64,000 nt of DNA from Herbaspirillum sp. (GTDB lineage: Bacteria; Pseudomonadota; Gammaproteobacteria; Burkholderiales; Burkholderiaceae_D), in the NCBI GenBank assembly GCA_028291765.1, contig JAQGNR010000075.1, positions 1 through 64,000 of the forward strand. Reading direction: 5' to 3'. The notes beneath the pieces were generated by a model. The model worked only from the letters and a program-made list of their open reading frames with translations. It ran no database searches and was not told where the DNA came from. Positions 1 through 64,000 of this stretch are shown one piece after another (the stretch's first letter is position 1; the number at the start of each line of letters is the position of its first letter). The translations under genes and the position numbers were made by a program.

Positions 1-830
1 GTCGGTGTCTTGAGTTGCGGCAGTTCGTAATAAACCGGTTGCGTCAGGATCATGTCGTAGAGCAAAGCCGAGTCCCACGCCACCAGATCTCTTTGCGGTC
101 CACGATACATGCCCGCGAGCATTTGAACCGAAGGCTCATAATCGGCGCGCCATTGGCCCGCAAAATAAGTGCTCTTTTCGTAATTGCGGATGCGATCCGC
201 CGACGTATGCAACTCGCGGTCATACCATTGATCGACCGAGACCGGCGGCACGCCTTTGGCCCGCCAGTCTTCGAGGCCAACCGGATCGACCAGCACGAGT
301 TGTTTTGTTTGTTGAGGATAGGTTAGCGCGTAACGAATCGCGAGCATGCCGCCGGTGGAGTGACCAATCATCGTGGCTTGCTGGATACCGAGCGATTGCA
401 GCAGGTCGTGGGTATTGCGCGCCAGTTGCTGGAATGTGAACTGATAATTTTCAGGCTTACTCGATTTACAAAAGCCGATCTGGTCCATCGCAATCACGCG
501 ATAACCCGCTTTACGCAACACGCCCATTGTCGGCGCCCAGGTCGCCGCACAGTAATTCTTCCCGTGCAGGAGCACGGCGGTCCGTCCGTTCGCCGTCTTC
601 GGATCCGGTGCGAGGTCCATATACGCCATCTGCAAGTCCTGGCGTTGCGAACGGAACTTGAACCAGGAAACGGGATAAGGATAGTCGAAGCCTTGCAGTT
701 CGGCGCCGTAGACAGGGCCGTCCTGCGCGGGGATCACCGTTTGCGCGAACGCGGAGGTGATGGGCAGCGCGGATGTTGCTAGAAGCGTCGCGGCAGCGAG
801 CATCGAAACAAAATAATGGGATTTTTTCAT
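1..830 (-). CDS. Secreted alpha/beta hydrolase, C-terminus outside the window
   Basis: Alpha/beta-hydrolase-fold enzyme probably exported to the periplasm. The N-terminus (MKKSHYFVSM..) has a basic start, a hydrophobic core and an AFAQ-type cleavage site near residue 30. An oxyanion-hole motif LLHGKNYCAATW lies near residues 87-98 and the nucleophile elbow GHSTGG near 156-161 (Ser158). The acid and histidine would fall downstream, and the reading frame is still open at base 1, so the 3' end is missing. The substrate cannot be told; the HGKNYCAATW variant is typical of secreted esterase or epoxide-hydrolase-like proteins. The ATG is chosen because the signal peptide follows at once, although no good Shine-Dalgarno is visible. 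It reads away from the PAP2 gene, so the 150 bp between them must hold both promoters. Confidence 0.85.
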   Translation of the reverse strand, partial: MKKSHYFVSMLAAATLLATSALPITSAFAQTVIPAQDGPVYGAELQGFDYPYPVSWFKFRSQRQDLQMAYMDLAPDPKTANGRTAVLLHGKNYCAATWAPTMGVLRKAGYRVIAMDQIGFCKSSKPENYQFTFQQLARNTHDLLQSLGIQQATMIGHSTGGMLAIRYALTYPQQTKQLVLVDPVGLEDWRAKGVPPVSVDQWYDRELHTSADRIRNYEKSTYFAGQWRADYEPSVQMLAGMYRGPQRDLVAWDSALLYDMILTQPVYYELPQLKTP

Positions 831-982
831 TGAAGGGAAGAAGGAAGGCCTTTGTGTTTTAAAGAGACCTGTCTGTGTTTGAGATGATTTGTTTACAATC
901 GACATTTTGGGCATGATGCGATATTGCAGCGGCACTGCAATATCGCAGTGCCATTCCGAACTGTCATTTTAAACGAGTAAAT

Positions 983-1588
983 ATGCTTTCCTGGTCCAGT
1001 ATCACCTATTTGGGCGACAGCGCTCTGACCGTGCCATTTGCCGCAGTCCTGGCATTATGGTTGTTGCTCGATGGTAAAAAGGGCGCGGCACTGCGTTGGA
1101 TGCTGGTTTTCTGTGGAGGAATGGCACTGGTGGTTTTGACCAAATTGGCATTCATTGGATGGAACATCGGTTTACCCGGCTTGAACTTTACCGGCATCAG
1201 CGGCCATAGCGCCTCGGCCATGTCAGTATTGCCTGTAATGGTGTTCTTGCTGGTCGCCGGCTTGCCTTTGCCTGTGCGGATCGTGTTGATTGGCGCTGCC
1301 TTTATTCTGATTGTATTTATTGGCGTTTCGCGTGCAGTGCTGCATGCGCATTCTGCATCGGAAGTTGTCATCGGTCTCATGCTGGGTGCATGTATGAGTC
1401 TCTATTTCATCGCCTGTTCGGACATTGGGGAACGGTTTATGGGAAAGCGTCCTATGGTCCTGCTGGCAATTTTGCTGCTGGCCGGCGCCTCCGCAGGGCG
1501 TCCGGCCCCGACGCAGGACTGGCTGGTTCGTATTGCAGTGAAGCTTTCCGGTAACCAGCAACCCTATACGCGTGCTACGCCGCTTTAG
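983..1588 (+). CDS. PAP2-family membrane phosphatase
   Basis: Polytopic membrane protein of 201 residues with the type 2 phosphatidic acid phosphatase (PAP2) signature. A SGHSAS motif (residues 73-78) matches C2, and SRAVLHAHSASE (116-127) matches C3, with R117 and H123 as the expected phosphate-binding and nucleophilic residues. The C1 motif is only partly recognisable around TK (53-54). About five hydrophobic segments are visible. Family members dephosphorylate undecaprenyl pyrophosphate, phosphatidate or related lipids at the membrane; which one applies here cannot be read. It is a lone gene, divergent from the secreted hydrolase and convergent with the cytochrome c gene, and is followed by a strong hairpin. 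Confidence 0.8.
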   Translation: MLSWSSITYLGDSALTVPFAAVLALWLLLDGKKGAALRWMLVFCGGMALVVLTKLAFIGWNIGLPGLNFTGISGHSASAMSVLPVMVFLLVAGLPLPVRIVLIGAAFILIVFIGVSRAVLHAHSASEVVIGLMLGACMSLYFIACSDIGERFMGKRPMVLLAILLLAGASAGRPAPTQDWLVRIAVKLSGNQQPYTRATPL

Positions 1589-1596
1589 GCATATAT

Positions 1597-1630
1597 GCAT
1601 TAGTCATCCCGAAGCCGGGATGACTAATGC
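1597..1630. terminator. Perfect 15-bp hairpin between convergent genes
   Basis: A 15-bp perfect inverted repeat (GCATTAGTCATCCCG and its complement) with a 4-nt AAGC loop lies 8 bp after the PAP2 stop and 51 bp beyond the cytochrome c stop. Neither side has a long T run, so it may be a bidirectional attenuating hairpin rather than a textbook intrinsic terminator. Confidence 0.6.
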
Positions 1631-1681
1631 GACTCACATCAGATAAATCCCAGGTTCTGGAACCGGCGCACCTGACCAGCG

Positions 1682-2089
1682 CTATTTCGTTTCCTGAGAA
1701 GCCTTGGTAGCGGTTTCCAGATATTGCTCCAGCGCTTTCAATGCGGCCTCGTCGGTCATCCCTGAAAATGGCATGCGGGTGCCTGGCACCACTTCTTGCG
1801 GGTTGCGCAGGTAAGCGGTCAGGGTTTTCTGATCCCAGACAATGCCGCTGCGCTTCATCGGCCCGGAGAAGCGGAAGCCCTCGGTGGTGCCCGCTGTGCG
1901 GCCGATCAGGTTGTACAGCGTCGGTCCGGTGCCGTTTTCGCCAGCCTTGAGGGAATGGCAGGCGATGCAAAGCTCGTAGGTTTTTTTGCCAAGATCTTCG
2001 GCAGATGCACCGGCGGCACTGGCGCCGTACAGTACGCCGGCCACGAGAATAAGGGGTAAGAGTGCAGGGGGTAAGAGTGATTTATGCAT
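1682..2089 (-). CDS. Mono-haem class I cytochrome c, electron acceptor of the dehydrogenase
   Basis: 135-residue periplasmic c-type cytochrome. A signal peptide (about residues 1-30) is followed by one CIACH haem-binding motif (C41, C44, H45) and a distal ligand motif PGTRMPF with M106. It resembles cytochrome c2/c-550 in size and fold. It starts 8 bp inside the end of the GMC dehydrogenase gene, so it is the last cistron of a small-large-cytochrome operon. Related gluconate, sorbitol and fructose dehydrogenases usually use a large tri-haem cytochrome subunit; here a small mono-haem protein takes that position. It presumably shuttles electrons from the flavoprotein to a terminal oxidase. Confidence 0.9.
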   Translation of the reverse strand: MHKSLLPPALLPLILVAGVLYGASAAGASAEDLGKKTYELCIACHSLKAGENGTGPTLYNLIGRTAGTTEGFRFSGPMKRSGIVWDQKTLTAYLRNPQEVVPGTRMPFSGMTDEAALKALEQYLETATKASQETK

Positions 2090-3851
2090 CGATCAGTTTT
2101 CCGGGATTCTTGATATAGACGTTTTTGATGATGTCTGCGGCCATGTAAGCGATAGCGGCCACCGGACCGGTCGGGTTGTAAGCGGAGTTATGGGGGAGCA
2201 GGGACGCGCCCATGATGAAAAGGTTATCCACGCCCCATACTTGGCCGTATTTGTTGGTGACCGAATTACCAGGGTTAGTGCCCATGATCGTGCCGCCGGT
2301 ATTGTGCGTGCTCTGGTAAGGCACGGCGCTCCATGAGTTGCGTGCGGCCGCCTTGGTCAAGCGGGTCGGATTCATCGAGGCGGCAATGTTGTTAATGACC
2401 TGGGCCGAATGCGCAGAGAGCTTGCGCTCGTTGTCCTTGTAATCGAACGTCATGCGCATCAGCGGCGAACCGAACCTGTTCTTATAGGTCGGGTCGAGAT
2501 CCAGGTAGTTGCCGCGGTTGGGCATGACACTGCCGCTGGCGGTAATATTCATGGAGCGGTCATACCACTTGACGGTCTCTTCCTTCCATTTACTGCCCCA
2601 TGCGGGCGTGCCGTCGGGCGTCGGGCGCCACTGAATTGGGCGGCCGCCATAGATGCTGGTGCCAATGATCGAGCCGCCGATGTAGTTGTGAGACGTACGG
2701 TCGAAATCCCAGTTGCCGTGGAAGTCATCGATAAGAACGCCCATGCCGCCCGAGGCCATAAAGGGGTGGAAATGCTTGTCGTCAAAGAAGAGCATTGCAC
2801 CGGCGCCGGTCTGGTAGCAATAATTTTTGCCGATCACGCCCTTGCCCGTGACCGGATCGTATGCTTCGCCGATGCCGGACAAGAGCATCAAATGCACGTT
2901 GTTCATGCCAAAGGCACACAGCATCACTATTTTGGCGGGCTGGAAGCATTCTTCGCCGGTAATGGTGTTGGTATAGGTGACGCCGGTTGCCTTCTTGCCG
3001 GACGCGTCCCGTTCGACCTTGGTGACCCAGGCATTGGTGCGCATTTCAAACGTCTTTTGCTTCATTGCCGCCGGAAGCACGGTCATGTGCGCTCCGCCCT
3101 TGGCGTTGGCTTCGCAGCCAAAACGCTCGCAATGACCGCAGTACTGGCATTCGCCAAATTTGGCGCCATCCGGATTGGTATACGCCTGCGATGTGTTGGC
3201 GGTTGGACGGGGAAATGGGTGATAACCCATCTTCTTGGCGGCATCGGCAAACAGTTCGCCCGAATAGCCATTCTGTAGCTGCGGCAGCGGATAGTCCCCG
3301 GTGCGCGGCGCCTCGAACACGTTGCCGCCTTCGATCTTCTTCCCCTTGATATTGCCTGCCTTGCCGGAAATGCCCGCGACCTTCTCAAACTTGTCGTAAT
3401 ACTTTTCCAGCTCCTTGTAGGTGACGCCCCAGTCCTGAATCGTCATGTCTTCGGGAATGTACTTCTTGCCGTATTTTTCCTCGTAATTGGAGCGGATCTT
3501 GAACTCGGTATCGTTCCAGCGCCAGGTATGGCCGTTCCAGTGCGTGCTGGCGCCGCCAACGCCTATTCCCATCAGATAGGAGCCCAGCCGGCGATAGGGC
3601 AAGGCCGTTTCTTCCGCGCGATTCCGGATGGTTTCAGTATTGTCGGTGGTATTGACCATCAAGCCGTGACGCTGCCCGATCGCCAGCTCGTCGCGCATGC
3701 GCGGCACCGTAAAGTCTTCCGCCGACGATTGAGGACCGCCGCGCTCAAGGCACACCACCTTCAATCCCGCCTCGGACAACTCCTTGCCTAAAATACCACC
3801 GGTCCAACCGCCGCCGACCAATACCACGTCTACTTCATTCATCTTTCTCAT
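2082..3851 (-). CDS. FAD/Fe-S GMC dehydrogenase, large catalytic subunit (gluconate/sugar dehydrogenase type)
   Basis: 589-residue glucose-methanol-choline oxidoreductase of the membrane gluconate 2-dehydrogenase / FAD-glucose dehydrogenase group. The Rossmann FAD motif VGGGWTGGILGKEL is at residues 12-25. A cysteine cluster C235-x2-C238-x2-C241-x4-C246 matches the region that holds a [3Fe-4S] cluster in Burkholderia FAD-glucose dehydrogenase. The C-terminal end has HNTGG and a later GASLLPHNSAYNP segment with the active-site His and Asn. It has no signal peptide; in this family it is exported together with the Tat-targeted small subunit encoded just upstream (9 bp gap). AAGGA 6 bp before the ATG supports the start. 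The polyol, sugar or sugar-acid substrate cannot be fixed from sequence alone. Confidence 0.9.
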   Translation of the reverse strand: MRKMNEVDVVLVGGGWTGGILGKELSEAGLKVVCLERGGPQSSAEDFTVPRMRDELAIGQRHGLMVNTTDNTETIRNRAEETALPYRRLGSYLMGIGVGGASTHWNGHTWRWNDTEFKIRSNYEEKYGKKYIPEDMTIQDWGVTYKELEKYYDKFEKVAGISGKAGNIKGKKIEGGNVFEAPRTGDYPLPQLQNGYSGELFADAAKKMGYHPFPRPTANTSQAYTNPDGAKFGECQYCGHCERFGCEANAKGGAHMTVLPAAMKQKTFEMRTNAWVTKVERDASGKKATGVTYTNTITGEECFQPAKIVMLCAFGMNNVHLMLLSGIGEAYDPVTGKGVIGKNYCYQTGAGAMLFFDDKHFHPFMASGGMGVLIDDFHGNWDFDRTSHNYIGGSIIGTSIYGGRPIQWRPTPDGTPAWGSKWKEETVKWYDRSMNITASGSVMPNRGNYLDLDPTYKNRFGSPLMRMTFDYKDNERKLSAHSAQVINNIAASMNPTRLTKAAARNSWSAVPYQSTHNTGGTIMGTNPGNSVTNKYGQVWGVDNLFIMGASLLPHNSAYNPTGPVAAIAYMAADIIKNVYIKNPGKLIDA

Positions 3852-3860
3852 TTAATTTCC

Positions 3861-4595
3861 TTAGCTAAGGTCGGCGATGCTGATCGGGTCAGGGGTGTAT
3901 GGCTTGTTTTTGAACTTGACGATATTGATCTTGTTGGCTGTGTTCACGCCGGGATAGCCGACCATTTTCCAGCCCGCCTTGTTGCGGTTGCCGCCATAGA
4001 TCGGGTCCGCGAACATGCCCTCATAGAACATTTGGAGGATGTGGGTGAAATAGACGGCGGAAGGAACGCCGTTGGGCAATTCAATCTTGCCGCCCTGGAG
4101 ACCGTTCAGAATTTCCTCTTTGGTTTCAGCAGGGAGGAGATCGAACGTCTTCTTGTATGTGGCCGCGCAGTATGCAGTCAGCCCTTCCGTTCCCGCGCGG
4201 AAAAGGGCCGCCGGCGTCAGGCCAAGTTGATAGCCCTGGTTCGCGCTGCCCTTCATGAAGGGACCCTGCAGGTAGAGGCGATCGCCTTGCCCCCATGCGC
4301 CGGCAAGCGCGCGATCGAAGAATATATTCAGGCCCATGTCCATGCCGTTCGGCGAGGATTTGTCGGCGGGGCACAGATGATTGACCAGCGCCTCCACAAA
4401 GGTCTGCTCGCCCGGTCTTAGCCACTCGTAGCCGGCGGCTTCCTCGGCACTCGACGCCGGGTTGCCCAGCGCGGCCGGTTTTGCTTGCGCGGCCGCCCCT
4501 AGCGGCACAGCGACCGCCGTGGCAGCGCCAGCCGCGCTGGCGAGGGATTTGATCAGAAAATCGCGCCGGGGTTTGTTATCGGTTGAATCACTCAT
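3861..4595 (-). CDS. Gluconate 2-dehydrogenase subunit 3 family (Tat-exported small subunit)
   Basis: 244-residue small (gamma) subunit of the membrane GMC dehydrogenase. The N-terminus has a twin-arginine motif RRDFLIKSL (residues 10-18), then an Ala-rich hydrophobic stretch and an AQA-type cleavage site. This subunit is needed to fold the flavoprotein and carry it through the Tat system. The mature part contains the conserved EWLRPGEQTFVEALVNHLCPAD segment of the family, broken here as YEWLRPGEQ and NHLCPAD. It is the first gene of the three-gene operon reading towards base 1. The promoter should lie in the 377 bp shared with the divergent chemoreceptor gene. Confidence 0.88.
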   Translation of the reverse strand: MSDSTDNKPRRDFLIKSLASAAGAATAVAVPLGAAAQAKPAALGNPASSAEEAAGYEWLRPGEQTFVEALVNHLCPADKSSPNGMDMGLNIFFDRALAGAWGQGDRLYLQGPFMKGSANQGYQLGLTPAALFRAGTEGLTAYCAATYKKTFDLLPAETKEEILNGLQGGKIELPNGVPSAVYFTHILQMFYEGMFADPIYGGNRNKAGWKMVGYPGVNTANKINIVKFKNKPYTPDPISIADLS

Positions 4596-4972
4596 CGTTT
4601 TTTTATGGTTCCAGTGAGGATGCGGAGACGAGCGGGCGTCCCCGGGAAAGTTGTATCGATGTTCGGGAAGAAGACTTGCTTTTTCTGCTTTCTGCTTCTA
4701 ATGCCGTTGACGAACGTCTGGCAATAAATATTCGACTATTGCTCGATAGAAATTTTACATTGGACTGTAAAAAACAATAGGTGATTATTTTTGATCTATG
4801 CATGAACACAACGATGGCCGATATTTTGATGCGCTATCTAAAGTTCACATCTTTCCTGACCGTAATAAATAGTCCCATACGACACAATGCGTATCCGTCC
4901 ATGCTGCCGAGAAGCACCCATCGGCGATGTAAATCGGCCGAACAGCAATTTTTTAGAGGAATAAATCGCACT
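4596..4972. other. Divergent intergenic region, no gene seen
   Basis: 377 bp between the dehydrogenase operon and the chemoreceptor gene. Short frames here lack coding character. A 7-bp inverted repeat TTTTACA-6-TGTAAAA at 4753-4772 could be an operator or a chance AT-rich palindrome. The promoters for both directions must lie here, but none was assigned. Confidence 0.3.
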
Positions 4973-6670
4973 ATGTCGTTCATGAAAAATGCAAACATCG
5001 GTAAAAAAATAACAATCATCTTTGGTATTGTTTTGTTGGTTTCAACAGTCACTACCGGTATCGGCTTGTGGCAGTTGAACAAAATGACAGCATCCGTAAA
5101 GGAGCTAATGGAACTGCCGTTGACCAAAGAGCGCTTGGTGAACGACTGGTACCGGATTATTTACGGCGGCTCGCGCCGCAACATTGCAATCGCCAAAAGC
5201 GCAGACAACTCCCTCGTATCGTTTTTTGCGGAGGACTCGGCCAGCAGTTCGAAAGAGGCGGGCGAAATCCTGAAAAAGGTCGAGAAGCTGCTCACGTCTG
5301 AGCAAGAGACCCAGCTGCTTAAAGAGATCGGCAAGTCGCGTGACGACTACAACCTGCAAAAAGCGGCGATCACGAAAACCAAGGACGCCAACAACATGGC
5401 GGAGGCGGCCAAGATACTGGACGAGAAATTCGTTCCGACAGCTGCCAAATACCAGGAACTGTTGCGCGAGCTGGTGGCGATGCAGCGCAAGCAGATCGAC
5501 AACGACGCGCTAGAGATCGAACAAGCCTCCGCCATGAGCTTTCGTCTGCAACTGGCCTTTACCGTTTTCCTGACGCTGCTGGTGGTCTTGTGCGGCGTCG
5601 CGCTGAAAACCAGCATTGTCAGGCCGCTGTCGGTTGCAATCGGCGTCGCGCGCCGCGTGGCGAATGGGGATCTGAGCACCGGTATCCAGGTCACCTCCAA
5701 GGATGAAGCCGGCCAGATGCTTGAGTCACTGCGCGTGATGAACAACTCGTTGCGCGGGCTGGTCACTGAAGTGATGCAGGGCGCCAGCGCCATTGCGAGC
5801 GCTTCGGGTGAAATCGCGCAAGGAAACCAAGAGCTATCCTCGCGTACCGAGCAGCAGGCCAGCTCGCTGGAAGAGACTGCGTCGTCAATGGAGGAATTGA
5901 CTTCGACGGTCAAGCAGAATGCCGACAACGCCCGCCAGGCGAATCAGTTGGCGGCGTCAGCGTCGGATATTGCTGCGAAGGGCGGTGCTGTGGTGCATCA
6001 GGTAGTCGACACCATGGCTGCCATCAATGCATCGTCGAAAAAAATTGTCGACATCATTAGCGTCATTGACGGCATTGCCTTTCAAACGAATATTCTGGCT
6101 TTGAACGCGGCAGTGGAGGCCGCGCGTGCGGGCGAACAAGGCCGCGGTTTTGCCGTCGTCGCCGGAGAAGTGCGTAATCTGGCGCAACGTTCGGCTGCCG
6201 CCGCCAAAGAAATCAAAGCCTTGATTGACGACTCGGTCGACAATGTGGGAAAAGGCAGCACGCTGGTCGCGCAAGCAGGCACGACGATGGAAGGCATTGT
6301 CGAAGGCATCAGACGGGTGACGGACATCATGGGCGAAATTACTGCCGCCACCGAGGAACAGTCGGCCGGAATCGAGCAAATCAATCAGGCCATCGGCCAG
6401 ATGGATGAGGCCACTCAGCAGAATGCTGCGCTGGTGGAGGAAGCGGCGGCGGCATCCGAAGCAATGCAGAAGCAGGCAGGCGAGCTGGCAAATGCCGTGC
6501 GTGTGTTTAAAATCGATGATATGCAGTCTGTGCAGTCTGTGCCTGTCGCCGAATCCGCTCGCCCTATCAGGGCGACGCCAAGCACTAAAGCTGTGAAAAA
6601 CCGCAGTCGCGCCTCCCCGGCCTTAGCTTCAACTTCAACTTCGACGAATCACGATTGGGAAACGTTTTAA
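4973..6670 (+). CDS. Methyl-accepting chemotaxis protein with C-terminal DWETF tail
   Basis: 565-residue transmembrane chemoreceptor. TM1 is at about residues 12-34, followed by a helical periplasmic sensor of about 155 residues (four-helix-bundle type) and TM2 at about 192-212. HAMP spans about 213-268, and the cytoplasmic signalling hairpin has the near-invariant tip segment [19 protein letters not shown]. The protein ends in HDWETF, which matches the NWETF pentapeptide that tethers CheR and CheB in E. coli Tar/Tsr, so it is likely a high-abundance receptor. The frame is open for 64 more codons upstream. The ATG at 4973 was chosen because AGAGGA lies 12 bp before it and the basic pre-TM1 segment follows. 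No che genes are adjacent. The ligand is unknown. Confidence 0.93.
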
Positions 6671-6807
6671 GGCAACGCTGATGAAGTGCCATGGGCTGCC
6701 AATGCAAGCCCGTGGCTGCGCTTTATAATATCGGTTGACCGCATGCATGAGTCGGGTTTTCCGATCTGACGCGATGCCCCTATTCCCCTTTCTATTTATT
6801 GATAACA

Positions 6808-8478
6808 ATGATCCTTGGAATTGACGTGGGTGGAACCCATACCGACTCTGTTTTGATGCAGAACGGTAAAATTCTCCGCAAATCGAAAGTCATGACAGAC
6901 AAGAGCGACTTGCTCAAATCGGTCATGCTGGCGACCCGATCGGTGGCCGAAGCGGCCGAAATCAAACAATTGCAACGCATAGTCTTAAGCACGACGATTT
7001 CGACCAATGCCGTTGCCCAGCATCAGCTCGACCCGGTCGGCCTGATCGTCATGAGCGGACCAGGCGTGTCGCATCGGGATTTGCCGCTCAGCGATAAGTC
7101 CTCGTATATCGCCGGCTACATGAACCACCGCGGCGTGGAAGCGGAAAGCGTCGATGAAGACGAAATTGTCGCGCTCAAAAAGCACTTTGCCGCCACAGGC
7201 ATCGAACATGTCGGCGTAGTCGGCAAATTTTCCACGCGCAGCCCGGCGCACGAATTGACGGTGCAAGCGCTGCTGAACGGCCAGACGCAGCACGTGAAGC
7301 ATGTGACAGTCGGCCACCAATTGTCGGGCGCGCTCGATTTCCCGCGACGTATTTCAACTGCTTACCTGAACGAAGCGATCTGGCGTCTGCACAGCGGTAT
7401 GGCCGACCAGCTCGGCGCCTACATGCAACAACTGGGCATCGATGTACCGCTGTATATCCTCAAGGCCGACGGCGGCACCATCGACGTCGAGCAATCGCGC
7501 CACTATCCGGTGCAAACAATTCTGTCCGGTCCGGCTGCGACCATCATGGGCGTGTTGCCGTTCATATCGGCAGCCAGGGATTCCGTCTCGATCGACGTCG
7601 GCGGCACTACAACAGATATCGCCCTGTTTGCCGATGGCGCACCGTTACTTGAGCCGAAAGGTGTGCAAATCGAAGAACACAAGACGCTGATCCGCGGCCT
7701 TTTGACCCATTCGATCGCCGTCGGCGGCGACAGTCATGTGCGCGTGATCAATCAACAACTCGTCATCGGCCCTGAACGCCGTGGCTCGGCGATGGCCTTC
7801 GATGGCCCGGTCCCAACGCCGACCGATGCGATGATTGTGCTTGGTCTGGCCGATATCGGCGACAAGGCCAAGGCGCTGGCCGCGATGAGCTCGCTGGCCG
7901 CCGAACTGGACCAGACGCCGGAACAGACCGCCCAGGCAATCATGAGTCTGGCGTGCGAAACGATTGCCGCCAAAGTGCGCAGCATGATTGCCGAAGTCAA
8001 CCGCAAGCCGGTCTACACGATTCACGAAATGCTCGAAGGCAAAGAGCTGGCGCCGACCGAAGCGATCATCGTCGGCGGTCCGGCCCCGTATCTGGCCAAG
8101 CATGTGGGACAGTTGCTGAACATGGCCGTGGTGGTGCCGGAAAACTCGGACGTCATCAATGCGAGCGGCGCGGCGATGGCGCGCACCACGGTCGAATTGA
8201 CGCTGATGGCCGATACCGAAGAGGGCATCATGACGATTGCCGAAGAAGGCCTGCAGACCGATATTCCAAAGAGCTTTACGATGGCCGATCTGGTCGCGGT
8301 CGGCAAGGAACGGCTCGAACAGATCGCCCGGATCGCCGGCGCACAGGAATCGGATCTGGAAATCGAAGTGGCGGACAGCCAGACGTTTAACGTCATCCGC
8401 AACTCGGCCACGACCGGCAAAAACATTCGGGTCAGATTGCAGATCAAGCCCGGACTGACTAAACACGCATTACAGTAA
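6808..8478 (+). CDS. Hydantoinase/oxoprolinase family protein (HyuA-like)
   Basis: 556-residue protein of the ATP-dependent hydantoinase A / oxoprolinase / acetone carboxylase beta-like family, with an ASKHA-type fold. The N-terminal phosphate loop GIDVGGTHTDSVL (from residue 4) is repeated in character by a second SIDVGGTTTDIALF segment mid-protein. Family members phosphorylate a carbonyl or lactam oxygen so that a partner can hydrolyse or carboxylate it. No HyuB partner is present. The next gene, 11 bp downstream, encodes an HDAC-fold deacetylase, so the two may act on one substrate. A TTG 9 bp upstream is also in frame; the ATG is preferred, but neither has a clear Shine-Dalgarno. At about 556 residues it is shorter than the roughly 700-residue classical HyuA. 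Confidence 0.85.
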   Translation: MILGIDVGGTHTDSVLMQNGKILRKSKVMTDKSDLLKSVMLATRSVAEAAEIKQLQRIVLSTTISTNAVAQHQLDPVGLIVMSGPGVSHRDLPLSDKSSYIAGYMNHRGVEAESVDEDEIVALKKHFAATGIEHVGVVGKFSTRSPAHELTVQALLNGQTQHVKHVTVGHQLSGALDFPRRISTAYLNEAIWRLHSGMADQLGAYMQQLGIDVPLYILKADGGTIDVEQSRHYPVQTILSGPAATIMGVLPFISAARDSVSIDVGGTTTDIALFADGAPLLEPKGVQIEEHKTLIRGLLTHSIAVGGDSHVRVINQQLVIGPERRGSAMAFDGPVPTPTDAMIVLGLADIGDKAKALAAMSSLAAELDQTPEQTAQAIMSLACETIAAKVRSMIAEVNRKPVYTIHEMLEGKELAPTEAIIVGGPAPYLAKHVGQLLNMAVVVPENSDVINASGAAMARTTVELTLMADTEEGIMTIAEEGLQTDIPKSFTMADLVAVGKERLEQIARIAGAQESDLEIEVADSQTFNVIRNSATTGKNIRVRLQIKPGLTKHALQ

Positions 8479-8489
8479 GAGAGGCATCC

Positions 8490-9809
8490 GTGAAAAAGAA
8501 AACCGGGCTAATATTTTTCCCAGCATTTGACTACGCGATTTCGCCTACCCATCCTGAACGCGAAGAGCGGCTGCTCTATACGCAAGACCAGGTCAATGAA
8601 GAAGGCTTGCTCGACTTCGACAACATCGTCGAATTCAAGCCCGATCTGGCCACGGCCGAAGATATTCAGCGCGTGCACTTCTGCGTGCCTGGCATCGATG
8701 AAATCGTCCACGCCTCGCATCTGATCGCGGTCGGCGGCACGCTGACGGCGGCCGACAAGGTCATGCAAAAAGAAGTCGACAATGCCTTTGCGCTGGTGCG
8801 GCCATGCGGCCACCATTCGATGCGCGTCGTGCACGGCACGCGCGGCTTTTGTACGTTGAACATGGAAGCGATCATGGTCGAGTACATCCGCCACAAATAC
8901 GGCGCAAGCAACGGCATCAAGAAAATTGCCATCGTCGATACCGATTGCCATCATGGCGATGGCTCGCAAGACATTTTCTGGCACGATCCGAATACGCTGT
9001 TCATTTCGATGCATCAGGACGGCCGCACGTTGTACCCGGGTTCCGGTTTTCCGGACGAAATGGGCGGACCGAATGCCTTCGGCATGACCATTAATCTGCC
9101 TATGCCGCCAGAGACCTGCGAAGAAGGTTTTTTATACGTGCTCGACGAAATCGTCATGCCGATCCTGGCCGAATTCCAGCCCGATCTGATCATCAATTCG
9201 GCCGGTCAGGATAATCACTATTCCGATCCGATCACGAACATGAAGTTTACCGCGCACGGTTATGCGGTCTTGAACGACAGGCTCAAGCCGGATATCGCAG
9301 TGCTCGAAGGCGGCTATTCGATTGAAAGCGCGCTGCCGTATATCAATACCGGCATTATCCTGGCGATGGCCGGCATGGATTATTCGCAAATTCGCGAACC
9401 CGATTACGATGCCGAAGACCAGATCCAGCCGGCGCACATTACCGCCTATCTTGAAAAGCTCAAGGAAGTCACACTCAGCCGATGGGCGAACCGCCATGCG
9501 TTGCGTAATCAGGTGTACGCCGAAAAAGCGTTCCATACGCGTTCGAGCCAGATTTATTACGACACGGCCGGCATCCGCGAATCGCAAACGGAAACCGTGC
9601 GCACCTGCAGCGATTGCGGCGGCGCTGTCACGATCGAATCGCGCGCCGATACTGGCAGCCATGGTCACGTCTTTGCGGTGCAGATTCCGCGCTATGCATG
9701 CGAACCGTGCCGTAGTTGGGCCGAAGCGCAATTTGATGAAGCGGATACGGGCAAGTATTCGCAAGTTTTATTGCAGGATAAGGACAACGATTTGTATGTT
9801 GAAAAGTAA
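8490..9809 (+). CDS. Histone-deacetylase-fold amidohydrolase with C-terminal zinc ribbon
   Basis: 439-residue zinc-dependent deacetylase of the HDAC/AcuC/acetylpolyamine amidohydrolase superfamily. The catalytic landmarks are RPCGHHSM (tandem His), the metal-binding DTDCHHGDGSQ, a second Asp in NSAGQDNH, and LEGGYS for the transition-state Tyr. An extra C-terminal region of about 100 residues carries paired CSDCGG and CEPC knuckles that look like a treble-clef or zinc ribbon, which is not usual in AcuC or APAH proteins. The start is GTG with GAGAGG just upstream. It is the second gene of a two-gene unit with the hydantoinase-like gene. Acetylated amine or amide substrates are likely; the exact one is not readable. 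Confidence 0.85.
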   Translation: MKKKTGLIFFPAFDYAISPTHPEREERLLYTQDQVNEEGLLDFDNIVEFKPDLATAEDIQRVHFCVPGIDEIVHASHLIAVGGTLTAADKVMQKEVDNAFALVRPCGHHSMRVVHGTRGFCTLNMEAIMVEYIRHKYGASNGIKKIAIVDTDCHHGDGSQDIFWHDPNTLFISMHQDGRTLYPGSGFPDEMGGPNAFGMTINLPMPPETCEEGFLYVLDEIVMPILAEFQPDLIINSAGQDNHYSDPITNMKFTAHGYAVLNDRLKPDIAVLEGGYSIESALPYINTGIILAMAGMDYSQIREPDYDAEDQIQPAHITAYLEKLKEVTLSRWANRHALRNQVYAEKAFHTRSSQIYYDTAGIRESQTETVRTCSDCGGAVTIESRADTGSHGHVFAVQIPRYACEPCRSWAEAQFDEADTGKYSQVLLQDKDNDLYVEK

Positions 9810-9839
9810 GCAAAAAACAAGCGAAAAATAATACGCGAG

Positions 9840-10613
9840 TTACATGGGTGACGATTCCGGTGAATCGAAACCCGCCTCTTTCCAGACCTTGCGGTTGGCC
9901 GGATCGGCAAGGAATTTTATGAATTCCAGAGCCGGTTCCGGCGCGGGATTGTCGGTCATCGCTGCGGCGCCGTAGACAATGTTGAGCTGCAACGCGCTCG
10001 GCAGCGGCCCGACCAGCGTCACCCCTTTGACATGCATGATTTCGCTGGACGGATAGATGCCGATGTCCGCTTCACCCTTCGCCACAAGCTCCGCACCGCC
10101 CTCGAGCGCGGGCCGGTAAATGACCTTTTTCTGCATGGCCTCGGCAATACCGAGTTGCTCGATCACCTTAGCCATGTGCGCGCCGCTCGGCGTAGCTGTC
10201 GGCGTGGAATAGACGACCGAGCGCGCGTCGAGCAGCACTTTCCTGAACGCCTCTGGCGTTGAAATATCGGGCAACGGCATTCCCTGGCGCACGATCATCG
10301 TGATGCCGATCCGGCCGAGAGCGGCATGCCCCTCCGCACGCATTTTTTGCTCCTTGATATAGGCGTCGATGGCCGGCACCGGCATCAAAACCATGTCGGT
10401 TTTTTCGCCTGCCGCGAGCCTCTTGCGGATATCGGTAATCACGGCGAACGTAAAGTTCACCTTATGGCCGGTTTGCTTCTCGAATTCGGGCGTAAGAACC
10501 TCCAGCACATGCTTCGGAGCTCCGCCGGTCATTACGCGGATTTCCGCCGCGCGAACCGACATCGCAGCGCCGGTCAATGCAAGCAGCATGATTGCTATTT
10601 CAAGTTTCTTCAT
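9840..10613 (-). CDS. Periplasmic substrate-binding protein, ModA-like
   Basis: 257-residue extracytoplasmic solute-binding protein of the molybdate-binding (ModA / PBP type 2) family. The signal peptide MKKLEIAIMLLALTGA.. ends at about residue 22 (VRA-AE). The mature part reads IRVMTGGAPKHVLEVL, a later SGAHMAKVIEQLGI and GEADIGIYPSSEI, as in ModA paralogues of unknown ligand. It lacks adjacent ModB/ModC genes, so it is an orphan binding protein. Earlier in-frame starts exist at 10637 (MPNNF..) and 10682. The one used gives a compact signal peptide, but the 10637 start cannot be excluded. It converges on the HDAC-like gene with 30 bp between stops. Confidence 0.8.
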   Translation of the reverse strand: MKKLEIAIMLLALTGAAMSVRAAEIRVMTGGAPKHVLEVLTPEFEKQTGHKVNFTFAVITDIRKRLAAGEKTDMVLMPVPAIDAYIKEQKMRAEGHAALGRIGITMIVRQGMPLPDISTPEAFRKVLLDARSVVYSTPTATPSGAHMAKVIEQLGIAEAMQKKVIYRPALEGGAELVAKGEADIGIYPSSEIMHVKGVTLVGPLPSALQLNIVYGAAAMTDNPAPEPALEFIKFLADPANRKVWKEAGFDSPESSPM

Positions 10614-10993
10614 GATCTTGCTGAAATTATTTGGCATTACGATATCTCTTAAGGTCTGTGTTCCAGGGACAAAACGCGTCATTGTACGACACCCGCCTAC
10701 GAGTGGGATTACAGGCTAGCCGAATCCACGCAGGTCAAAATACATCGGCTTAAAACCGATTTTTGCACGTGAAAGTTGGTTTTAAAATCTGCTCAAGATA
10801 GATGTCTGCCAGCTCGCGCCAAAGTGCATGGAAGGCCGCAGCAATATTTCCTTCTGTGAACGGGATATACACAACGCCTGACAAGTTTGTCGGGTATCCA
10901 TCCATAAATATGGCCTTGTAGAATGTTTTTTTTGATGACAAAAAGACGCCATAAGGAAACCTTCAGCCATCCACAATAGTCGGGCTTAGAGCA
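10614..10993. other. AT-rich intergenic region, no supported gene
   Basis: The stretch is visibly AT-richer than its left neighbour. A 63-codon minus-strand frame (10750-10941) begins with TTG and lacks a Shine-Dalgarno or recognisable family. The frame of the following gene is open back to 10955 without a good start, which leaves room for a lost 5' end. No promoter was assigned. Confidence 0.3.
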
Positions 10994-11866
10994 ATGCTTG
11001 GAGCTCGGCGTCAACAAGGAGTAAATGCCAAAGCGAATGCTGACCGTAAATTCAGTGAACAAGTTAGTCTTTTGAAACTTTGGCATGTTTACGATAACCC
11101 TAAATACCCAACCGAAATGCAGAAATTGGCCGTACTGGGCTACGTGCTATCGCGAATGCATTCTGACGCAGCTCGCCAAAATTGGGAAAATGAATATGGC
11201 GTTGCTCGTCTACAGGAAATTGAAATCAAGCAGAGACTGGTAGATGCTTATCGTCAACTTATGCCCGCCTTGAATGCGGCATATCTTCCGAAGTTTTACC
11301 CTGATTACACACGCTTTCCTACTCGCACCCGAGAAGGCGCAAGCAGGGCAATAGAACAGATAGGCGCTCTTAATTTTCATGAAGGATTCTTGGACAACAA
11401 AGTCGAAATCCTGATTAGTGACAGTCTTCTTACGCGAATGGGTTCTCAATTTGGCCACGTTGCCATCAATATCGGTGGTGTGATCTATGGACGAGCCCCA
11501 ACTTCATGGGATATTCGCGGAAAAGAGCAATACCTATCCGACCAAGAGAGCAAGCGAAGCACGATAGGTTACGTTATCCAACTGGATGACGTAGAGAAGC
11601 AAAAGTTGCTCCAGTCGGTGGTCAATAAAATCGTGAAAGATGAGAAATACAGTCTGGTCGATCATAGCTGCTCAGGGGAAATTATCTCGTCTTTCGCGGA
11701 GTTGGGGATCAACATTGTCGATCCGCGCTGGACAGTCGGTGATATCTACGCTCCTGCCGATATTGATAATTTCCTAAAACACTCCAAGCAGGTCATTAAA
11801 ATTAACCCGTATCCGAAAGTAAACAGTCCGTGCATGAGCCCTTCGCGGTTGATGCTTAATGCGTAG
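10994..11866 (+). CDS. Unknown protein with a possible permuted NlpC/P60 (papain-like) domain
   Basis: 290 residues with no clear family. Residues 1-125 are helical and charged, with no signal peptide. The C-terminal half has FGHVAINIGGVIYG (H155) followed about 70 residues later by VDHSCSGEIISSFAELGI (C226). A His-before-Cys order with GH..I..G and a Cys at the start of a helix is what circularly permuted NlpC/P60 or LRAT-like thiol hydrolases show, so a peptidoglycan amidase or toxin role is possible. The start is weak: no Shine-Dalgarno, and the frame is open upstream without ATG, GTG or TTG, so the gene may be 5'-truncated. It overlaps the convergent lipoprotein gene by 11 bp. Base composition differs from the flanks, suggesting transfer. 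Confidence 0.5.
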   Translation: MLGARRQQGVNAKANADRKFSEQVSLLKLWHVYDNPKYPTEMQKLAVLGYVLSRMHSDAARQNWENEYGVARLQEIEIKQRLVDAYRQLMPALNAAYLPKFYPDYTRFPTRTREGASRAIEQIGALNFHEGFLDNKVEILISDSLLTRMGSQFGHVAINIGGVIYGRAPTSWDIRGKEQYLSDQESKRSTIGYVIQLDDVEKQKLLQSVVNKIVKDEKYSLVDHSCSGEIISSFAELGINIVDPRWTVGDIYAPADIDNFLKHSKQVIKINPYPKVNSPCMSPSRLMLNA

Positions 11867-12310
11867 GTTCAAATGCCTGCTCATCTCCCACCAATAGATA
11901 CCCAGATTGACCATTTTGGCATTCGATTTTGTGAAAAATGAATGCCCTGCCACTCGAGAATCTCTGATCAATTCGACAGATGGCGCCACTCAGAATAATG
12001 CCTTGAGTGGTAAGTTCCTGAATCTCTGGGTATAGATCAACTGCGCGACTGGCCTTTTTGTCTGGCCCCCAATCAGCCCTTCGGGGTTGATGCTTAGGTT
12101 CAAATACCTCTTCATCATCCCCCAACTTTAGATAGCCCGATTGACCATTTTGGCATTCTATTTTGTGAAAAGCGTCTACCTTGCCGCCTGATACTCTCTG
12201 GTCAACTCGGCAGACAGTGCCACTCGGTATAGTGCCTTGAGGGGTAGTTTCCTGAACATCTAAGTATAGGTCAACTGCGCGACTGCCCTTTTTGTCTGGC
12301 CCCCATTTGG
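11837..12310. repeat. Tandem duplication of about 235 bp inside the lipoprotein gene
   Basis: Two diverged copies, about 11837-12074 and 12075-12310. The shared segment TGACCATTTTGGCATTC recurs 234 bp apart (11908 and 12142). The copies encode the two SH3-like repeats of the lipoprotein on the minus strand. The left copy runs past the lipoprotein stop into the 3' end of the neighbouring gene. Confidence 0.85.
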
Positions 12311-12368
12311 TGCAACCGATTAACAATAGTGGGATTATCAATCCAAGTATTCGGGGCGTGATGCTCAT
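11856..12368 (-). CDS. Lipoprotein made of two SH3-like repeats
   Basis: 170-residue lipoprotein. The signal peptide ends in a lipobox LLLIGC (Cys19 would be acylated), so it is membrane-anchored and faces the periplasm. The mature part is two copies of a unit of about 78 residues. Each starts WGPDKK.SRAVDLY and ends FHKIECQNGQSGYL, a pattern like a bacterial SH3 domain (a short beta barrel whose last strand often reads G-x-x-G-[WY]-[LV]). The gene faces the possible papain-fold protein and overlaps its 3' end. That geometry and cell location would fit a periplasmic inhibitor or immunity partner, but this is inference. It may equally be a stand-alone envelope protein. Confidence 0.7.
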   Translation of the reverse strand: MSITPRILGLIIPLLLIGCTKWGPDKKGSRAVDLYLDVQETTPQGTIPSGTVCRVDQRVSGGKVDAFHKIECQNGQSGYLKLGDDEEVFEPKHQPRRADWGPDKKASRAVDLYPEIQELTTQGIILSGAICRIDQRFSSGRAFIFHKIECQNGQSGYLLVGDEQAFEPTH

Positions 12369-12760
12369 TTTTTCCTTATAAATTCAGAAAACTGACAGAG
12401 TAATTTGTCGACCCGTAGTTGATTCGCGCAGGGAAATTTCACCCCAGCGATCAGGTTAGCGGAGGCAGTCGCCCACCTCCGATTCCGACAGAACGTAGTG
12501 TGCTGATGTCCCACACTACGGGAGATGCCCAAAGCCCAGAAAATTTGAACTTCTTTTTAATGCAATGCATCGTCATCCAAGACGAACGATACCAACTTTA
12601 TATTCTTAAACAAGCATGTCCTGACAAGAGTGCCATTGCCATCTGATGAACCGAAACAAATCGACTATCAGCTGGACGCACAAATAAAAATGCCGTTCAG
12701 TCGTAACTGAACGGCATTACAGCCAGGGCTGTCATTTTTTACGCAATACGTTGCAGGCGC
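12369..12760. other. Intergenic region with a terminator, no supported gene
   Basis: Between the lipoprotein start and the transporter stop. A 75-codon plus-strand frame (12419-12646) has no recognisable family, no good Shine-Dalgarno and a Pro/Ser-rich start, and is not called. The right end holds the transporter's terminator hairpin. Confidence 0.4.
12689..12718 (-). terminator. Intrinsic terminator of the leuCD-like/transporter operon
   Basis: A perfect 13-bp stem (AATGCCGTTCAGT and its complement) with a CGTA loop, followed in the minus-strand sense by TTTTTATTTG. It lies 43 bp beyond the transporter stop codon. Confidence 0.9.
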
Positions 12761-14083
12761 TCAGTGAAACAGCTTCATCAGCACCGTCGCCAGGACAATC
12801 ATCGCCGCGCCGCCGATGCGGGTGGAGATCTGCGCGAAGGGCATCAGGCCCATCCGGTTCGAGGCCGAAAGGATCGCGACGTCGCCGGTGCCGCCCAGGC
12901 CGCTATGGCAGGCCGTGACGATGGCGGATTCGACTGGATACATTTTCAGCCAGGCGCCGACGAAAAAGCCGGAGGCGACCATCGCCGCAACGGTGGTAGC
13001 GCAGATGATGAAGTAGCCGGGCGTGAAGGCCTTGACCAGATCGTTCCATGAAGTGAACAAGGCGCCTAGCCCGACCAGGATCGCGAACGTCAGATTGGCC
13101 GACATGAATTTGTACATCTGGTAAGCGCCGAGCTCCATTTTCTCCGGAATGATTTTGCTCACTTTCAACACCGCGGCGCTGATGATCATCAGGATCGGGC
13201 CCGGGATGCCGGTATAGGGCGCCAGCAGCGAACCCAGGATGAAGAATGCGCAGCCGATCAGCAGGCCTGCGCCCATCAAGCTTAAATCGATGGGCTTGTC
13301 GGCGCCTTGCTCCCTGAGCAGTTCGCGGTCTTCTCCGGTCTTGATCAGGATGCCGTCGCCGTTGACGGCGGGATATTTCTCGCCGATGCGCTTGAGCAGC
13401 CCGCTCGCCAGGATCGCCACCACGTTGCCCAGCAGCGCGGCGGGAACCAGCATGGCGACCAGGTCCGCCTGGGGTTTGCCGAGGATCTCCGAATAGGCAA
13501 TGGAAAGCGGCAAAATCCCTTCGCCGATGCCGCCGCCGATGATCGGCATGACGATGTAAAAGAAAGTGTGCTTGGGGTCGTAGCCGAACAGCAGCCCTAC
13601 CGCGATGCCCGCGGCGACGGCGGCGATGGTGCCGATCAGCAGCGGAATGAACATGCGCATGAAGCCCTGAATCAGGATCTTGTGGTTCATGCCCAAAATA
13701 CTGCCGGCGACCAGGCAGGCGATATAGAAATACTGCAGATTCGCCGTCTTCATGGTGGTGCTGATGGCCTTCAGCATTTCCGGATCCATCACTTTGTATC
13801 CGACCATCGCCGAGGGAACGAACATGCATAGGATGGCGGTGCCGCCGATACTCTTCAATACCGGCACCTTGCTGCCGATTTCGCCCAGCAGGAAGCCCAT
13901 CAGCATCAGCACGGCGAAGCCGCCGATCATGTCGTTGGGTAATTTCTTGTTCAAGGCCGCGGCGATGGTGATCAGTGAAATCGCCAGATACAGCGGCAAG
14001 GGCAGCGGCCCGATTTTGTAATTGAGCAGCTTGCGCAAGACACTCTGCTGCGCTTGCGCCGGATGGGTAATCGTTGCTTCCAT
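12761..14083 (-). CDS. 2-hydroxycarboxylate:cation symporter (CitS/MaeN/CimH family)
   Basis: 440-residue inner-membrane carrier of the 2HCT family, which imports citrate, malate or related 2-hydroxy acids with Na+ or H+. About eleven hydrophobic helices are visible. Two Gly-rich re-entrant motifs mark the family: PIIGGGIGEGILPLS in the first half and SGLGGTGDVAIL in the second. AGGAG 5 bp before the ATG fixes the start; a longer frame exists upstream but lacks such a site. It is the last gene of a LeuC-LeuD-transporter unit, which suggests that the imported acid is the substrate of the dehydratase, for example citramalate, isopropylmalate or a related hydroxy acid. The substrate assignment is inference. 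Confidence 0.9.
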   Translation of the reverse strand: MEATITHPAQAQQSVLRKLLNYKIGPLPLPLYLAISLITIAAALNKKLPNDMIGGFAVLMLMGFLLGEIGSKVPVLKSIGGTAILCMFVPSAMVGYKVMDPEMLKAISTTMKTANLQYFYIACLVAGSILGMNHKILIQGFMRMFIPLLIGTIAAVAAGIAVGLLFGYDPKHTFFYIVMPIIGGGIGEGILPLSIAYSEILGKPQADLVAMLVPAALLGNVVAILASGLLKRIGEKYPAVNGDGILIKTGEDRELLREQGADKPIDLSLMGAGLLIGCAFFILGSLLAPYTGIPGPILMIISAAVLKVSKIIPEKMELGAYQMYKFMSANLTFAILVGLGALFTSWNDLVKAFTPGYFIICATTVAAMVASGFFVGAWLKMYPVESAIVTACHSGLGGTGDVAILSASNRMGLMPFAQISTRIGGAAMIVLATVLMKLFH

Positions 14084-14190
14084 TTTGTCTCCTGTAAAAA
14101 AGTTGCGCGGCTTGTTTATTATCACTGGCGCATGAATGCGCAACAGTCCTTTTTAGCCGCCCGAAAATACCGCTGCGCGGGAATGCCGCG

Positions 14191-14250
14191 CTTTGTCCTG
14201 CCTTTTGTCCTGCCTTTTGTCCTGCTTTTTCTACTGCTTTTTGGCCCGCT
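14191..14250. repeat. Five 12-bp tandem repeats
   Basis: Five consecutive 12-mers (consensus TTTTGTCCTGCT on the plus strand; units begin at 14191, 14203, 14215, 14227 and 14239). The first three are almost identical and the last two decayed. The array ends on the leuD-like stop codon and lies in the spacer before the transporter gene. Confidence 0.85.
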
Positions 14251-14912
14251 TATTTGGCCGCATTCCCGGCCTGCATGTTCAGCCGCTCCCTGGTCTTGAG
14301 GGCGACGTCCTTGAGCCACGGACGTTGCTGCCAGTGCGCGGCAGAAAACGCCAGGATCTGTTCCTTGAACGTGAGCGATGCGCCGATCATATCCAGACCT
14401 TCGAGAAACATGCGCCGATGGCGCTCGGCCAGCGAAAAAGCCGCCTGGTGGTTGTGGCTGCGCACGGTCATCGTTTCCAGATCGACCGTAATCTGGTTGG
14501 CCGCCGGATTGGATGCGTCGGCCAGGATACGCTGCACGTCCGCTTCGTCAAGCATGATCAGCAGCAACTGATTGTTCATGGCGTTGCCGTAAAAAATTTC
14601 ACCGAAGCTGGGCGCAATGATCACCTTGATGCCGAATTGCTGCAGACCCCACACCGCATGCTCGCGGCTCGATCCGCAGCCGAAATTGGGACCGCCGATC
14701 AACACGGAGGCGCCAGCGTAGGCCGGCTGGTTCAGCACGCAATCCGCACGCGGCCGGCCGTCTGCATCGAAGCGCAGGTCGTACAGCAGTCCTTTGTCCA
14801 GGCCGGCTTTATCGATGATGCGCAGGAATTGCTTGGGCATGATCTGGTCGGTGTCCAGATTGGCGATCGGCAGCGGCGCAGCCACGCCCTGAATTAATTT
14901 TGTATCAGACAT
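14250..14912 (-). CDS. leuD: 3-isopropylmalate dehydratase small-subunit paralogue
   Basis: 220-residue swivelling-domain subunit of a LeuCD-type hydro-lyase. Family segments visible are LDTDQIMPKQFL near the N-terminus, PNFGCGSSREHAVWGL and APSFGEIFYGNAMNNQLL. It begins 8 bp inside the end of the large-subunit gene, so the two are translationally coupled. With the large subunit it would interconvert 2- and 3-hydroxy isomers of an alkylmalate or hydrate an unsaturated diacid. In place of leuB the operon continues with a 2-hydroxycarboxylate transporter, and a LysR gene is divergent. A catabolic role on citramalate-like acids is therefore as likely as leucine biosynthesis. Confidence 0.85.
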   Translation of the reverse strand: MSDTKLIQGVAAPLPIANLDTDQIMPKQFLRIIDKAGLDKGLLYDLRFDADGRPRADCVLNQPAYAGASVLIGGPNFGCGSSREHAVWGLQQFGIKVIIAPSFGEIFYGNAMNNQLLLIMLDEADVQRILADASNPAANQITVDLETMTVRSHNHQAAFSLAERHRRMFLEGLDMIGASLTFKEQILAFSAAHWQQRPWLKDVALKTRERLNMQAGNAAK

Positions 14913-16320
14913 GAGATATTTCCAGTTTTCGTACGTCGGTAATGCAGCCGGTAATGGCGGCGGCGGCGGCCATGGCCGGACTCATCAGGTGCGTGATGCC
15001 GCCGCGCCCCTGGCGCCCTTCGAAATTGCGATTGGTGGTGGAGGCGCAGCGCTCGCCGGGCGCGAGCACGTCGTCATTCATCGCCAGACACATCGAGCAG
15101 CCGGGCTGGCGCCATTCGAAGCCGCTCTCCATCAAGATCGCGGCCAGGCCTTCCTGCTCGGCCTGCAGCCTTACTGCGCCGGAGCCGGGCACCACCATGG
15201 CGCGTACCGACGGCGCCACCTTGCGTCCGCGCACCACCGCAACGACCGCCCGCAAATCCTCGATGCGCGCGTTGGTGCAGGAGCCGATGAAAACGCGCTG
15301 CACCGGCAGGCCTTCCATCGCCATGCCGCTCTTGAGTCCGGTATAGCGCAGCGCCTGTTCCAGCGCGGCGCGCGCGGTGGCGTCGACGGCCGCTTCCGGC
15401 TGCGGCACGACGGCGTCGATGGCGACCGCTTGATCCGGGCTGGTGCCCCATGTGACAAAGGGAGCGACGTCGGCGGCGTCGAAGCGGTATTCCAGATCGA
15501 AATGGGCGGTCCGGTCGCTATACAGTGCGGCCCAGTCCGTCAGGCAGCGCTCGATCATTTCACCGGCGATGTCGGGCGTGCGTTCCAGCACATAGTGGCG
15601 GGTCTTGGCGTCGGGCGCGATCAGCGCGCCGCGGGCGCCGGCTTCAACCGCCATATTGCATAGGGTCATGCGCGCTTCGATCGACAATGCCTCGATGGCC
15701 GCGCCGGCGAATTCGACCGCATAGCCGCGCGCGCCCTGCGCACCGATGCGGCTGATGATGTACATGATCAGGTCTTTGGCGGTGGCGCCGGACGACAGCG
15801 CGCCGTCGATCGTAATGCGCATATCCTGCGCTACCCGGTACACCAGGGTCTGGGTCGCCAGCACGTGTTCTACTTCCGAAGTCCCGATGCCGAAACCGAG
15901 TGCGCCCAGCGCGCCGTAAGTGGTGGTGTGGCTGTCGCCGCACAGCACCACCATGCCGGGGCGGATCATGCCGTGTTCCGGCGCGATCACGTGCTCGATG
16001 CCTTGCAGCGTGTCGTTGGTGTCGAATAGAGCGATGCTGTGTTGCGCACAGTTTTTCGCCATATTGGTGGCCAGCAGGGCCGACGACGGATCCTGTATCA
16101 CGCGCAACTGCACTGGATGGGTCGGGATGATATGGTCGATCACCGCCATTTGCTGGGACGGCACTGCGACCGCGCGGTCATGCGCCTTCAGTCCGGTGAA
16201 AGCCTGCGGACTGGTGTATTCGTTCATGATGTGCAAGTCGGCGTAGAGCAGCACGTTTTGGGTATCGAGCCGGGTCACCGTATGTGAATCGACCAGTTTC
16301 TGATAAAGGGTTTGCGCCAT
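14905..16320 (-). CDS. leuC: 3-isopropylmalate dehydratase large-subunit paralogue (aconitase superfamily)
   Basis: 471-residue [4Fe-4S] hydro-lyase subunit. Cluster cysteines are in GSCTNARIEDLR and PGCSMCLAMN, and the GDSHTTTYGALGALGFGIGTSEVEHVLATQ signature is present (visible in pieces GDSHTTTYG and GTSEVEHV). The length fits LeuC. The N-terminus (LYADLHIMNEYTSPQAF) departs from the usual IDRHL[VL]HEVTSPQAF of biosynthetic LeuC, which suggests a paralogue. It is first in an operon with the small subunit and a 2HCT transporter and is divergent from a LysR gene that probably controls it. Alternatives are citraconate/citramalate or dimethylmalate hydro-lyase. The gene symbol marks the homology, not a proven pathway. 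Confidence 0.85.
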   Translation of the reverse strand: MAQTLYQKLVDSHTVTRLDTQNVLLYADLHIMNEYTSPQAFTGLKAHDRAVAVPSQQMAVIDHIIPTHPVQLRVIQDPSSALLATNMAKNCAQHSIALFDTNDTLQGIEHVIAPEHGMIRPGMVVLCGDSHTTTYGALGALGFGIGTSEVEHVLATQTLVYRVAQDMRITIDGALSSGATAKDLIMYIISRIGAQGARGYAVEFAGAAIEALSIEARMTLCNMAVEAGARGALIAPDAKTRHYVLERTPDIAGEMIERCLTDWAALYSDRTAHFDLEYRFDAADVAPFVTWGTSPDQAVAIDAVVPQPEAAVDATARAALEQALRYTGLKSGMAMEGLPVQRVFIGSCTNARIEDLRAVVAVVRGRKVAPSVRAMVVPGSGAVRLQAEQEGLAAILMESGFEWRQPGCSMCLAMNDDVLAPGERCASTTNRNFEGRQGRGGITHLMSPAMAAAAAITGCITDVRKLEISHV

Positions 16321-16474
16321 GTTTCTTTAATCCTAGGGAACGACTGTCGAAATGGGTGTCAAGCGGGGAGACAGCGACTGAAGGGCAGTTTAGCAAGCTG
16401 ATTTAATTTCATAATACAATCTTGTTTTATCTATTATTTAATTAAATTTACTAATTGGCGGGATAAATTCACTA
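16321..16474. promoter_or_regulatory. Divergent AT-rich control region, LysR / leuC-like
   Basis: 154 bp shared by the divergent leuC-like operon and its LysR gene. The half next to the regulator is strikingly AT-rich (about 16400-16450). LysR proteins commonly bind such divergent spacers and repress their own gene; specific boxes could not be assigned with confidence. Confidence 0.45.
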
Positions 16475-17404
16475 ATGAATGCGATTTCCGATCTCGATTT
16501 TTTCGTGCAGCTGGTCAAGCAGGGAAGCCTGGTCGCGCTGGCACGGGAGCTCGGCGTGACGCCGCCGGCGATCAGCTCGCGCTTGTCGCAACTGGAAAAA
16601 CGGCTGGGCGTCAGATTGCTCAACCGCACTACCAGGCGGCTGAGTGTCACGCATGAAGGGGAGTTGTATCTCGCGACCGGTTCGCGCTTGCTGGCCGATC
16701 TGCAGGAACTCGAAAGCAGTATCTCCAGCAGCCGCGCGATGCCCAAGGGGCTGCTGCGCGTCAACGCCACGTTCGGATTCGGCCGCCGCCATATGGCGCC
16801 AGCCATCATCGAATTCGCGCGCCGCTACCCGGAGGTGGAGGTGCAACTGGAGCTGACCGATCGCGCAGTCAATCTGGCCGACAAGGCGTTCGACATCGGG
16901 ATCTGGTTCGGCACAGTGCCGGATTCGCGCATGGTGGCGCGCAAAATCGCCGGCAACCGGCGTTTGCTGTGTGCTGCTCCCGCCTATCTGGCAAAGGCCG
17001 GCGCGCCGATCACGCCGCACGATCTGCAGGCGCACCAGTGCATCGTCCTGCGCGAGAGCGACGCCGCCTATGGCACCTGGCATCTGACTCGCGGCAGCAA
17101 GCGCGAAACCGTCAAAGTGCGCGGCGCGCTCAGCACCAACGATGGCGAAACCGCATTGCTGTGGACGCTGGCCGGCTTCGGCATCCTGATGCGTTCCGAG
17201 TGGGACGTGCATACGCATCTGCAGGCGGGCCGCCTGGTCCCGATACTGCAAGACTGGGCTTTGCCGGTGGCCGATGTCTTCGCCGTTTATCCGGAACGCA
17301 TGAATCTGTCCGCCAAGGTGAGCGCCTTTATCGATTTTCTCAGCGAATGGTTCGAGGCCAAGCCGGACTGGAACGAGGACGGCAGGCAGGCGCTGCAGAT
17401 ATGA
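16475..17404 (+). CDS. LysR-family transcriptional regulator, neighbour of leuCD-like operon
   Basis: 309 residues. The N-terminal winged helix-turn-helix covers about residues 1-60 (LVALARELGVTPPAISSRLSQLEKRLGVRLLNRTTRRLS). It is followed by a periplasmic-binding-type effector domain of the GcvA/DsdC-like subgroup (FGFGRRHMAPAIIEF; VDLADKAFDIGIWFG-type segment). It is divergently transcribed from the leuC-like operon across 154 bp, so it most likely senses the hydroxy acid and controls uptake and dehydration. It converges on the SBP gene, with a hairpin between. Confidence 0.9.
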   Translation: MNAISDLDFFVQLVKQGSLVALARELGVTPPAISSRLSQLEKRLGVRLLNRTTRRLSVTHEGELYLATGSRLLADLQELESSISSSRAMPKGLLRVNATFGFGRRHMAPAIIEFARRYPEVEVQLELTDRAVNLADKAFDIGIWFGTVPDSRMVARKIAGNRRLLCAAPAYLAKAGAPITPHDLQAHQCIVLRESDAAYGTWHLTRGSKRETVKVRGALSTNDGETALLWTLAGFGILMRSEWDVHTHLQAGRLVPILQDWALPVADVFAVYPERMNLSAKVSAFIDFLSEWFEAKPDWNEDGRQALQI

Positions 17405-17422
17405 TTTTTCTGAAGTGTATCC

Positions 17423-17450
17423 TGCCGGCATATCCATCGATATGCCGGCA
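17423..17450. terminator. Hairpin between convergent genes
   Basis: A perfect 12-bp stem (TGCCGGCATATC and its complement) with a CATC loop, 18 bp after the LysR stop and just beyond the SBP gene stop. T runs are weak on both sides; it is likely a shared termination signal. Confidence 0.6.
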
Positions 17451-17459
17451 AAATAAGCC

Positions 17460-18995
17460 TTACATCTTCAACCCTTGCACCCGGATCAATCCATCGGGAA
17501 TAGTGCGCAGGCCAGCCAGTTTTTTGTTATAGGCCCACAGCCAATTGCGATGGTAGAGATAGACCACCGGCTTGGCCGGGATGATGACGTCGGCAAACTG
17601 ATCGTACAGTTTGCGGCGCTGCGCAACATCCACCGTACCGCGCGCATCGCTCAGCAGCGCATCGATTTTGGGATCGCAGTAGCCAGGGAAATTCATTGCC
17701 TGCTTGCAAGCATAGAAGGCGAACAAATTACCATCCGGGTCCGGGCGGCCGCTCCAGTTTCTCAAGTACGCCTGGTACTGCCCCGAATCGGCCAACTGAT
17801 AGGTGGTCGCAGATTCGGTCAACTGGATTTTAATATCGAAACCGGCTTCCTTCGCCATCGCCTGCACCACCTGCGCGACTTTCTGGTCAGACGCGGTGGT
17901 CGGTACCATCAAAGAAAAGCTCGGGTTGGTCACGCCGGCCTCTTTCAAGAGCTCTTTGGCGCGTGCAATATTGCGTTTAGGGACAGGATATTTATTGTCG
18001 TAATACGGATTCGATGGCGGCACCCATTGGTTGCCGGCGACGCCCTCGCCATCGGCGCCTACTTGTACGATGCCGTCGCGATCGAGCGAGAGTTCAAACG
18101 CTTCGCGCACACGTGGATCGCGTCCGAGCGGGTTATTTTTTGCCATCTCGCCTTTGCCGGTATTGATTGAGATACCGACGTAACCGAGTTCAGGGAAGCG
18201 CGCCAGGCCGAATTTGTTTTCCGCCTTCAATGCCGCCATGTCGGAAGTGGCGACCCGTTCGATGATATCGAGTTGCCCCGAGCGCAAGTTCGCCAGCCGC
18301 ACTGTGGCGTCGATGATGGGTTGATAAATCACTTTATCGAAGTGGATCGCGCTCTTGTCCCAGTAACCGTCGTAGCGCTCCAGCACGATGCGGTCCTGCG
18401 GTACGCGTTCCTTTAATTTGAATGGCCCCGAGCACACCGGATTATTGGCGAAATCGCTTGGATGGGCCTTCGCCGCCTTCGGCGAAACCATCATGCCGGC
18501 CCGATCGGCCAGAATACTGAGCAATGGCGCAAACGGCGTGCTGAGGATCAATTTGACGGTAGTTTCATCAACCACCTGGACGCTCTCGACCGGCGCCAAT
18601 TCACCTTTTCGGGCCGATCCCGGCAGGTTTTTACCGCGCTCGATATTGAACTTGACTGCAGCGGCATCGAATTTTTCACCATCCTGAAAGGTGACGCCCT
18701 GGCGCAATTTCAAAGTCAACACCTTGTTGTCCGGCGACCATTGATACGAAGTCGCCAGCTGCGGCACGATGCCCAGCTTTTCATCGACGTCGACCAGCTT
18801 GTCGCACATCGAAGCGAATACAAAACGACCGACCACGGTGCGCGCCAGCGCCGGGTCGAGCATATCCGGGTCTTCGGCCAGGCCGATCCGCAGTGTCTGC
18901 GCGCTGGCGACCGCCGCCGCGCTCAACGCGAGCATGGCGACAAGCGCGCGCATCAGGCGGCTGGAGGATAAGTTGGAACGAAAAAAAGTGCGCAT
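17460..18995 (-). CDS. ABC transporter substrate-binding protein, family 5 (dipeptide/oligopeptide type)
   Basis: 511-residue periplasmic binding protein of the DppA/OppA class. A long signal peptide ends near residue 32 (ASA-QTLRIGL). Family landmarks are LAEDPDMLDPALA, LKLRQGVTFQDGEKFDAAAVKFNIER (as pieces LRQGVTF and DAAAVKFN), and NPVCSGPFKL. It would deliver peptides or other compounds such as glutathione or opines to an ABC importer. No permease or ATPase genes adjoin it, so it is an orphan that may use a shared importer. The gene is alone between a convergent LysR gene and a cyclase gene with its own promoter region. Confidence 0.9.
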   Translation of the reverse strand: MRTFFRSNLSSSRLMRALVAMLALSAAAVASAQTLRIGLAEDPDMLDPALARTVVGRFVFASMCDKLVDVDEKLGIVPQLATSYQWSPDNKVLTLKLRQGVTFQDGEKFDAAAVKFNIERGKNLPGSARKGELAPVESVQVVDETTVKLILSTPFAPLLSILADRAGMMVSPKAAKAHPSDFANNPVCSGPFKLKERVPQDRIVLERYDGYWDKSAIHFDKVIYQPIIDATVRLANLRSGQLDIIERVATSDMAALKAENKFGLARFPELGYVGISINTGKGEMAKNNPLGRDPRVREAFELSLDRDGIVQVGADGEGVAGNQWVPPSNPYYDNKYPVPKRNIARAKELLKEAGVTNPSFSLMVPTTASDQKVAQVVQAMAKEAGFDIKIQLTESATTYQLADSGQYQAYLRNWSGRPDPDGNLFAFYACKQAMNFPGYCDPKIDALLSDARGTVDVAQRRKLYDQFADVIIPAKPVVYLYHRNWLWAYNKKLAGLRTIPDGLIRVQGLKM

Positions 18996-19215
18996 GAACT
19001 ACCTCTTTTTAGGTGAAAGGAATGCAGGACGAATTGATTGGAATAAATGTAAATGCGGGATCAGGCATGTTGTGCGCTCTTGGACCCCATTTTATGAACC
19101 ACTGCAGGGTATGCATTAAATTCAATATTCAATCATGCAATATTCATGCCGCATGTTGGCATGCATGCATCTGGCTGCATCTGCCTGTTAGGCATAGGCA
19201 TTGTTGGTTCAATCA

Positions 19216-20385
19216 TTACTTCTTTTTATTTTGCGCAATTGAATGCACCGAAATGGGCTGGCAAACGGTGGCGTTGCGCCCGCCCGCTTTCGCCTGGTAC
19301 ATGGCCATATCCGCACGGTGCAGCAGAGATTCAAGATCATAACTCTCGGCAGCAACCCCAATGCTGACTGTCACGCTCAGGGTATCTGCCTGCCAGGGAA
19401 TCGATGACGTGGCGACAGTCTGGCGGAATTTCTCTGCAAGCGCTGTGGCCGCGACTGCATCCGTATTGGCCAGCAGCACGGCAAATTCTTCGCCGCCGAG
19501 GCGGCCACACACGTCAGACTTGCGAAATTGCGCATCGAGCAAGGTTCCCACCTGTTTCAGGACGAGGTCGCCAGCGCCGTGACCATGCGTGTCATTGATT
19601 CTCTTGAAAAAATCGACATCGATCAGCAAGGTGCTGACCGGTCTGGCATCGCGTTCGCATAGGCGAATTACTTGCTCGCCACGTTCGATGAAGGCTCTCC
19701 GGTTGAACATGCCGGTGAGGGCATCGATACGGGCCATGTTTTCCGCGATATCACGGGCGTGCTGCAGCTGATAGCTCATCAACAGGCGGCTCTGCAGTGC
19801 GTCGGCAAGTACCTTGGTCGCCCGGAGTGCGCCTGCCATTAAGACGGTAGAGGCGACTGCCATGCCAAGCGCCATGTGGCCCGGCTGTGTGTACAGCCAT
19901 ATCGTGCTGGGCACGAGCACAGACGTCATCGCGCCTATTGTCATTGCACGGTGAGACGAATAGGTGACCATACTGCCGCCGAGCATGCCAACCAGAAAGA
20001 ACAGCACAATACCCTGTTCCATGGTCTCACCTTTGGGTATCAGATATAGCGCGCCCAGTCCCCACACCAGCGAGGAAAGGATGAGTGTCACGGCATACGG
20101 ACGCTCCCAGGCCAAAATCCGCTGTCCCTGGGGCTGCGCGCGGAAGTAACTCAGGAACATGGCCAGGCGGATGAGCGTGGTCACGCCAAGCACGACTAGC
20201 CACGTGCATACGGCGCTCGGGTCAACGGCCCCCCATAGCGTCCAGCACATGATGCCGGCGATGGCCAGACTAAGAAATAAGGCTGGAAAGGACTGACGAA
20301 TGAGGAGTGCGAGCGTATCGGCGCGAATCGCAGCTTCATATGGAGAAGCCGCCTTGACGGAGAGTGTGGGCGGAACGTCTGTCAT
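19216..20385 (-). CDS. Membrane diguanylate cyclase (GGEEF)
   Basis: 389 residues. The N-terminal half (about 28-190) has about six hydrophobic helices forming a membrane sensor of unknown type. The C-terminal GGDEF domain (about 215-375) has the active-site motif RLGGEEF (GGEEF at 297-301). An intact inhibitory I-site RKSD (288-291) lies exactly five residues upstream, so the enzyme should make cyclic di-GMP and be product-inhibited. No EAL domain is attached. It is a single-gene unit, divergent from the methyltransferase gene. The signal sensed cannot be read. Confidence 0.92.
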   Translation of the reverse strand: MTDVPPTLSVKAASPYEAAIRADTLALLIRQSFPALFLSLAIAGIMCWTLWGAVDPSAVCTWLVVLGVTTLIRLAMFLSYFRAQPQGQRILAWERPYAVTLILSSLVWGLGALYLIPKGETMEQGIVLFFLVGMLGGSMVTYSSHRAMTIGAMTSVLVPSTIWLYTQPGHMALGMAVASTVLMAGALRATKVLADALQSRLLMSYQLQHARDIAENMARIDALTGMFNRRAFIERGEQVIRLCERDARPVSTLLIDVDFFKRINDTHGHGAGDLVLKQVGTLLDAQFRKSDVCGRLGGEEFAVLLANTDAVAATALAEKFRQTVATSSIPWQADTLSVTVSIGVAAESYDLESLLHRADMAMYQAKAGGRNATVCQPISVHSIAQNKKK

Positions 20386-20639
20386 TATTTCATTCTTTTT
20401 ATCGAGTTCCTACAGGCGGCCGGAATTTCTGTAGGCCGGGCCAGAATGACGACGTGCTGGGTTTGCTGGGCATCGTGGGCAATCCGATCATCTTCCGATT
20501 TTTTGCCATATTGCGCAAGGGCATCGCAACAGCATTTTTGCGGTCCCATTGAACGGCCGGCCCCGGTTCATGTCTGAACCTTCCCTGCTTTTTTTGGCGC
20601 GCGCAATCAAGCGCCGCCTATTTGGTGAAGGATGAATTC

Positions 20640-21467
20640 GTGGCTAATTTGAAATCCCGCCTGAGAAAATCGGTTCGCGATTTTCTGTATATCCCCCAGA
20701 TCAAGAATTCCATCGAGAAAATCCCCGGTGGCATGATGATTTATCCCCCCGTGCAGCGCAGGCATCCGTTCGATAAGCAATACGGGATCGATACCAGCGG
20801 TTTCGTCGGAGTCGATGATCTCCATTCAGACAAAAACCTGCTGCCGCTGATCAATCCCTATGCCGGGTCGCAACCGAGCATCGTGCGCGCCGGCCTTGCG
20901 GCGCTGGGGGATGTTGCCGATTACACCTTCATCGATCTTGGTTGCGGAAAGGGACGCGTTACGGCTGTGGCTACCGAATTTCCCTTTCGGGAAGTCATGG
21001 GCGTCGAGTTATCGTCCGCGCTCGCGGAGGTCGCCCGCGCGAATACCGCCAAAATTGCGCGACGGTTTCAGGATCGTCCGCGCGTTACGATTGCCGAGGC
21101 GAATGTGATCGATTTCGCATTGCCGCCGGGCAAGCTGGTCTTTTTTACCTATCACGCATTCGGTCCCGAACTCATCGCGCAAATGATCGCAAAGATCGAA
21201 GCGGCGCTGGGCGCTGATACGCCACACATGTTTTTCTGCTATTACAACGCGGTCCACTTCGAGCAGTTCGATGCCTCGTCGGCGTTCACGCGGTTTTATG
21301 CCCGGCAAATACTTTATGACAAATCCGAAGTCAAGTTCGGTCCGGATCCGGACGATACCGTCGTAATATGGCAAAGCGTCCGCGGTTCCGCCCCGACGCC
21401 GCACCCGCGTGCCGACTGGGAAATCGTTATCACCAAGCCGCTCTGGAAAGCAGGGCTTGCGAATTGA
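20640..21467 (+). CDS. Class I SAM-dependent methyltransferase
   Basis: 275-residue cytosolic protein with a Rossmann SAM-binding motif I FIDLGCGKGRV near residue 100 and an acidic motif II (GVELSSAL). A segment FYARQILYD and a C-terminal beta strand complete the fold. The substrate is unknown; similar proteins are annotated only as methyltransferases and often sit near polysaccharide genes. The GTG at 20640 was chosen because AAGGA lies 7 bp upstream; TTG and GTG codons further upstream are in frame but lack such a site. It stands alone between a divergent cyclase and a convergent IclR gene. Confidence 0.8.
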   Translation: MANLKSRLRKSVRDFLYIPQIKNSIEKIPGGMMIYPPVQRRHPFDKQYGIDTSGFVGVDDLHSDKNLLPLINPYAGSQPSIVRAGLAALGDVADYTFIDLGCGKGRVTAVATEFPFREVMGVELSSALAEVARANTAKIARRFQDRPRVTIAEANVIDFALPPGKLVFFTYHAFGPELIAQMIAKIEAALGADTPHMFFCYYNAVHFEQFDASSAFTRFYARQILYDKSEVKFGPDPDDTVVIWQSVRGSAPTPHPRADWEIVITKPLWKAGLAN

Positions 21468-21524
21468 TTCTTCCCGATGCTTCCCGATATTTGCGGGCGC
21501 CTGGATCAAACCCCATTCCCATTG

Positions 21525-22373
21525 CTAACCCTGCAACATCAGTTGTTCAATTTCCTCCGCCGCGCGCTTCAGGAACGGCTCGATTTCTTTTATCCGCGTG
21601 GGCGTCATGCGTGCGGTCGTGGTGGCGACTGACAACGCAATGAAAGGGATGCCCGTCCGATTTCCGATGGCAATCCCGATCGCCGTTACGCCCAGCGCTG
21701 CCTTTTCGCCGATTACCGCAAACTTCCGGCGCTGCGCATCAGAGGCCAAACGTCGCAGTTCGGCTTTCGTCAACGATCCGTATTCCGCGAGGCGCGGCGA
21801 AATCGTATCGATAATCTCGTCAATGTCACTGTCGCCTAAAGCACTCAGCAAAGCCAATCCACCGGCGTTCACCCCCAGGGGCTGCCGGCTGCCTACTGGG
21901 ACCGACGGCGTTTGTATCGGGTAGCTGCCCTGAATACGCTCAAGGCAGACGGCGTCGAAGCCGCTGCGAATAAACAAAAAAGCCGTATCGCTGGTCTGGT
22001 CCGCGAGGCGACGCAGGTATGGCAGGCAAAGTTCACTTATCTTGAATTTCCGGGAGGCAGCAATACCGAGTTCAATCAACAAAGGACCCAAAGAGTAACG
22101 CTTGCTGACCTCATCCCGGAATACCAGGCCTTCGGCGGCAAGGGTTTTCAACATCCGGTGCGCGGTCGGCCGCGCTAATTGCGCCTTGTCAGCAATCTCG
22201 ACAAAACGCAGCCCGCTGCCCTGCTCGGAGGCCATCAACTTAAGAATGTCGACAATGCGTCCGGCCGCCTGTGTACCACTGGCCTTTGCGGGCGATGCAG
22301 CGACCCGATTAGTTTTGTGCCTTGAAGACGTGCTCAGAAGACTTTGCGAGAACTTTGTTAACATGGATTTCAC
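21525..22373 (-). CDS. IclR-family transcriptional regulator
   Basis: 282 residues. A Ser/Ala-rich N-terminal extension of about 35 residues precedes the winged helix (GRIVDILKLM, ADKAQLARPTAHRMLKTLAAEGLV). The IclR effector domain follows (SDTAFLFIRSGFDAVCLERIQGSYPI; PLGVNAGGLALLSAL; IGIAIGNRTG). It is divergent from the ABC importer operon across 369 bp with repeats, so it probably regulates that operon and the Rid-domain gene in response to the imported compound or a product. Confidence 0.9.
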   Translation of the reverse strand: MKSMLTKFSQSLLSTSSRHKTNRVAASPAKASGTQAAGRIVDILKLMASEQGSGLRFVEIADKAQLARPTAHRMLKTLAAEGLVFRDEVSKRYSLGPLLIELGIAASRKFKISELCLPYLRRLADQTSDTAFLFIRSGFDAVCLERIQGSYPIQTPSVPVGSRQPLGVNAGGLALLSALGDSDIDEIIDTISPRLAEYGSLTKAELRRLASDAQRRKFAVIGEKAALGVTAIGIAIGNRTGIPFIALSVATTTARMTPTRIKEIEPFLKRAAEEIEQLMLQG

Positions 22374-22615
22374 TCTGTGCGGCGGACAAGTAGCTCGCGC
22401 GCTTTGTTCAGAGCCTCATTCCATCTATGGGAGCGGAAGCGAGTGAGGACTCGGATGCGTATCGAAATAATGTCCATATATTGGTTATTATGATTCCACA
22501 TGGTCAGTCTGATCGCGAGAGCAGAGACTGAGAAAAAATCACGCCTCCTCTGCTTTCATTCTCAAATTTTTATCTTTCTTCTCAGAGTATAGCGATTACT
22601 TTGTCATTTTTATAT

Positions 22616-22692
22616 ATCCATTATTTGGATAATTTGCAAAGCATTTATAACTCGGATATATTGTGAAAAAGTGACATTGTGAAACAGTGATT
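22616..22692. promoter_or_regulatory. Candidate operator: palindrome plus tandem 16-bp repeat
   Basis: A 15-bp palindrome ATCCATTATTTGGAT (22616-22630), then two adjacent 16-mers with 13 identities, TTGTGAAAAAGTGACA (22661-22676) and TTGTGAAACAGTGATT (22677-22692), 51 bp before the binding-protein ATG. The position between an IclR gene and its likely target suggests regulator sites. The rest of the 22374-22742 spacer shows nothing else. Confidence 0.45.
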
Positions 22693-22742
22693 TGCTTTTT
22701 TAATCCATTACCCATCCCCCCACACACTTCGGACGACGAAAA

Positions 22743-23795
22743 ATGCGCTATCCCGCCTGCATCAAGAACCCTGGCAGCTTGTTAGCGGCGGCCGCCATGG
22801 CCCTGTCGCTGTTCCTGCTTGCAGCCTGCGGGCCATCGGACGACTCCGCAAAGCCCGCGGCCAGCACGCCCGCGGCACCGCCAACTCCGCCGGTGACGAT
22901 CACTCTTTTTGCATCGCCCAATACGGATTCGGCGCCGATATGGGGCGCCATTGCAGGGGATTTCTACAAGGCGGCGGGGCTCGACGTCCAGGTAAAGGTA
23001 TTTCCTTCAGGAACCACCGCCCTGCAGTCGTTCCGCAGTGGGCAAGGCGATATTTCCATGAGCGGCGAGTTGCCCTCCGTCAATTACTGGGGCGCCAATA
23101 ACCAGGACTACCGGGTTATCGCGCCGATGACCCGCCATACGCAAGGCTACGTGGTTCAGGCGCTTTCGAGCGTCAAGAGCGCGAAGGACATGATCGGGCA
23201 AACCATTGCAACCCGTATCGGATCTTCCGGCTCCTGGTTTGTCGCCGAATACCTGAAGAAGAACAACATCAAACCCGAGCAGGTCAAACTGATCAATCTG
23301 GACACCAACATGATGCCGATCGCGCTGGACAAGGGCTCGATTGCCGCGTTCTTTATCTGGCAACCGTTCGGACTGCAGTCACAGGCGCTTTCGGGAGACA
23401 AGGTGCATCAATTGTCGACCGCTGAAGGATACATGCGTGGCTATACGGTCCTTGGCGCAAGGCCTGCGTGGCTGGAGAAAAACAAGGAGGCCGCTACCAA
23501 ATTCGTGGCCGCCACCCAGCAGGGCGCAATCTGGGCAAAAGCGCACCCCGAAGAATTGGCCGATTTCCTGCAAAAGCAATATGGCACCGATCGTCAGCAG
23601 ACCTTGACTGTTATGAAATACATCGACCTGACGATGGCCTTTGACCAGCAGTTCTATGCGGATTTTTCGAGTGTCTCGGCCTATAGCAAGGACGCGGGAA
23701 CCATCGACCGGTCGATGGACTGGTCCAAATACCTGTGGACCGATGGCCTGGCTGCGCTGGGCGCGGATCATGTGTTGGCGCCGCCTGCAAAGTAA
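22743..23795 (+). CDS. ABC importer substrate-binding lipoprotein (NitT/TauT type)
   Basis: 350 residues. The signal peptide ends in a lipobox LLAAC (Cys29), then a Pro/Ala-rich linker and a periplasmic-binding fold of the SsuA/TauA/NrtA class (GAIAGDFYKAAGLDVQVKVFPSG, broken here; TLGTRIGSS-like ATRIGSSGSWFVAEYL). It captures the substrate for the ATPase and permease encoded next. Taurine, alkanesulfonates, nitrate, thiamine precursors and aromatic acids are all known ligands in the family; which one applies is not readable. It is first of a three-gene importer operon (3 bp and 21 bp gaps). Confidence 0.9.
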   Translation: MRYPACIKNPGSLLAAAAMALSLFLLAACGPSDDSAKPAASTPAAPPTPPVTITLFASPNTDSAPIWGAIAGDFYKAAGLDVQVKVFPSGTTALQSFRSGQGDISMSGELPSVNYWGANNQDYRVIAPMTRHTQGYVVQALSSVKSAKDMIGQTIATRIGSSGSWFVAEYLKKNNIKPEQVKLINLDTNMMPIALDKGSIAAFFIWQPFGLQSQALSGDKVHQLSTAEGYMRGYTVLGARPAWLEKNKEAATKFVAATQQGAIWAKAHPEELADFLQKQYGTDRQQTLTVMKYIDLTMAFDQQFYADFSSVSAYSKDAGTIDRSMDWSKYLWTDGLAALGADHVLAPPAK

Positions 23796-23798
23796 TTA

Positions 23799-24677
23799 AT
23801 GGCGCTTACCCCGATGCTTCCAGCCGATTCTTCGGCTTCCTCGGCCTCCTCGACCGCCGCCGCTAATTCCAGTGACATCGTGATTGAACTCGACGAAATC
23901 GGAAAGACGTTCGGGACGGGGCGGTCTACCTATGCGGCGCTGGCGCGCTGCTCGCTACGAGTTGTGCGTGGCGAATTCCTGTGTTTGCTGGGGCCTTCAG
24001 GCTGTGGCAAGTCGACCCTGCTGAACCTGCTGGCGGGGTTTGAAGCGCCTACCAGCGGCGCCATCAGCTTCGACGGCATGCCGCTGGTCGGCCACTCCTC
24101 CCGCCGTGTCATGTGCTTTCAGGATTCGATGCAGGCCTTGCTGCCGTGGGCAACAGTGGCCGACAACATCCGTTTTGTTCTGAAGCTGCGGGGCGTACCG
24201 CGCTCGGAAAGGGATGCGCGCATTGCAGAATGCCTGGACATCGTCGGCCTCGCCGCCTATGCGGAGCGCTATCCAACCGAGTTGTCCGGCGGCATGCGCC
24301 AGCGGGTGCAAATCGGCCGCTCGCTCGCCGCCGATCCGGATGTGCTGCTGATGGACGAACCATTTGGCGCACTCGACGCCATGACCCGCGCGCAAATGCA
24401 GTTGGAGCTGCTGCGGGTATGGGAAAAGACCAAAAAGACGATCGTGTTCATTACGCACGATATTGACGAAGCGCTCCTCTTGGGCGATCGCATTTGCGTG
24501 ATGAATCGCGGGCCGGGTTCGCACATAGTGCGCGAGTTTTCGGTCAAAAGCGAACGGCCGCGACGGATGCAAGATCCCGGCGTCGCCGAAATCGCGGACC
24601 AGATTCGCGCCACCTTCGCTGCCCTGGGCGAAGCGGGCGCGATGGCGCCGGCACCGGCACCGGCGCCGGTTATGTAA
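23799..24677 (+). CDS. ABC importer ATP-binding protein (TauB/SsuB type)
   Basis: 292-residue cytosolic ATPase. Walker A is GPSGCGKST, the Q-loop segment FQDSMQALLPW, the ABC signature LSGGMRQRV, Walker B VLLMDEPFGALD and the switch His ITHD. The N-terminus has a Ser/Ala-rich extension of about 25 residues before the domain, and the C-terminus a short Ala/Pro repeat (APAPAPAP). A second ATG at 23814 may be the real start, since the first lacks a Shine-Dalgarno and sits 3 bp after the upstream stop. It powers the importer with its two neighbours. Confidence 0.93.
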   Translation: MALTPMLPADSSASSASSTAAANSSDIVIELDEIGKTFGTGRSTYAALARCSLRVVRGEFLCLLGPSGCGKSTLLNLLAGFEAPTSGAISFDGMPLVGHSSRRVMCFQDSMQALLPWATVADNIRFVLKLRGVPRSERDARIAECLDIVGLAAYAERYPTELSGGMRQRVQIGRSLAADPDVLLMDEPFGALDAMTRAQMQLELLRVWEKTKKTIVFITHDIDEALLLGDRICVMNRGPGSHIVREFSVKSERPRRMQDPGVAEIADQIRATFAALGEAGAMAPAPAPAPVM

Positions 24678-24698
24678 GCCTTCCTCTCATTCAAGAAA

Positions 24699-25493
24699 AT
24701 GAAAAGCCCTCTTCGTATCTCCCGCCTGCTCGACGCGCCGTCGATTGTGCTGACGATGATCTCGTTCGCACTGTTTCTTATCGTATGGTGGATATTTTCG
24801 AACTACCTTATCAACCCGAATCTGATTCCCTCGCCAACCAAGGTGGCTTCGACAGGCTGGGCGATGATGATTCACCAAAATCTGCTAAAGGATATTGCAG
24901 CATCGATGCTGCGCGTCGCGGTAGGCCTGGTGCTCGGAACGGTATGCGGGGTCGTGATCGGATTACTGATCGGCCGATCGCGGCTGGTCGCCGCCCTGGT
25001 CGACCCGGTCTTGCAGGTCATCCGCAATCTTTCGCCAACGGCGATGATTCCGCTGGCGTTGGTCTGGTTCGGGATTGGCGAAGAGGCAAAGTTCTTCCTG
25101 ATTTTCTGGGGTGCGTTTTTTATCATCGCAGTTAATACCACCGCCGGCGTGCGGGCCACGCCACGCACCCGCATACGCGGGGCGCAGTGCCTTGGCGCGT
25201 CGGAACTGCGGATCTTTGCGTCGATCATGCTGCCCTCGGCGCTGCCCTATATCTTTGCCGGCATCCGCCTCGGCGTAGCCTCCGCATTCATGACCATCAT
25301 TCCGGCCGAGATTCTTGCGGCGCAGGAAGGATTGGGCGCGCTTTTACAGCAGTCTTCACTAAACGGTCAGGTCGATCGCATGTTCGTGGCGCTCGCGATC
25401 GTGGCGCTGCTCGGTTATTGGACCGATCGCGTTGTCAGATACCTGTCTGAAAACACGTTCAGGCGATATACCGCTTATCTGTCCGAACTCTGA
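24699..25493 (+). CDS. ABC importer permease (TauC/SsuC type)
   Basis: 264-residue inner-membrane permease with about six helices. The EAA loop that contacts the ATPase is clear (GAQCLGASELRIFASIMLPSALP, in pieces LGASELR and LPSALPYIFAGIRLGV). It is the third gene of the binding protein-ATPase-permease operon and is followed after 45 bp by the triple-Rid gene, which is likely co-transcribed. An 11-bp direct repeat CGAACTCTGAG straddles its stop codon. Confidence 0.92.
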   Translation: MKSPLRISRLLDAPSIVLTMISFALFLIVWWIFSNYLINPNLIPSPTKVASTGWAMMIHQNLLKDIAASMLRVAVGLVLGTVCGVVIGLLIGRSRLVAALVDPVLQVIRNLSPTAMIPLALVWFGIGEEAKFFLIFWGAFFIIAVNTTAGVRATPRTRIRGAQCLGASELRIFASIMLPSALPYIFAGIRLGVASAFMTIIPAEILAAQEGLGALLQQSSLNGQVDRMFVALAIVALLGYWTDRVVRYLSENTFRRYTAYLSEL

Positions 25494-25538
25494 GCGAACT
25501 CTGAGAAATTCTTCACATCTTTTTTGAAAAGGTCCTTT

Positions 25539-26804
25539 ATGGTACGAGTAGTGGAATCCCTGCCGATCGGCGAGGGCATGGCGCTGGCGCGAACATTGAC
25601 GGCCGGCCGCTGGATATTCAGCCAGGGCAATATGGCGACCCTGCACGACGGCGGCATGTGCGCTGGTGTCGCCGCAGACCACCCAGGGCGGTTGCTCGCG
25701 GAGCACCCCGGCAAAACCGAAACCAGGTGGATTTACCAGAATCTGGGCGAACAGCTTGGGCGGGTGGGCGCCTCCTTGGCCGACCTGGTGAGAATCGATC
25801 AGTATTTCCGCAGTCCGGCTTTCGTGCCGCCCTACCATGACGTGCGGCGCGTGGTACTGAGTCCGCTCATTCCGCCCAGCACTTCGATCGTGATGGATGG
25901 CCTGCTCGCCCCTTCTGCCCATGTTTGCCTTGAGGCCATCGGCATGGTGGGTGCGGCCGGTATGCGGGCGGCGGCGACGGCGCCTAGCGATGTCCCTGCT
26001 CCGCGAGCCACCTCCGGTTTCACACCGGTCCTCAAGGCTGGCGAATTCATTTTTCTCGCCGGTCAGATTGCCGACAGCGCTAACAAAGGCGGGCTGGCCC
26101 AGGAAGCGACGACCAATCCCCAGTTCTTGTGGGATGGTGTGGAAATCAAGCGCCAAGCCACCTATGTACTCAAGAATCTGTTGAAGATGGCGCAGGCCGC
26201 CGGGTCTGACGAAAAACATGTCGTCAAGGCGCAGGTGTACTTGCGTTCGATGGAAGACTTGCCCGCGCTACGCGAAGTCTGGGCTGAGCAATTTGGCAGC
26301 CACGGCCCGGCCCTCAGCGTTATCCCCGCGTCGGCAATCGCTTTGCGGGACGGCATGATCGAGATCAATCTCGTCTGCGTGGAGTGTGGTACCGCGATCG
26401 ACAGGAAATCGCTTCCGGCGGGCTCGGGGCTGGCAAGCGACATCAGTGTGGTTCGCGCCAACGACCTGACCGTATGCTCGGGCTTCATGGCGTCGCAGGA
26501 AGATCAACTCGCCCCATCGGTGGCGAAAGCTGGGCTGGACAAGTTCACGCGCTCGCGTGCCTATGAGGAAATGAATTTCATCATCGATCGGGTGGAGCAA
26601 GAGCTCGGCCGGGTAGGCCAGAAGCTCAGCAATCTAACCCGCATCATGCAGTTCCATTCGGACCTGAACGATTTTCGCCCCATGGTGCGCGCCTGGCATG
26701 ACCGCCTTCAAACCGCGATTCCCGTGACAGCTGTTCAAGTGCATGGCGCTCTTCCCATTTCCGGCGCCAGCGTATTGGTGGACTGTTGGGCTGTCGCTGA
26801 ATGA
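25539..26804 (+). CDS. Protein of three fused Rid (YjgF/YER057c) domains
   Basis: 421 residues that divide into three Rid-like domains, about 10-130, 150-280 and 295-421. Each has the family pattern of an N-terminal beta strand, a helix with LKNLL/LGRVG-type residues, and a final strand (LEAIGMV, IEINLVCV, VLVDCWAVA). Typical RidA is a 130-residue trimer that hydrolyses reactive enamines; here the trimer may be built in one chain. The Arg that binds the imine carboxylate in RidA (PAR-[ST]) is replaced in all three domains (PPSTS, GPALS, IPVTA). The activity may therefore differ, or the sites may bind a ligand. AAAGG 6 bp before this ATG favours it over a TTG 15 bp upstream. It follows the importer genes, suggesting a step in breakdown of the imported compound. 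Confidence 0.85.
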   Translation: MVRVVESLPIGEGMALARTLTAGRWIFSQGNMATLHDGGMCAGVAADHPGRLLAEHPGKTETRWIYQNLGEQLGRVGASLADLVRIDQYFRSPAFVPPYHDVRRVVLSPLIPPSTSIVMDGLLAPSAHVCLEAIGMVGAAGMRAAATAPSDVPAPRATSGFTPVLKAGEFIFLAGQIADSANKGGLAQEATTNPQFLWDGVEIKRQATYVLKNLLKMAQAAGSDEKHVVKAQVYLRSMEDLPALREVWAEQFGSHGPALSVIPASAIALRDGMIEINLVCVECGTAIDRKSLPAGSGLASDISVVRANDLTVCSGFMASQEDQLAPSVAKAGLDKFTRSRAYEEMNFIIDRVEQELGRVGQKLSNLTRIMQFHSDLNDFRPMVRAWHDRLQTAIPVTAVQVHGALPISGASVLVDCWAVAE

Positions 26805-26887
26805 GGGCTTGAGTCGTTCTGCGAATCCCAGCGCTGAGACCATCAGCGCCCGCCGGTCGATGACCAGCGAAATAATAGCCAGCGCTG

Positions 26888-27658
26888 TTATGCCGGCAGG
26901 CTGATGCCGGAAAGCGCTTCACACAGTGCAATGAGCCGGTCCTGGAGAATGGCATCCTGCGCTTGCGAATTCGGCGTAAGCGGCCGCAAATGGTAGAAGT
27001 ACTGACCCGTCACAAGCGTTTTTGGATCTTCGCCGGCCGCGAGCCACGCTTGTGTACGATATGCCTGATCCATGTCATCGGGCGCGCCGGGACCGCCCAT
27101 TCGGGTAGGCACCCAGCCTGGTTCAAGCGCGTTGGATAGAACCATTGGCCAGCGGCGAGCAATTGCGAATGCCAGCATCGTATCGTGCAGCTTGCTTTCG
27201 GCATAGGCAATGGAGCCGTTCCAGCGCCGTTTTTTCCAGCAAATGTCGTCGAGATTAGCGTCTGCTTCGTGATGCATTCCCGAACTCAGGTAGACAAGCC
27301 GCTGCGGTTTTTCGATCAGCGCCGTCAGAATATACGCGGACAGCGTGTTGATCGCGAAGACATGCGGCAGACCGTCCCTGGTGAGACGGTAGTCCTCTCG
27401 ATAGCCGACTGCGGCGTTGTGGATCACCGCATCGAAATGACCGAGATCGTTGACGCGTGCTGCGACTTCTTTAGCGCCCAGGATCGTGTCGAGATTCCCT
27501 TCAACTACAGCCTCGACCTCGGGTAACGCTTGCCAAACATCTTTGGCGCGAGCCGAATTGCGGGCATGCAGTACAAGCTTGTGACCGTGCGCGGCCAGTG
27601 ACTCTGCCGCCATGAGGCCAAGACCTGTGGACGATCCGGAAATGAATATGCGCGCCAT
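26888..27658 (-). CDS. Short-chain dehydrogenase/reductase
   Basis: 256-residue NAD(P)-dependent oxidoreductase. The cofactor motif GSSTGLG is near residues 8-14, the catalytic Ser is in YLSSGMH and the YxxxK in YAESK. GGAG 7 bp before the ATG supports the start. It is last in the amidohydrolase-MFS-SDR operon. The substrate is unknown; the closest look-alikes are uncharacterised SDRs of catabolic clusters and light-dependent protochlorophyllide-reductase-like SDRs. Confidence 0.88.
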   Translation of the reverse strand: MARIFISGSSTGLGLMAAESLAAHGHKLVLHARNSARAKDVWQALPEVEAVVEGNLDTILGAKEVAARVNDLGHFDAVIHNAAVGYREDYRLTRDGLPHVFAINTLSAYILTALIEKPQRLVYLSSGMHHEADANLDDICWKKRRWNGSIAYAESKLHDTMLAFAIARRWPMVLSNALEPGWVPTRMGGPGAPDDMDQAYRTQAWLAAGEDPKTLVTGQYFYHLRPLTPNSQAQDAILQDRLIALCEALSGISLPA

Positions 27659-27700
27659 GTTAATTCTCCTTAATGAATCATTGAACGGATGATGTAACGA

Positions 27701-28900
27701 TCAGGCCGGGGTGCTGCGGCTGACCAGGATGAGTCCAGCCCCTAACATCGCCGCCGCTGCGCCGAGCAGATAAACAGAGGCGTAACCGAAGTGGCCCGCG
27801 ATGAGGCCAGCCGAGGGGCCGGCAAAACCATAGGCAATGTCAAGGAAGGCAACAAAAGCCCCCATTGCGCTGCCACGATTGGCCGGCAGCACGCGCTTGA
27901 GCGCTTCGACGCCTAGAGCGGGGAATACCAACGCGCATCCCAAGCCGGTCACGAGAGCGCCGCCGAGCGCCATTAACTCATGCTGCGCACCCCAAACCAT
28001 CGCCTGGCCGATCGCTTCGACGGCAAGAGACCACAAGGCCACACGATAGCCGCCAACCCGGTCGGGTAGATGCCCGAGAACCGCACGAACGAAAATGAAG
28101 CCGATACCGAAAGCTGTCATGACCAAGCCGGCATGACCCCAGCCGCGTGCAGCGAAATAGAGCGAGGCGAATGCGGTGAGGCCAGACAGTCCGATACCTT
28201 GCAGCATCAAGCCCATTCCCTCTCTCCAGATCTGGCTGATAACGCGGTAGAAGGGGAGCCGGTCGCCCGCCGGCGAGGCATAAGAAGTCGCGCCTGAGGC
28301 AATGACTGCCGCGAGCAATGGCGCGGCGACACAGGCGCTCATGACTGCCGTGATGCCAAAATTTTGGTAGAGCGACATACCGATGGGTGCGCCGATTGCC
28401 AATGCGGCGAACATGGCAATACCGGTCCACGACATCGACATGCCGGCGCGCTGGGGGCCGACCGAGGCGATCGACCAAGACACACAGCCTGTGACAAACT
28501 GGCTTTCACCGAGGCCCGTGGCAAGGCGTCCCGCGATGATGACGGCAAGGCTGATAGCAGGCGAAAGGCCTGGGTAAGCGGCAATCAAATAGAGTAGGCC
28601 GCCTAGCGCGGAAAAGGCGGCGCCCTGCAAGGCCGCCCTTTTACCGCCCAACTGATCGGTCACGCGGCCTGCGTAACCGCGCGTGGCTACGGTGGCCAGG
28701 AACTGGATGCCGATCACGAATCCGACTACGAGGTTGCTAAAGCCGAGCTTGTCATGGACAAACAGTGGAATGACGGGGAGCGGCATTCCCACAGCAAGAT
28801 AGCCGCAAAATAACGCTGCGATAACAGCAATGGCCGGACGCGGCAGATGGGTCGATGCGGTACCGCCCAGGTCCGTCGTTTTCATGAGAATCGATGACAT
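27701..28900 (-). CDS. Major facilitator superfamily transporter (YfcJ/YhhS-like)
   Basis: 399-residue inner-membrane carrier with 12 predicted helices. The MFS A-type loop between helices 2 and 3 reads GYAGRVTDQLGGKRAAL, and the corresponding second-half loop is GHLPDRVGGYRVAL, typical of arabinose-efflux-like permeases. GGAG 7 bp before the ATG at 28900 decides the start over one 57 bp upstream. It lies between the amidohydrolase and SDR genes of one operon, so it may move the amidohydrolase substrate or product. The direction cannot be told. Confidence 0.9.
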   Translation of the reverse strand: MSSILMKTTDLGGTASTHLPRPAIAVIAALFCGYLAVGMPLPVIPLFVHDKLGFSNLVVGFVIGIQFLATVATRGYAGRVTDQLGGKRAALQGAAFSALGGLLYLIAAYPGLSPAISLAVIIAGRLATGLGESQFVTGCVSWSIASVGPQRAGMSMSWTGIAMFAALAIGAPIGMSLYQNFGITAVMSACVAAPLLAAVIASGATSYASPAGDRLPFYRVISQIWREGMGLMLQGIGLSGLTAFASLYFAARGWGHAGLVMTAFGIGFIFVRAVLGHLPDRVGGYRVALWSLAVEAIGQAMVWGAQHELMALGGALVTGLGCALVFPALGVEALKRVLPANRGSAMGAFVAFLDIAYGFAGPSAGLIAGHFGYASVYLLGAAAAMLGAGLILVSRSTPA

Positions 28901-28976
28901 GAGAAACTCCAAATTTACAAAAGTATAAAAGTATAAAAGTTGAGAAGGGACACCCATGAAGGGCGTCCAAATAAAC

Positions 28977-30329
28977 TCAGGCGGCAGCCTCTGCCCGGGA
29001 AGCCGAGGTCTTGAACATGTCCGGACGGTAACCGCTGGCTGCGAGCAGATAGTCGCGTGAGGCAGTCACCTCAGTGTTCAGCTTTCCAAGATCAACGCCG
29101 ATCAGCTTGCCGGCCCGTTTGCGGAGCTGGCCTGCGACCATCACGGTATCGACGTCAGCCCGCTCGACCGCCTGGACGATGGCGCCGATGGCATTGGTGA
29201 CCGGGAACACGGCGGCGCCATTTGTGCGCACCATAATGATGTCGGCCTGCTTGCCCGGTGTGAGTGTGCCGATCGACGTTTCGAGACCAGCGGCGCGGGC
29301 GCCATTAACTGTCGCTGCCCGCAGCACTGCTTCTACCGAGATCGGTGCGGGCGTATTCGCCTCGCCATGGAAGCGGCGATAGCGCATGGCAGCCCGTTGA
29401 TGGCTGAACAGGGCATGCATTTCGCCAAACATGTCGCTACCAAAGGCGGTGTCGAGATCGATGCCAAGTGCCGGCGTCAAGCCATGGTCAATCGCTTGCT
29501 GGTAGGCGAAGCTCTCGTCATCGAAGCCGAACAATGCATCCGAACGCGGATTCACGGTGACGCTCACGCCTGCGTCCGCGAACAGCTTCCAGGTCGCCTC
29601 CGGCAGACGCGTGCAGTGGTTGAAGATGTTGTGCGCGCCCAGCACGCCGGGCGCTGCGAATTCTGGCCCCAGCTTGGCGAGATCGCCGATGAATTCGGTC
29701 AAGATACGCATATCGAGTCTGCGAGCGGCCTTCCACCAGTCAAGGTTGAATTGGCCGAACAGGCCGACCTGCACCAGGCTGCCTTTCTGGTTCCAGTTGA
29801 GAGCGAGGCGCTCCAGATCCTGCGGCAGGTGTGCACTGGATGCCTTCTTGTCCATCGCTGCGCCGACCATGTGCAGAGCGCGGATACCCGACGAATTCAA
29901 AGCCTCGAGTGCGGCATCGCTGTGCTCGGGACTGCGTGAGCTGTGACAGGCATCGATGATGGTGGTAATCCCTGCGTCGAGCGAAGCGACTGCCGTCAGC
30001 CTGGTGCTTAGATGCATATCGAGTGGACGATAATGCGCACCCAGTGTTTCGGCGACCACATCGATATAAGCAAAGAGGTCGTCGACATCCGGCATCAGCC
30101 GGCGCATGACACCTAGCCAGGCGTGGTGATGTGCATCTATCAGTCCCGGCAGGACGATGCTTCCGGTGGCGTCGATGACTTCGGCGTCTTCGCATTTGAT
30201 GTGGGGGCCGACGGCGGTAATACAGTCGCCCTCCACCAGAATATCTCCGATCGCCAGATTGGGAATATTGGCGTCCATCGTCACGATGGTACCGCCCTTG
30301 AAGAGGATTTTGCGTGCTGTGTCAGACAT
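28977..30329 (-). CDS. Amidohydrolase, cytosine deaminase / chlorohydrolase (TrzA/AtzB) type
   Basis: 450-residue metal-dependent hydrolase of the amidohydrolase superfamily. The metal motif appears as DAHHHAWLG (residues about 68-76), a further His in GAHNIFNHCTRL, and the catalytic Asp in IDLDTAFGSDMF. The C-terminal LTPGKQADIIMV marks the composite beta-sandwich domain. Such enzymes deaminate or dechlorinate N-heterocycles (guanine derivatives, triazines, pyrimidines). GGAG 6 bp before the ATG fixes the start. It is first in an operon with an MFS carrier and an SDR, and divergent from a LysR gene that is its likely regulator. A role in breakdown of a nitrogen heterocycle is inferred. Confidence 0.88.
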   Translation of the reverse strand: MSDTARKILFKGGTIVTMDANIPNLAIGDILVEGDCITAVGPHIKCEDAEVIDATGSIVLPGLIDAHHHAWLGVMRRLMPDVDDLFAYIDVVAETLGAHYRPLDMHLSTRLTAVASLDAGITTIIDACHSSRSPEHSDAALEALNSSGIRALHMVGAAMDKKASSAHLPQDLERLALNWNQKGSLVQVGLFGQFNLDWWKAARRLDMRILTEFIGDLAKLGPEFAAPGVLGAHNIFNHCTRLPEATWKLFADAGVSVTVNPRSDALFGFDDESFAYQQAIDHGLTPALGIDLDTAFGSDMFGEMHALFSHQRAAMRYRRFHGEANTPAPISVEAVLRAATVNGARAAGLETSIGTLTPGKQADIIMVRTNGAAVFPVTNAIGAIVQAVERADVDTVMVAGQLRKRAGKLIGVDLGKLNTEVTASRDYLLAASGYRPDMFKTSASRAEAAA

Positions 30330-30471
30330 GGTGAGCTCCATTGAGTTGGCTTGTAAATGACTTGGGCGGTGGCCGCTTCGGCGACCGTTGTTGCCACAAT
30401 ACGCCTCAGACTATTTTTGATTAAGGTATAGTCACTCATAACATTAATGCTAAAAGTCAAAGGTGAGCGCA

Positions 30472-31386
30472 ATGGGATTTGACGGAAGACTTCTTTCCGG
30501 AATGAGCGTGCTGGCTGCTGTTGTCGAGACTGGAAGTTTCACGCGCGCCGGCGATGTGTTGGGATTGTCCGCCTCAGGTGTGAGCCGTTCCATATCGCGG
30601 CTTGAAGAGCGGCTTGGCATTCGATTACTGGAGCGTACAACGCGGGCGTTGCATCTGACAGGTGAGGGGGCTCGACTGTATGAGTTGGCGGCGCCACATC
30701 TCTCTGGCATTGAGGACGCGGCGAATGTTGTGTCGGGTGCCGCTGTCAGCGTGCGCGGCACGGTGCGGGTCAGTTTGAATCCATTGTTTGCACGTTGTGT
30801 ACTGGCGCCGCGACTTTCAGAATTCACCGAGCGCTATCCCAACCTTAGCCTTGTGATCGTGCAACTTCCGGATTCGGGCGATTTGGTTGCAGAGGGCATA
30901 GATGCTGCAGTTCGCTTCGGCCCACAACCGCCTTCGAGTATGTCTTCCCGCCTGCTTCTGGTAACCCGCGTGCTTACCGTTGCGTCGCCGTCCTATATCA
31001 GAAAACACGGGCATCCTCGGACCCCATCGGCGCTCGCCGGCCACGACTGTATTCAATACATCGATCCACAGCGAGGCAAGCCATTTCCGTGGGAATTTCA
31101 CTCCGGAAAGAAAGTTATTCCGGTTACGACGACCGGTCGATTGACAATGACGGATGTCGATACGATGCTCAACGCCTGCCTGGCAGGCGCCGGCATCGCA
31201 CAAGTACTCGGGCTGGGGGTAACGCAACATATCGAAAGCGGCGCTTTGGTAGAGCTGTTCCCCGATTGGCCCGACGAGAAATTTCCGCTGTATGCTGTTC
31301 GTCCATCCCGACGACAGCCACCGGCTGCGGTTGAGGCATTTCTGGAGTTTTGTACCGATATTTGCAAGGACCGGGCAAAGCCATAA
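30472..31386 (+). CDS. LysR-family regulator, divergent from the amidohydrolase operon
   Basis: 304 residues. The winged helix-turn-helix is at about 1-60 (FTRAGDVLGLSASGVSRSISRLEERLGIRLLERTTRALHLT) and the effector-binding domain follows, with VRVSLNPLFARCVLAPRL and LVAEGIDAAVRFG. It belongs to the large CrgA/AaeR-like subgroup. AAAGGTG before the ATG at 30472 favours it over a GTG 9 bp upstream. Transcribed away from the amidohydrolase gene across about 140 bp, it is the likely activator of that operon. Confidence 0.9.
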   Translation: MGFDGRLLSGMSVLAAVVETGSFTRAGDVLGLSASGVSRSISRLEERLGIRLLERTTRALHLTGEGARLYELAAPHLSGIEDAANVVSGAAVSVRGTVRVSLNPLFARCVLAPRLSEFTERYPNLSLVIVQLPDSGDLVAEGIDAAVRFGPQPPSSMSSRLLLVTRVLTVASPSYIRKHGHPRTPSALAGHDCIQYIDPQRGKPFPWEFHSGKKVIPVTTTGRLTMTDVDTMLNACLAGAGIAQVLGLGVTQHIESGALVELFPDWPDEKFPLYAVRPSRRQPPAAVEAFLEFCTDICKDRAKP

Positions 31387-31540
31387 AGTCGCGAGCCGTC
31401 CCAATTCGCCCTGGCAAGCGCTGAAATTTATGCTTTAAAGTAAATTAAGCTAATATTTTTATTTCTTTCCATAAATATGTAGTCGGAATTATTTATGTTT
31501 TAACGTAAAATTATAGGCATAATTTACTTGAAAGAATAAA

Positions 31541-31822
31541 ATGACTGTCCTCGAGCAACTACAGCAGCGCCGTGGCCAATTGGGAAAAACACTGCAGAGC
31601 CTTGCAAGTTTGACGGCTATGAGCGTATCCCAAATCAGCAATGCTCTTAGCGGGAAGGTGGATTCCCGGCTCAGCACTTTCGTAGCGCTGGCCGACGCTA
31701 TGGATGCAAATCTGGTTCTTATTCCCAAGCACCTTCTCCCCGAGGTTTCGCGCCTTTTATCCGGCAAAACCATCGGACCGGACGATGTCCCATCAACGGT
31801 GGACCGACTCCTTGGGGGCTGA
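31541..31822 (+). CDS. hipB: HipB-like antitoxin, XRE-family DNA-binding protein
   Basis: 93 residues with a single Cro/C1-type helix-turn-helix (TLQSLASLTAMSVSQISNALSGK, in pieces LASLTAMS and VSQISNALSG) at about 17-60 and a short C-terminal tail (PDDVPSTVDRLLGG). It directly precedes a HipA kinase gene, so it should neutralise the toxin and repress the operon, probably through palindromes in the AT-rich leader (about 31430-31530). Confidence 0.85.
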   Translation: MTVLEQLQQRRGQLGKTLQSLASLTAMSVSQISNALSGKVDSRLSTFVALADAMDANLVLIPKHLLPEVSRLLSGKTIGPDDVPSTVDRLLGG

Positions 31823-31838
31823 ATTGAGCAATGCATTG

Positions 31839-33143
31839 ATGCCGCGATATTTGGAAGTATGGCTTCACGAGCGGCACGTGGGCTGGCTCTGTGAAGCAGG
31901 GCGGGCAACGCGCTTCATCGCGACAGAGCAATACCTGGCCGATACACGGCGAGCCACGCTGTCGCTTTCCATGACGCTGCCTGGCAACGAGCAGGTAACG
32001 CAGGAAACGCTGCAGAACCACTTCGACCCTGCGGTATACCGGGAGCGCGGTGAGTTGCCGCCATTCTTCGCGGGCTTGATGCCAGAAGGGGCTCTCCGCC
32101 GCCGGCTGGCAGCCACTCGTAAAAGCGACCGCGACATGGATGACTTCGGCATCCTGGCCGCCGCCGGTGAAGACCTGCCGGGTGCGGTTACCGTGGTGCC
32201 GGCCAACCTCGACAATCTGACTGTATCTGCTCGCGCGTACGGCGTCACCGGCGGTGTGGATAATCTTGAAATTGGTGTGCCTGAGCAAGCTGCCGAGGGG
32301 GCCGCATCGCTATCTGGCGTGCAGGATAAGCTGGCGCTCTCTCACGCCGGGGACGGGAAGCGGTACTGCATGCCGGTCAAAGGCAAGTTGTCTGACCTCA
32401 TCGCCAAGCTGCCGGCCGCTGGCGACGACTCGCAAATTATGAATGAGTATGCTTGCATGACGTTGGCGGGCCTGGCTGGGGTCAACGTCGCGCAATGCCG
32501 GCCTGCGCCCATGAGCACGATGACCGACTACCCAGACCTGGTTGCCGCTTTGGGAGCCGATACCCGCTTCCTGGCAGTGGACCGATTCGACCGCGGCCCC
32601 AACAGCGCGGTACACATGGAAGACGCCTGCCAGTTGCTAACCCTCATGCCTAGTCAGAAGTATTCCGGTGCAAAAGAATTCGTTAAGCTGATTCAAGTGT
32701 TGAACCGCCTCAGCACGCGAGGCATCGAAGATGTCCGTCAGTTCTTTATCCGGCAGACCGTCAACACGCTCATCGGTAACTCGGACGCCCACCTGAAGAA
32801 CTTCAGTGTGCTCTACCACAATGGCATCAGACCTGCGCTCTCGCCGGCCTACGATATCGTCTGTGTTGCAGCACTGGCAGGCTTCCGAGGTTTCGCCACC
32901 AACGTCGCAATCGACAAATTGCAGCGACAGGAAACCCTGGAAACCTATGCCGCTATTGCCAAGCAAGCGCGCATTTCGGAACGGATTGCCAAAGCGGCCG
33001 TCACCCAAACGGTTTCGCTTGCCAAAGACCTTTGGCCCAAGGCGCTTCAGGATATGGAAGTCCCGGATGCTGTGCGCCTCGAGATTGAGAACCGCCTAAA
33101 AACGCTGCCACTCGCAGGAGGGGCAAAGCAGGCGCGTCAATAG
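31839..33143 (+). CDS. hipA: HipA-like serine/threonine kinase toxin
   Basis: 434 residues with the HipA N-terminal beta domain (LEVWLHERHVGWL; FFAGLMPEGALRRRL) and the PI3/4-kinase-like catalytic domain. Visible sites are SLSGVQDKLALS (ATP loop), VDRFDRG, the catalytic loop IGNSDAHLKNFS and the metal motif LSPAYDIV. HipA of E. coli phosphorylates GltX and induces dormancy; the same is plausible here. The start is uncertain: ATG 31839 matches the usual M-P-x-L-x-V-W beginning, but TTG at 31824 sits 5 bp after GGGGG, right behind the antitoxin stop. All key residues are present, so it looks active. Confidence 0.9.
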   Translation: MPRYLEVWLHERHVGWLCEAGRATRFIATEQYLADTRRATLSLSMTLPGNEQVTQETLQNHFDPAVYRERGELPPFFAGLMPEGALRRRLAATRKSDRDMDDFGILAAAGEDLPGAVTVVPANLDNLTVSARAYGVTGGVDNLEIGVPEQAAEGAASLSGVQDKLALSHAGDGKRYCMPVKGKLSDLIAKLPAAGDDSQIMNEYACMTLAGLAGVNVAQCRPAPMSTMTDYPDLVAALGADTRFLAVDRFDRGPNSAVHMEDACQLLTLMPSQKYSGAKEFVKLIQVLNRLSTRGIEDVRQFFIRQTVNTLIGNSDAHLKNFSVLYHNGIRPALSPAYDIVCVAALAGFRGFATNVAIDKLQRQETLETYAAIAKQARISERIAKAAVTQTVSLAKDLWPKALQDMEVPDAVRLEIENRLKTLPLAGGAKQARQ

Positions 33144-33147
33144 TCCC

Positions 33148-33726
33148 TCACTGCCGGGACGGCATATTTCCCAATCGATCATCGGGAATGAACCAGAGTG
33201 CCGCCAGTGCCACATAGATGGCTGTTCCGGATAGAGGGCTCCATATCGACAAGGGAATCGCCAATGCATAAAACACAATCGAAGCGTAGTTCTTTACGTC
33301 ATTGCCAATGGTTTTCGCCAGTCTGGAGTCGCGTCCTTCGCCCGCAATCAACGTGCGTCTCAACAGAAGAAATGATATCGAGCACATCAACAGCACAGCG
33401 CCGTAGGATGCTACCGGCACCGGATCGAGATGGTGCTCCGCGACCCAGTTGGTGACGAAAGGAATGAGCGATAGCCAAAAAAGAAGATGAAGATTGGTCC
33501 AAAGAATCCTGCCGTTAACCCGACTGAGCGGCTGCAACAGATGGTGATGATTTACCCAATAGATACCGACGTAAATGAAACTGAGAGCGTAACTGAGCAG
33601 TTGCGGCACCAACTTGAATAAGTCGGCAAGCCCCGCGCCATGCGGCATCCGCAAACCCAGCACCATGATTGTGATGGCGATCGCAATCACGCCGTCGCTG
33701 AATGCTTCCAGCCGCGCCTTGTTCAT
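33148..33726 (-). CDS. TMEM175-family (DUF1211) putative potassium channel
   Basis: 192-residue membrane protein with about six helices. The N-terminal signature RLEAFSDGVIAIAITIMVL is diagnostic for bacterial TMEM175 channels, which conduct K+ through a hydrophobic gate. HHHLLQPLSRVN follows helix 3. The start overlaps the end of the upstream DUF1275 gene by 4 bp, so they form an operon. It converges with hipA, with 4 bp between stops. Confidence 0.88.
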   Translation of the reverse strand: MNKARLEAFSDGVIAIAITIMVLGLRMPHGAGLADLFKLVPQLLSYALSFIYVGIYWVNHHHLLQPLSRVNGRILWTNLHLLFWLSLIPFVTNWVAEHHLDPVPVASYGAVLLMCSISFLLLRRTLIAGEGRDSRLAKTIGNDVKNYASIVFYALAIPLSIWSPLSGTAIYVALAALWFIPDDRLGNMPSRQ

Positions 33727-34424
33727 GGCGCAGCAGCGGCCGCGCGCCGGGCTTCGTTCCTGTCCAGAAAGATCAGGCTCAGCAAGATCGCGATGGGCGC
33801 CAGCAGAGCAGCAAAGCCGTAAGCGCGATACGCAAATGCGGCAATAATCGCGCCGATGCCGAATGCAAGAATAGGCCAGAAGAATTTCATGCAGCGTTCG
33901 GCCGTGGCGCCATCGGCGGCGCCGCGCAGCACATCAACGGTATCGATAACGACTTGCGTCACGTTACCGGTCATCATGGAAGTCGGCGCCAGATGCGCCA
34001 GCAGCAAGCGGCTGACGGCACTGTGCACGCCCATCGCCGCAGTGCCCAGCAAGCCGGCGGTCATCGCGTACGGTGATACCGTTGCGCCGACCGGCGTCGC
34101 TAGGATGCCGAATAGCATGAACCCGGCAAGCAACAGCAATTGCAGCGACAGGACCAACGCCAGCGCCGGGCCGCCACGCTGCTCTACCGCGACGACGAAC
34201 AGGCGCGCCCCAGCCACCCCGGCAATGAATGCCGGAAATGCCAGAAATTTAAGCAAGATGGACATCTGCGAGGTATCCGCCAGGGCTGCGCCGATAAGGA
34301 TGAAGTTGCCTGTGACGTGCGCGGTGAACAGACCAAAGAGAGCAATGAAACCGAGGGTATCTACATATCCGGCCAGAAAGGCCAGACTAGTTGCCTGCAG
34401 CAGATTGCGTCCGGGGGTGTTCAT
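33723..34424 (-). CDS. YoaK-family (DUF1275) membrane protein
   Basis: 233-residue inner-membrane protein with six to seven hydrophobic helices. The family signature AGYVDTLGFIALFGLFTAHVTGNFI (in pieces GYVDTLGF and AHVTGNF) is near the N-terminus. The function of the family is unknown; it is often annotated as a permease-like protein. First gene of a two-gene operon with the TMEM175 channel. Confidence 0.85.
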   Translation of the reverse strand: MNTPGRNLLQATSLAFLAGYVDTLGFIALFGLFTAHVTGNFILIGAALADTSQMSILLKFLAFPAFIAGVAGARLFVVAVEQRGGPALALVLSLQLLLLAGFMLFGILATPVGATVSPYAMTAGLLGTAAMGVHSAVSRLLLAHLAPTSMMTGNVTQVVIDTVDVLRGAADGATAERCMKFFWPILAFGIGAIIAAFAYRAYGFAALLAPIAILLSLIFLDRNEARRAAAAAP

Positions 34425-34917
34425 GTTGTTTTCTCCTATCCAATGGCTATGCGGTGGCTGTGACTATGCCGCCAGTTTTTTTGCGATCGCGCCGTGCGAG
34501 GCCATGTAAGATAGCATCAGTATTCGGCGTTGATAATTATCCGAAGAGATAGTTGTCTGTGTTGCATCTCGTCCTATACCGTATCGATCGACGTTTCCTG
34601 ACCGAGATCTTGCATCATGAAGCGAGCGGATATTCGCCGTCAACGCCAACGTATTTTGTACAAAAAATAGATTTGTACAGCAGATGCTGAATGAAATTAT
34701 TATGCTCACTTGCGGGCCAATGTTCCTCCTTTAAAAAAACAATGCACAAATCGTGCTCGTTATGCTGACGTATAAGGATTTTGAGATAAGTTCATGCGTG
34801 GTACCGCCTGGCGCCCGATTTTCCGCCGAGGGTAGCTTCGCGATGCTGAAAGTTTTCACGTCCATCATATAAACACTTATGATCTCTTGACATCACAAGC
34901 TTACTCAAGGGGATAAG
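34425..34917. other. Intergenic region with an 8-bp inverted repeat
   Basis: 493 bp without a supported gene, between the divergent DUF1275 operon and the protease gene. An inverted repeat TGTACAAA-7-TTTGTACA at 34657-34679 resembles a dimeric-repressor operator. Frames in either strand look non-coding. Confidence 0.35.
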
Positions 34918-35985
34918 GTGCAAAGCCAAGCTAACAACGAGAAAGAACAAGCACAAGGTAGCAAGGGCGACGTACGTGGCGGCCATGCAGGGAGCAGCAC
35001 CGCGGTCATAGCGGAATTGGCGCCGCCGCCTGTCGTCCAGGTAAATGGTGTTGATCGGAAGCTGGCCAAGACGGCGCGACGGCCCAAGCCGCTCGCCCGC
35101 CCGGAGCTCAAGATTGTCGCGCCCGGAAAAGCGCTTCCGGTGCCCCCGCCAGCTGTGAGCTTACGTGCAAAATGCCCACCGATTCTCGACCAGGATCCGA
35201 TCGAATCATGCGCTGCCTTTGCCTTTACCAGCGCGCTACGATTTCTTCACCTGCGCGATGGCCTGGACGAGCCTTTGTCGCCACTGTTCTGTTATTACGC
35301 AACGCGCGTCCTCATAGAGGGCGAGCAAACCAGCGACGATTCGGGGTGCAAGGCCGATGCGGTGGTCGAGACACTCGAACAGTATGGCGCGTGCGTCGAG
35401 AGCGCCTGGCCATACGATACGAGCAAGTTCGCGATCGCCCCGCCCACAACGGCCTTTGACGACGCCGCAAAACGGAAACTGACCAAGGCTCACCGGGTGA
35501 CGACACTCAGGGCAATGAAGGTGTCGATTGCCGACGGCTATCCCGTACCCGTCGCTTTCCCCGTGGCGCGATCCGTTGGCTACGGCAACGACGCCGTTCT
35601 TTCGCCCACATGGCGCACCGGCCGTTTTCCAATACCTACCTCCGCCCCTGGCGACGCGACTGCGGGTGCATCGGGCGTTGCGGCCGGCTATGCCGGTGGC
35701 CCGGTGAACGACAGCTTCCGTCCTGCTCCGCAGCCGCCTGTCTCGGATCCTGCAGACGGTTACCACTTCGTGCTGGCCATTGGCTATGACGACGCTACCG
35801 GTTTAGTGGAAATCGAAAACTCCTGGGGCAGCACGTTCGGCGATAAGGGCTACGGCTACCTGCCCTATGCGTTCTTCGGACCGACGCAAGATACGCTTAT
35901 TTCTGATGACAGCGTGCTTGCCGAAGACCCCTGGACGCTACGCCACCAAGCCGACGAGGCGCACCACGCCGGGACCGTGAAATAA
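34918..35985 (+). CDS. Papain-like (C1 family) cysteine protease, no signal peptide
   Basis: 355 residues. A Lys/Pro/Ala-rich, apparently disordered N-terminus (about 1-85) precedes a papain domain. It has the oxyanion Gln92, Cys98 in QDPIESCAAFAF, His283 in DGYHFVLAIGYDD and Asn301 in IENSWGSTFGDKGYGYLPY. The spacing and motif order fit bacterial C1 peptidases. A Gly/Ala-rich insert (about 240-275) lies before the His. No Sec or Tat signal is visible, so it acts in the cytosol or leaves by another route. The start is GTG with AAGGGGA 5 bp upstream. Substrate and partners are unknown; a degraded hydrolase relic follows. Confidence 0.82.
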   Translation: MQSQANNEKEQAQGSKGDVRGGHAGSSTAVIAELAPPPVVQVNGVDRKLAKTARRPKPLARPELKIVAPGKALPVPPPAVSLRAKCPPILDQDPIESCAAFAFTSALRFLHLRDGLDEPLSPLFCYYATRVLIEGEQTSDDSGCKADAVVETLEQYGACVESAWPYDTSKFAIAPPTTAFDDAAKRKLTKAHRVTTLRAMKVSIADGYPVPVAFPVARSVGYGNDAVLSPTWRTGRFPIPTSAPGDATAGASGVAAGYAGGPVNDSFRPAPQPPVSDPADGYHFVLAIGYDDATGLVEIENSWGSTFGDKGYGYLPYAFFGPTQDTLISDDSVLAEDPWTLRHQADEAHHAGTVK

Positions 35986-36061
35986 GCATTTCGAGCATCG
36001 CAACTATTCGCCCAAAGCGGTGAGCGAATTCGATGAAGGGAAAGATGTCGTCGTCAGCGGC

Positions 36062-36298
36062 ATGGTGTTGTCCGGTTTGCCGTTTCACTGGTTCTTTTTA
36101 GCCCAGCAGGCTGACTAGCCGGAGCGCTTGCTTGCGGCTGACCCGGACGCTTTCATCGACCGGGTACTTACCACGATGACACCCGGCCGAAACATCATCG
36201 AATCCGCGGCTCTGGAAGCCTACAGGCTTGCATTTAGAAACCCACGCGTGCGATATGCCGTCTGCGAGGACTGCCGACCGACTCGAAGGGATGAATGA
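36062..36298 (+). pseudogene. Relic of a haloacetate-dehalogenase-like alpha/beta hydrolase
   Basis: Conceptual translation gives FHWFFLAQQAD, a stop (TAG at 36116-36118), then PERLLAADPDAFIDRVLTTM.., EAYRLAFRNPRVRYAVCEDCR and a second stop. This matches the cap and post-cap region of haloacetate dehalogenase / epoxide hydrolase-like proteins ([YF]HWFFLAQ, PERL, EYRRCFRDP, HAMCEDYRAG). The nucleophile and histidine portions are missing on both sides. The rest of 35986-36490 shows no gene. Confidence 0.65.
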
Positions 36299-36490
36299 CC
36301 AGCGCACCCTCTTTGCTGACGTTGACGGGGCGCTGTTAGCGGTATGAAAGATTTAACAATTGAATGTCGGCTGTCCAAAATCCGAATGAACGCTGCCGAC
36401 CCAAACCGATCAGTCGGTTTTCTCCGAAGCGGCCGTTAAACGTTCTAAATAACCGACCGGAGCGATGTGTCGCGCATTTCAGCACTATTG

Positions 36491-37531
36491 CTAGAGACCG
36501 GCGGCGAACTCCCGTGTGAGATCGGCGGCCGATATCTCCTTGCATCCGCTGGCATTCTGACCTGACCACAATGGCGAGAAATCATCGCTGCCCTGGCTTT
36601 CAGCCTTGGCGCGCAATGGAGCAATAGCGGACGTGGCCAACGGAAACGCGGGCGTAGCGCTGCTGATCGGGCCAAGTTCCTTCATGATGCGGTTAATGAT
36701 TCCGCGCGCAGGCCGGCCAGTGAAAAGGTTGGTGAGCGCGGTGTGGCGGGCAGCCACACTTTTCAGCGCAGCCCGATGTAGCGCGCTTGTGGTGGCTTCG
36801 GGGCAAAGCATATAGGCTGTTCCAATCTGTACGCCGGCAGCGCCAAGCGCCATAGCAGCGGAAACACCTTTGGCATCCACGATGCCACCGGCCGCAATGA
36901 CTGGAAGCTTTACCGCCTGCACAATTTGCGGTACCAGTGCGAACGTGCCCACCTGCGTATTTAGGTCGTCCGACAAGAAAATACCGCGATGACCACCCGC
37001 TTCAAGACCTTGCGCGATGATGGCATCGACTCCATGCGCCTCGAGCCAAAGCGCCTCTTCGACGGTGGTCGCCGAAGAGAGTATCTTGGAGCCCCAGGTA
37101 CGCACTCGTGCCAGCAAATCGGGCGACGGTAAACCAAAATGAAAACTCACTACAGCGGGCTTGAATTCGCTCAGCACGTCGGCGACTTCGGAACTGAAGG
37201 GTGCACGTCCAGGCCCTGCAGGAATGGCGTCTTCGTCAATCCCAAACTCTTGGTAATACTGAGAAAGCGCCTCTCTCCAAACCGCTGCGCGCTCGACACT
37301 GAGGGTTGCGGGCGCATGGCAAAAGAAGTTTACATTGAATGGCTTCGTGGTATGCGCCCGGATCTCCACCAGTTCATTGCGCATCGCGTCAAGGCTTAAC
37401 ATGGCACATGGGAGTGAGCCCAGCCCACCCGCGTTGGACACGGCTACCGTTAGCCTGTTGTCTTGCACCCCCGCCATCGGTGCCTGGATTATTGGTAGCT
37501 CGATGCCCAATAGTGTTTGTAAGGCCCTCAT
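36491..37531 (-). CDS. Nitronate monooxygenase (FMN-dependent, class I type)
   Basis: 346-residue TIM-barrel flavoenzyme that oxidises nitronates such as propionate-3-nitronate. Family segments are PIIQAPMAGVQDNRLTVAVSNAGGLGSL (start), VVSFHFGLP, AIIAQGLEAGGHRG (with the catalytic-region His), VIAAGGIVDAKGVSAAMALGAAGVQIGTAY (phosphate site of FMN), and TNLFTGRPARGIINR. It is monocistronic; no obvious partner. Likely a detoxifying housekeeping enzyme. Confidence 0.92.
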   Translation of the reverse strand: MRALQTLLGIELPIIQAPMAGVQDNRLTVAVSNAGGLGSLPCAMLSLDAMRNELVEIRAHTTKPFNVNFFCHAPATLSVERAAVWREALSQYYQEFGIDEDAIPAGPGRAPFSSEVADVLSEFKPAVVSFHFGLPSPDLLARVRTWGSKILSSATTVEEALWLEAHGVDAIIAQGLEAGGHRGIFLSDDLNTQVGTFALVPQIVQAVKLPVIAAGGIVDAKGVSAAMALGAAGVQIGTAYMLCPEATTSALHRAALKSVAARHTALTNLFTGRPARGIINRIMKELGPISSATPAFPLATSAIAPLRAKAESQGSDDFSPLWSGQNASGCKEISAADLTREFAAGL

Positions 37532-37783
37532 CTGATCTCCAATAGTTTTCGTTCGAGCTACTAACTCTGTTCGATATTAGTCTTTGTAGAACACCATGCC
37601 GCGCAAGCCCAGCGCGCTAACCGCGCTGTAGAAAAGGTATTTTCATGTTCGGATCATGCCTTGAGCCAAATGGAATAGCAACATCGACCGGCGACTAATG
37701 GCCGGAAGCGGACGTTAAAACCAGAGCGGGTTTGCAGTTCAGTATAGACTGACTATTTCAATGGCTATGTAGATAAGAACATC

Positions 37784-38029
37784 TTGGAAAACATAAATGA
37801 AACCACTATCGCTCTGTTAATCGAGCGGTTAAAAATCCTGGAATACGAGATTAGAAGATCACTCACGGTTCGGGAAGACCAAGAGGATAACGTCGACCCT
37901 CAACACAGGGATGAGGCAGAACGTTGTGGAATACCTGTCGAGGACTTGCATACAAAAGGTGAACTTCTCAATGCTGTGCAGACGACGGTACGGTCAATGC
38001 AGGCAAAGGCCGGCAAAAACAGGGCGTAG
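37784..38029 (+). CDS. Small hypothetical protein
   Basis: 81 residues, acidic and largely helical (NETTIALLIERLKILEYEI..; KGELLNAVQTTVRSMQAKAGK), without a recognised family or membrane segment. It would start with TTG and has no convincing Shine-Dalgarno, so the call rests on amino-acid composition only. It sits alone between nitronate monooxygenase and the repeat-rich region. Confidence 0.35.
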   Translation: MENINETTIALLIERLKILEYEIRRSLTVREDQEDNVDPQHRDEAERCGIPVEDLHTKGELLNAVQTTVRSMQAKAGKNRA

Positions 38030-38245
38030 CCGACTCAGGAAGCAATGAAGCACAGTTTTGACAGTCCGTTTTTGAGGAGGTCTGCCGTCCACTTAGGGGT
38101 CGAACGCGGGCATTTGAGAGAATACCGAGTTTGGCCGAGATGACCCATCGGCTATGTTCCCTTGACGAGGAATAGGTCGAACGCTCAGAGAGCGAGCATA
38201 GATTAATTTCGGTGTCTTCCACCTAAATGTGGAATTTCACCGGTG

Positions 38246-38297
38246 TGAACTGACCCCAAGAAGTTGGACATAGTCCTAACTTCTTGGGGTCAGTTCA
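38246..38297. repeat. Head-to-head IS3-like terminal repeats with no element between
   Basis: Two perfect 20-bp arms, TGAACTGACCCCAAGAAGTT (38246-38265) and its exact complement (38278-38297), separated by only 12 bp. The sequence resembles IS3-family terminal inverted repeats (TGAACTG.CCCC..AAGTTGGAC type). It looks like two IS ends joined after loss of the transposase, or a hairpin-forming miniature element. Confidence 0.7.
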
Positions 38298-38346
38298 TAG
38301 GCGGGATTTCTTCTCAGACTTTAATTTCGAGGAACAACAACTATTC

Positions 38347-38488
38347 CGACCAATTAAAGTCGAAAATACGACCATAGCATCCATGCGGGTTTCGAGTGGT
38401 GCGATTTTTCATGTACGATAACTAAAGTCGAAAACACATTAGCCAAAGCACAATTAAGCAATACACATTCGACAAATAAAGTCGAAAA
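38347..38488 (+). repeat. Three direct repeats of a transposon-end-like motif (left array)
   Basis: Three copies of a roughly 19-20 bp motif with consensus CGAYAA.TAAAGTCGAAAA at 38347-38366, 38416-38434 and 38470-38488 (spacings 69 and 54 bp), all in the same orientation. Multiple unevenly spaced transposase-binding sites at an end are typical of Tn7/Tn5053/Mu-like elements. Matching copies in the opposite orientation lie at 46251-46290. Confidence 0.75.
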
Positions 38489-39078
38489 CTCGTCGTATGA
38501 GTAGCGATTGTCAGTAGCGATCGCATGAAATTGAGCCAATTCTCATGACTATTATCGCCACCGGCTGACCCTACATCGAATCAAAGAAGCACAGTAGCGG
38601 AAGAAACAGACTTGATTATAAAGATCTACCAAGGCGCCGCGATATTTTTGTTCCCGGCCGCGGTCTGAGGGTCGAAGCAGTCCATCACGACCATAAGCGC
38701 GTTCTGATTCTGTTCAACGAACTTTAGGACAGTTTGGCGCAGGAGGTCTTGTAGGTTCGACCTCAGCTTATAAGCCTTGTAATCCATTCCCATCCTTGGA
38801 TTTTTTGAAATTGAAGGTGGGTCAGCGCAACATCGGCATCTGGGTTGTTTTCGGATTGGCCGCCACACCGTGGAACACCAAAAGTCATTTATTTGCTAAT
38901 ATCTGCAAAAAGTTTTTTTCTGGAAAAATTATACATCTTTCAGGGACGCGTCATGTAACACTCATTGCCCCCCGAGTTAGAGGCGGTAGGGAGAAATAAC
39001 GTCAATACGTTATATCTATTCAGAAGCATCTGTTTGGACTGTAGTGTTGCAGTCCGAGCCTCCCCTTATGAGTTTTGA
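38489..39078. other. Region upstream of rpfF, no supported gene
   Basis: A 55-codon minus-strand frame (38626-38793, MGMDYKAYKLR..) has protein-like composition but no recognisable family or firm start, and is left uncalled. The last 80 bp should contain the rpfF promoter; none was assigned. Confidence 0.3.
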
Positions 39079-40047
39079 ATGCCACTACAAAATCACCCTA
39101 AAACCCGACGCTTTATCGAAGCAGGTACGCTCACTCAAATGTCCGCCTGGTATGAAGCCGAGCGCAATGTGATGTGGATGATGATGCAGGCCCATCCGCG
39201 GCCCTGCTTTAATCCCGAACTTCTGAAAGACATTTTGAACCTGGGGCGCGCAGTAAAAGCAAGTAATCTACCTGTCGACTTCTGGGTTACCGGTTCCATG
39301 ATGCCGGGCTTGTTTAACGTTGGAGGTGACCTGTCCAGTTTTGCCGAATACATACGTGGCGGCGAGCGCGGGCATCTGATGGCGTATGCCCGCGCATGCG
39401 TTGACGTGATCTGCGAAATAATGACGGGTTTTGGCGCCGAGGCAATCACGATTGCCATGGTAGAAGGAACTGCACTGGGAGGTGGCTTCGAATGCGCAGT
39501 CGCGCACGACTACATCCTGGCGCAAAAGGATGTAAAGCTTGGTTTCCCCGAAATTGCCTTTAACATGTATCCAGGAATGGGTGCGTATTCGCTGGTAGCG
39601 CGTAAGGCGCACATGCGCCTGGCTGAACAGCTCATCAGCTCCGGCGAAGCCCATACTGCTGAATGGCACCTGGAAAAAGGGCTGGTCGACCGCGTATTCG
39701 AACAGGGAGAGGCCTACAAGGCGACCCGCACGTTTATAGACGGCATACGGCCGAAGCTCAACGGCATCCGTGCGATGCTGCGTACGCGTCGCCGCGTGCT
39801 TCCCATCACCAAGACCGAACTGCTCGACATTACCGAAGACTGGGCTGAATCCGCGTTCAAGCTGGAAGAAAAAGACCTTGCCTATATGGAGCGCCTGGTC
39901 ATGCTTCAGAACAGACGCGGGGGGATGGCTCCGAGCGCCGCGTCAGCGTCGCCTACGCCGTCGGCCCAAAAAGCACTGGCCGCCTCAGTTGCGCAAATGG
40001 CACATACTCCGCCTACGTTTTCGGTCGTGCCCACTCCAAGCTCCTGA
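39079..40047 (+). CDS. rpfF: DSF-family signal synthase (crotonase fold), RpfF homologue
   Basis: 322-residue enoyl-CoA hydratase-fold enzyme matching RpfF, which makes cis-2-unsaturated fatty acid signals (DSF/BDSF) from acyl-ACP by dehydration and thioester cleavage. Key segments are LFNVGGDLSSFAEYIR, TALGGGFECA with catalytic Glu138, and GFPEIAFNMYPGMGAYS with catalytic Glu158; the 20-residue spacing equals that of Glu141/Glu161 in Xanthomonas RpfF. WMMMQAHPRPCFNPELL near the N-terminus is also typical. A 35-residue Ala/Pro/Ser tail is extra. It converges with the rpfR-like receptor gene, as in the Burkholderia cenocepacia BDSF locus. The ATG used lacks a clear Shine-Dalgarno; a Met 20 codons later is possible. 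Confidence 0.88.
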   Translation: MPLQNHPKTRRFIEAGTLTQMSAWYEAERNVMWMMMQAHPRPCFNPELLKDILNLGRAVKASNLPVDFWVTGSMMPGLFNVGGDLSSFAEYIRGGERGHLMAYARACVDVICEIMTGFGAEAITIAMVEGTALGGGFECAVAHDYILAQKDVKLGFPEIAFNMYPGMGAYSLVARKAHMRLAEQLISSGEAHTAEWHLEKGLVDRVFEQGEAYKATRTFIDGIRPKLNGIRAMLRTRRRVLPITKTELLDITEDWAESAFKLEEKDLAYMERLVMLQNRRGGMAPSAASASPTPSAQKALAASVAQMAHTPPTFSVVPTPSS

Positions 40048-40130
40048 GTGCTACGCCTGCCGACGGTGCCGACAACACCAAAGTAATCTCGCGAGCGATG
40101 ACAAAGCAATCTCTCCTGCAAACCTAAAGC

Positions 40131-40164
40131 AAAAGCCCCCGGAGTGAAACTCTCGGGGGCTTTT
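40131..40164. terminator. Bidirectional terminator between rpfF and rpfR
   Basis: GC-rich hairpin AAAAGCCCCCGGAG / TCTCGGGGGCTTTT with a short loop, flanked by A and T runs so that it can act on both strands. It lies 84 bp after the rpfF stop and 20 bp beyond the rpfR stop. Confidence 0.9.
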
Positions 40165-40183
40165 GTAAGCGGCTTGGCAGATA

Positions 40184-42193
40184 TTATGCCGCGATTTGCA
40201 CCACATTGTTCGATGTTACAGGCAACCATGCCTCGAACTCCGAGAGTTTCATCGGGCAGCCAAACAGGTGACCTTGTACGTAGTCCACGCCGATATTTTT
40301 CAGAAAGTCGGCCTGCTCCTGGGTCTCGACGCACTCGGCAACAATTTTCAAGTTCAGCTCGTGGCCCACGGCCACCATCGAACGTACCAGAGCGCGTGCC
40401 TTGGCATCGGTGTGAATGGATTGGATGAAGCTACCGTCAAGTTTCAACACGTCCAGCGGCAGTCGGGTCAACTGAGAAAGTGATGAGTAGCCGGTGCCAA
40501 AGTCATCCAGATGCACTTGTGCGCCCAGTTCGCGGAACATACGAATCAAACGATGCGCGAGTTTCTCGTCTTCTACAAGGCAGCTCTCCGTCAATTCGAG
40601 GTCGACCATCGACGGAGACAAATTGTTGGACAGAACCGCGTGCGTGAAGTCTTCCAAAATTTTGTGGTCACGGAACTGGCGGGCCGAGACGTTAATGGCG
40701 ATGCGCAGGGGCAGACCTTGTTTTTTCCAGGCCGCGGCCTGTTTGGCTGCGGCTTCCATGACCCAGCGGCCCAGCGGAACAATCAGGCCAGACTTTTCCG
40801 CGTACGGAATAAAGGATGATGGCAAGACCAGACCACGTTCAGGGTGGTTCCAGCGAAGCAGCGCTTCGACGCTTTCCACTTTGCCGGTCAGTAACGATAT
40901 TTTCGGCTGATAGTATAGCTCGAACTGATTCTCATCCAGCGCGCGCCGCACGTTATTTTCAAGCCATACATATTCGCCGACATTGCTGTTCATATCTGGC
41001 GAGAACACGCGATACATGCGCTTGCCGTTTTCCTTTGCGACATACATCGCCGTATCGGCGCTGCGCACCAGTTCTTCGAGGGTGCCGCCATGCGCTGGGA
41101 ACATAGCGATACCGATCGAGCATCCAGTGTAGACTTCGGCGCGCTTCAGGGCGAACGGCATTTTCATGTGGTCTAGGATGCGTTGCGCCATCGCTTCCGA
41201 GGCATCTTGGGTAGGGCTACCTACCATAATCAGGAATTCGTCTCCGCCCAATCGCGCAAGAACATCTTTCTCCGACAGACAGTTGCTGAGGGCGCCGGCG
41301 ACTTCCTTGATAAGTGCGTCGCCTGTGAGATGACCATAGTGGTCGTTTACGGTCTTGAAGTTGTCGAGGTCGAGGAATATCAACCCAAAGGATTCGGCAT
41401 TTTCTGCCGCGACGGCTGCCGTGATTCTCTCTTGGATGGCGTGGCGGTTCGATAACCCTGTTAAGGCATCGGTACTCGCCAACTCGATCAGTCGAGCCTG
41501 CGCGCGGAGTTCTTCCGTAATATCCGTGCCGGAGCAAACGAGATATTTTTCAGGCTCGCCGCTTCCGGATTCCATTAGGGTGGTGCGCCACTGAATCATG
41601 CGTACACCGTTTTTGGTATTGATGGGGCGCGTCTGCGGTGCCGATTTATTATTGCTGAAATAAGAGTTGACGCCTGCACGGGATTCTTCACGCTGGCTCA
41701 CGTTGACAAAGAGGTCGAATGCGTTTTTACCGACCACGTCCGATTCCTTGACGCCCGTTATTTCCTCAAACAGACGATTGAATCTTTTGATTTTGCCCGC
41801 GCTGTCGATAATGATAACCAGTGAATTAACTTCAGACACGACCTGTTCGGCGAACGTTAGACCGTTTTCTAAATCCTTGACAACAGTTTCAGTATCGCCA
41901 TAGTGTGCAGCAGTGCCCCCCCACGCCCAGTTATCTATTTTGCGACCAACGAGATGGACACGGATAGGTGTGCCAAAAATGGCGATAGAAAGGGTCATGC
42001 TCGAAGTGACGCCGGTCATTGTGCGGATGTCGCACGCTTGCGCCATCGAAAGCTCGACGGCCACCGTCGCCGCGCCTTTTGCGCCGGATAACTGTAGCGC
42101 ATCACTGTCGGTGGTCAGCCTCCAGCAAGGGCTGGACGTCCCGAAGTGTGTAAAAAGCTGTGGGTTGTCAATGTCTTCTTCAATATCGAGCAT
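40184..42193 (-). CDS. rpfR: RpfR-like BDSF receptor: FI-PAS-GGDEF-EAL protein
   Basis: 669 residues with no membrane segment. Residues about 1-105 match the RpfF-interaction domain of Burkholderia/Cronobacter RpfR (PQLFTHFGTSSPCWRLTTDSDALQL, seen as FTHFGTSSPCWRL). A PAS domain (about 115-225) binds the fatty acid signal, then GGDEF (about 235-400; GGDEF intact at 316-320) and EAL (about 410-660; VEALLRW, DDFGTGYSSL, AECVETQEQ). In RpfR, signal binding raises the c-di-GMP phosphodiesterase activity. The GGDEF I-site is degenerate (SEKD instead of RxxD), so product inhibition may be absent. AAAGAG precedes the ATG. With rpfF it forms a self-contained quorum-sensing module. Confidence 0.9.
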   Translation of the reverse strand: MLDIEEDIDNPQLFTHFGTSSPCWRLTTDSDALQLSGAKGAATVAVELSMAQACDIRTMTGVTSSMTLSIAIFGTPIRVHLVGRKIDNWAWGGTAAHYGDTETVVKDLENGLTFAEQVVSEVNSLVIIIDSAGKIKRFNRLFEEITGVKESDVVGKNAFDLFVNVSQREESRAGVNSYFSNNKSAPQTRPINTKNGVRMIQWRTTLMESGSGEPEKYLVCSGTDITEELRAQARLIELASTDALTGLSNRHAIQERITAAVAAENAESFGLIFLDLDNFKTVNDHYGHLTGDALIKEVAGALSNCLSEKDVLARLGGDEFLIMVGSPTQDASEAMAQRILDHMKMPFALKRAEVYTGCSIGIAMFPAHGGTLEELVRSADTAMYVAKENGKRMYRVFSPDMNSNVGEYVWLENNVRRALDENQFELYYQPKISLLTGKVESVEALLRWNHPERGLVLPSSFIPYAEKSGLIVPLGRWVMEAAAKQAAAWKKQGLPLRIAINVSARQFRDHKILEDFTHAVLSNNLSPSMVDLELTESCLVEDEKLAHRLIRMFRELGAQVHLDDFGTGYSSLSQLTRLPLDVLKLDGSFIQSIHTDAKARALVRSMVAVGHELNLKIVAECVETQEQADFLKNIGVDYVQGHLFGCPMKLSEFEAWLPVTSNNVVQIAA

Positions 42194-42522
42194 GGGTACT
42201 CTTTCGTTTCAGGCGTCCGAGGGCGTCATCCATTTATGTTGTGTATTCTATTTAACAGCACGTGTTAATAATGACTTCACTGCCACAAATAACCTTCCTT
42301 GAACGGGGCGGCCTCGAGTATCGATGCTTAATACAGGCATGAGTGATTAGCCTGTCGTTTTTAAGGAGTAGGGAGGGGCAAGTCAAAGCTTCCGAACCAG
42401 CTATAGTGGTGTGCGGAAACCTTTTTCGCGCCATTATGGCGCAGATAAGTAATGTGTCAAGGCAAAATCGAATAGTCCACCTCCTGTAGGCGGAAAACAA
42501 AAGCGTTACTCCCATTAATACC

Positions 42523-43161
42523 TTAGTCTGTAAGCGCTTGAATATTAGCGGCTTTTCCGATTCCGGTAACGCTTTTAGTATGGCTGGGCACCCCCGATTT
42601 TGCCGAATTTGTCTTTTTTGGCCAACGAAAAATGAAAGCGTTGCCAGCCTTGTGGATAGGGGCTTTCCAGCCGATTCGACCCCTCGCTGTCGGACCAGCC
42701 AGTGTCCCTTGACTTGACCCGCGCAAGTCCCAAGCCGAGAAGCGTTTGAATTGATTAACGAGATTTCGCGCCGCACCAAGTCGGCCGCGGTGTGTTCCTT
42801 TGCTCGCAGAGTTGACCCTCTCCAACTGATCCAGTTTCCACTGCCTAGCGAACGCTGCAACGCGGTCATAAGACCCTTCATAGCCTAAAGCGCGTAGGTC
42901 CAGATACATCTGCTTCACGCTGCGTTTTTGTTTCCGGGATTTGGTTGATTCCGTTTTTAGCCACGTAGACAGCTTGAACGCATACTTATCGAGAGCACTC
43001 ACTGACTTCCTATCTGCATAGACAGGTTCGATGGTCTCCGAACGTATGTAGCGTCTCACGGTGTTGCGGGAGATGCCTAGGCGTCTAGAAATTTCTCGCA
43101 ATGAAAGCTGGTCACGAATGTGCCAGCGTCGAATAAGTCCAATTAAAGCCACGTCGATCAC
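42523..43161 (-). pseudogene. istA: Truncated IS21-family transposase IstA
   Basis: The first roughly 120 residues match IS21 IstA: IDVALIGLIRRWHIRDQLSLREISRRLGISRNTVRRYIRSE (HTH; seen as LSLREISRRLGISRNTVRRY), the SRKQKRSVKQMYLDL motif, and GYEGSYDRVAAFARQWK. The retroviral-integrase DDE core that should follow is missing; after about residue 125 the frame continues into unrelated sequence to a chance stop. No istB is present. The copy is dead. Confidence 0.85.
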
Positions 43162-43267
43162 TCCAAACTCCTACCTAATTGCCTAGGTAGAATTGTGCCG
43201 TAAACGTGGGTCAGTTTGCCATGCACAAAATAGGCAAAAATGGGTCAAATTTCAGTGCAAATCAACA
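42523..43267 (-). mobile_element. IS21-family remnant with one surviving end
   Basis: The istA fragment plus its upstream terminal region. On the minus strand the outer end would read TGTTGATTTGCACTGAAATT (boundary about 43267), with GGGTCA-type subterminal motifs in the 100 bp next to it, as in betaproteobacterial IS21 elements. The other end was not found; the left boundary is arbitrary. Confidence 0.6.
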
Positions 43268-43279
43268 TACAGATTGCCC

Positions 43280-43293
43280 AAAGTCGAAAACAC
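43280..43293 (+). repeat. Lone copy of the AAAGTCGAAAACAC motif
   Basis: 14 bp identical to 38424-38437 in the left array, lying 12 bp outside the IS21 end and about 30 bp from the stop of the hydrolase-rhodanese gene. Confidence 0.7.
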
Positions 43294-43321
43294 CCTTTTG
43301 ATGCGATGTCATTAGTTGTTG

Positions 43322-44590
43322 TCAGGACTTTGGCATCGACGGATCGATCATTTCCGCCCAAGCGAGAATGCCGCCGGTGAGGTTCGAAACATTCGTGAAT
43401 CCAGCCTGCTTGAGGCCCAGTGCGGCCTTCTGGCTGCGTATGCCAACTTTGCAGTAGACGATGATTTCGCTGTTCTTCTTGTCCGCCAGCTCCGAGGCGC
43501 GGCGCTCAATGTCACCGACCGGAATCAACGGCGCACCGAGATTCGCGATCTTATGCTCATGCGGCTCGCGGACGTCGAGGACGAAGACGTCTTTCTTCGC
43601 ATCCAGTTTCCGTTTCAGCTCTTGCACGGAGATCTGCGGAATGCCATCGACCACCGGATGACGGGCTGCGTCGACATTGCATGGCTTAAGCCATTGAACG
43701 AACCAATCTCGTGCCGCAGCGGAAGCAGTTTCAAAGTCATCCCCCTCAGACTTGCCTAAGTGCCCGCCTTCCAGAAAAACAAGCGATTTCGGTTCATGAG
43801 CTCGCGCGTATGCAGCCAAGGCGATATCCATTGGGATCAGAAAGTCCTTCTTTGCCAAGATCATGCGCAACGGTGTAGGAGATATTGCATCGATACGGAC
43901 CGCAGGTTCGAAATAGGACAGACGCTCCAGAGACTCGAAGGTAATTCGGTTTTCGAAACGTCCTTCACTGACGACTTGTGCAGCCTCAAAGAATTCACGT
44001 GCTTCTTCACTAGAAGGGAAAAAACATGGCTGTCCCGGGGGAGCCACAAAAGGAAGGTAATTCACTTCGTCCGTCTCATAGCGTCGGACTCGATCCTGAC
44101 TAAGCATCATCCCCACTCCATAGAGATCTGATGGGGTGTTGAACCGCTGCGCTGCAAGGAAGCCGCTAACTGCAGGAACCTGTGCAACGACACATTTAAC
44201 GCGGCGGTCGAAGGCGGCAACCTGAAGCACGTGGCCCCCAGAGAAAGAGAAGCCCCAGATGCCGATCCGTTCCGAGTCAATCTGTGACTGCAGTTGCAGC
44301 CATGTAATAGCGTTGCGGTAATCCTCCTGTTGGTCTTCAGCAAAGATCTGTCCGCGCGGAGTGCCTTCGCTTTCTCCGAGGTTGCGAAAGTCAAAGATCA
44401 GAACGGCGAAACCAGCGTCAGCGAACCGCGCCGCGAACTGGGGCAAGCCTACCTCTTTGGGTATGCCCATACCGTGCGCCATCGCGATTGCAGGCAACTT
44501 CACATCGTCTGTTGCGGAGTAGTTGTCGGGAAGATAAAAGAGGCCGGAACAATTCAGCCCTTTGCTCTTGAATACAATTTTCTGCGGCAT
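43322..44590 (-). CDS. Alpha/beta hydrolase fused to a rhodanese domain
   Basis: 422 residues. Residues 1-300 form a dienelactone-hydrolase/X-prolyl-peptidase-like hydrolase: AMAHGMG oxyanion region, nucleophile elbow WGFSFSGGH (Ser117), acid in LAKKDFLIP, and His in LEGGHLGKSEG. Residues about 320-410 are a rhodanese domain with FVLDVREPHEH, active-site Cys380 in VYCKVGIRS and the closing LTGGILAWAE. The fusion could couple hydrolysis of a thioester or sulfur compound to sulfur transfer, but no such enzyme is recognised. GGAG 7 bp before ATG 44590 decides the start over one 57 bp upstream. It is second in a unit with the NTF2-like gene (97 bp gap), and a LysR gene is divergent from the unit. 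Confidence 0.85.
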   Translation of the reverse strand: MPQKIVFKSKGLNCSGLFYLPDNYSATDDVKLPAIAMAHGMGIPKEVGLPQFAARFADAGFAVLIFDFRNLGESEGTPRGQIFAEDQQEDYRNAITWLQLQSQIDSERIGIWGFSFSGGHVLQVAAFDRRVKCVVAQVPAVSGFLAAQRFNTPSDLYGVGMMLSQDRVRRYETDEVNYLPFVAPPGQPCFFPSSEEAREFFEAAQVVSEGRFENRITFESLERLSYFEPAVRIDAISPTPLRMILAKKDFLIPMDIALAAYARAHEPKSLVFLEGGHLGKSEGDDFETASAAARDWFVQWLKPCNVDAARHPVVDGIPQISVQELKRKLDAKKDVFVLDVREPHEHKIANLGAPLIPVGDIERRASELADKKNSEIIVYCKVGIRSQKAALGLKQAGFTNVSNLTGGILAWAEMIDPSMPKS

Positions 44591-44687
44591 GTGAGCTCTC
44601 CTTAGTTGGTTGAAGGAATTGAAGGAATCCATAAAAACCGTCACCAAACGCTCGATCTCGCGAAGAGATCACGTGACGTGGATCCAA

Positions 44688-45167
44688 TCATTTCTTGTTC
44701 AGGAGTGTCACCTCTGAACCGTGGCTCGCGACCTGCTTCCATTCGCTACCAATCTTGACGAAAGTGTCTGTGGCGACGATGGTGTGCGCACGACGGTTTC
44801 CCATCATGAGTATGTCGTAGGTGTCCTGATAGGTTGCCACAGCCGTATTGCCGTATGTGCGCACCTTGAGTTCAGAAATTTTCTCGCTGTTTGTCTTGAG
44901 GTTCTTTGTGTCGGCCATTAGCTTCAAGACGTCGGACTTGGTATAAAAGGTTCCGTCGCTATCACCGCGGGTCCAATCCTCAGCCAGAACTTTCTGGTAA
45001 AAGGCTGAGTTGCCGGCCAAATCGGCTTTGACGGCATCATTTTCCAGATTGGTGATGACTGTTACGACGTCAGGCTCGGTCCCGCTTTGCGCTTGGCTTA
45101 TACTCGACCCTGCGAACAGGGCGACAACAAAAAGTGAACTCCAAAGCACTCGGTTCGTTGCATTCAT
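44688..45167 (-). CDS. Secreted NTF2-like (DUF4440/SnoaL) protein
   Basis: 159 residues. The signal peptide runs to about residue 27 (SISQA-QSG) and is followed by a cone-shaped NTF2-like domain with the DUF4440 pattern (ENDAVKADLAGNSAFYQKVLAEDWTRG, YTKSDVLKLM, TYGNTAVATYQDTY, DTFVKIGSEWKQVASH). The function is unknown; these domains bind small hydrophobic ligands or act as isomerases. It leads the unit with the hydrolase-rhodanese gene and is divergent from a LysR gene across 149 bp. Confidence 0.85.
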   Translation of the reverse strand: MNATNRVLWSSLFVVALFAGSSISQAQSGTEPDVVTVITNLENDAVKADLAGNSAFYQKVLAEDWTRGDSDGTFYTKSDVLKLMADTKNLKTNSEKISELKVRTYGNTAVATYQDTYDILMMGNRRAHTIVATDTFVKIGSEWKQVASHGSEVTLLNKK

Positions 45168-45316
45168 TACTATTGCTCCTTAGTTTGGTTCGATGGCAAG
45201 AGTTGCCAACAGGTTGTTTAGTGCGCCGCAATCGCATGGGCACGACATCCAAATTTTACTCATTTGAAAAAAACCGAGTAGACTGTGCTTTCAAATAAGT
45301 TATATTTGCCAAACGT

Positions 45317-46204
45317 ATGAATGATCGACTTTTCGCACTTCGACTCTTTAGACGTGTCGCCTGCACCGGCAGCTTTTCTAGCGCCGGACGTGAGATGGGG
45401 CTTTCCCAGCCATCGGTCTCCCGAATCATATCGGCACTAGAGCAGGAAATCGGCGCGGCGCTGCTCACACGAACGACGCGCGCGGTGATGCTGACGGAGG
45501 TTGGTGCCGACTATCTGGGGCGGATCGAACCAATCCTGGCCGCCCTCGAGGAAGCGGATCATGTCGCGCGAGGGACCGGGGAGTTACGCGGTATCCTGCG
45601 CATCGGCGTGACGACATGCTTCGCGGTACGCGATGTGATCCCGCGGCTCCCTGCGTTCATAGAACAACATCCTGCGTTGCGAATCGAATTTTCGATGGGT
45701 GATCGGCTGCAAGACCTTGTTGCAGAGGGCGTGGATGTCGCTTTGCGGTTCGGTGCGCTCGCAGATTCAGCGGCGACGGCAAAGAAGATTGGGCTCTCCA
45801 GCCGATTGCTCGCGGCCTCACCAGAGTATCTGAAGCGGGTGGGAACGCCGAAAATACCCGCGGATCTAGCGGCACATTCGTTAATCGTCGGCCCTGCCGG
45901 CGCAAGTTCGGCCGGCTGGTCATTTCTCCGAGACAACAAAACAACATCAATCCATGTAGAGGGAAGATTGATCTTCGACGTCAACGAAGCGGCCACTGCT
46001 GCTGCGGTTGCCGGCCTCGGCATCGTCTCGACCGGCACTTGGGGATGCCGCCCTGAACTTGAGAGCGGTGCCCTGGTCCAGATTTTGAAGGAATGGACAA
46101 TGGATCCTGTTGAAGTGAACGCGGTGTTCGCGGCCGGTTGCGCAGCAAAGCCGTCAGCACGAGCTTTCACCGAGTTCCTGGCAGCAAGCCTCCGAGGGGC
46201 TTAA
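45317..46204 (+). CDS. LysR-family transcriptional regulator
   Basis: 295 residues. The winged helix-turn-helix is at about 1-60 (FSSAGREMGLSQPSVSRIISALEQEIGAALLTRTTRAVMLT) and the effector domain has LRIGVTTCFAVRDVIPRL and LVAEGVDVALRFGAL. It is of the CrgA/AaeR-like subgroup and divergent from the NTF2/hydrolase-rhodanese unit, its likely target. The stop is 46 bp before the right array of transposon-end-like repeats. Confidence 0.9.
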   Translation: MNDRLFALRLFRRVACTGSFSSAGREMGLSQPSVSRIISALEQEIGAALLTRTTRAVMLTEVGADYLGRIEPILAALEEADHVARGTGELRGILRIGVTTCFAVRDVIPRLPAFIEQHPALRIEFSMGDRLQDLVAEGVDVALRFGALADSAATAKKIGLSSRLLAASPEYLKRVGTPKIPADLAAHSLIVGPAGASSAGWSFLRDNKTTSIHVEGRLIFDVNEAATAAAVAGLGIVSTGTWGCRPELESGALVQILKEWTMDPVEVNAVFAAGCAAKPSARAFTEFLAASLRGA

Positions 46205-46250
46205 CGGGGCCAGAATCCCTCCTGACTAACCTTATTGTTTGCGATTAATG

Positions 46251-46400
46251 TTTTCGACTTTAATGGTCAGTTTTCGACTTTAATTGCAAAGAATAGTAAA
46301 AATAGATATCAAACTATTTTTCTAGTGCTGCTTGTCCCAGCCTTTGAAGGTAGGAACACCGACCAACTTTAATCGGGCCCGACCAACTTTATTTGCTCTA
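46251..46400 (-). repeat. Right array: inverted copies of the TAAAGTCGAAAA motif
   Basis: Two adjacent 20-bp copies, TTTTCGACTTTAATGGTCAG (46251-46270) and TTTTCGACTTTAATTGCAAA (46271-46290), are the reverse complement of the left-array motif. Then come two further spaced GACCAACTTTA copies (46361-46371 and 46381-46391), 20 bp apart. Together with the left array they enclose about 7.9 kb. The glmS gene ends 21 bp beyond. Confidence 0.75.
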
Positions 46401-46420
46401 GTCAGATCCGCCATCCCCCC

Positions 46421-48262
46421 TCACTCCACCGTAACCGACTTCGCCAAATTTCGCGGCTTATCCACATCCGTCCCTCTGGCCAGCGCAGTGTGATAAGCCA
46501 GCAATTGCAGCGGCACCACATGCAAAATCGGCGACAGTAACCCGTAATGCTCCGGCAGCCGGATCACATGAATCCCTTCGCTCGAATGGATGCGCGAATC
46601 CGAATCGGCAAATACATACAACTCACCCCCGCGCGCACGCACTTCCTGCATATTCGATTTCAGCTTTTCGATCAGCATATCGTTCGGCGCCACCGTCACC
46701 ACCGGCATTTCCTTGGTCACCAGCGCCAGCGGGCCGTGTTTCAGTTCGCCGGCAGGATAGGCTTCGGCATGAATGTATGAAATTTCTTTCAGCTTCAACG
46801 CGCCTTCCAGCGCAATCGGATAGTGCAGGCCGCGTCCCAGGAACAGCGCATTTTCCTTGCGCGCAAAGGCATCGGCCCAGGCGATGATTTGCGGTTCCAG
46901 CGCCAGCACGCTTTGCAGCGCAGCCGGCAAGTGGCGCAGGTTTTTCAAATGCAGATGCTGGTCTTCGACGCTGATGCGATTGCGTAGTTTGGCCAGCGTC
47001 AGGGTCAGCAGGAATAGCGCCGCCAGTTGCGTCGTAAATGCTTTGGTGGAAGCCACGCCGATTTCAACGCCGGCGCGGGTCAGGTACGACAGCTCGGTTT
47101 CGCGCACCATCGCGGAACTGCCGACATTGCAGATCGCCAGCGAATGTTTGTGACCCAGTTCTTTGGCGTATTTCAATGCCGCCAGCGTGTCGGCGGTCTC
47201 GCCCGATTGCGAGATCACGACGATCAGTGCGTTCGGATTGACGGTCGGCGTGCGATAACGATATTCGCTGGCGATTTCGACGCTGGTCGGAATGCCGGCG
47301 ACCGCTTCCAGCCAGTATTTGGCAGTCATGCCCGAATACAGGCTGGTGCCGCAAGCCAGAATCTGGATTGCATCGATGTCCTTGAATACCGCCGCAGCCT
47401 TGTCGCCGAACAACGCCGGCACGAAGCCTTCAACGCCCTCCAGCGTATCGCTGATGGCGCGCGGTTGTTCGAAAATTTCCTTCTGCATGTAATGGCGGTA
47501 CGGCCCAAGATCGATCGCGCCCGAATAGGCATGCACCGTCAGTACGGCACGCTCGACAGGCATGTCGTTGCCGTCGGTAATGCGGATGCCGTCCAGCTGC
47601 ACGTCAACCACGTCTCCTTCTTCCAGATAGATGATCTGGTCGGTGGTGCCGGCCAGCGCCATGGCGTCCGAGGCCAGGAAGTTTTCACCGTTGCCGATGC
47701 CCACGATCAGCGGGCAACCCAGCCGCGCACCGATCAGACGGTGCGGTTCGTCTTGGCAAAATACCGCCAGCGCAAAGGCGCCGGTCAGACGTTTTACCGT
47801 TTTTTGCATGGTGCGTAGCAGGTCGCCGTCGTATAGATGGTTGACCAGATGAGCCACCACTTCGGTGTCGGTTTGCGATTCGAAGCGATAGCCCAGCGCG
47901 ATCAGTTCGGCGCGGATTTCTTCGTAGTTTTCGATGATGCCGTTATGCACCAGCGCAATGCGCGGCGTGCCGTTGGCGTCCGGCGAGAAATGCGGATGGG
48001 CATTGTTGGTGGCGGGTGCGCCGTGCGTGGCCCAGCGCGTGTGCGCGATGCCGGTAGCGCCCGTAAAGTTGCTGGCGTCGACCTGCGCTTGCAGCTCGGC
48101 CACGCGCGCCACGCTGCGCGCGCGCTTTAAGCCACCGTTGAGGCCGCCGTCGTGCACCGCGACGCCACAGGAATCATAGCCGCGGTATTCGAGCCGCTTC
48201 AAGCCTTCGAGCATGATGGGAACAATGTTGCGTTGCGCTACTGCACCGACGATACCGCACAT
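46421..48262 (-). CDS. glmS: Glutamine-fructose-6-phosphate aminotransferase (isomerizing)
   Basis: 613-residue cytosolic enzyme that makes glucosamine-6-phosphate from fructose-6-P and glutamine, the first step to UDP-GlcNAc. N-terminal Ntn glutaminase domain: Cys2 after the initiator Met (MCGIVGAV), HTRWATHG and HNGIIENY. Two SIS sugar-isomerase domains follow ([49 protein letters not shown], seen in pieces). The C-terminus AKSVTVE is typical. It lies 15 bp downstream of glmU in one operon. No ribozyme is expected in this group and none was seen. Confidence 0.98.
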
Positions 48263-48277
48263 GGGGATGTCCTATTT

Positions 48278-49642
48278 CTATGATGACTTCTTTGTTTTGA
48301 CCGGGCGCGCCCAGCCTTCAATGGTGATTTGTTTGGCGCGCGAAACGGTCAGCTTACCGGCCGGCGCTTCTTTGGTCAGGGTGGTGCCGGCGCCGATGGT
48401 GGCGCCCGCACCGACACGCACCGGGGCGATCAGTTGGGTGGCGCTGCCGATAAAGACGTCGTCTTCGATGACGGTGCGCAATTTATTGACGCCGTCGTAA
48501 TTGCAGGTAATGGTGCCGGCGCCGATGTTGACGCGGGTGCCGACTTCGCTGTCGCCGACATAGGTCAGATGATTGGCTTTGCTGTGCGCGGCGATCGTGC
48601 TGTTTTTGACTTCGACGAAGTTGCCGATGTGGACGTCTTCGGCCAATACAGTGCCGGGACGCAGGCGGGCGTAAGGGCCGATTTGCCCGGCAGCGCCGAC
48701 CGTCGCGTCTTCGATATGGCAAAAGGGTTTGATTTGCACCGCTGCGCCGATACGGGCGTTTTTGATGACGCAATGCGCGCCGATAACGACGCCGTCGGCC
48801 AGCTCTACCGCGCCTTCGAATACGCAGCCGATATCGATGGTGACGTCGCGTCCGCAACGCAGCGTGCCGCGAATATCGATGCGGGAGGGGTCGAGCAGCG
48901 TCACGCCCTGTTCCAGCAATGCCTGCGCCAGCGCGCGCTGATGCAGCCGTTCCAGCTCGGCCAGTTGGCTTTTGCTGTTCACGCCCAGCGTTTCGGCCAG
49001 AGTGTCCGGATGGGCCGCTACCACCGGCACCTCGTCGGCGACCGCGCGCGCGACGATATCGGTCAGGTAGTACTCGCCTTGTGCGTTTTGATTGGACAGC
49101 GTGGCCAGCCAGCGGCGCAATTGCGGCGTCGGCACCACCATGATGCCGGTATTCACTTCGGAAATGGCCTTTTCGGCGGCGTTGGCATCTTTTTGTTCGA
49201 CGATGCGAACAATTCTGCCATTTTCGCGCACAATGCGGCCGTATCCGCTGGGGTCTGCCATTTCAATGGTCAGAATCCCCAGTTTGTCCTTGCCGGCGAT
49301 TTCAAGCAGGCGCTGCAAGGTGGTGGCGCGGGTCAGCGGCACGTCGCCATAGAGAATCAAGGTCGGTACGGCATCGTCCAGATGCGGCAACGCCTGCATG
49401 ACGGCATGGCCGGTGCCGAGTTGCGGTTCTTGCAGCGCGAACGCCAGGTCCGGCGCGGCCAGCAGCGACGGTACGGCGTCGCCGCCATGGCCATACACCA
49501 CGCACAGACGCGATGGCGACAGGGCGCGTGCAGTGTCGAGGACGTGCGATAAAAGGGGTTTTCCCGCCAACGGATGCAAGACTTTCGGCAGTGCCGATTG
49601 CATGCGCTTGCCTAGGCCGGCAGCCAGAATAATGACGTTCAT
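48278..49642 (-). CDS. glmU: Bifunctional GlcNAc-1-P uridyltransferase / GlcN-1-P acetyltransferase
   Basis: 454-residue enzyme. The N-terminal nucleotidyltransferase has [26 protein letters not shown] and LYGDVPLT. The C-terminal left-handed beta helix has hexapeptide repeats from about residue 255 ([25 protein letters not shown]) and the acetyl-CoA region [20 protein letters not shown]. It makes UDP-GlcNAc for peptidoglycan, LPS and probably the glycan cluster on its other side. First gene of glmU-glmS, divergent from the glycosyltransferase cluster across 221 bp. Confidence 0.98.
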
Positions 49643-49863
49643 GAGGTTTCCAAAGAGGTTTCGACCTTACTTTGACGGGTTGAGGAAGCCGCTAGCGGCG
49701 TGGGGCGAAGTTTATCATGCGTGGCGGCGTTGTCTAAATAGAACGCCAAGGGGTGTTTCAGGGCGTTATTCGCCGTTTAACCCTTATACGATTGCCATTA
49801 AGATTGCCACTGGGTTATTGGGTCCGGACCGGCATGGGGGCCGGCCAGCGATTGAGGATGTGG

Positions 49864-50910
49864 ATGAAGATTTTATTGTTGAACGACGAGTTTTATACCA
49901 CCGGCGCCAGTATTGCAATGTTGCGCCTGGCTGAACGGCTTGTGCAGCAGCATGAAGTGTCCGTGATGTCGCGCCTGCCAGGGGAAGGGGAAATCAAAAA
50001 GCAGTTTCAGGCTTTGGGTGTGCCTATCGTTGAAAATGTTCATGAGGCGGACCTGGTGGTCGCCAATACCTTGATGTGCGGTGCGCATGTCGGCCAGGCC
50101 GGGGTGAAATGTCCGGTGATCTGGTGGATTCATGAAACCGAGATCGGTCGCGATATGTTGCTGCTGTTTCCGCAGTTGGCCGCCGGTTTCAAGCACGCCA
50201 TGCAGATCGTATTTCAGACGGAGTATCAAAAGAAAGTGTATGGCAGCTTTTTGTTCGATAGTCCGGCAGATGTGCAGGTGCTGCCGTTCTGGAACGATGC
50301 GATTTATAAGCGCGACGCGGTCGAGCAGGCGCCGAAACAGAAAAAGCGCATCGTTTGCATCGGTACCATCGAGCCGAGAAAACGGATAGAAGATACGATC
50401 CAGGCAGTCGATTTGCTCGATAAAGAAATCAAGGATCAGGTCGAAGTCATTTTCATCGGTAAATACCTGGAGATGAAGTCCGGCATCAAAACGCTGGCGC
50501 AGGCGCATCCCGAGCGTTATCGTTTTATGGGGGAGCAATCCAACGATGCGACCCTGGCGTATCTGGCCTCTGCGGATGCATTTGTGCTGGCCAGCGGCAG
50601 CGAGTCGCAGCCGCTGACGATCTGGGAGGCATTTGAACTAGGCGTGCCGGTGTGCCTGTCGGATCTGGAAACCTATCGCCATATCGGCCTGTATCACGGC
50701 CGTAATGCCTTGATGCATCCGGTTGGCAATGTCGAAATGCTGTCGCTCAATCTGCACATGCTGCTGACCAGCAATACCGTGCGCGCGTCCATTGTCACGG
50801 CGGCCAAGAGTTTGCTTCTGAAGCATCTATCGCATGACTGGTGTGAAGAATTCGAGCGCATCATCGGACGCGTTGCGACGCGTTGGGAAATCAAGAAATT
50901 GGGTTATTGA
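49864..50910 (+). CDS. Glycosyltransferase, GT-B fold (family 4 type)
   Basis: 348 residues. The N-terminal part has GASIAMLRLAERLVQQHEVSVMSRLPGEG; the C-terminal half has the nucleotide-sugar domain (IVCIGTIEPRKRIEDTIQAVDLL; FMGEQSNDATLAYLASADAFVLASGSESQPLTIWEAFELGVPV), where the ExFG.P-like EAFELGVPV contacts the donor. GAGG 6 bp before ATG 49864 decides the start; a 37-codon upstream extension is open but lacks such a site. First gene of the plus-strand glycosyltransferase run. Donor and acceptor are unknown. Confidence 0.85.
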   Translation: MKILLLNDEFYTTGASIAMLRLAERLVQQHEVSVMSRLPGEGEIKKQFQALGVPIVENVHEADLVVANTLMCGAHVGQAGVKCPVIWWIHETEIGRDMLLLFPQLAAGFKHAMQIVFQTEYQKKVYGSFLFDSPADVQVLPFWNDAIYKRDAVEQAPKQKKRIVCIGTIEPRKRIEDTIQAVDLLDKEIKDQVEVIFIGKYLEMKSGIKTLAQAHPERYRFMGEQSNDATLAYLASADAFVLASGSESQPLTIWEAFELGVPVCLSDLETYRHIGLYHGRNALMHPVGNVEMLSLNLHMLLTSNTVRASIVTAAKSLLLKHLSHDWCEEFERIIGRVATRWEIKKLGY

Positions 50911-50962
50911 CGGTTAGTGTCGGGATCGGGCGACACACAACATTATGAAATGAGACGGCATC

Positions 50963-51979
50963 ATGAATTTTAACGAACGTCGTTTATCGACACTGCTGCA
51001 GACGCCAGCCATACCGCTGACATGGGACAGCATTCTGAAAGAATGCGAGCGCATTGAAAAAGACCATGCGCATATCCGTTCGGAGTTTCAATGGGCGCTG
51101 GATTACAAGCGCTTCCAGGTTGAAGTGGCGCGCGGCAATCGCTCGGCTGGATTGATCGCTTTGAGGGCGGCCATCGGCGCGGCGCCGGAAAACGCCGACA
51201 TCCTCGGCGATTACAAAAATTATGTCGCCAAGCCTGCTATCGTCGAAAATATTGTGTTGATCGTCACCACCAAGAAAAACGAAGAGAAGGCCGCGAAGCT
51301 GGCTTGGCAATTCGATAAAGGAAATATTCAATACTTGATCGTCAGCGGTTCGGATACCGCATCGATCGCGCATATTCGCGCGCTGCAGGTCGATGCCTCG
51401 GATAGCTATGAAGGCAGGCCGAAAAAAGTCGCAGCGGCGTTGACCTGGATCTATGAGAACGTGGGCAGCAATGTCGGTGTCTTGAAAGTGGACGACGAAA
51501 TGACTTTGCAGGATGCGGCGAAATTACAGCGTAGTTTGACCAAAATGGCCGCCGAAAATGGGTACGCCGGCATGCCCGTGGCGCTTAGTCAGTTCGACCG
51601 TTGCTCGCATTGGGGAAAATGCGATGATCCTGCAATGAACCGGCGCGTATACGGCCGCCCTGTATTGCGTGCCTGGGCCGATGGCAAAGCGTATTACCTC
51701 GGACCGGGAGCGGTTGAAAAAATCGTGTTTTCGCTAATGCGCTTTCCGGGGTCGTTCGAGGGTGAATTTTATGAAGAGAAGCTGGTCGGCGATGTGCTGT
51801 TATTCGAAGGCGTAGCGTTGACGCCGATGGCCAATTATGCGGAGTTCGGCCTTGGCATAGCCTCAGTGTCGTCGGCATCGCGGTCACTATCACAATCATT
51901 ATCACTGTCAGCGTCACCAACACTATCACCGTCGCCGCTAGGATCAGGCGCCGCTAGCCGCCTAAGCAAGATTTTATAG
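50963..51979 (+). CDS. Galactosyltransferase-like (GT31-type) protein with Ser-rich tail
   Basis: 338 residues. An N-terminal helical region of about 85 residues precedes a domain like eukaryotic-type beta-1,3-galactosyltransferases. It has the metal-binding DxD equivalent LKVDDEMTL, a YLGPGAVEKIV segment (cf. Y.sGgGYvls) and GEFYEEKLVGDVLLFEGVAL (cf. EDV.G). After about residue 300 comes a Ser/Leu/Pro tail encoded by a 6-bp periodic run in which every second codon is TCA. The gene lies between two glycosyltransferases on the same strand. Assignment is by motif order only. Confidence 0.65.
   Translation: MNFNERRLSTLLQTPAIPLTWDSILKECERIEKDHAHIRSEFQWALDYKRFQVEVARGNRSAGLIALRAAIGAAPENADILGDYKNYVAKPAIVENIVLIVTTKKNEEKAAKLAWQFDKGNIQYLIVSGSDTASIAHIRALQVDASDSYEGRPKKVAAALTWIYENVGSNVGVLKVDDEMTLQDAAKLQRSLTKMAAENGYAGMPVALSQFDRCSHWGKCDDPAMNRRVYGRPVLRAWADGKAYYLGPGAVEKIVFSLMRFPGSFEGEFYEEKLVGDVLLFEGVALTPMANYAEFGLGIASVSSASRSLSQSLSLSASPTLSPSPLGSGAASRLSKIL
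51884..51937 (+). repeat. 6-bp periodic run encoding the Ser-rich tail
   Basis: Alternating TCA codons from 51884 (codons 308-325: SLSQSLSLSASPTLSPSP) make an imperfect hexanucleotide repeat inside the glycosyltransferase gene. Length changes in steps of 6 bp would alter the tail without a frameshift. Confidence 0.7.
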
Positions 51980-51990
51980 GCGCGTCGGAA

Positions 51991-52776
51991 ATGAAAAAAG
52001 CGACATTGTTTTCGATTGTGGTGACGACACACAATCGGCCGCACTTGCTTGAACGTGCGTTGCTGTCGATTCTGGCCCAGAGCTTCAACGATTTCGAGAT
52101 TGTGCTGGCAACCGATGAGTCGAGCATCGGCACCAAGGAAATGGCAATCCGCTATTTGCGGCAAGACGATATTTTTCTCGTGCTGCCAAATGCCAAGGGG
52201 CCTTCCGAAACAAGAAACGCCGGCATCCATCACGCCAAGGGCCGGTTTATCCTGTTTCTGGATGACGACGATTCATTTGCCGAAAGTTATCTGCAGGATA
52301 TCGTCGACACCCCAAAATTCCGCACCGACGCTATCAATTATGGCAACTATACAAAGATCACCGAAATGCGCTCCGGGTCCGCTATCCAGACCATCGCGAC
52401 CGAAAAAATGTATATCGGCGATACCAGTCCGGACAGCTTGCTGGCCAGTAATTTCATGCCCAACAACTGCTTCGTCTATTCCGCGCCGATTGCCAAGGCC
52501 ATGCATTTCGACCAGCATCTGAACAGCCACGAAGACTGGGATTATTTGATCTCGCTGGTCATGAAATACGAATTCAATTTCCTGGATACTTACGGGCCGA
52601 TCGTGCATGCCAACGAAGGCGAGAGCCGGAATAACGATGCCAAGACCAACGGCACCATCGTGCTCGATTTTCTATCGATCTACCGCAAATGGCCGGTACA
52701 GGAACAGTCTGTAAAGCAGCTGCGAAAAAATACGATGCAATACCTGGGCTTTGATCTTCCGATGAATTTACTTTAA
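51991..52776 (+). CDS. Glycosyltransferase family 2
   Basis: 261 residues, GT-A fold. The start FSIVVTTHNRPHLLERALLSILAQSFNDFEIVLATD is the nucleotide-binding strand-helix, and ILFLDDDDSFAESYL supplies the DxD metal site. A further conserved NSHEDWDYLISL gives the ED catalytic-base region. It is 11 bp after the upstream gene and 13 bp before the next, so co-transcribed. Transfers a sugar to the growing glycan at the cytosolic face; specificity unknown. Confidence 0.9.
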   Translation: MKKATLFSIVVTTHNRPHLLERALLSILAQSFNDFEIVLATDESSIGTKEMAIRYLRQDDIFLVLPNAKGPSETRNAGIHHAKGRFILFLDDDDSFAESYLQDIVDTPKFRTDAINYGNYTKITEMRSGSAIQTIATEKMYIGDTSPDSLLASNFMPNNCFVYSAPIAKAMHFDQHLNSHEDWDYLISLVMKYEFNFLDTYGPIVHANEGESRNNDAKTNGTIVLDFLSIYRKWPVQEQSVKQLRKNTMQYLGFDLPMNLL

Positions 52777-52789
52777 TAAAAGTTCAAAC

Positions 52790-53722
52790 ATGATTACCGT
52801 ACTCATACCGACCAAGAACCACGGGCATTATCTGGAAGAATTGATTACAAACGTAATCTTTGCCGAAAAGTCGCCGGTGTCGAAGCTAATGATATGCAAT
52901 GATGCGTCCACGGACGATACAGCGGATATCTTGAAGAAATTCGCCGGGAATAAAAACATACGCGTCTTTGAAAATCCAGTCAGTATCGGCGCGGTCGCTG
53001 CCCAGAATTTGATGTTTCCGCATATAGAGACGCCATACACCTTGTGTATCGCAAGTGACGACTATTTTTTTCCGGAACAGATCTCGAAACTTTTCGACGG
53101 GATGCTCAAGCGGGATGCGTATATCGGTTTCGGCAAGTATCTTCTTCTTGAAGGCGAGCGGACGACGGAATTGAATCATCCAGGATGGCAGGCGAGAAAT
53201 GTTGCGGGCGCCGATGAATTTTGCACGCTACTCAGCCACGATCACTATATATTTTCTGGAACGACGATATTCAAGACCGAGTTTCTTCCGAAGCAGGGCC
53301 TGGAAAGGGCGCCATACGATCTTTCCCTGAACAAACTGGCTTCGGCCGATGGGCTGGGTGAATTCCGCGGATTGGATTGGGATATCGCGCTTAAAATGGC
53401 AACCGACCATCCCGACAGATTTTATTTCCTGGATGAATACTGCGGGTGTTTCCGGAAGGTCGCAGCACAATTATCTTCCAGTGAAATATATAACGATACA
53501 GGTCGGGGTGCGTTTGAAATGGCACTCCTGATCCTGAAGTATCTGTCGAATTACCCGCTACGCAAAAGAGTAAAGGATTCGGCTGCCTACCGCGCCGGGA
53601 TCCAGAACCTGTTCTATGCAAAGTGCGGACAGATCACCGAGTCAGCCAAGCAAAGCCAGAATTTTCAGGAAATCTACAAGCCTGTGCTGCTGACGGCGGA
53701 AACACTGTTGAATAATATGTAG
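52790..53722 (+). CDS. Glycosyltransferase family 2
   Basis: 310 residues, GT-A fold. VLIPTKNHGHYLEELITNVIFAEKSPVSKLMICNDASTDDTADIL is the donor-binding region (the NDASTDDT motif is diagnostic), and IASDDYFFPEQISKLF carries the DxD-like pair. FRGLDWDIALKMA is near the catalytic base position. Last gene of the four-gene plus-strand run; it converges with the unknown protein at 53747. Specificity unknown. Confidence 0.88.
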   Translation: MITVLIPTKNHGHYLEELITNVIFAEKSPVSKLMICNDASTDDTADILKKFAGNKNIRVFENPVSIGAVAAQNLMFPHIETPYTLCIASDDYFFPEQISKLFDGMLKRDAYIGFGKYLLLEGERTTELNHPGWQARNVAGADEFCTLLSHDHYIFSGTTIFKTEFLPKQGLERAPYDLSLNKLASADGLGEFRGLDWDIALKMATDHPDRFYFLDEYCGCFRKVAAQLSSSEIYNDTGRGAFEMALLILKYLSNYPLRKRVKDSAAYRAGIQNLFYAKCGQITESAKQSQNFQEIYKPVLLTAETLLNNM

Positions 53723-53746
53723 TCGTGGTGTTGGTTGTTGGCAGCG

Positions 53747-54589
53747 TCAGAAATAATCCTGGCGCGGGGCAGCTTCGAACCCCGGCTCGCAGTGCGTCAG
53801 GACTTCCTGGCGCAATCTGTAGAACTGTCGAAGATAGGCGGCATCCTGCGACTCCCGATAGGCAATTTTCAGGGCGTTCAGAATCATCATCTCGTTGCGG
53901 CAAGGGTAATACAGGACATTCCCCCACGGCATGGCGTTCAGGTCGTAATGGAAGACCTTCAGCTCGGGAATCAAGGCCATGACCAGCGAACCGATGCGTT
54001 CAACAATGAACACCTTCATCTGGACTTCGCCTTTGCCGTAATCGGTAATTTCATTGAGACGGGTGCTTAACGGATTGTTCTGGTGTTCGGCGATCTCGAA
54101 CATGCGTTCGGTAATGGCAAACCACTTCTCCCAGAACACCGGCTTGGCAATAATATAATTGCAATACACGCAGCTGCGGAAGTCGTTGATCAAGGTCGTG
54201 AAGTCGACCGGCAGGTCAATGGCATCGAGAAAATCCTGCACGACGTTGATCATGCCCGGATGGTATTTGTTGCCCTGTTCGAAGACGTTCAGGTAGCAAG
54301 CGGAATATTCAAACGTCGGCGAGAACGTGTAGACATCGCCGCCGGGATTGCTCTCCATGTAGTGCTCCACCTGTTGCGCGCTCAGATTGGTTTTCTGTCT
54401 GAACAGCGGCGACAGGAAGCCGTAGTATTCATCCGCATTGAGCGTGTTATCGAGAAAATAATTGCGGATCGCCCAGTACTCGCGCCAGTCGGCGCGTGGA
54501 TTGCCGGGAATTTCCAGCGCAATGAAGCCCGGGTCCAGCATTTGTTTGCTGGCTGCATCGTAGTGAATTTGCAGAATATTTTTTTTCAT
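53747..54589 (-). CDS. Unknown protein, paralogue of the N-terminal half of the 58690 gene product
   Basis: 280 residues with no recognised family, no signal peptide and no membrane helix. It shares a long colinear pattern with residues about 35-285 of the protein at 58690-60399: YGF[LF]S, the [ND]PG.DVYTF.P segment, SACY.NVFEQG, SNY[IV][IV]AKPVFW..W, ERM.SLV and the C-terminal CEP.F. Conserved Trp, Phe and Tyr residues suggest an enzymatic or sugar-binding domain. It follows a glycosyltransferase gene on the same strand (83 bp gap), so it likely acts in glycan assembly. Function unknown. Confidence 0.75.
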   Translation of the reverse strand: MKKNILQIHYDAASKQMLDPGFIALEIPGNPRADWREYWAIRNYFLDNTLNADEYYGFLSPLFRQKTNLSAQQVEHYMESNPGGDVYTFSPTFEYSACYLNVFEQGNKYHPGMINVVQDFLDAIDLPVDFTTLINDFRSCVYCNYIIAKPVFWEKWFAITERMFEIAEHQNNPLSTRLNEITDYGKGEVQMKVFIVERIGSLVMALIPELKVFHYDLNAMPWGNVLYYPCRNEMMILNALKIAYRESQDAAYLRQFYRLRQEVLTHCEPGFEAAPRQDYF

Positions 54590-54672
54590 AGTGGTCCGCG
54601 TTACTTCATGATTGAAAAACGTGCTCCGCCGAAGCCAGGGAATTTCCCTGTAATGCCGCCTCGGCTATCTCA

Positions 54673-55788
54673 TCAGAGCAAGTCGCCATATACCTGATCG
54701 TAGAGTGCTGCTTTTTCACGTAAATCGTAGTCGGCCTTAATCTCGCGCTGCGCGGCGGCGGCCAACGCATGGCGTTTTTCGGGGGACTCGATGAGCATCG
54801 TAATGGCATGGAGCCAGGCCTGGCTGGCGTTCGGCAAAAGAAAGCCGGTGACGTCATGCGTGACCACCTCGTTGTACACCGATACATCGCTGAAAATCGT
54901 TGCTATGCCGGCAGCCGAATAGTCGAGCCATTTGATGTAGCTTTTACACTGATTGTATTCGTCCGAGGCCAGAGGAATCAGGGCGATATCCCAATGCCAT
55001 TGCTTGAGTTGCGCCGCGTAATTCTCGTATTCGTGGATGAATGTCAGGAACTCGATGTTGGGATGATTTTGCCAACCGGCCGGGCAGTCCCAGCCGACAA
55101 AATACAGTTTTAGCCGGGATCCGTAACGTGCGCAAAGAGTCTGCAGCGTTTTGTCCACCAGCGCAAAATTCGACGCCTGGATCGACGACCCAAGCAGGCC
55201 GATGGTGATCGCCGCATCTCTATTTATCGGAATCGGCCGGTAGAAAATGTCGAAATCGAGATAGTTCGGCAGTACATGGATGGCCGCATTCAGACTGCGG
55301 TATTTTCCCGCCAGGAACTGGGTCGACACCACGATTGCCTTGGCATGCCGTGCGGCATATTCGATGCCTTCCTTCCAGCCAGCGCCCATCGCGGCTTCCG
55401 GATGATCGTGCGGTATTTCATTGAGCAGGTCGTCGGATTCGTAGACGATCGGCTTGCCGGACGCGAAAATGGCCTGCATCGTCGCGATCGACATCAATCC
55501 CGGCGTAAAGCGGTGAAAAATGATCAGATCGGCGCTGTGCATCGCATCGGTATCCACCACGCCATTGTTGATTCCCCAGACCAGTTCCCAGCGCTCGGCC
55601 AGATGCGCGAACGGCCGTATCAGGCGAATTTGCGGGCAAGGGCTCCATGTCGACTCAATCGTGTACACCAGAATGCGTTTTCTGGTTGGTGCGACGGCCG
55701 GGAGCGGCGCGTGAAATTCGGCTAACCGGTTCGCGGAGTTGGCGTTCGTGGTGTTCGGAACGCCAGGCGGTTTTTGATCGATGCGCAT
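54673..55788 (-). CDS. Glycosyltransferase, GT-B fold
   Basis: 371 residues. A GT4-like C-terminal half has TIGLLGSSIQASNFALVDKTLQTL, YFVGWDCPAGW, IALIPLASDEYNQCKSYIKWLDYSAAGIATIFSDV (the glycosyltransferase donor region, with KWLDYSAAGI in place of E.mA.G.P) and DVTGFLLPN. The N-terminal half carries DLIIFHRFTPGL and IVYESDDLLNEIP. The frame is open 59 codons further upstream; ATG 55788 was chosen as the first Met before the conserved region, but no Shine-Dalgarno decides it. It pairs with the unknown gene at 53747 on the minus strand. Confidence 0.82.
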   Translation of the reverse strand: MRIDQKPPGVPNTTNANSANRLAEFHAPLPAVAPTRKRILVYTIESTWSPCPQIRLIRPFAHLAERWELVWGINNGVVDTDAMHSADLIIFHRFTPGLMSIATMQAIFASGKPIVYESDDLLNEIPHDHPEAAMGAGWKEGIEYAARHAKAIVVSTQFLAGKYRSLNAAIHVLPNYLDFDIFYRPIPINRDAAITIGLLGSSIQASNFALVDKTLQTLCARYGSRLKLYFVGWDCPAGWQNHPNIEFLTFIHEYENYAAQLKQWHWDIALIPLASDEYNQCKSYIKWLDYSAAGIATIFSDVSVYNEVVTHDVTGFLLPNASQAWLHAITMLIESPEKRHALAAAAQREIKADYDLREKAALYDQVYGDLL

Positions 55789-56053
55789 GATTGACAAGAG
55801 GGACTGAGGGCCAATACGGATTAAAGCATCGATATGGGGGGCGTCATCGGAGGAACAGGCGCCGAGATGAGCCGGTTTTCGGCGAATCGGAATGCCATTT
55901 GGTCGGTACGCTGTCAGGCTGGAGAACATCGCGCAGCCGGATGGCCGGTCGCGGGTTGCAGACAAATATTATGACGGTCCGACGGGCGTACAGGCGTACA
56001 GGCGTGCATTGCACGAAATCGCCCAAATGGACCTCAAGCCTTAGGGGATTTGT

Positions 56054-56830
56054 GTGAAAGTCGTCATTCTTGCAGGTGGTATGGGTACGCGTTTGGGTGA
56101 AGAAACCGACGTGCGGCCGAAACCGATGGTCGAAATCGGCGGCAAGCCGATTTTGTGGCACATCATGAAAAGTTATTCGCATTTCGGCTTTAATGAATTC
56201 GTGATCCTGCTCGGTTACAAGGGATATTTGATTAAAGAGTATTTCGCCAATTACTTTTTGCATCAGGGTGACGTCACCATCGACTTGGCCAATAACAGCG
56301 TCGAGGTTCACCGCAATAAATCCGAACCATGGAAAGTCACATTGCTGGAAACCGGTTTGCATAGCCAGACCGGCGGCCGGCTATTGGCCGCGCGCGATTA
56401 TTTGGGCGATGAAGATTTCATGCTGACGTATGGCGACGGCGTGTCCGATGTCGATATCGGCGCACTGGTCCGTCATCACGACAAACACCGGGCGCTGGTG
56501 ACCATGACGACGGTGCAGCCGGAGCCGCGTTTCGGTATGGTGAATGCTGACGAAAACGGTTTCATTCATGCCTTCAAGGAAAAGCCGCCGGGCGACTTGG
56601 GATGGATCAACGGCGGCTTCATGGTATGCCGCTCGAAAGTGTTCGATTACCTTCTGGAAGGCGAAGCGACTATCTTTGAGCGCGGGCCGCTGGAAAATAT
56701 CGCGCGCGATGGACTGCTGTTGAATTGTCCGCATTCAGGTTTCTGGAAATGCATGGATACGCTGCGCGACAAAGTGCAGTTGAATCAGTTATGGGATCAG
56801 GGCGGCGCATCGTGGAAGAAATGGGACTGA
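56054..56830 (+). CDS. rfbF: Glucose-1-phosphate cytidylyltransferase
   Basis: 258-residue cytosolic enzyme making CDP-glucose from CTP and glucose-1-P. The nucleotidyltransferase motif is LAGGMGTRLGEETDVRPKPMVEIGGKPI, and YGDGVSDVDIGALV and NGGFMVCRSKVFDYL are family hallmarks. The length equals RfbF (about 257). The start is GTG with AGGGGA just upstream. First gene of a run with the epimerase and C-methyltransferase; its product feeds the RfbG dehydratase encoded at 61344-62423. Confidence 0.95.
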   Translation: MKVVILAGGMGTRLGEETDVRPKPMVEIGGKPILWHIMKSYSHFGFNEFVILLGYKGYLIKEYFANYFLHQGDVTIDLANNSVEVHRNKSEPWKVTLLETGLHSQTGGRLLAARDYLGDEDFMLTYGDGVSDVDIGALVRHHDKHRALVTMTTVQPEPRFGMVNADENGFIHAFKEKPPGDLGWINGGFMVCRSKVFDYLLEGEATIFERGPLENIARDGLLLNCPHSGFWKCMDTLRDKVQLNQLWDQGGASWKKWD

Positions 56831-56846
56831 GACGGATGCAATAAAA

Positions 56847-57398
56847 ATGCAAATCATTGCCTCCGATATTTCCGGCGTGTCGATCGTGCAAGCCGACCGC
56901 AGGCTCGACGAGCGGGGCGGATTCGCGCGCTGGTTTTGCGATCAGGAACTGGACGCCGAACTGCAAGGCGCCGCTATCCGCCAGATCAATCATTCGCATA
57001 CGCTCCACCGGGGTACTGTGCGCGGTATGCATTTTCAGCATCCGCCGCATGCGGAAAAAAAACTGATCCGCTGCCTGTCTGGAAAAATCTTCGATGTCGT
57101 CGTCGATCTGCGCCAGGCATCGCCGACCTTTATGGCGTGGCGCGGCTTTGCGCTGGAAGCCGGCGACGATCGCGCAGTGCTGATTCCGGAAGGATGCGCG
57201 CACGGGTTTCAGACACTGAGCGATGATGTTCAACTGCTCTATTTGCACACGGCGCTTTACACGCCGGCGTCCGAAGGGGCATTGCGCTTCGATGATCCGC
57301 GCATCGGTATTATCTGGCCGTTACCGCCGCAACATTTGTCGCCTCGCGATTTGCAGCATCCATTGTTGCCAGCTGATTTTTGTGGGATAAAAATATGA
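56847..57398 (+). CDS. RmlC-like NDP-4-keto-6-deoxysugar epimerase
   Basis: 183-residue cupin of the dTDP-4-dehydrorhamnose 3,5-epimerase family. VRGMHFQHPPHAEKKLIRCLSGKIFDVVVDLR contains the catalytic-base His of the RG[LM]H motif, GCAHGFQTL is present, and YLHTALYTPASEGALRFDDPRIGIIWP is the conserved end. Here the substrate should be CDP-4-keto-6-deoxyglucose rather than the dTDP sugar, given rfbF and rfbG. It may epimerise at C3, C5 or both. It lies 16 bp after rfbF, and the stop overlaps the methyltransferase ATG by 4 bp. Confidence 0.88.
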   Translation: MQIIASDISGVSIVQADRRLDERGGFARWFCDQELDAELQGAAIRQINHSHTLHRGTVRGMHFQHPPHAEKKLIRCLSGKIFDVVVDLRQASPTFMAWRGFALEAGDDRAVLIPEGCAHGFQTLSDDVQLLYLHTALYTPASEGALRFDDPRIGIIWPLPPQHLSPRDLQHPLLPADFCGIKI

Positions 57399-58618
57399 AG
57401 TGCCGTCATTGTTCGACAGAATTGATCGACACATTTGTCGACCTCGGTTTTTCGCCGCCATCCAATGCCTATCTCCGCCGGGAAGATTTGATCCGTCCGG
57501 AAACCTACTATCCGTTGCGAGTCATGGTATGCCGTTCATGCTGGTTGGTGCAGACCGAAGATTATGCGCATCATGAGCAGTTGTTCGATACCGAATACGC
57601 CTATTTTTCATCGACGTCGAGCACCTGGCTGGCGCATGCCGCCAGCTATGTAGACATGATCGTTAAGCGTCTGGGTCTGGATGGCAATTCGAAGGTGGTC
57701 GAATTGGCGGCAAACGACGGCTACTTGTTGCAATACATGCAGCAACGGGGCATTCCAAACCTGGGTATCGAACCGACCCGAAGCACGGCAGATGCAGCAA
57801 GAGCCAAAGGGATCTCCGTGGTCGAAGAATTCTTCGGCGTGCGGCTGGCGTTGATGCTGTTGGCGCGTGACGGCGCGGCGGATTTAATGATTGCCAATAA
57901 TGTGCTTGCGCATGTGCCGGACATCAATGATTTTCTCGGCGGTATTGCCGCGCTGCTGGCGCCGGAAGGGTCGGTGACGATCGAATTTCCGCATCTGCTG
58001 AATCTGATGAAATTTTCGCAGTTCGATACGATCTATCACGAGCATTTTTCCTATCTTGCGCTGGGCTCTGTCGAGACGATGATGCGGGCCCAAGGCCTGC
58101 GGGTGTATGACGTCGAAGCCTTGTCTACGCACGGCGGCAGCTTGCGGGTCTACGCTTGCCGCCAGGAGGCAAAGTTCGCCATGGCAGCCGCGGTGGAAAA
58201 AATGCGCGCACAAGAGCATGATTTCGGCTTGCAGGATATTCACACGTATCGGGGCTTTCAGATCAAAGCGGAAACGATCAAGACGGACCTGCTGCATTTC
58301 CTGGTGCAACAGAAACGCGCCGGGAAAAAGGTGATGGCATATGGCGCCGCTGCGAAGGGTAATACCTTGCTCAATTATTCCGGCGTGCACGCCGATCTGC
58401 TGACATTGGTGGCCGATGCTGCCGCATCCAAGCAGTCGAAATATATGCCGGGCAGTCATATTCCCATCGTGTCGCCGCAGGAACTGATTGCGGAAAAACC
58501 GGATTATGTGGTGATACTGCCGTGGAATCTGAAAGACGAAGTCGAAGCGCAATTGTCGTGTATTCGCGAATGGGGCGGGCAGTTCGTCATAGCGGTCCCG
58601 GAAATGCGGATATGGTAA
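57395..58618 (+). CDS. NDP-hexose C-methyltransferase
   Basis: 407-residue SAM-dependent sugar C-methyltransferase of the TylC3/NovU class. The N-terminal zinc-binding motif is C3-x2-C6 with a later VCRSCW pair. SAM motif I is VELAANDGYLL. The C-terminal domain (Methyltransf_14 type) has GAAAKGNTLLNYSG, and FDTIYHEHFSYL carries the His-Glu-His of the active site. Such enzymes add a methyl, usually at C3 of a 4-keto-6-deoxysugar. The start overlaps the epimerase stop as ATGA, so the two are coupled. Together with RfbF and RfbG it predicts a branched 3-C-methyl-6-deoxyhexose. Confidence 0.92.
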   Translation: MKCRHCSTELIDTFVDLGFSPPSNAYLRREDLIRPETYYPLRVMVCRSCWLVQTEDYAHHEQLFDTEYAYFSSTSSTWLAHAASYVDMIVKRLGLDGNSKVVELAANDGYLLQYMQQRGIPNLGIEPTRSTADAARAKGISVVEEFFGVRLALMLLARDGAADLMIANNVLAHVPDINDFLGGIAALLAPEGSVTIEFPHLLNLMKFSQFDTIYHEHFSYLALGSVETMMRAQGLRVYDVEALSTHGGSLRVYACRQEAKFAMAAAVEKMRAQEHDFGLQDIHTYRGFQIKAETIKTDLLHFLVQQKRAGKKVMAYGAAAKGNTLLNYSGVHADLLTLVADAAASKQSKYMPGSHIPIVSPQELIAEKPDYVVILPWNLKDEVEAQLSCIREWGGQFVIAVPEMRIW

Positions 58619-58689
58619 AGCGCAGGTTCGCTGCGATTTTCGCTGCAATTCATTGATCTGTCGGTTTGTAAAAGAAACACGGTGCGCAC

Positions 58690-60399
58690 ATGAAAATGAC
58701 TATTTTCCAAATCAATCCCGATAAGGCCGGCACATCATCGGCTGCGGCTGCGGCCGCGACCGATTCCGGTTACACCGGTTTGGCGTGTGTCGAGAACGCG
58801 CCGGCCGGCTGGGGCGATTATCCGACGATACGCGCTTATTTCCTTGGCAATGAGAATGCGTTCGACGAAGAGTCGCTGTACGGTTTTTTCTCGTCCGATT
58901 TCTTTGAAAAGACCGGTCTTGCATCCGATGCAGTCAGTGCGTTTATCGACCAAAATCCAGGGCGCGATGTTTACACCTTTTTCCCCTTCATTCAGGATTC
59001 CGCTTGCTTTACGAATGTTTTCGAGCAAGGCGAGTTGGTTTTTCCAGGCATGGCTGCGGCAACGCAAGCCTATCTGGGATCGATTGAGCTGGCCGTTTCG
59101 CTGGATGATCTGGTTACCGATTTTGGCGATACGGCGCATTCGAATTACGTGGTTGCCAAGCCGGTTTTCTGGCGGACCTGGTTTGGTTTGACGGAAAAAA
59201 TATTCGACATTGCCGAGAGTGCAGCCGACCCTGCAGCCGATCCTCTTGCATCAAAGCTTAATGCCTCGTCGGGGGATGCCGCGCTGCCGGCCATGAAGCA
59301 GGCCCTCACCGAACGGATGGCCTCGTTGGTGCTTGCCTTGGACAGGGAGCTGACAATAGCGCCATTCGATATCACGCAAATGCCATGCAGTAACAGTGCA
59401 TATTTGCGATATTGGGATGGCATGCTGCTGCTGGATGCGTCAAAGCAGGCGTTTCGGGGTACGGAGGATCGGCAGCACTTGACCAGATTTTTTACGCTGA
59501 GGGACAAGATATTGCAGGCGTGCGAACCGCGTTTTGGAAGCCGCGCCGATAGCGGGCGTTTTACGGCACGCCCCCAGACTGATCTGATTTACGGCTGTAT
59601 CACGCACGTCCCGCTGCCGATCGAATTTCCGGATTTCGTGTTGCCGGTTTATCTGGGTCAATCGCAAGGACCGGATCGTCTGAATTTACGGGAGTGGGCG
59701 CCGGAATGGGAGCCCTATCATCCGATCGTAGGCGGCCAAGTCGGTAATTTTGCGCTAAAAAATTATATTCTCAAGCACCATCCCGAGGTTAAGCGCATCG
59801 GTGTTTGCATGTACCGGAAGTTTGTGTCGCGTCATCGCATCAGCGGCATCCCTGCCGAAGACAACTGGATGATGGATGTTGTATCCGATGCGGATTTCGA
59901 GAAGGAAAGCATAGCCAGCATGATGGCGCCGGGCGACCAGGAATTTTTAATCGGGCAGACCTGCGGCTTTATTGTGAACGAAGAAAGCGCCGGTTATTTA
60001 TTGCACTATTCGCAGGCGCATCATGTGGAAGATCTTTTGCGATTCACGTCGGAGGCGGTCGAGCTGGGTGTTCTTGAAAATACCGAAGTAGCGTCGTTTT
60101 TCGATGAAAAAGTGTTTTTGATGGGCGGCATCGAGCTGGGTGTTTTCCCGGCGGATTTCTGGCTCGCCACGGTTAGTGCGATTGAGTCGGTGATATGGGC
60201 CTGCGTTCACCGTTATCCGGTGCAACGCGAAGGCTATCAGACGCGTGCATGGGCATTTTGCGCCGAGCGTCTGGGCAGCTATCTATTGCTTAAATATCTC
60301 AAGGCGCAGAACTGGCAGAGCGGCGGGTATGAGCATTTTTTCGGACAGCTCAATTTGATTACCAAGAACGATGCGAAACTATATGTCCCTAGCAATTAA
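58690..60399 (+). CDS. Unknown two-domain protein of the glycan cluster
   Basis: 569 residues, no signal peptide or membrane helix. Residues about 35-285 are paralogous to the whole protein at 53747-54589 (YGFFSSDFF, NPGRDVYTFFP, SNYVVAKPVFW, NVFEQGE). Residues about 300-569 form a second domain, starting TDLIYGCITHVPLPIEF, with IVGGQVGNFALKNYILKHHPEVKRIGVCMYRKFVS. This second domain is reminiscent of DUF4422-like glycosyltransferase domains (a 'well-behaved guest' pattern of variety Y.vGG.Gh). The assignment is tentative. The gene ends in a TTAA shared with the convergent rfbD-like stop. Confidence 0.65.
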   Translation: MKMTIFQINPDKAGTSSAAAAAATDSGYTGLACVENAPAGWGDYPTIRAYFLGNENAFDEESLYGFFSSDFFEKTGLASDAVSAFIDQNPGRDVYTFFPFIQDSACFTNVFEQGELVFPGMAAATQAYLGSIELAVSLDDLVTDFGDTAHSNYVVAKPVFWRTWFGLTEKIFDIAESAADPAADPLASKLNASSGDAALPAMKQALTERMASLVLALDRELTIAPFDITQMPCSNSAYLRYWDGMLLLDASKQAFRGTEDRQHLTRFFTLRDKILQACEPRFGSRADSGRFTARPQTDLIYGCITHVPLPIEFPDFVLPVYLGQSQGPDRLNLREWAPEWEPYHPIVGGQVGNFALKNYILKHHPEVKRIGVCMYRKFVSRHRISGIPAEDNWMMDVVSDADFEKESIASMMAPGDQEFLIGQTCGFIVNEESAGYLLHYSQAHHVEDLLRFTSEAVELGVLENTEVASFFDEKVFLMGGIELGVFPADFWLATVSAIESVIWACVHRYPVQREGYQTRAWAFCAERLGSYLLLKYLKAQNWQSGGYEHFFGQLNLITKNDAKLYVPSN

Positions 60400-61322
60400 A
60401 GGGGCCGGATCTGCGCAGAATTGTCGATGATTTCATCCAGGCATTTCGTCGCATCGGAACGCCAATGCGGCAGATGCAATTTGAAAGTCGACTCAAGCTT
60501 GGCAAGTGCAAGACGCGAGCTCTTCGGTCTGTTCGGCAACACAGGTGCGGTCGGGATCGGTGTGATCGCTGCACTGCCGGCTATTCTGGTCGGCACGCCG
60601 CGGGCGCGCAGATGATCGACGATGAACGATGCATATTCGTACCAGGAGGTTTCTCCGCCAGCGGTAAGATGATAAATGCCGGTTGTCGCGCGGATGCGGC
60701 CCAAGGCCTCGGAGGCGTTGCCTTTGCTGTCGGCAAGCAATTCGTGCGTCACGCGGCTGATCGTTTTGGCCCAGGTCGGGGCGCCGAATTGATCGGCAGT
60801 CATGGTGAACTGCGCTTGCTCCTGCGCCATGCGTATGACGGTTTTCATAAAGTTGTTGCCATGGGCATTATAGACCCAGCTGGTGCGCAATATCCAGTAC
60901 GCTTCGCAATGCTTGGCGATCGCTAGTTCCCCGGCCAGTTTGCTTTTGCCGTAAACATTCAGCGGATTGGTTGGCGCTGCTTCGTCATAGGGCTGCGTTT
61001 GCGTGCCGTCGAATACATAATCGGTTGAGTAATGGATGATCGCCGCACCCAGCCGCTGGGCTTCCTGCGCTATCACACCGGGCGCTTCGCCATTGATCAG
61101 CATGGCCAGCGCCGCTTCCGATTCGGCCTTGACCACGGCGGTGTATGCGGCAGGATTAACGATCAGATCCGGCTTGACTGCGCGAATGACATCGCGCACC
61201 TGATCGGGATCGGATAAATCCATTGTGGTACGCGGGAAGGAAATCACTTCCCCCAATCTGCGCAGACTCAGCGCCAGCTCACCACCGATTTGGCCGCTTT
61301 GGCCGGTTAGCAGGATTTTCAA
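60396..61322 (-). CDS. dTDP-4-dehydrorhamnose reductase-like NDP-sugar ketoreductase
   Basis: 308-residue extended SDR of the RmlD/RfbD family. The cofactor motif is LTGQSGQIGGEL, the catalytic YxxxK is in NVYGKSKLAGE, and the RTSWVYNAHGNNFMKT segment is typical. It would reduce the 4-keto group of the CDP-sugar after epimerisation and methylation, the last step before transfer. The start is TTG, with GGAGAG 6 bp upstream deciding it; no nearby ATG. It is 21 bp downstream of rfbG in one operon. No rmlA/rmlB are in the window, so dTDP-rhamnose is not the obvious product. Confidence 0.9.
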   Translation of the reverse strand: MKILLTGQSGQIGGELALSLRRLGEVISFPRTTMDLSDPDQVRDVIRAVKPDLIVNPAAYTAVVKAESEAALAMLINGEAPGVIAQEAQRLGAAIIHYSTDYVFDGTQTQPYDEAAPTNPLNVYGKSKLAGELAIAKHCEAYWILRTSWVYNAHGNNFMKTVIRMAQEQAQFTMTADQFGAPTWAKTISRVTHELLADSKGNASEALGRIRATTGIYHLTAGGETSWYEYASFIVDHLRARGVPTRIAGSAAITPIPTAPVLPNRPKSSRLALAKLESTFKLHLPHWRSDATKCLDEIIDNSAQIRPL

Positions 61323-61343
61323 TCGAAACTCTCCACGGAGTCT

Positions 61344-62423
61344 TCACACCATTTTCTGAAAGAATTCAATATGTGCTTCGCTGCGGGCGCGTAGATCGCC
61401 CTGCCGCAAATACGTCGCATACCAATCGGCAGTCAATTCCAGAGCTGTATAGAGCTCCATTTTCGGTATCCAATCCAGCCGCTGCCGGGCCTTTGATATA
61501 TCCAGCCGCAGCATCGCCGCTTCATGCAGCTGGGGCGGCGATCTTTCCAGATTAATTTCAACCGTGCCGACGTCGTACTTCTGCAGAAAATGGTTCAGCG
61601 TGGCGCAAATTTGCGCCACGGTTTGTGTATCGGTTTCGGTTGGGCCGAAGTTCCAGCCTTCGGCATAATCCTGTCCGAATTCGTACAAATTTTGCGCGAT
61701 GTTCATATAGCCGTGCAAGGGTTCGAGCACGAATTGCCAAGGACGCACGGCGTTCGGATTGCGTATCGTGACGGGCTCGTCGTCGATCAGGGCGCGGATA
61801 ATGTCCGGCACCAGCCGGTTGGACGCAAAGTCGCCGCCGCCAACCACATTGCCGGCGCGCACGCTGGCCACGGCAGTCTGGTTGTCGCCGCTGCCGTTGA
61901 AAAATGAACGCTGATAGGAGGCGGTTACCAGTTCGGCAGCGCCTTTGCTGGCGCTGTACGGATCATGTCCGCCCATGGGGTTGTCTTCGCGATAGCCCCA
62001 CAGCCATCCCCGGTTTTCATAGCATTTGTCGCTGGTCACCACGGTCACCGAGCGTATATCCGGCACCGCGCGAACAGCTTCCAGCAGGTTCACGGTGCCC
62101 ATTACATTGGTGGAGAAAGTATCGGCCGGATTCGCATAGGATTGGCGCACCAGCGGTTGTGCAGCCATGTGGAAAACGATTTCCGGCCGCGCCTTCATCA
62201 TCGCTTCGGTCAGGGCTTTCTGGTCGCGTATATCGCCGATGGTGGTATGAATGGCGCTTTTCAAATGCGCCAGTTCGAACATATTCGGCTGGGTCGGCGG
62301 CGCCAGCGAATAGCCGTGCAGCTCAGCACCCATGCGGCTCAGGCATAGCGTCAGCCAGCTGCCTTTGAAGCCGGTATGCCCTGTAATAAAGACTTTTTTA
62401 CCGCGCCAGAACTGATTGCTCAT
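61344..62423 (-). CDS. rfbG: CDP-glucose 4,6-dehydratase
   Basis: 359-residue extended SDR converting CDP-glucose to CDP-4-keto-6-deoxyglucose. The N-terminus is KKVFITGHTGFKGSWLTLCL (glycine-rich NAD site), followed by AAQPLVRQSYANPADTFSTNVMGTVNLLE, the catalytic region DKCYENRGWLWGYREDNPMGGHDPYSASKGAAELV (YxxxK as YSASK) and RAGNVVGGGDFASNRLVPD. All match RfbG. An in-frame GTG lies 6 bp upstream of the chosen ATG. It forms an operon with the RfbD-like reductase and acts on the product of RfbF encoded on the other strand. Confidence 0.96.
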   Translation of the reverse strand: MSNQFWRGKKVFITGHTGFKGSWLTLCLSRMGAELHGYSLAPPTQPNMFELAHLKSAIHTTIGDIRDQKALTEAMMKARPEIVFHMAAQPLVRQSYANPADTFSTNVMGTVNLLEAVRAVPDIRSVTVVTSDKCYENRGWLWGYREDNPMGGHDPYSASKGAAELVTASYQRSFFNGSGDNQTAVASVRAGNVVGGGDFASNRLVPDIIRALIDDEPVTIRNPNAVRPWQFVLEPLHGYMNIAQNLYEFGQDYAEGWNFGPTETDTQTVAQICATLNHFLQKYDVGTVEINLERSPPQLHEAAMLRLDISKARQRLDWIPKMELYTALELTADWYATYLRQGDLRARSEAHIEFFQKMV

Positions 62424-62704
62424 GAGCACGCTTTCGGTGCGGCGGCGCGGCGATAGTCGGATAGGAGGCTGAATGCCGCTGTGTCGGCAGGCCCTGGTGC
62501 GATTGAGCGATTCACGACTAACATATTTTAATTTTTGTGGGTCATCCGAGCGGGTGGATGACTGACTGTTAATAAATTGATAGTCAAATTAAAACATGGG
62601 GCCAATCATATTGAAGCGCGAATCAAGAGGGTTTTTATCATCCATTCCGCGCATTATCGACGAAATTCATTCGGCGGCGGCCTGGATGCGCCTCCACTGT
62701 TGAA
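62424..62704. other. Intergenic region, no gene seen
   Basis: 281 bp between rfbG and ttcA. A hairpin GTCATCC-8-GGATGAC at 62541-62562 has no T run. The rfbG promoter should lie here. Confidence 0.3.
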
Positions 62705-63688
62705 TCATCCGTCATAGTCCGGCAGGGGATGCAAGGTGATCGTGCCCGGCGTTGCGGCCGTGGTCGCGCAGGGTTCGTCGTCGAACGCAATATCGCCGTT
62801 CGGATCGGGCTGTCCGCTGGCTTTCAGCCCGGCAAAGTCGAATAGATTGCGATCCATCAGGTGCGAGGGCGCGACAGTGGATAAGGATGCAAAGATGTTG
62901 TCGACGCGGCCTGTATGCGTTTTCTCCCACTCGCGCAGCATGTTTTTGATTTGTTTGCGTTGCAGATTTTCCTGGCTGCCGCACAGGTCGCAAGGGATGA
63001 TCGGGAATTGTTTGACTTCGGCGTAGCGGATCAGATCGGCTTCTTTGACGTAGGATAACGGCCGGATCACGATTTGCTTGCCATCGTCGGATTGCAGTTT
63101 CGGCGGCATGCTTTTGAGCTTGCCGCCAAAAAACATATTCAGGAAAAAAGTTTCCATGATGTCGTCGCGATGATGGCCCAGCGCTATTTTTGTTGCGCCC
63201 AGCTCGCCGGCGACACGATACAAAATGCCGCGCCGCAGCCGCGAGCAGAGTGCGCAGGTGGTTTTGCCTTCTTCCACTACCCGTTTGACGATGCTGTAGG
63301 TGTCCTGGTTTTCAATGTGATAGGCGACGCCGAGTTTGTCCAGATACGCCGGCAGGATGTGGGCCGGGAAATTGGGTTGCTTCTGGTCCAGATTGACGGC
63401 CACGATGTCGAAATCGATCGGGGCCCGTTCGCGCAGTGTCAGCAGGATGTCGAGCAGGGCGTAGCTGTCTTTGCCGCCGGACAGGCAGACCATTACCTTG
63501 TCGCCATTTTCGATCATGTTGTAATCGCCGATGGCTTGGCCGACCAGCCGGCACAGGCGTTTGTGCAGCTTGTTGTTTTCGTGTGCGATCTTTTCCATCT
63601 GCTTGTGGCTGTGGCTATGGATATGGCTATGCGCGGCAGAGGCGGCGGCAGCCGACGTTGCGTCGTTTTCGATCAGAGCGCTCGACAT
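62705..63688 (-). CDS. ttcA: tRNA 2-thiocytidine(32) synthetase
   Basis: 327-residue PP-loop ATPase that thiolates cytidine 32 of certain tRNAs using a [4Fe-4S] cluster. The PP-loop is [16 protein letters not shown], the cluster cysteines are in [14 protein letters not shown], and [19 protein letters not shown] is also typical. The N-terminus has an Ala/His/Ser-rich extension ([11 protein letters not shown]) of about 35 residues, common in Burkholderiales. It starts right after the folB stop, so the two are in one operon. Confidence 0.96.
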
Positions 63689-64000
63689 TTACATCCCCTC
63701 TTTTACACGGAATACTTCGACGCCGACCGAGGCGCAATCGGGATAGACGTCGGGCTTTTCAGTGGAAACCCGTACTGCGCGTACTTTCGGATGCGCCAGC
63801 ATCGCCTTGACGACATCGTCGCATAAGGTTTCCTGCAAATGAATATGGCCTTGCGCCATGCGCTTGGCAATCGTGCTGCGGATGAAATCGTAATCCACCA
63901 CTTCATCGAGCGAATCTTCTTTCGGCGTCGATAAGACCAGTGGGATAAATAGATCGACATTGATCAGAATGCGTTGCTCGCCTTTCTTTTCGAATTCGTG
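63689..64000 (-). CDS. folB: Dihydroneopterin aldolase, N-terminus outside the window
   Basis: The last 103 residues of FolB, the folate-pathway enzyme that cleaves 7,8-dihydroneopterin to 6-hydroxymethyl-dihydropterin and glycolaldehyde. HEFEKKGEQRILINVDLFIP begins at the window edge, then DEVVDYDFIRSTI, HLQETLCDDV (pterin-binding Glu) and VRVSTEKPDVYPDCASVGVEVFR. The frame is open to base 64000. The adjacent ttcA has 0 bp spacing. Confidence 0.92.
   Translation of the reverse strand, partial: HEFEKKGEQRILINVDLFIPLVLSTPKEDSLDEVVDYDFIRSTIAKRMAQGHIHLQETLCDDVVKAMLAHPKVRAVRVSTEKPDVYPDCASVGVEVFRVKEGM

Follow-up and report, generated by a model that had tools for sequence, protein, structure and literature searches.

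An RpfF/RpfR pair in Herbaspirillum with an altered PAS pocket in the receptor

The BDSF system described in Burkholderia cenocepacia and Cronobacter turicensis consists of two proteins encoded by convergent genes, the synthase RpfF, which carries a pair of catalytic Glu residues, and the receptor RpfR, in which an RpfF-interaction (FI) domain, a PAS domain and intact GGDEF and EAL domains follow one another (PMC6361424, PMC4698668). Five polar PAS residues of Cronobacter RpfR (S169, N172, Y183, R187 and N202) are reported to contact BDSF, and a proposal assigns the reading of the cis-2 double bond to N202; the account of how RpfR discriminates between the signal and cellular fatty acids rests largely on these PAS structures and on the proposed contact between the Asn and the double bond. 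In B. cenocepacia, c-di-GMP rose when the S, N, R and N contacts were changed one at a time to alanine (PMC6361424); the affinity quoted for BDSF and its RpfR is 877 nM. Escherichia coli is reported to be without a DSF synthase (PMC6361424), and its PdeR (also Gmr or YciR), an RpfR homologue that is about 47% identical, keeps S, N, Y and N in the pocket and has L in place of R187. The RpfF/RpfC/RpfG system of Xanthomonas has a related synthase and a receptor of another type, whereas in the Herbaspirillum DNA analysed here rpfF adjoins rpfR. This locus has the two proteins, the domain order, the convergent genes and the intact motifs of the Burkholderia and Cronobacter system in another host genus, and differs from Cronobacter RpfR by having G, A and T at N172, Y183 and N202 of the PAS domain. 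Judging from its results, a literature search found no paper on RpfF/RpfR in Herbaspirillum, in which the pair is now placed.

Layout and identity of the rpfF/rpfR locus

In the window (the whole stretch of 64,000 nt that was analysed), rpfF and rpfR are both intact and converge on a hairpin, and the features of the locus are the following:

39079..40047, + strand: rpfF, DSF-family synthase of 322 aa (ORF, profile and PDB matches)
39490..39492, + strand: codon of catalytic Glu138 of RpfF (alignment)
39550..39552, + strand: codon of catalytic Glu158 of RpfF (PDB match, alignment)
39928..40044, + strand: Ala/Pro/Ser-rich C-terminal tail of RpfF, residues 284-322 (low pLDDT in a poor model)
40129..40166, no strand: hairpin between the convergent genes, likely a shared terminator (folding; consensus scan not above chance)
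40184..42193, - strand: rpfR, FI-PAS-GGDEF-EAL protein of 669 aa (ORF, profile and domain matches)
40226..40963, - strand: EAL phosphodiesterase domain of RpfR, residues 411-656, with EAL and DDFG motifs intact (alignment)
41018..41485, - strand: GGDEF domain, residues 237-392, with GGDEF intact and a degenerate I-site, SEKD (alignment)
41516..41845, - strand: ligand-binding PAS domain, residues 117-226 (6dgg match, fold)
41900..42193, - strand: FI domain, residues 1-98 (6dga match, fold)

The first-pass annotation had taken the crotonase-fold protein, with its catalytic pair E138/E158, for an RpfF, and this identity was borne out by 417.5 bits to the RpfF chain 6dgn_A and 389 bits to NCBIfam NF006452 (cut-off 177). 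The RpfF-like chains 3m6m and 7zq7 came next (168.9 and 161.5 bits), the former (3m6m_A, named RpfF) being what we take to be the Xanthomonas RpfF, and the first other hydratase, 1hzd_A, scored far below at 53.3 bits, which places the protein in the RpfF subfamily and above ordinary enoyl-CoA hydratases. The cut-off of 550 bits for the RpfF equivalog NF053515 was not reached (182 bits). Residues 138 and 158 are Glu in all 87 distinct RpfF proteins aligned. The Ala/Pro/Ser tail, with which the protein is longer than the 287-residue solved chain, is present as annotated, but we rejected the idea that it is unusual, since seven related RpfF proteins also carry tails, of varying length and sequence. 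The structure model of RpfF was poor (mean pLDDT 58.5) and was left unused.

With NF007474 (cut-off 782) RpfR reached 939 bits. Residues 5-96 could be matched to the FI domain of RpfR in 6dga (E 3.8e-23) and residues 117-226 to its PAS domain in 6dgg (E 2.5e-28), and the top three structural matches were with 6dgg and 6dgj for the PAS domain (Z 17.8) and with 6dgn_B for the FI domain (Z 16.4). The N-terminal domain thus aligns with RpfR FI, and the order FI, PAS, GGDEF and EAL, together with the intact GGDEF and EAL motifs, is as first annotated. The I-site does read SEKD, but its degeneracy is not a peculiarity of this protein and was rejected as such: only a minority of the distinct RpfR proteins, 12 of 85 and that of H. 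autotrophicum among them, have Arg at this position.

Convergent neighbouring rpfF and rpfR, the arrangement annotated here, were found in 88 of the 89 loci with both genes, a count that includes four repeat records, or in 84 of the 85 distinct ones. The intergenic region folds with a z of -3.45, with none of 200 shuffles equally stable, and the hairpin at 40129-40166 is opened by an A run and closed by a T run. This hairpin is likely to be the bidirectional terminator that had been proposed for both genes; a terminator consensus scan of 38800-42600 gave 5 sites against a shuffle mean of 4.1, i.e., no excess. A search of the window against Rfam gave no match. An IS21-type remnant adjoins rpfR. 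The Oxalobacteraceae-like host suggested at first is supported and can be narrowed to Herbaspirillum; a search of the genome for 16S gave nothing.

Polar contacts and divergence of the PAS domain

Nothing is unusual about the module, its convergent layout, the degenerate I-site or the tail of RpfF, and the altered part is the PAS pocket, in which the residues aligned with the five contacts of C. turicensis RpfR are encoded as follows (all by alignment):

41681..41683, - strand: Ser171 (Ser169 of C. turicensis RpfR, kept)
41672..41674, - strand: Gly174 (Asn172 in C. turicensis RpfR)
41639..41641, - strand: Ala185 (Tyr183 in C. turicensis RpfR)
41627..41629, - strand: Arg189 (Arg187 of C. turicensis RpfR, kept)
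41582..41584, - strand: Thr204 (Asn202 in C. turicensis RpfR, proposed contact of the cis-2 double bond)

Three of the five contacts are replaced, with the Ser and the Arg kept, so that Herbaspirillum RpfR lacks the full set of the Cronobacter structure, and the same three replacements are found in H. autotrophicum, the only other Herbaspirillum copy found. The alignment to 6dgg has no gaps across the pocket, and its register is also that of the structural match, in which 120..226 pairs with 118..224. Across the RpfR alignment (85 distinct proteins), N occupies position 174 in 80 proteins, S in 3 (three Glaciimonas) and G in 2 (both Herbaspirillum). At position 185 there are 59 Y, 22 F, 2 A (both Herbaspirillum), 1 T and 1 H, at position 204 there are 83 N and 2 T (both Herbaspirillum), and position 189 is R in all 85. 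The figure of 83 of 85 comes from an uneven sample, because the 80 named loci are the best 80 of 318 and mostly belong to Burkholderia and Paraburkholderia. Repeat records (L045, L046, L056 and L122) were dropped from both the RpfF and the RpfR sets, and the RpfR set was further reduced by L044 (a contig without RpfR) and L047 (in which the end of the contig truncates RpfR). The searches at order and family level gave 18 loci, of which at least 8 are already within the 85, and N202 is retained in all 18. In other RpfR proteins Ser169 is replaced by Ala or Thr and Tyr183 by Phe, and by Ile and Trp in three that are more distantly related, which indicates that the pocket tolerates some change.

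Between the two Herbaspirillum species dN was 0.053 for the PAS domain, and 0.22, 0.168 and 0.139 for the FI, GGDEF and EAL domains, respectively. The PAS domain is thus the slowest of the four, although silent sites are near saturation in all of them (pS 0.67-0.74), so that it looks maintained, and neither decaying nor recently swapped. From these substitution patterns, its low divergence looks like selection rather than recent recombination between the two species, which was rejected on the near-saturated synonymous sites and the congruent trees. RpfR proteins often have a PAS domain that is better conserved than their other parts (mean excess 5.3 points), and an excess at least as large was reached by 5 of 679 pairs of similar divergence (the Herbaspirillum pair included; a single Paraburkholderia protein takes part in each of the other four), which weakens the case for a unique outlier.

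The changes cluster in PAS residues 163-207 (P 1.6e-6 for this stretch, which was picked post hoc; P 0.006 for the whole PAS). Six control pairs had 7, 4, 1, 0, 2 and 2 PAS changes, and the 7 of the Glaciimonas pair all lie in 163-207, where 6 of these affect positions that have also changed in Herbaspirillum. The Glaciimonas proteins (L036-L039; RpfF core 82-83% and RpfR 75-77% identical to those of the window) share many of these changes, so that the remodelling is older than Herbaspirillum and the argument has to be carried by the contact residues only. Unlike Herbaspirillum, Glaciimonas keeps Y183 and N202, with N172 being S in three of four; rpfR and rpfF are codirectional in one of the four. 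As read from the alignment, Herbaspirillum's own changes are Ala185 and Thr204, with Gly at 174.

The putative ligand of Herbaspirillum RpfR

By homology with Burkholderia and Cronobacter, RpfF (crotonase fold, two catalytic Glu) would free an unsaturated fatty acid from acyl-ACP, the FI domain of RpfR would dock on RpfF and restrain it, and the ligand bound in the PAS domain would set the c-di-GMP phosphodiesterase output of the EAL domain. The PAS pocket has been rebuilt at its polar end, and in this form the domain is conserved across the two Herbaspirillum species. The loss of three of five polar contacts suggests that the receptor may listen to a different molecule, and a response to BDSF is doubtful given these replacements and the raised c-di-GMP after Asn-to-alanine changes at two places in B. 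cenocepacia. With moderate confidence, we propose that the circuit works and that a receptor without the canonical BDSF contacts probably answers a shifted ligand, its preference having moved to a different head-group region, chain or unsaturation; this ligand might be the product of the partner RpfF. The annotation of a complete BDSF-type system that would make c-di-GMP turnover signal-dependent is supported for the RpfF/RpfR module, but not as it was worded, three PAS contacts being replaced. A natural, conserved receptor without the Asn, encoded next to a synthase that retains its catalytic residues, offers a ready test of the proposed double-bond contact, and it may show fatty-acid signals diverging into private channels.

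A more tentative extension is that RpfF and RpfR have changed together into a private DSF dialect, in which a non-BDSF fatty acid would be made and read with a specificity independent of the cis-2 Asn; if so, this RpfR would be a natural one whose ligand specificity is new. Near Glu138, Cys139 and Val141 are found in the two Herbaspirillum only among the 87 aligned RpfF proteins, and the clustering of changes there was not significant (P 0.10). It is also possible, if rather unlikely, that the module is an ordinary BDSF one, with RpfR sensing BDSF through Ser171, Arg189 and Thr204 and the substitutions being neutral or compensated. The canonical architecture, layout and enzyme motifs, the retained Ser and Arg, and the variation of Ser169 and Tyr183 elsewhere agree with this, but three contacts have changed together, one of them at the position that is otherwise Asn (83/85), and c-di-GMP rose in B. 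cenocepacia when either Asn was changed to alanine (PMC6361424). We regard as improbable a signal-blind receptor, i.e., a PAS domain through which no fatty acid gates the enzyme any longer, in an RpfR acting as a constitutive phosphodiesterase and RpfF brake: a PAS domain freed in this way should drift, yet it is the slowest domain between the two species, even if the lost contacts matter in B. cenocepacia (PMC6361424) and the recognisable FI domain and intact EAL motifs would suit such a protein.

Distribution and relationships of the pair

The RpfF/RpfR pair was found in 2 of 34 Herbaspirillum genomes. A class-level search of 369 genomes gave no RpfR besides that of the window, an order-level search gave RpfR in 9 of 399 genomes (the window's included), and 14 plasmid records had an RpfF-like match, the best at 66.8%, with nothing nearer. 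When 25 genes of the window were compared, only rpfF and rpfR matched the H. autotrophicum and Glaciimonas loci, and G252 and G259, which come closest in their GlmS, do not share the glmS side of the locus. RpfF, FI, PAS and GGDEF-EAL were each given a tree of their own (22 sequences each, hand-chosen from 85), and in these the window and H. autotrophicum are sisters, set apart by an edge with supports of 100, 89, 99 and 75, respectively, and Glaciimonas stands next to them. That the pair entered the host by a recent horizontal transfer from beyond the family, and has no settled role there, could account for the sparse distribution, the isolated match of the pair, the unshared glmS side and the IS21-type remnant beside rpfR, but it is very improbable in view of this branching order and of synonymous sites near saturation between the window and H. 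autotrophicum, and old residence, or an old transfer within the lineage, fits better. The H. autotrophicum branches are long in the RpfF and FI trees, which suggests that its partner contact may itself be changing.

The rpfF and rpfR genes

The first-pass annotation had read this region as a complete module of the BDSF (cis-2-dodecenoic acid) type, with rpfF facing rpfR. Both genes were found to be uninterrupted, with their domains and motifs intact:

39079-40047, plus strand: rpfF, 322 aa
40184-42193, minus strand: rpfR, 669 aa, with RpfF-interaction (FI), PAS, GGDEF and EAL domains

The identities proposed for both products held. RpfF did not have ordinary enoyl-CoA hydratases as its best matches: it matched the solved RpfF structures 6dgn_A and 5fus_A with 417.5 and 415.7 bits, the next structures (3m6m and 7zq7) with 168.9 and 161.5 bits, and the first other hydratase with 53.3 bits. 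In the NCBIfam profile search it passed NF006452, and it scored 182 against the RpfF equivalog NF053515, below the 550 needed. RpfR cleared NF007474 (939 bits, cut-off 782), and its N-terminus and residues 117-226 matched the Cronobacter FI (E 3.8e-23) and PAS (E 2.5e-28) domains, respectively. When 1000 chains were aligned to an AlphaFold model of RpfR residues 1-235 (mean pLDDT 76.5), the top three were 6dgg and 6dgj (PAS, Z 17.8) and 6dgn_B (FI, Z 16.4).

RpfF keeps E138 and E158, and also F44 and F88, which are reported to clash with the bound fatty acid once FI is bound (PMC6361424). Beside E138, the two Herbaspirillum RpfF proteins share C139 and V141, where Ala (82/87) and Leu (85/87) prevail among the distinct RpfF proteins aligned; these changes are suggestive, but not significant. 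By analogy with the homologues, RpfF would release a fatty acid, the FI domain would restrain RpfF, and the output of RpfR would be a phosphodiesterase activity. In addition, a Cys (Cys621, window 40331-40333) replaces the Gly adjoining Glu620 of the EAL domain, and among 85 distinct RpfR proteins Cys is found in 6 and Gly in 79.

The PAS ligand pocket of RpfR

In the Cronobacter RpfR PAS structure the carboxylate is contacted by S169, N172, Y183 and R187, and N202 has been proposed to touch the cis-2 double bond; in Burkholderia cenocepacia, c-di-GMP rose when the residues corresponding to S169, N172, R187 and N202 were replaced singly by alanine (PMC6361424). A gap-free alignment to the Cronobacter PAS domain, with which the structural match agrees, places S171, G174, A185, R189 and T204 of the window's protein at these positions, so that the Ser and Arg contacts are the same, whereas Gly replaces N172, Ala replaces Y183 and Thr replaces N202. 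The RpfR of H. autotrophicum carries the same five residues. Among the 85 RpfR proteins, position 174 is Asn in 80, Ser in 3 and Gly in 2; position 185 is Tyr in 59, Phe in 22, Ala in 2, and Thr and His in 1 each; and position 204 is Asn in 83 and Thr in 2. The order and family searches supplied 18 loci, of which no fewer than 8 lie within the set of 85; Asn stands at Cronobacter position 202 in 18/18 of these, and also in E. coli PdeR. Sequence comparison thus shows a conserved, altered pocket. Through the substitutions two positions lose side-chain bulk and two lose an amide, which would open the head-group end of the pocket; a changed ligand preference of Herbaspirillum RpfR is predicted. 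No paper combining RpfR with ligand specificity was found in the literature searched, which covered few subscription papers.

Conservation and origin of the altered pocket

Between the window and H. autotrophicum, RpfR identity is 91% in PAS, 70% in FI, 76% in GGDEF and 80% in EAL. As judged from these sequences the altered pocket is of long standing and has been maintained, because synonymous sites are near saturation in every part (pS 0.67-0.74) while dN is low in PAS (0.053, against 0.139-0.22 in the other parts). However, the PAS excess of this pair is less special than it appears, since RpfR pairs of like divergence show a mean PAS excess over the rest of 5.3 points, and 5/679 pairs, the Herbaspirillum pair included, reach its level. 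In the Glaciimonas control pair all seven PAS changes fall inside 163-207, six of them at positions also changed in Herbaspirillum, and three of the four Glaciimonas proteins have Ser for N172. Much of the change in 163-207 is hence common to both genera. The fair statement from the alignments is that a PAS variant originated in the lineage of Herbaspirillum and Glaciimonas; among the sequences aligned, the later loss of N202 and the Ala for Y183 are both confined to Herbaspirillum. Trees of 22 sequences each set the window and H. autotrophicum apart for RpfF, FI, PAS and GGDEF-EAL (edge supports 100, 89, 99 and 75).

RpfR was found in 2/34 genomes of the window's genus (the window's own and H. 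autotrophicum), 4/5 of the genus taken as Glaciimonas and 11/245 of the family sample. BDSF-type RpfF occurs in the same two genomes of the window's genus, a third having a 35% homologue only; in the family sample 36/245 genomes carry RpfF-like genes, 10 of these with >60% identity. In that sample, a genome of the Noviherbaspirillum humi genus group (G195, locus L145) has an RpfR 49% identical to the window's, with Lys at position 172, and no RpfF match. Published work (PMC4504480; PMC4698668) lists the pair for Burkholderia, Achromobacter and a number of enterobacteria. The titles searched, with few subscription papers among them, gave no account of it in Herbaspirillum, a word absent by term count from two 2026 reviews (PMC12838280; PMC13220807).

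Gene layout and surroundings

The convergent layout that had been proposed was borne out, and is shared by 88/89 loci with both genes; in the remaining one, from Glaciimonas (L037, 9328-12781), both genes run in the same direction. A strong hairpin lies between the window's two genes, and a consensus scan for terminator-like sites around the pair was not above chance. The window contig is not a stray one, because it has in common with a close relative (G252) two genes that resemble glmU and glmS, and three beyond them; the GlmS-like proteins are 92% identical. Of 25 window genes checked against the surroundings of the pair in H. autotrophicum and its relatives, rpfF and rpfR alone were matched, and the glmS side differs from G252 and from a further genome, G259; over long times, therefore, the two genes seem to be transferred or lost together.

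DNA similarity to G252 (L125) and G259 (L126) extends no further than where the glmS-like gene ends (window 46420-46423). Since the end of glmS is a known insertion point of Tn7-type elements, this site may be an insertion hotspot. About 330 bases upstream of rpfR lies an IS21-type transposase remnant (42523-43161, minus strand), which aligns to profile positions 1-104 out of 294 and scores 74.9 bits where 160 are needed. The ~1.5 kb upstream of rpfF (37532-39078) holds no convincing gene, and G+C is locally lower there (46% at 38000-38999). Near glmS in G259 (L126, 56-15491) there are six large genes whose products resemble phage-defence proteins: a GajB-like helicase, SspF, mad7, a methyltransferase, a specificity subunit or mad5, and DndH or mad8.
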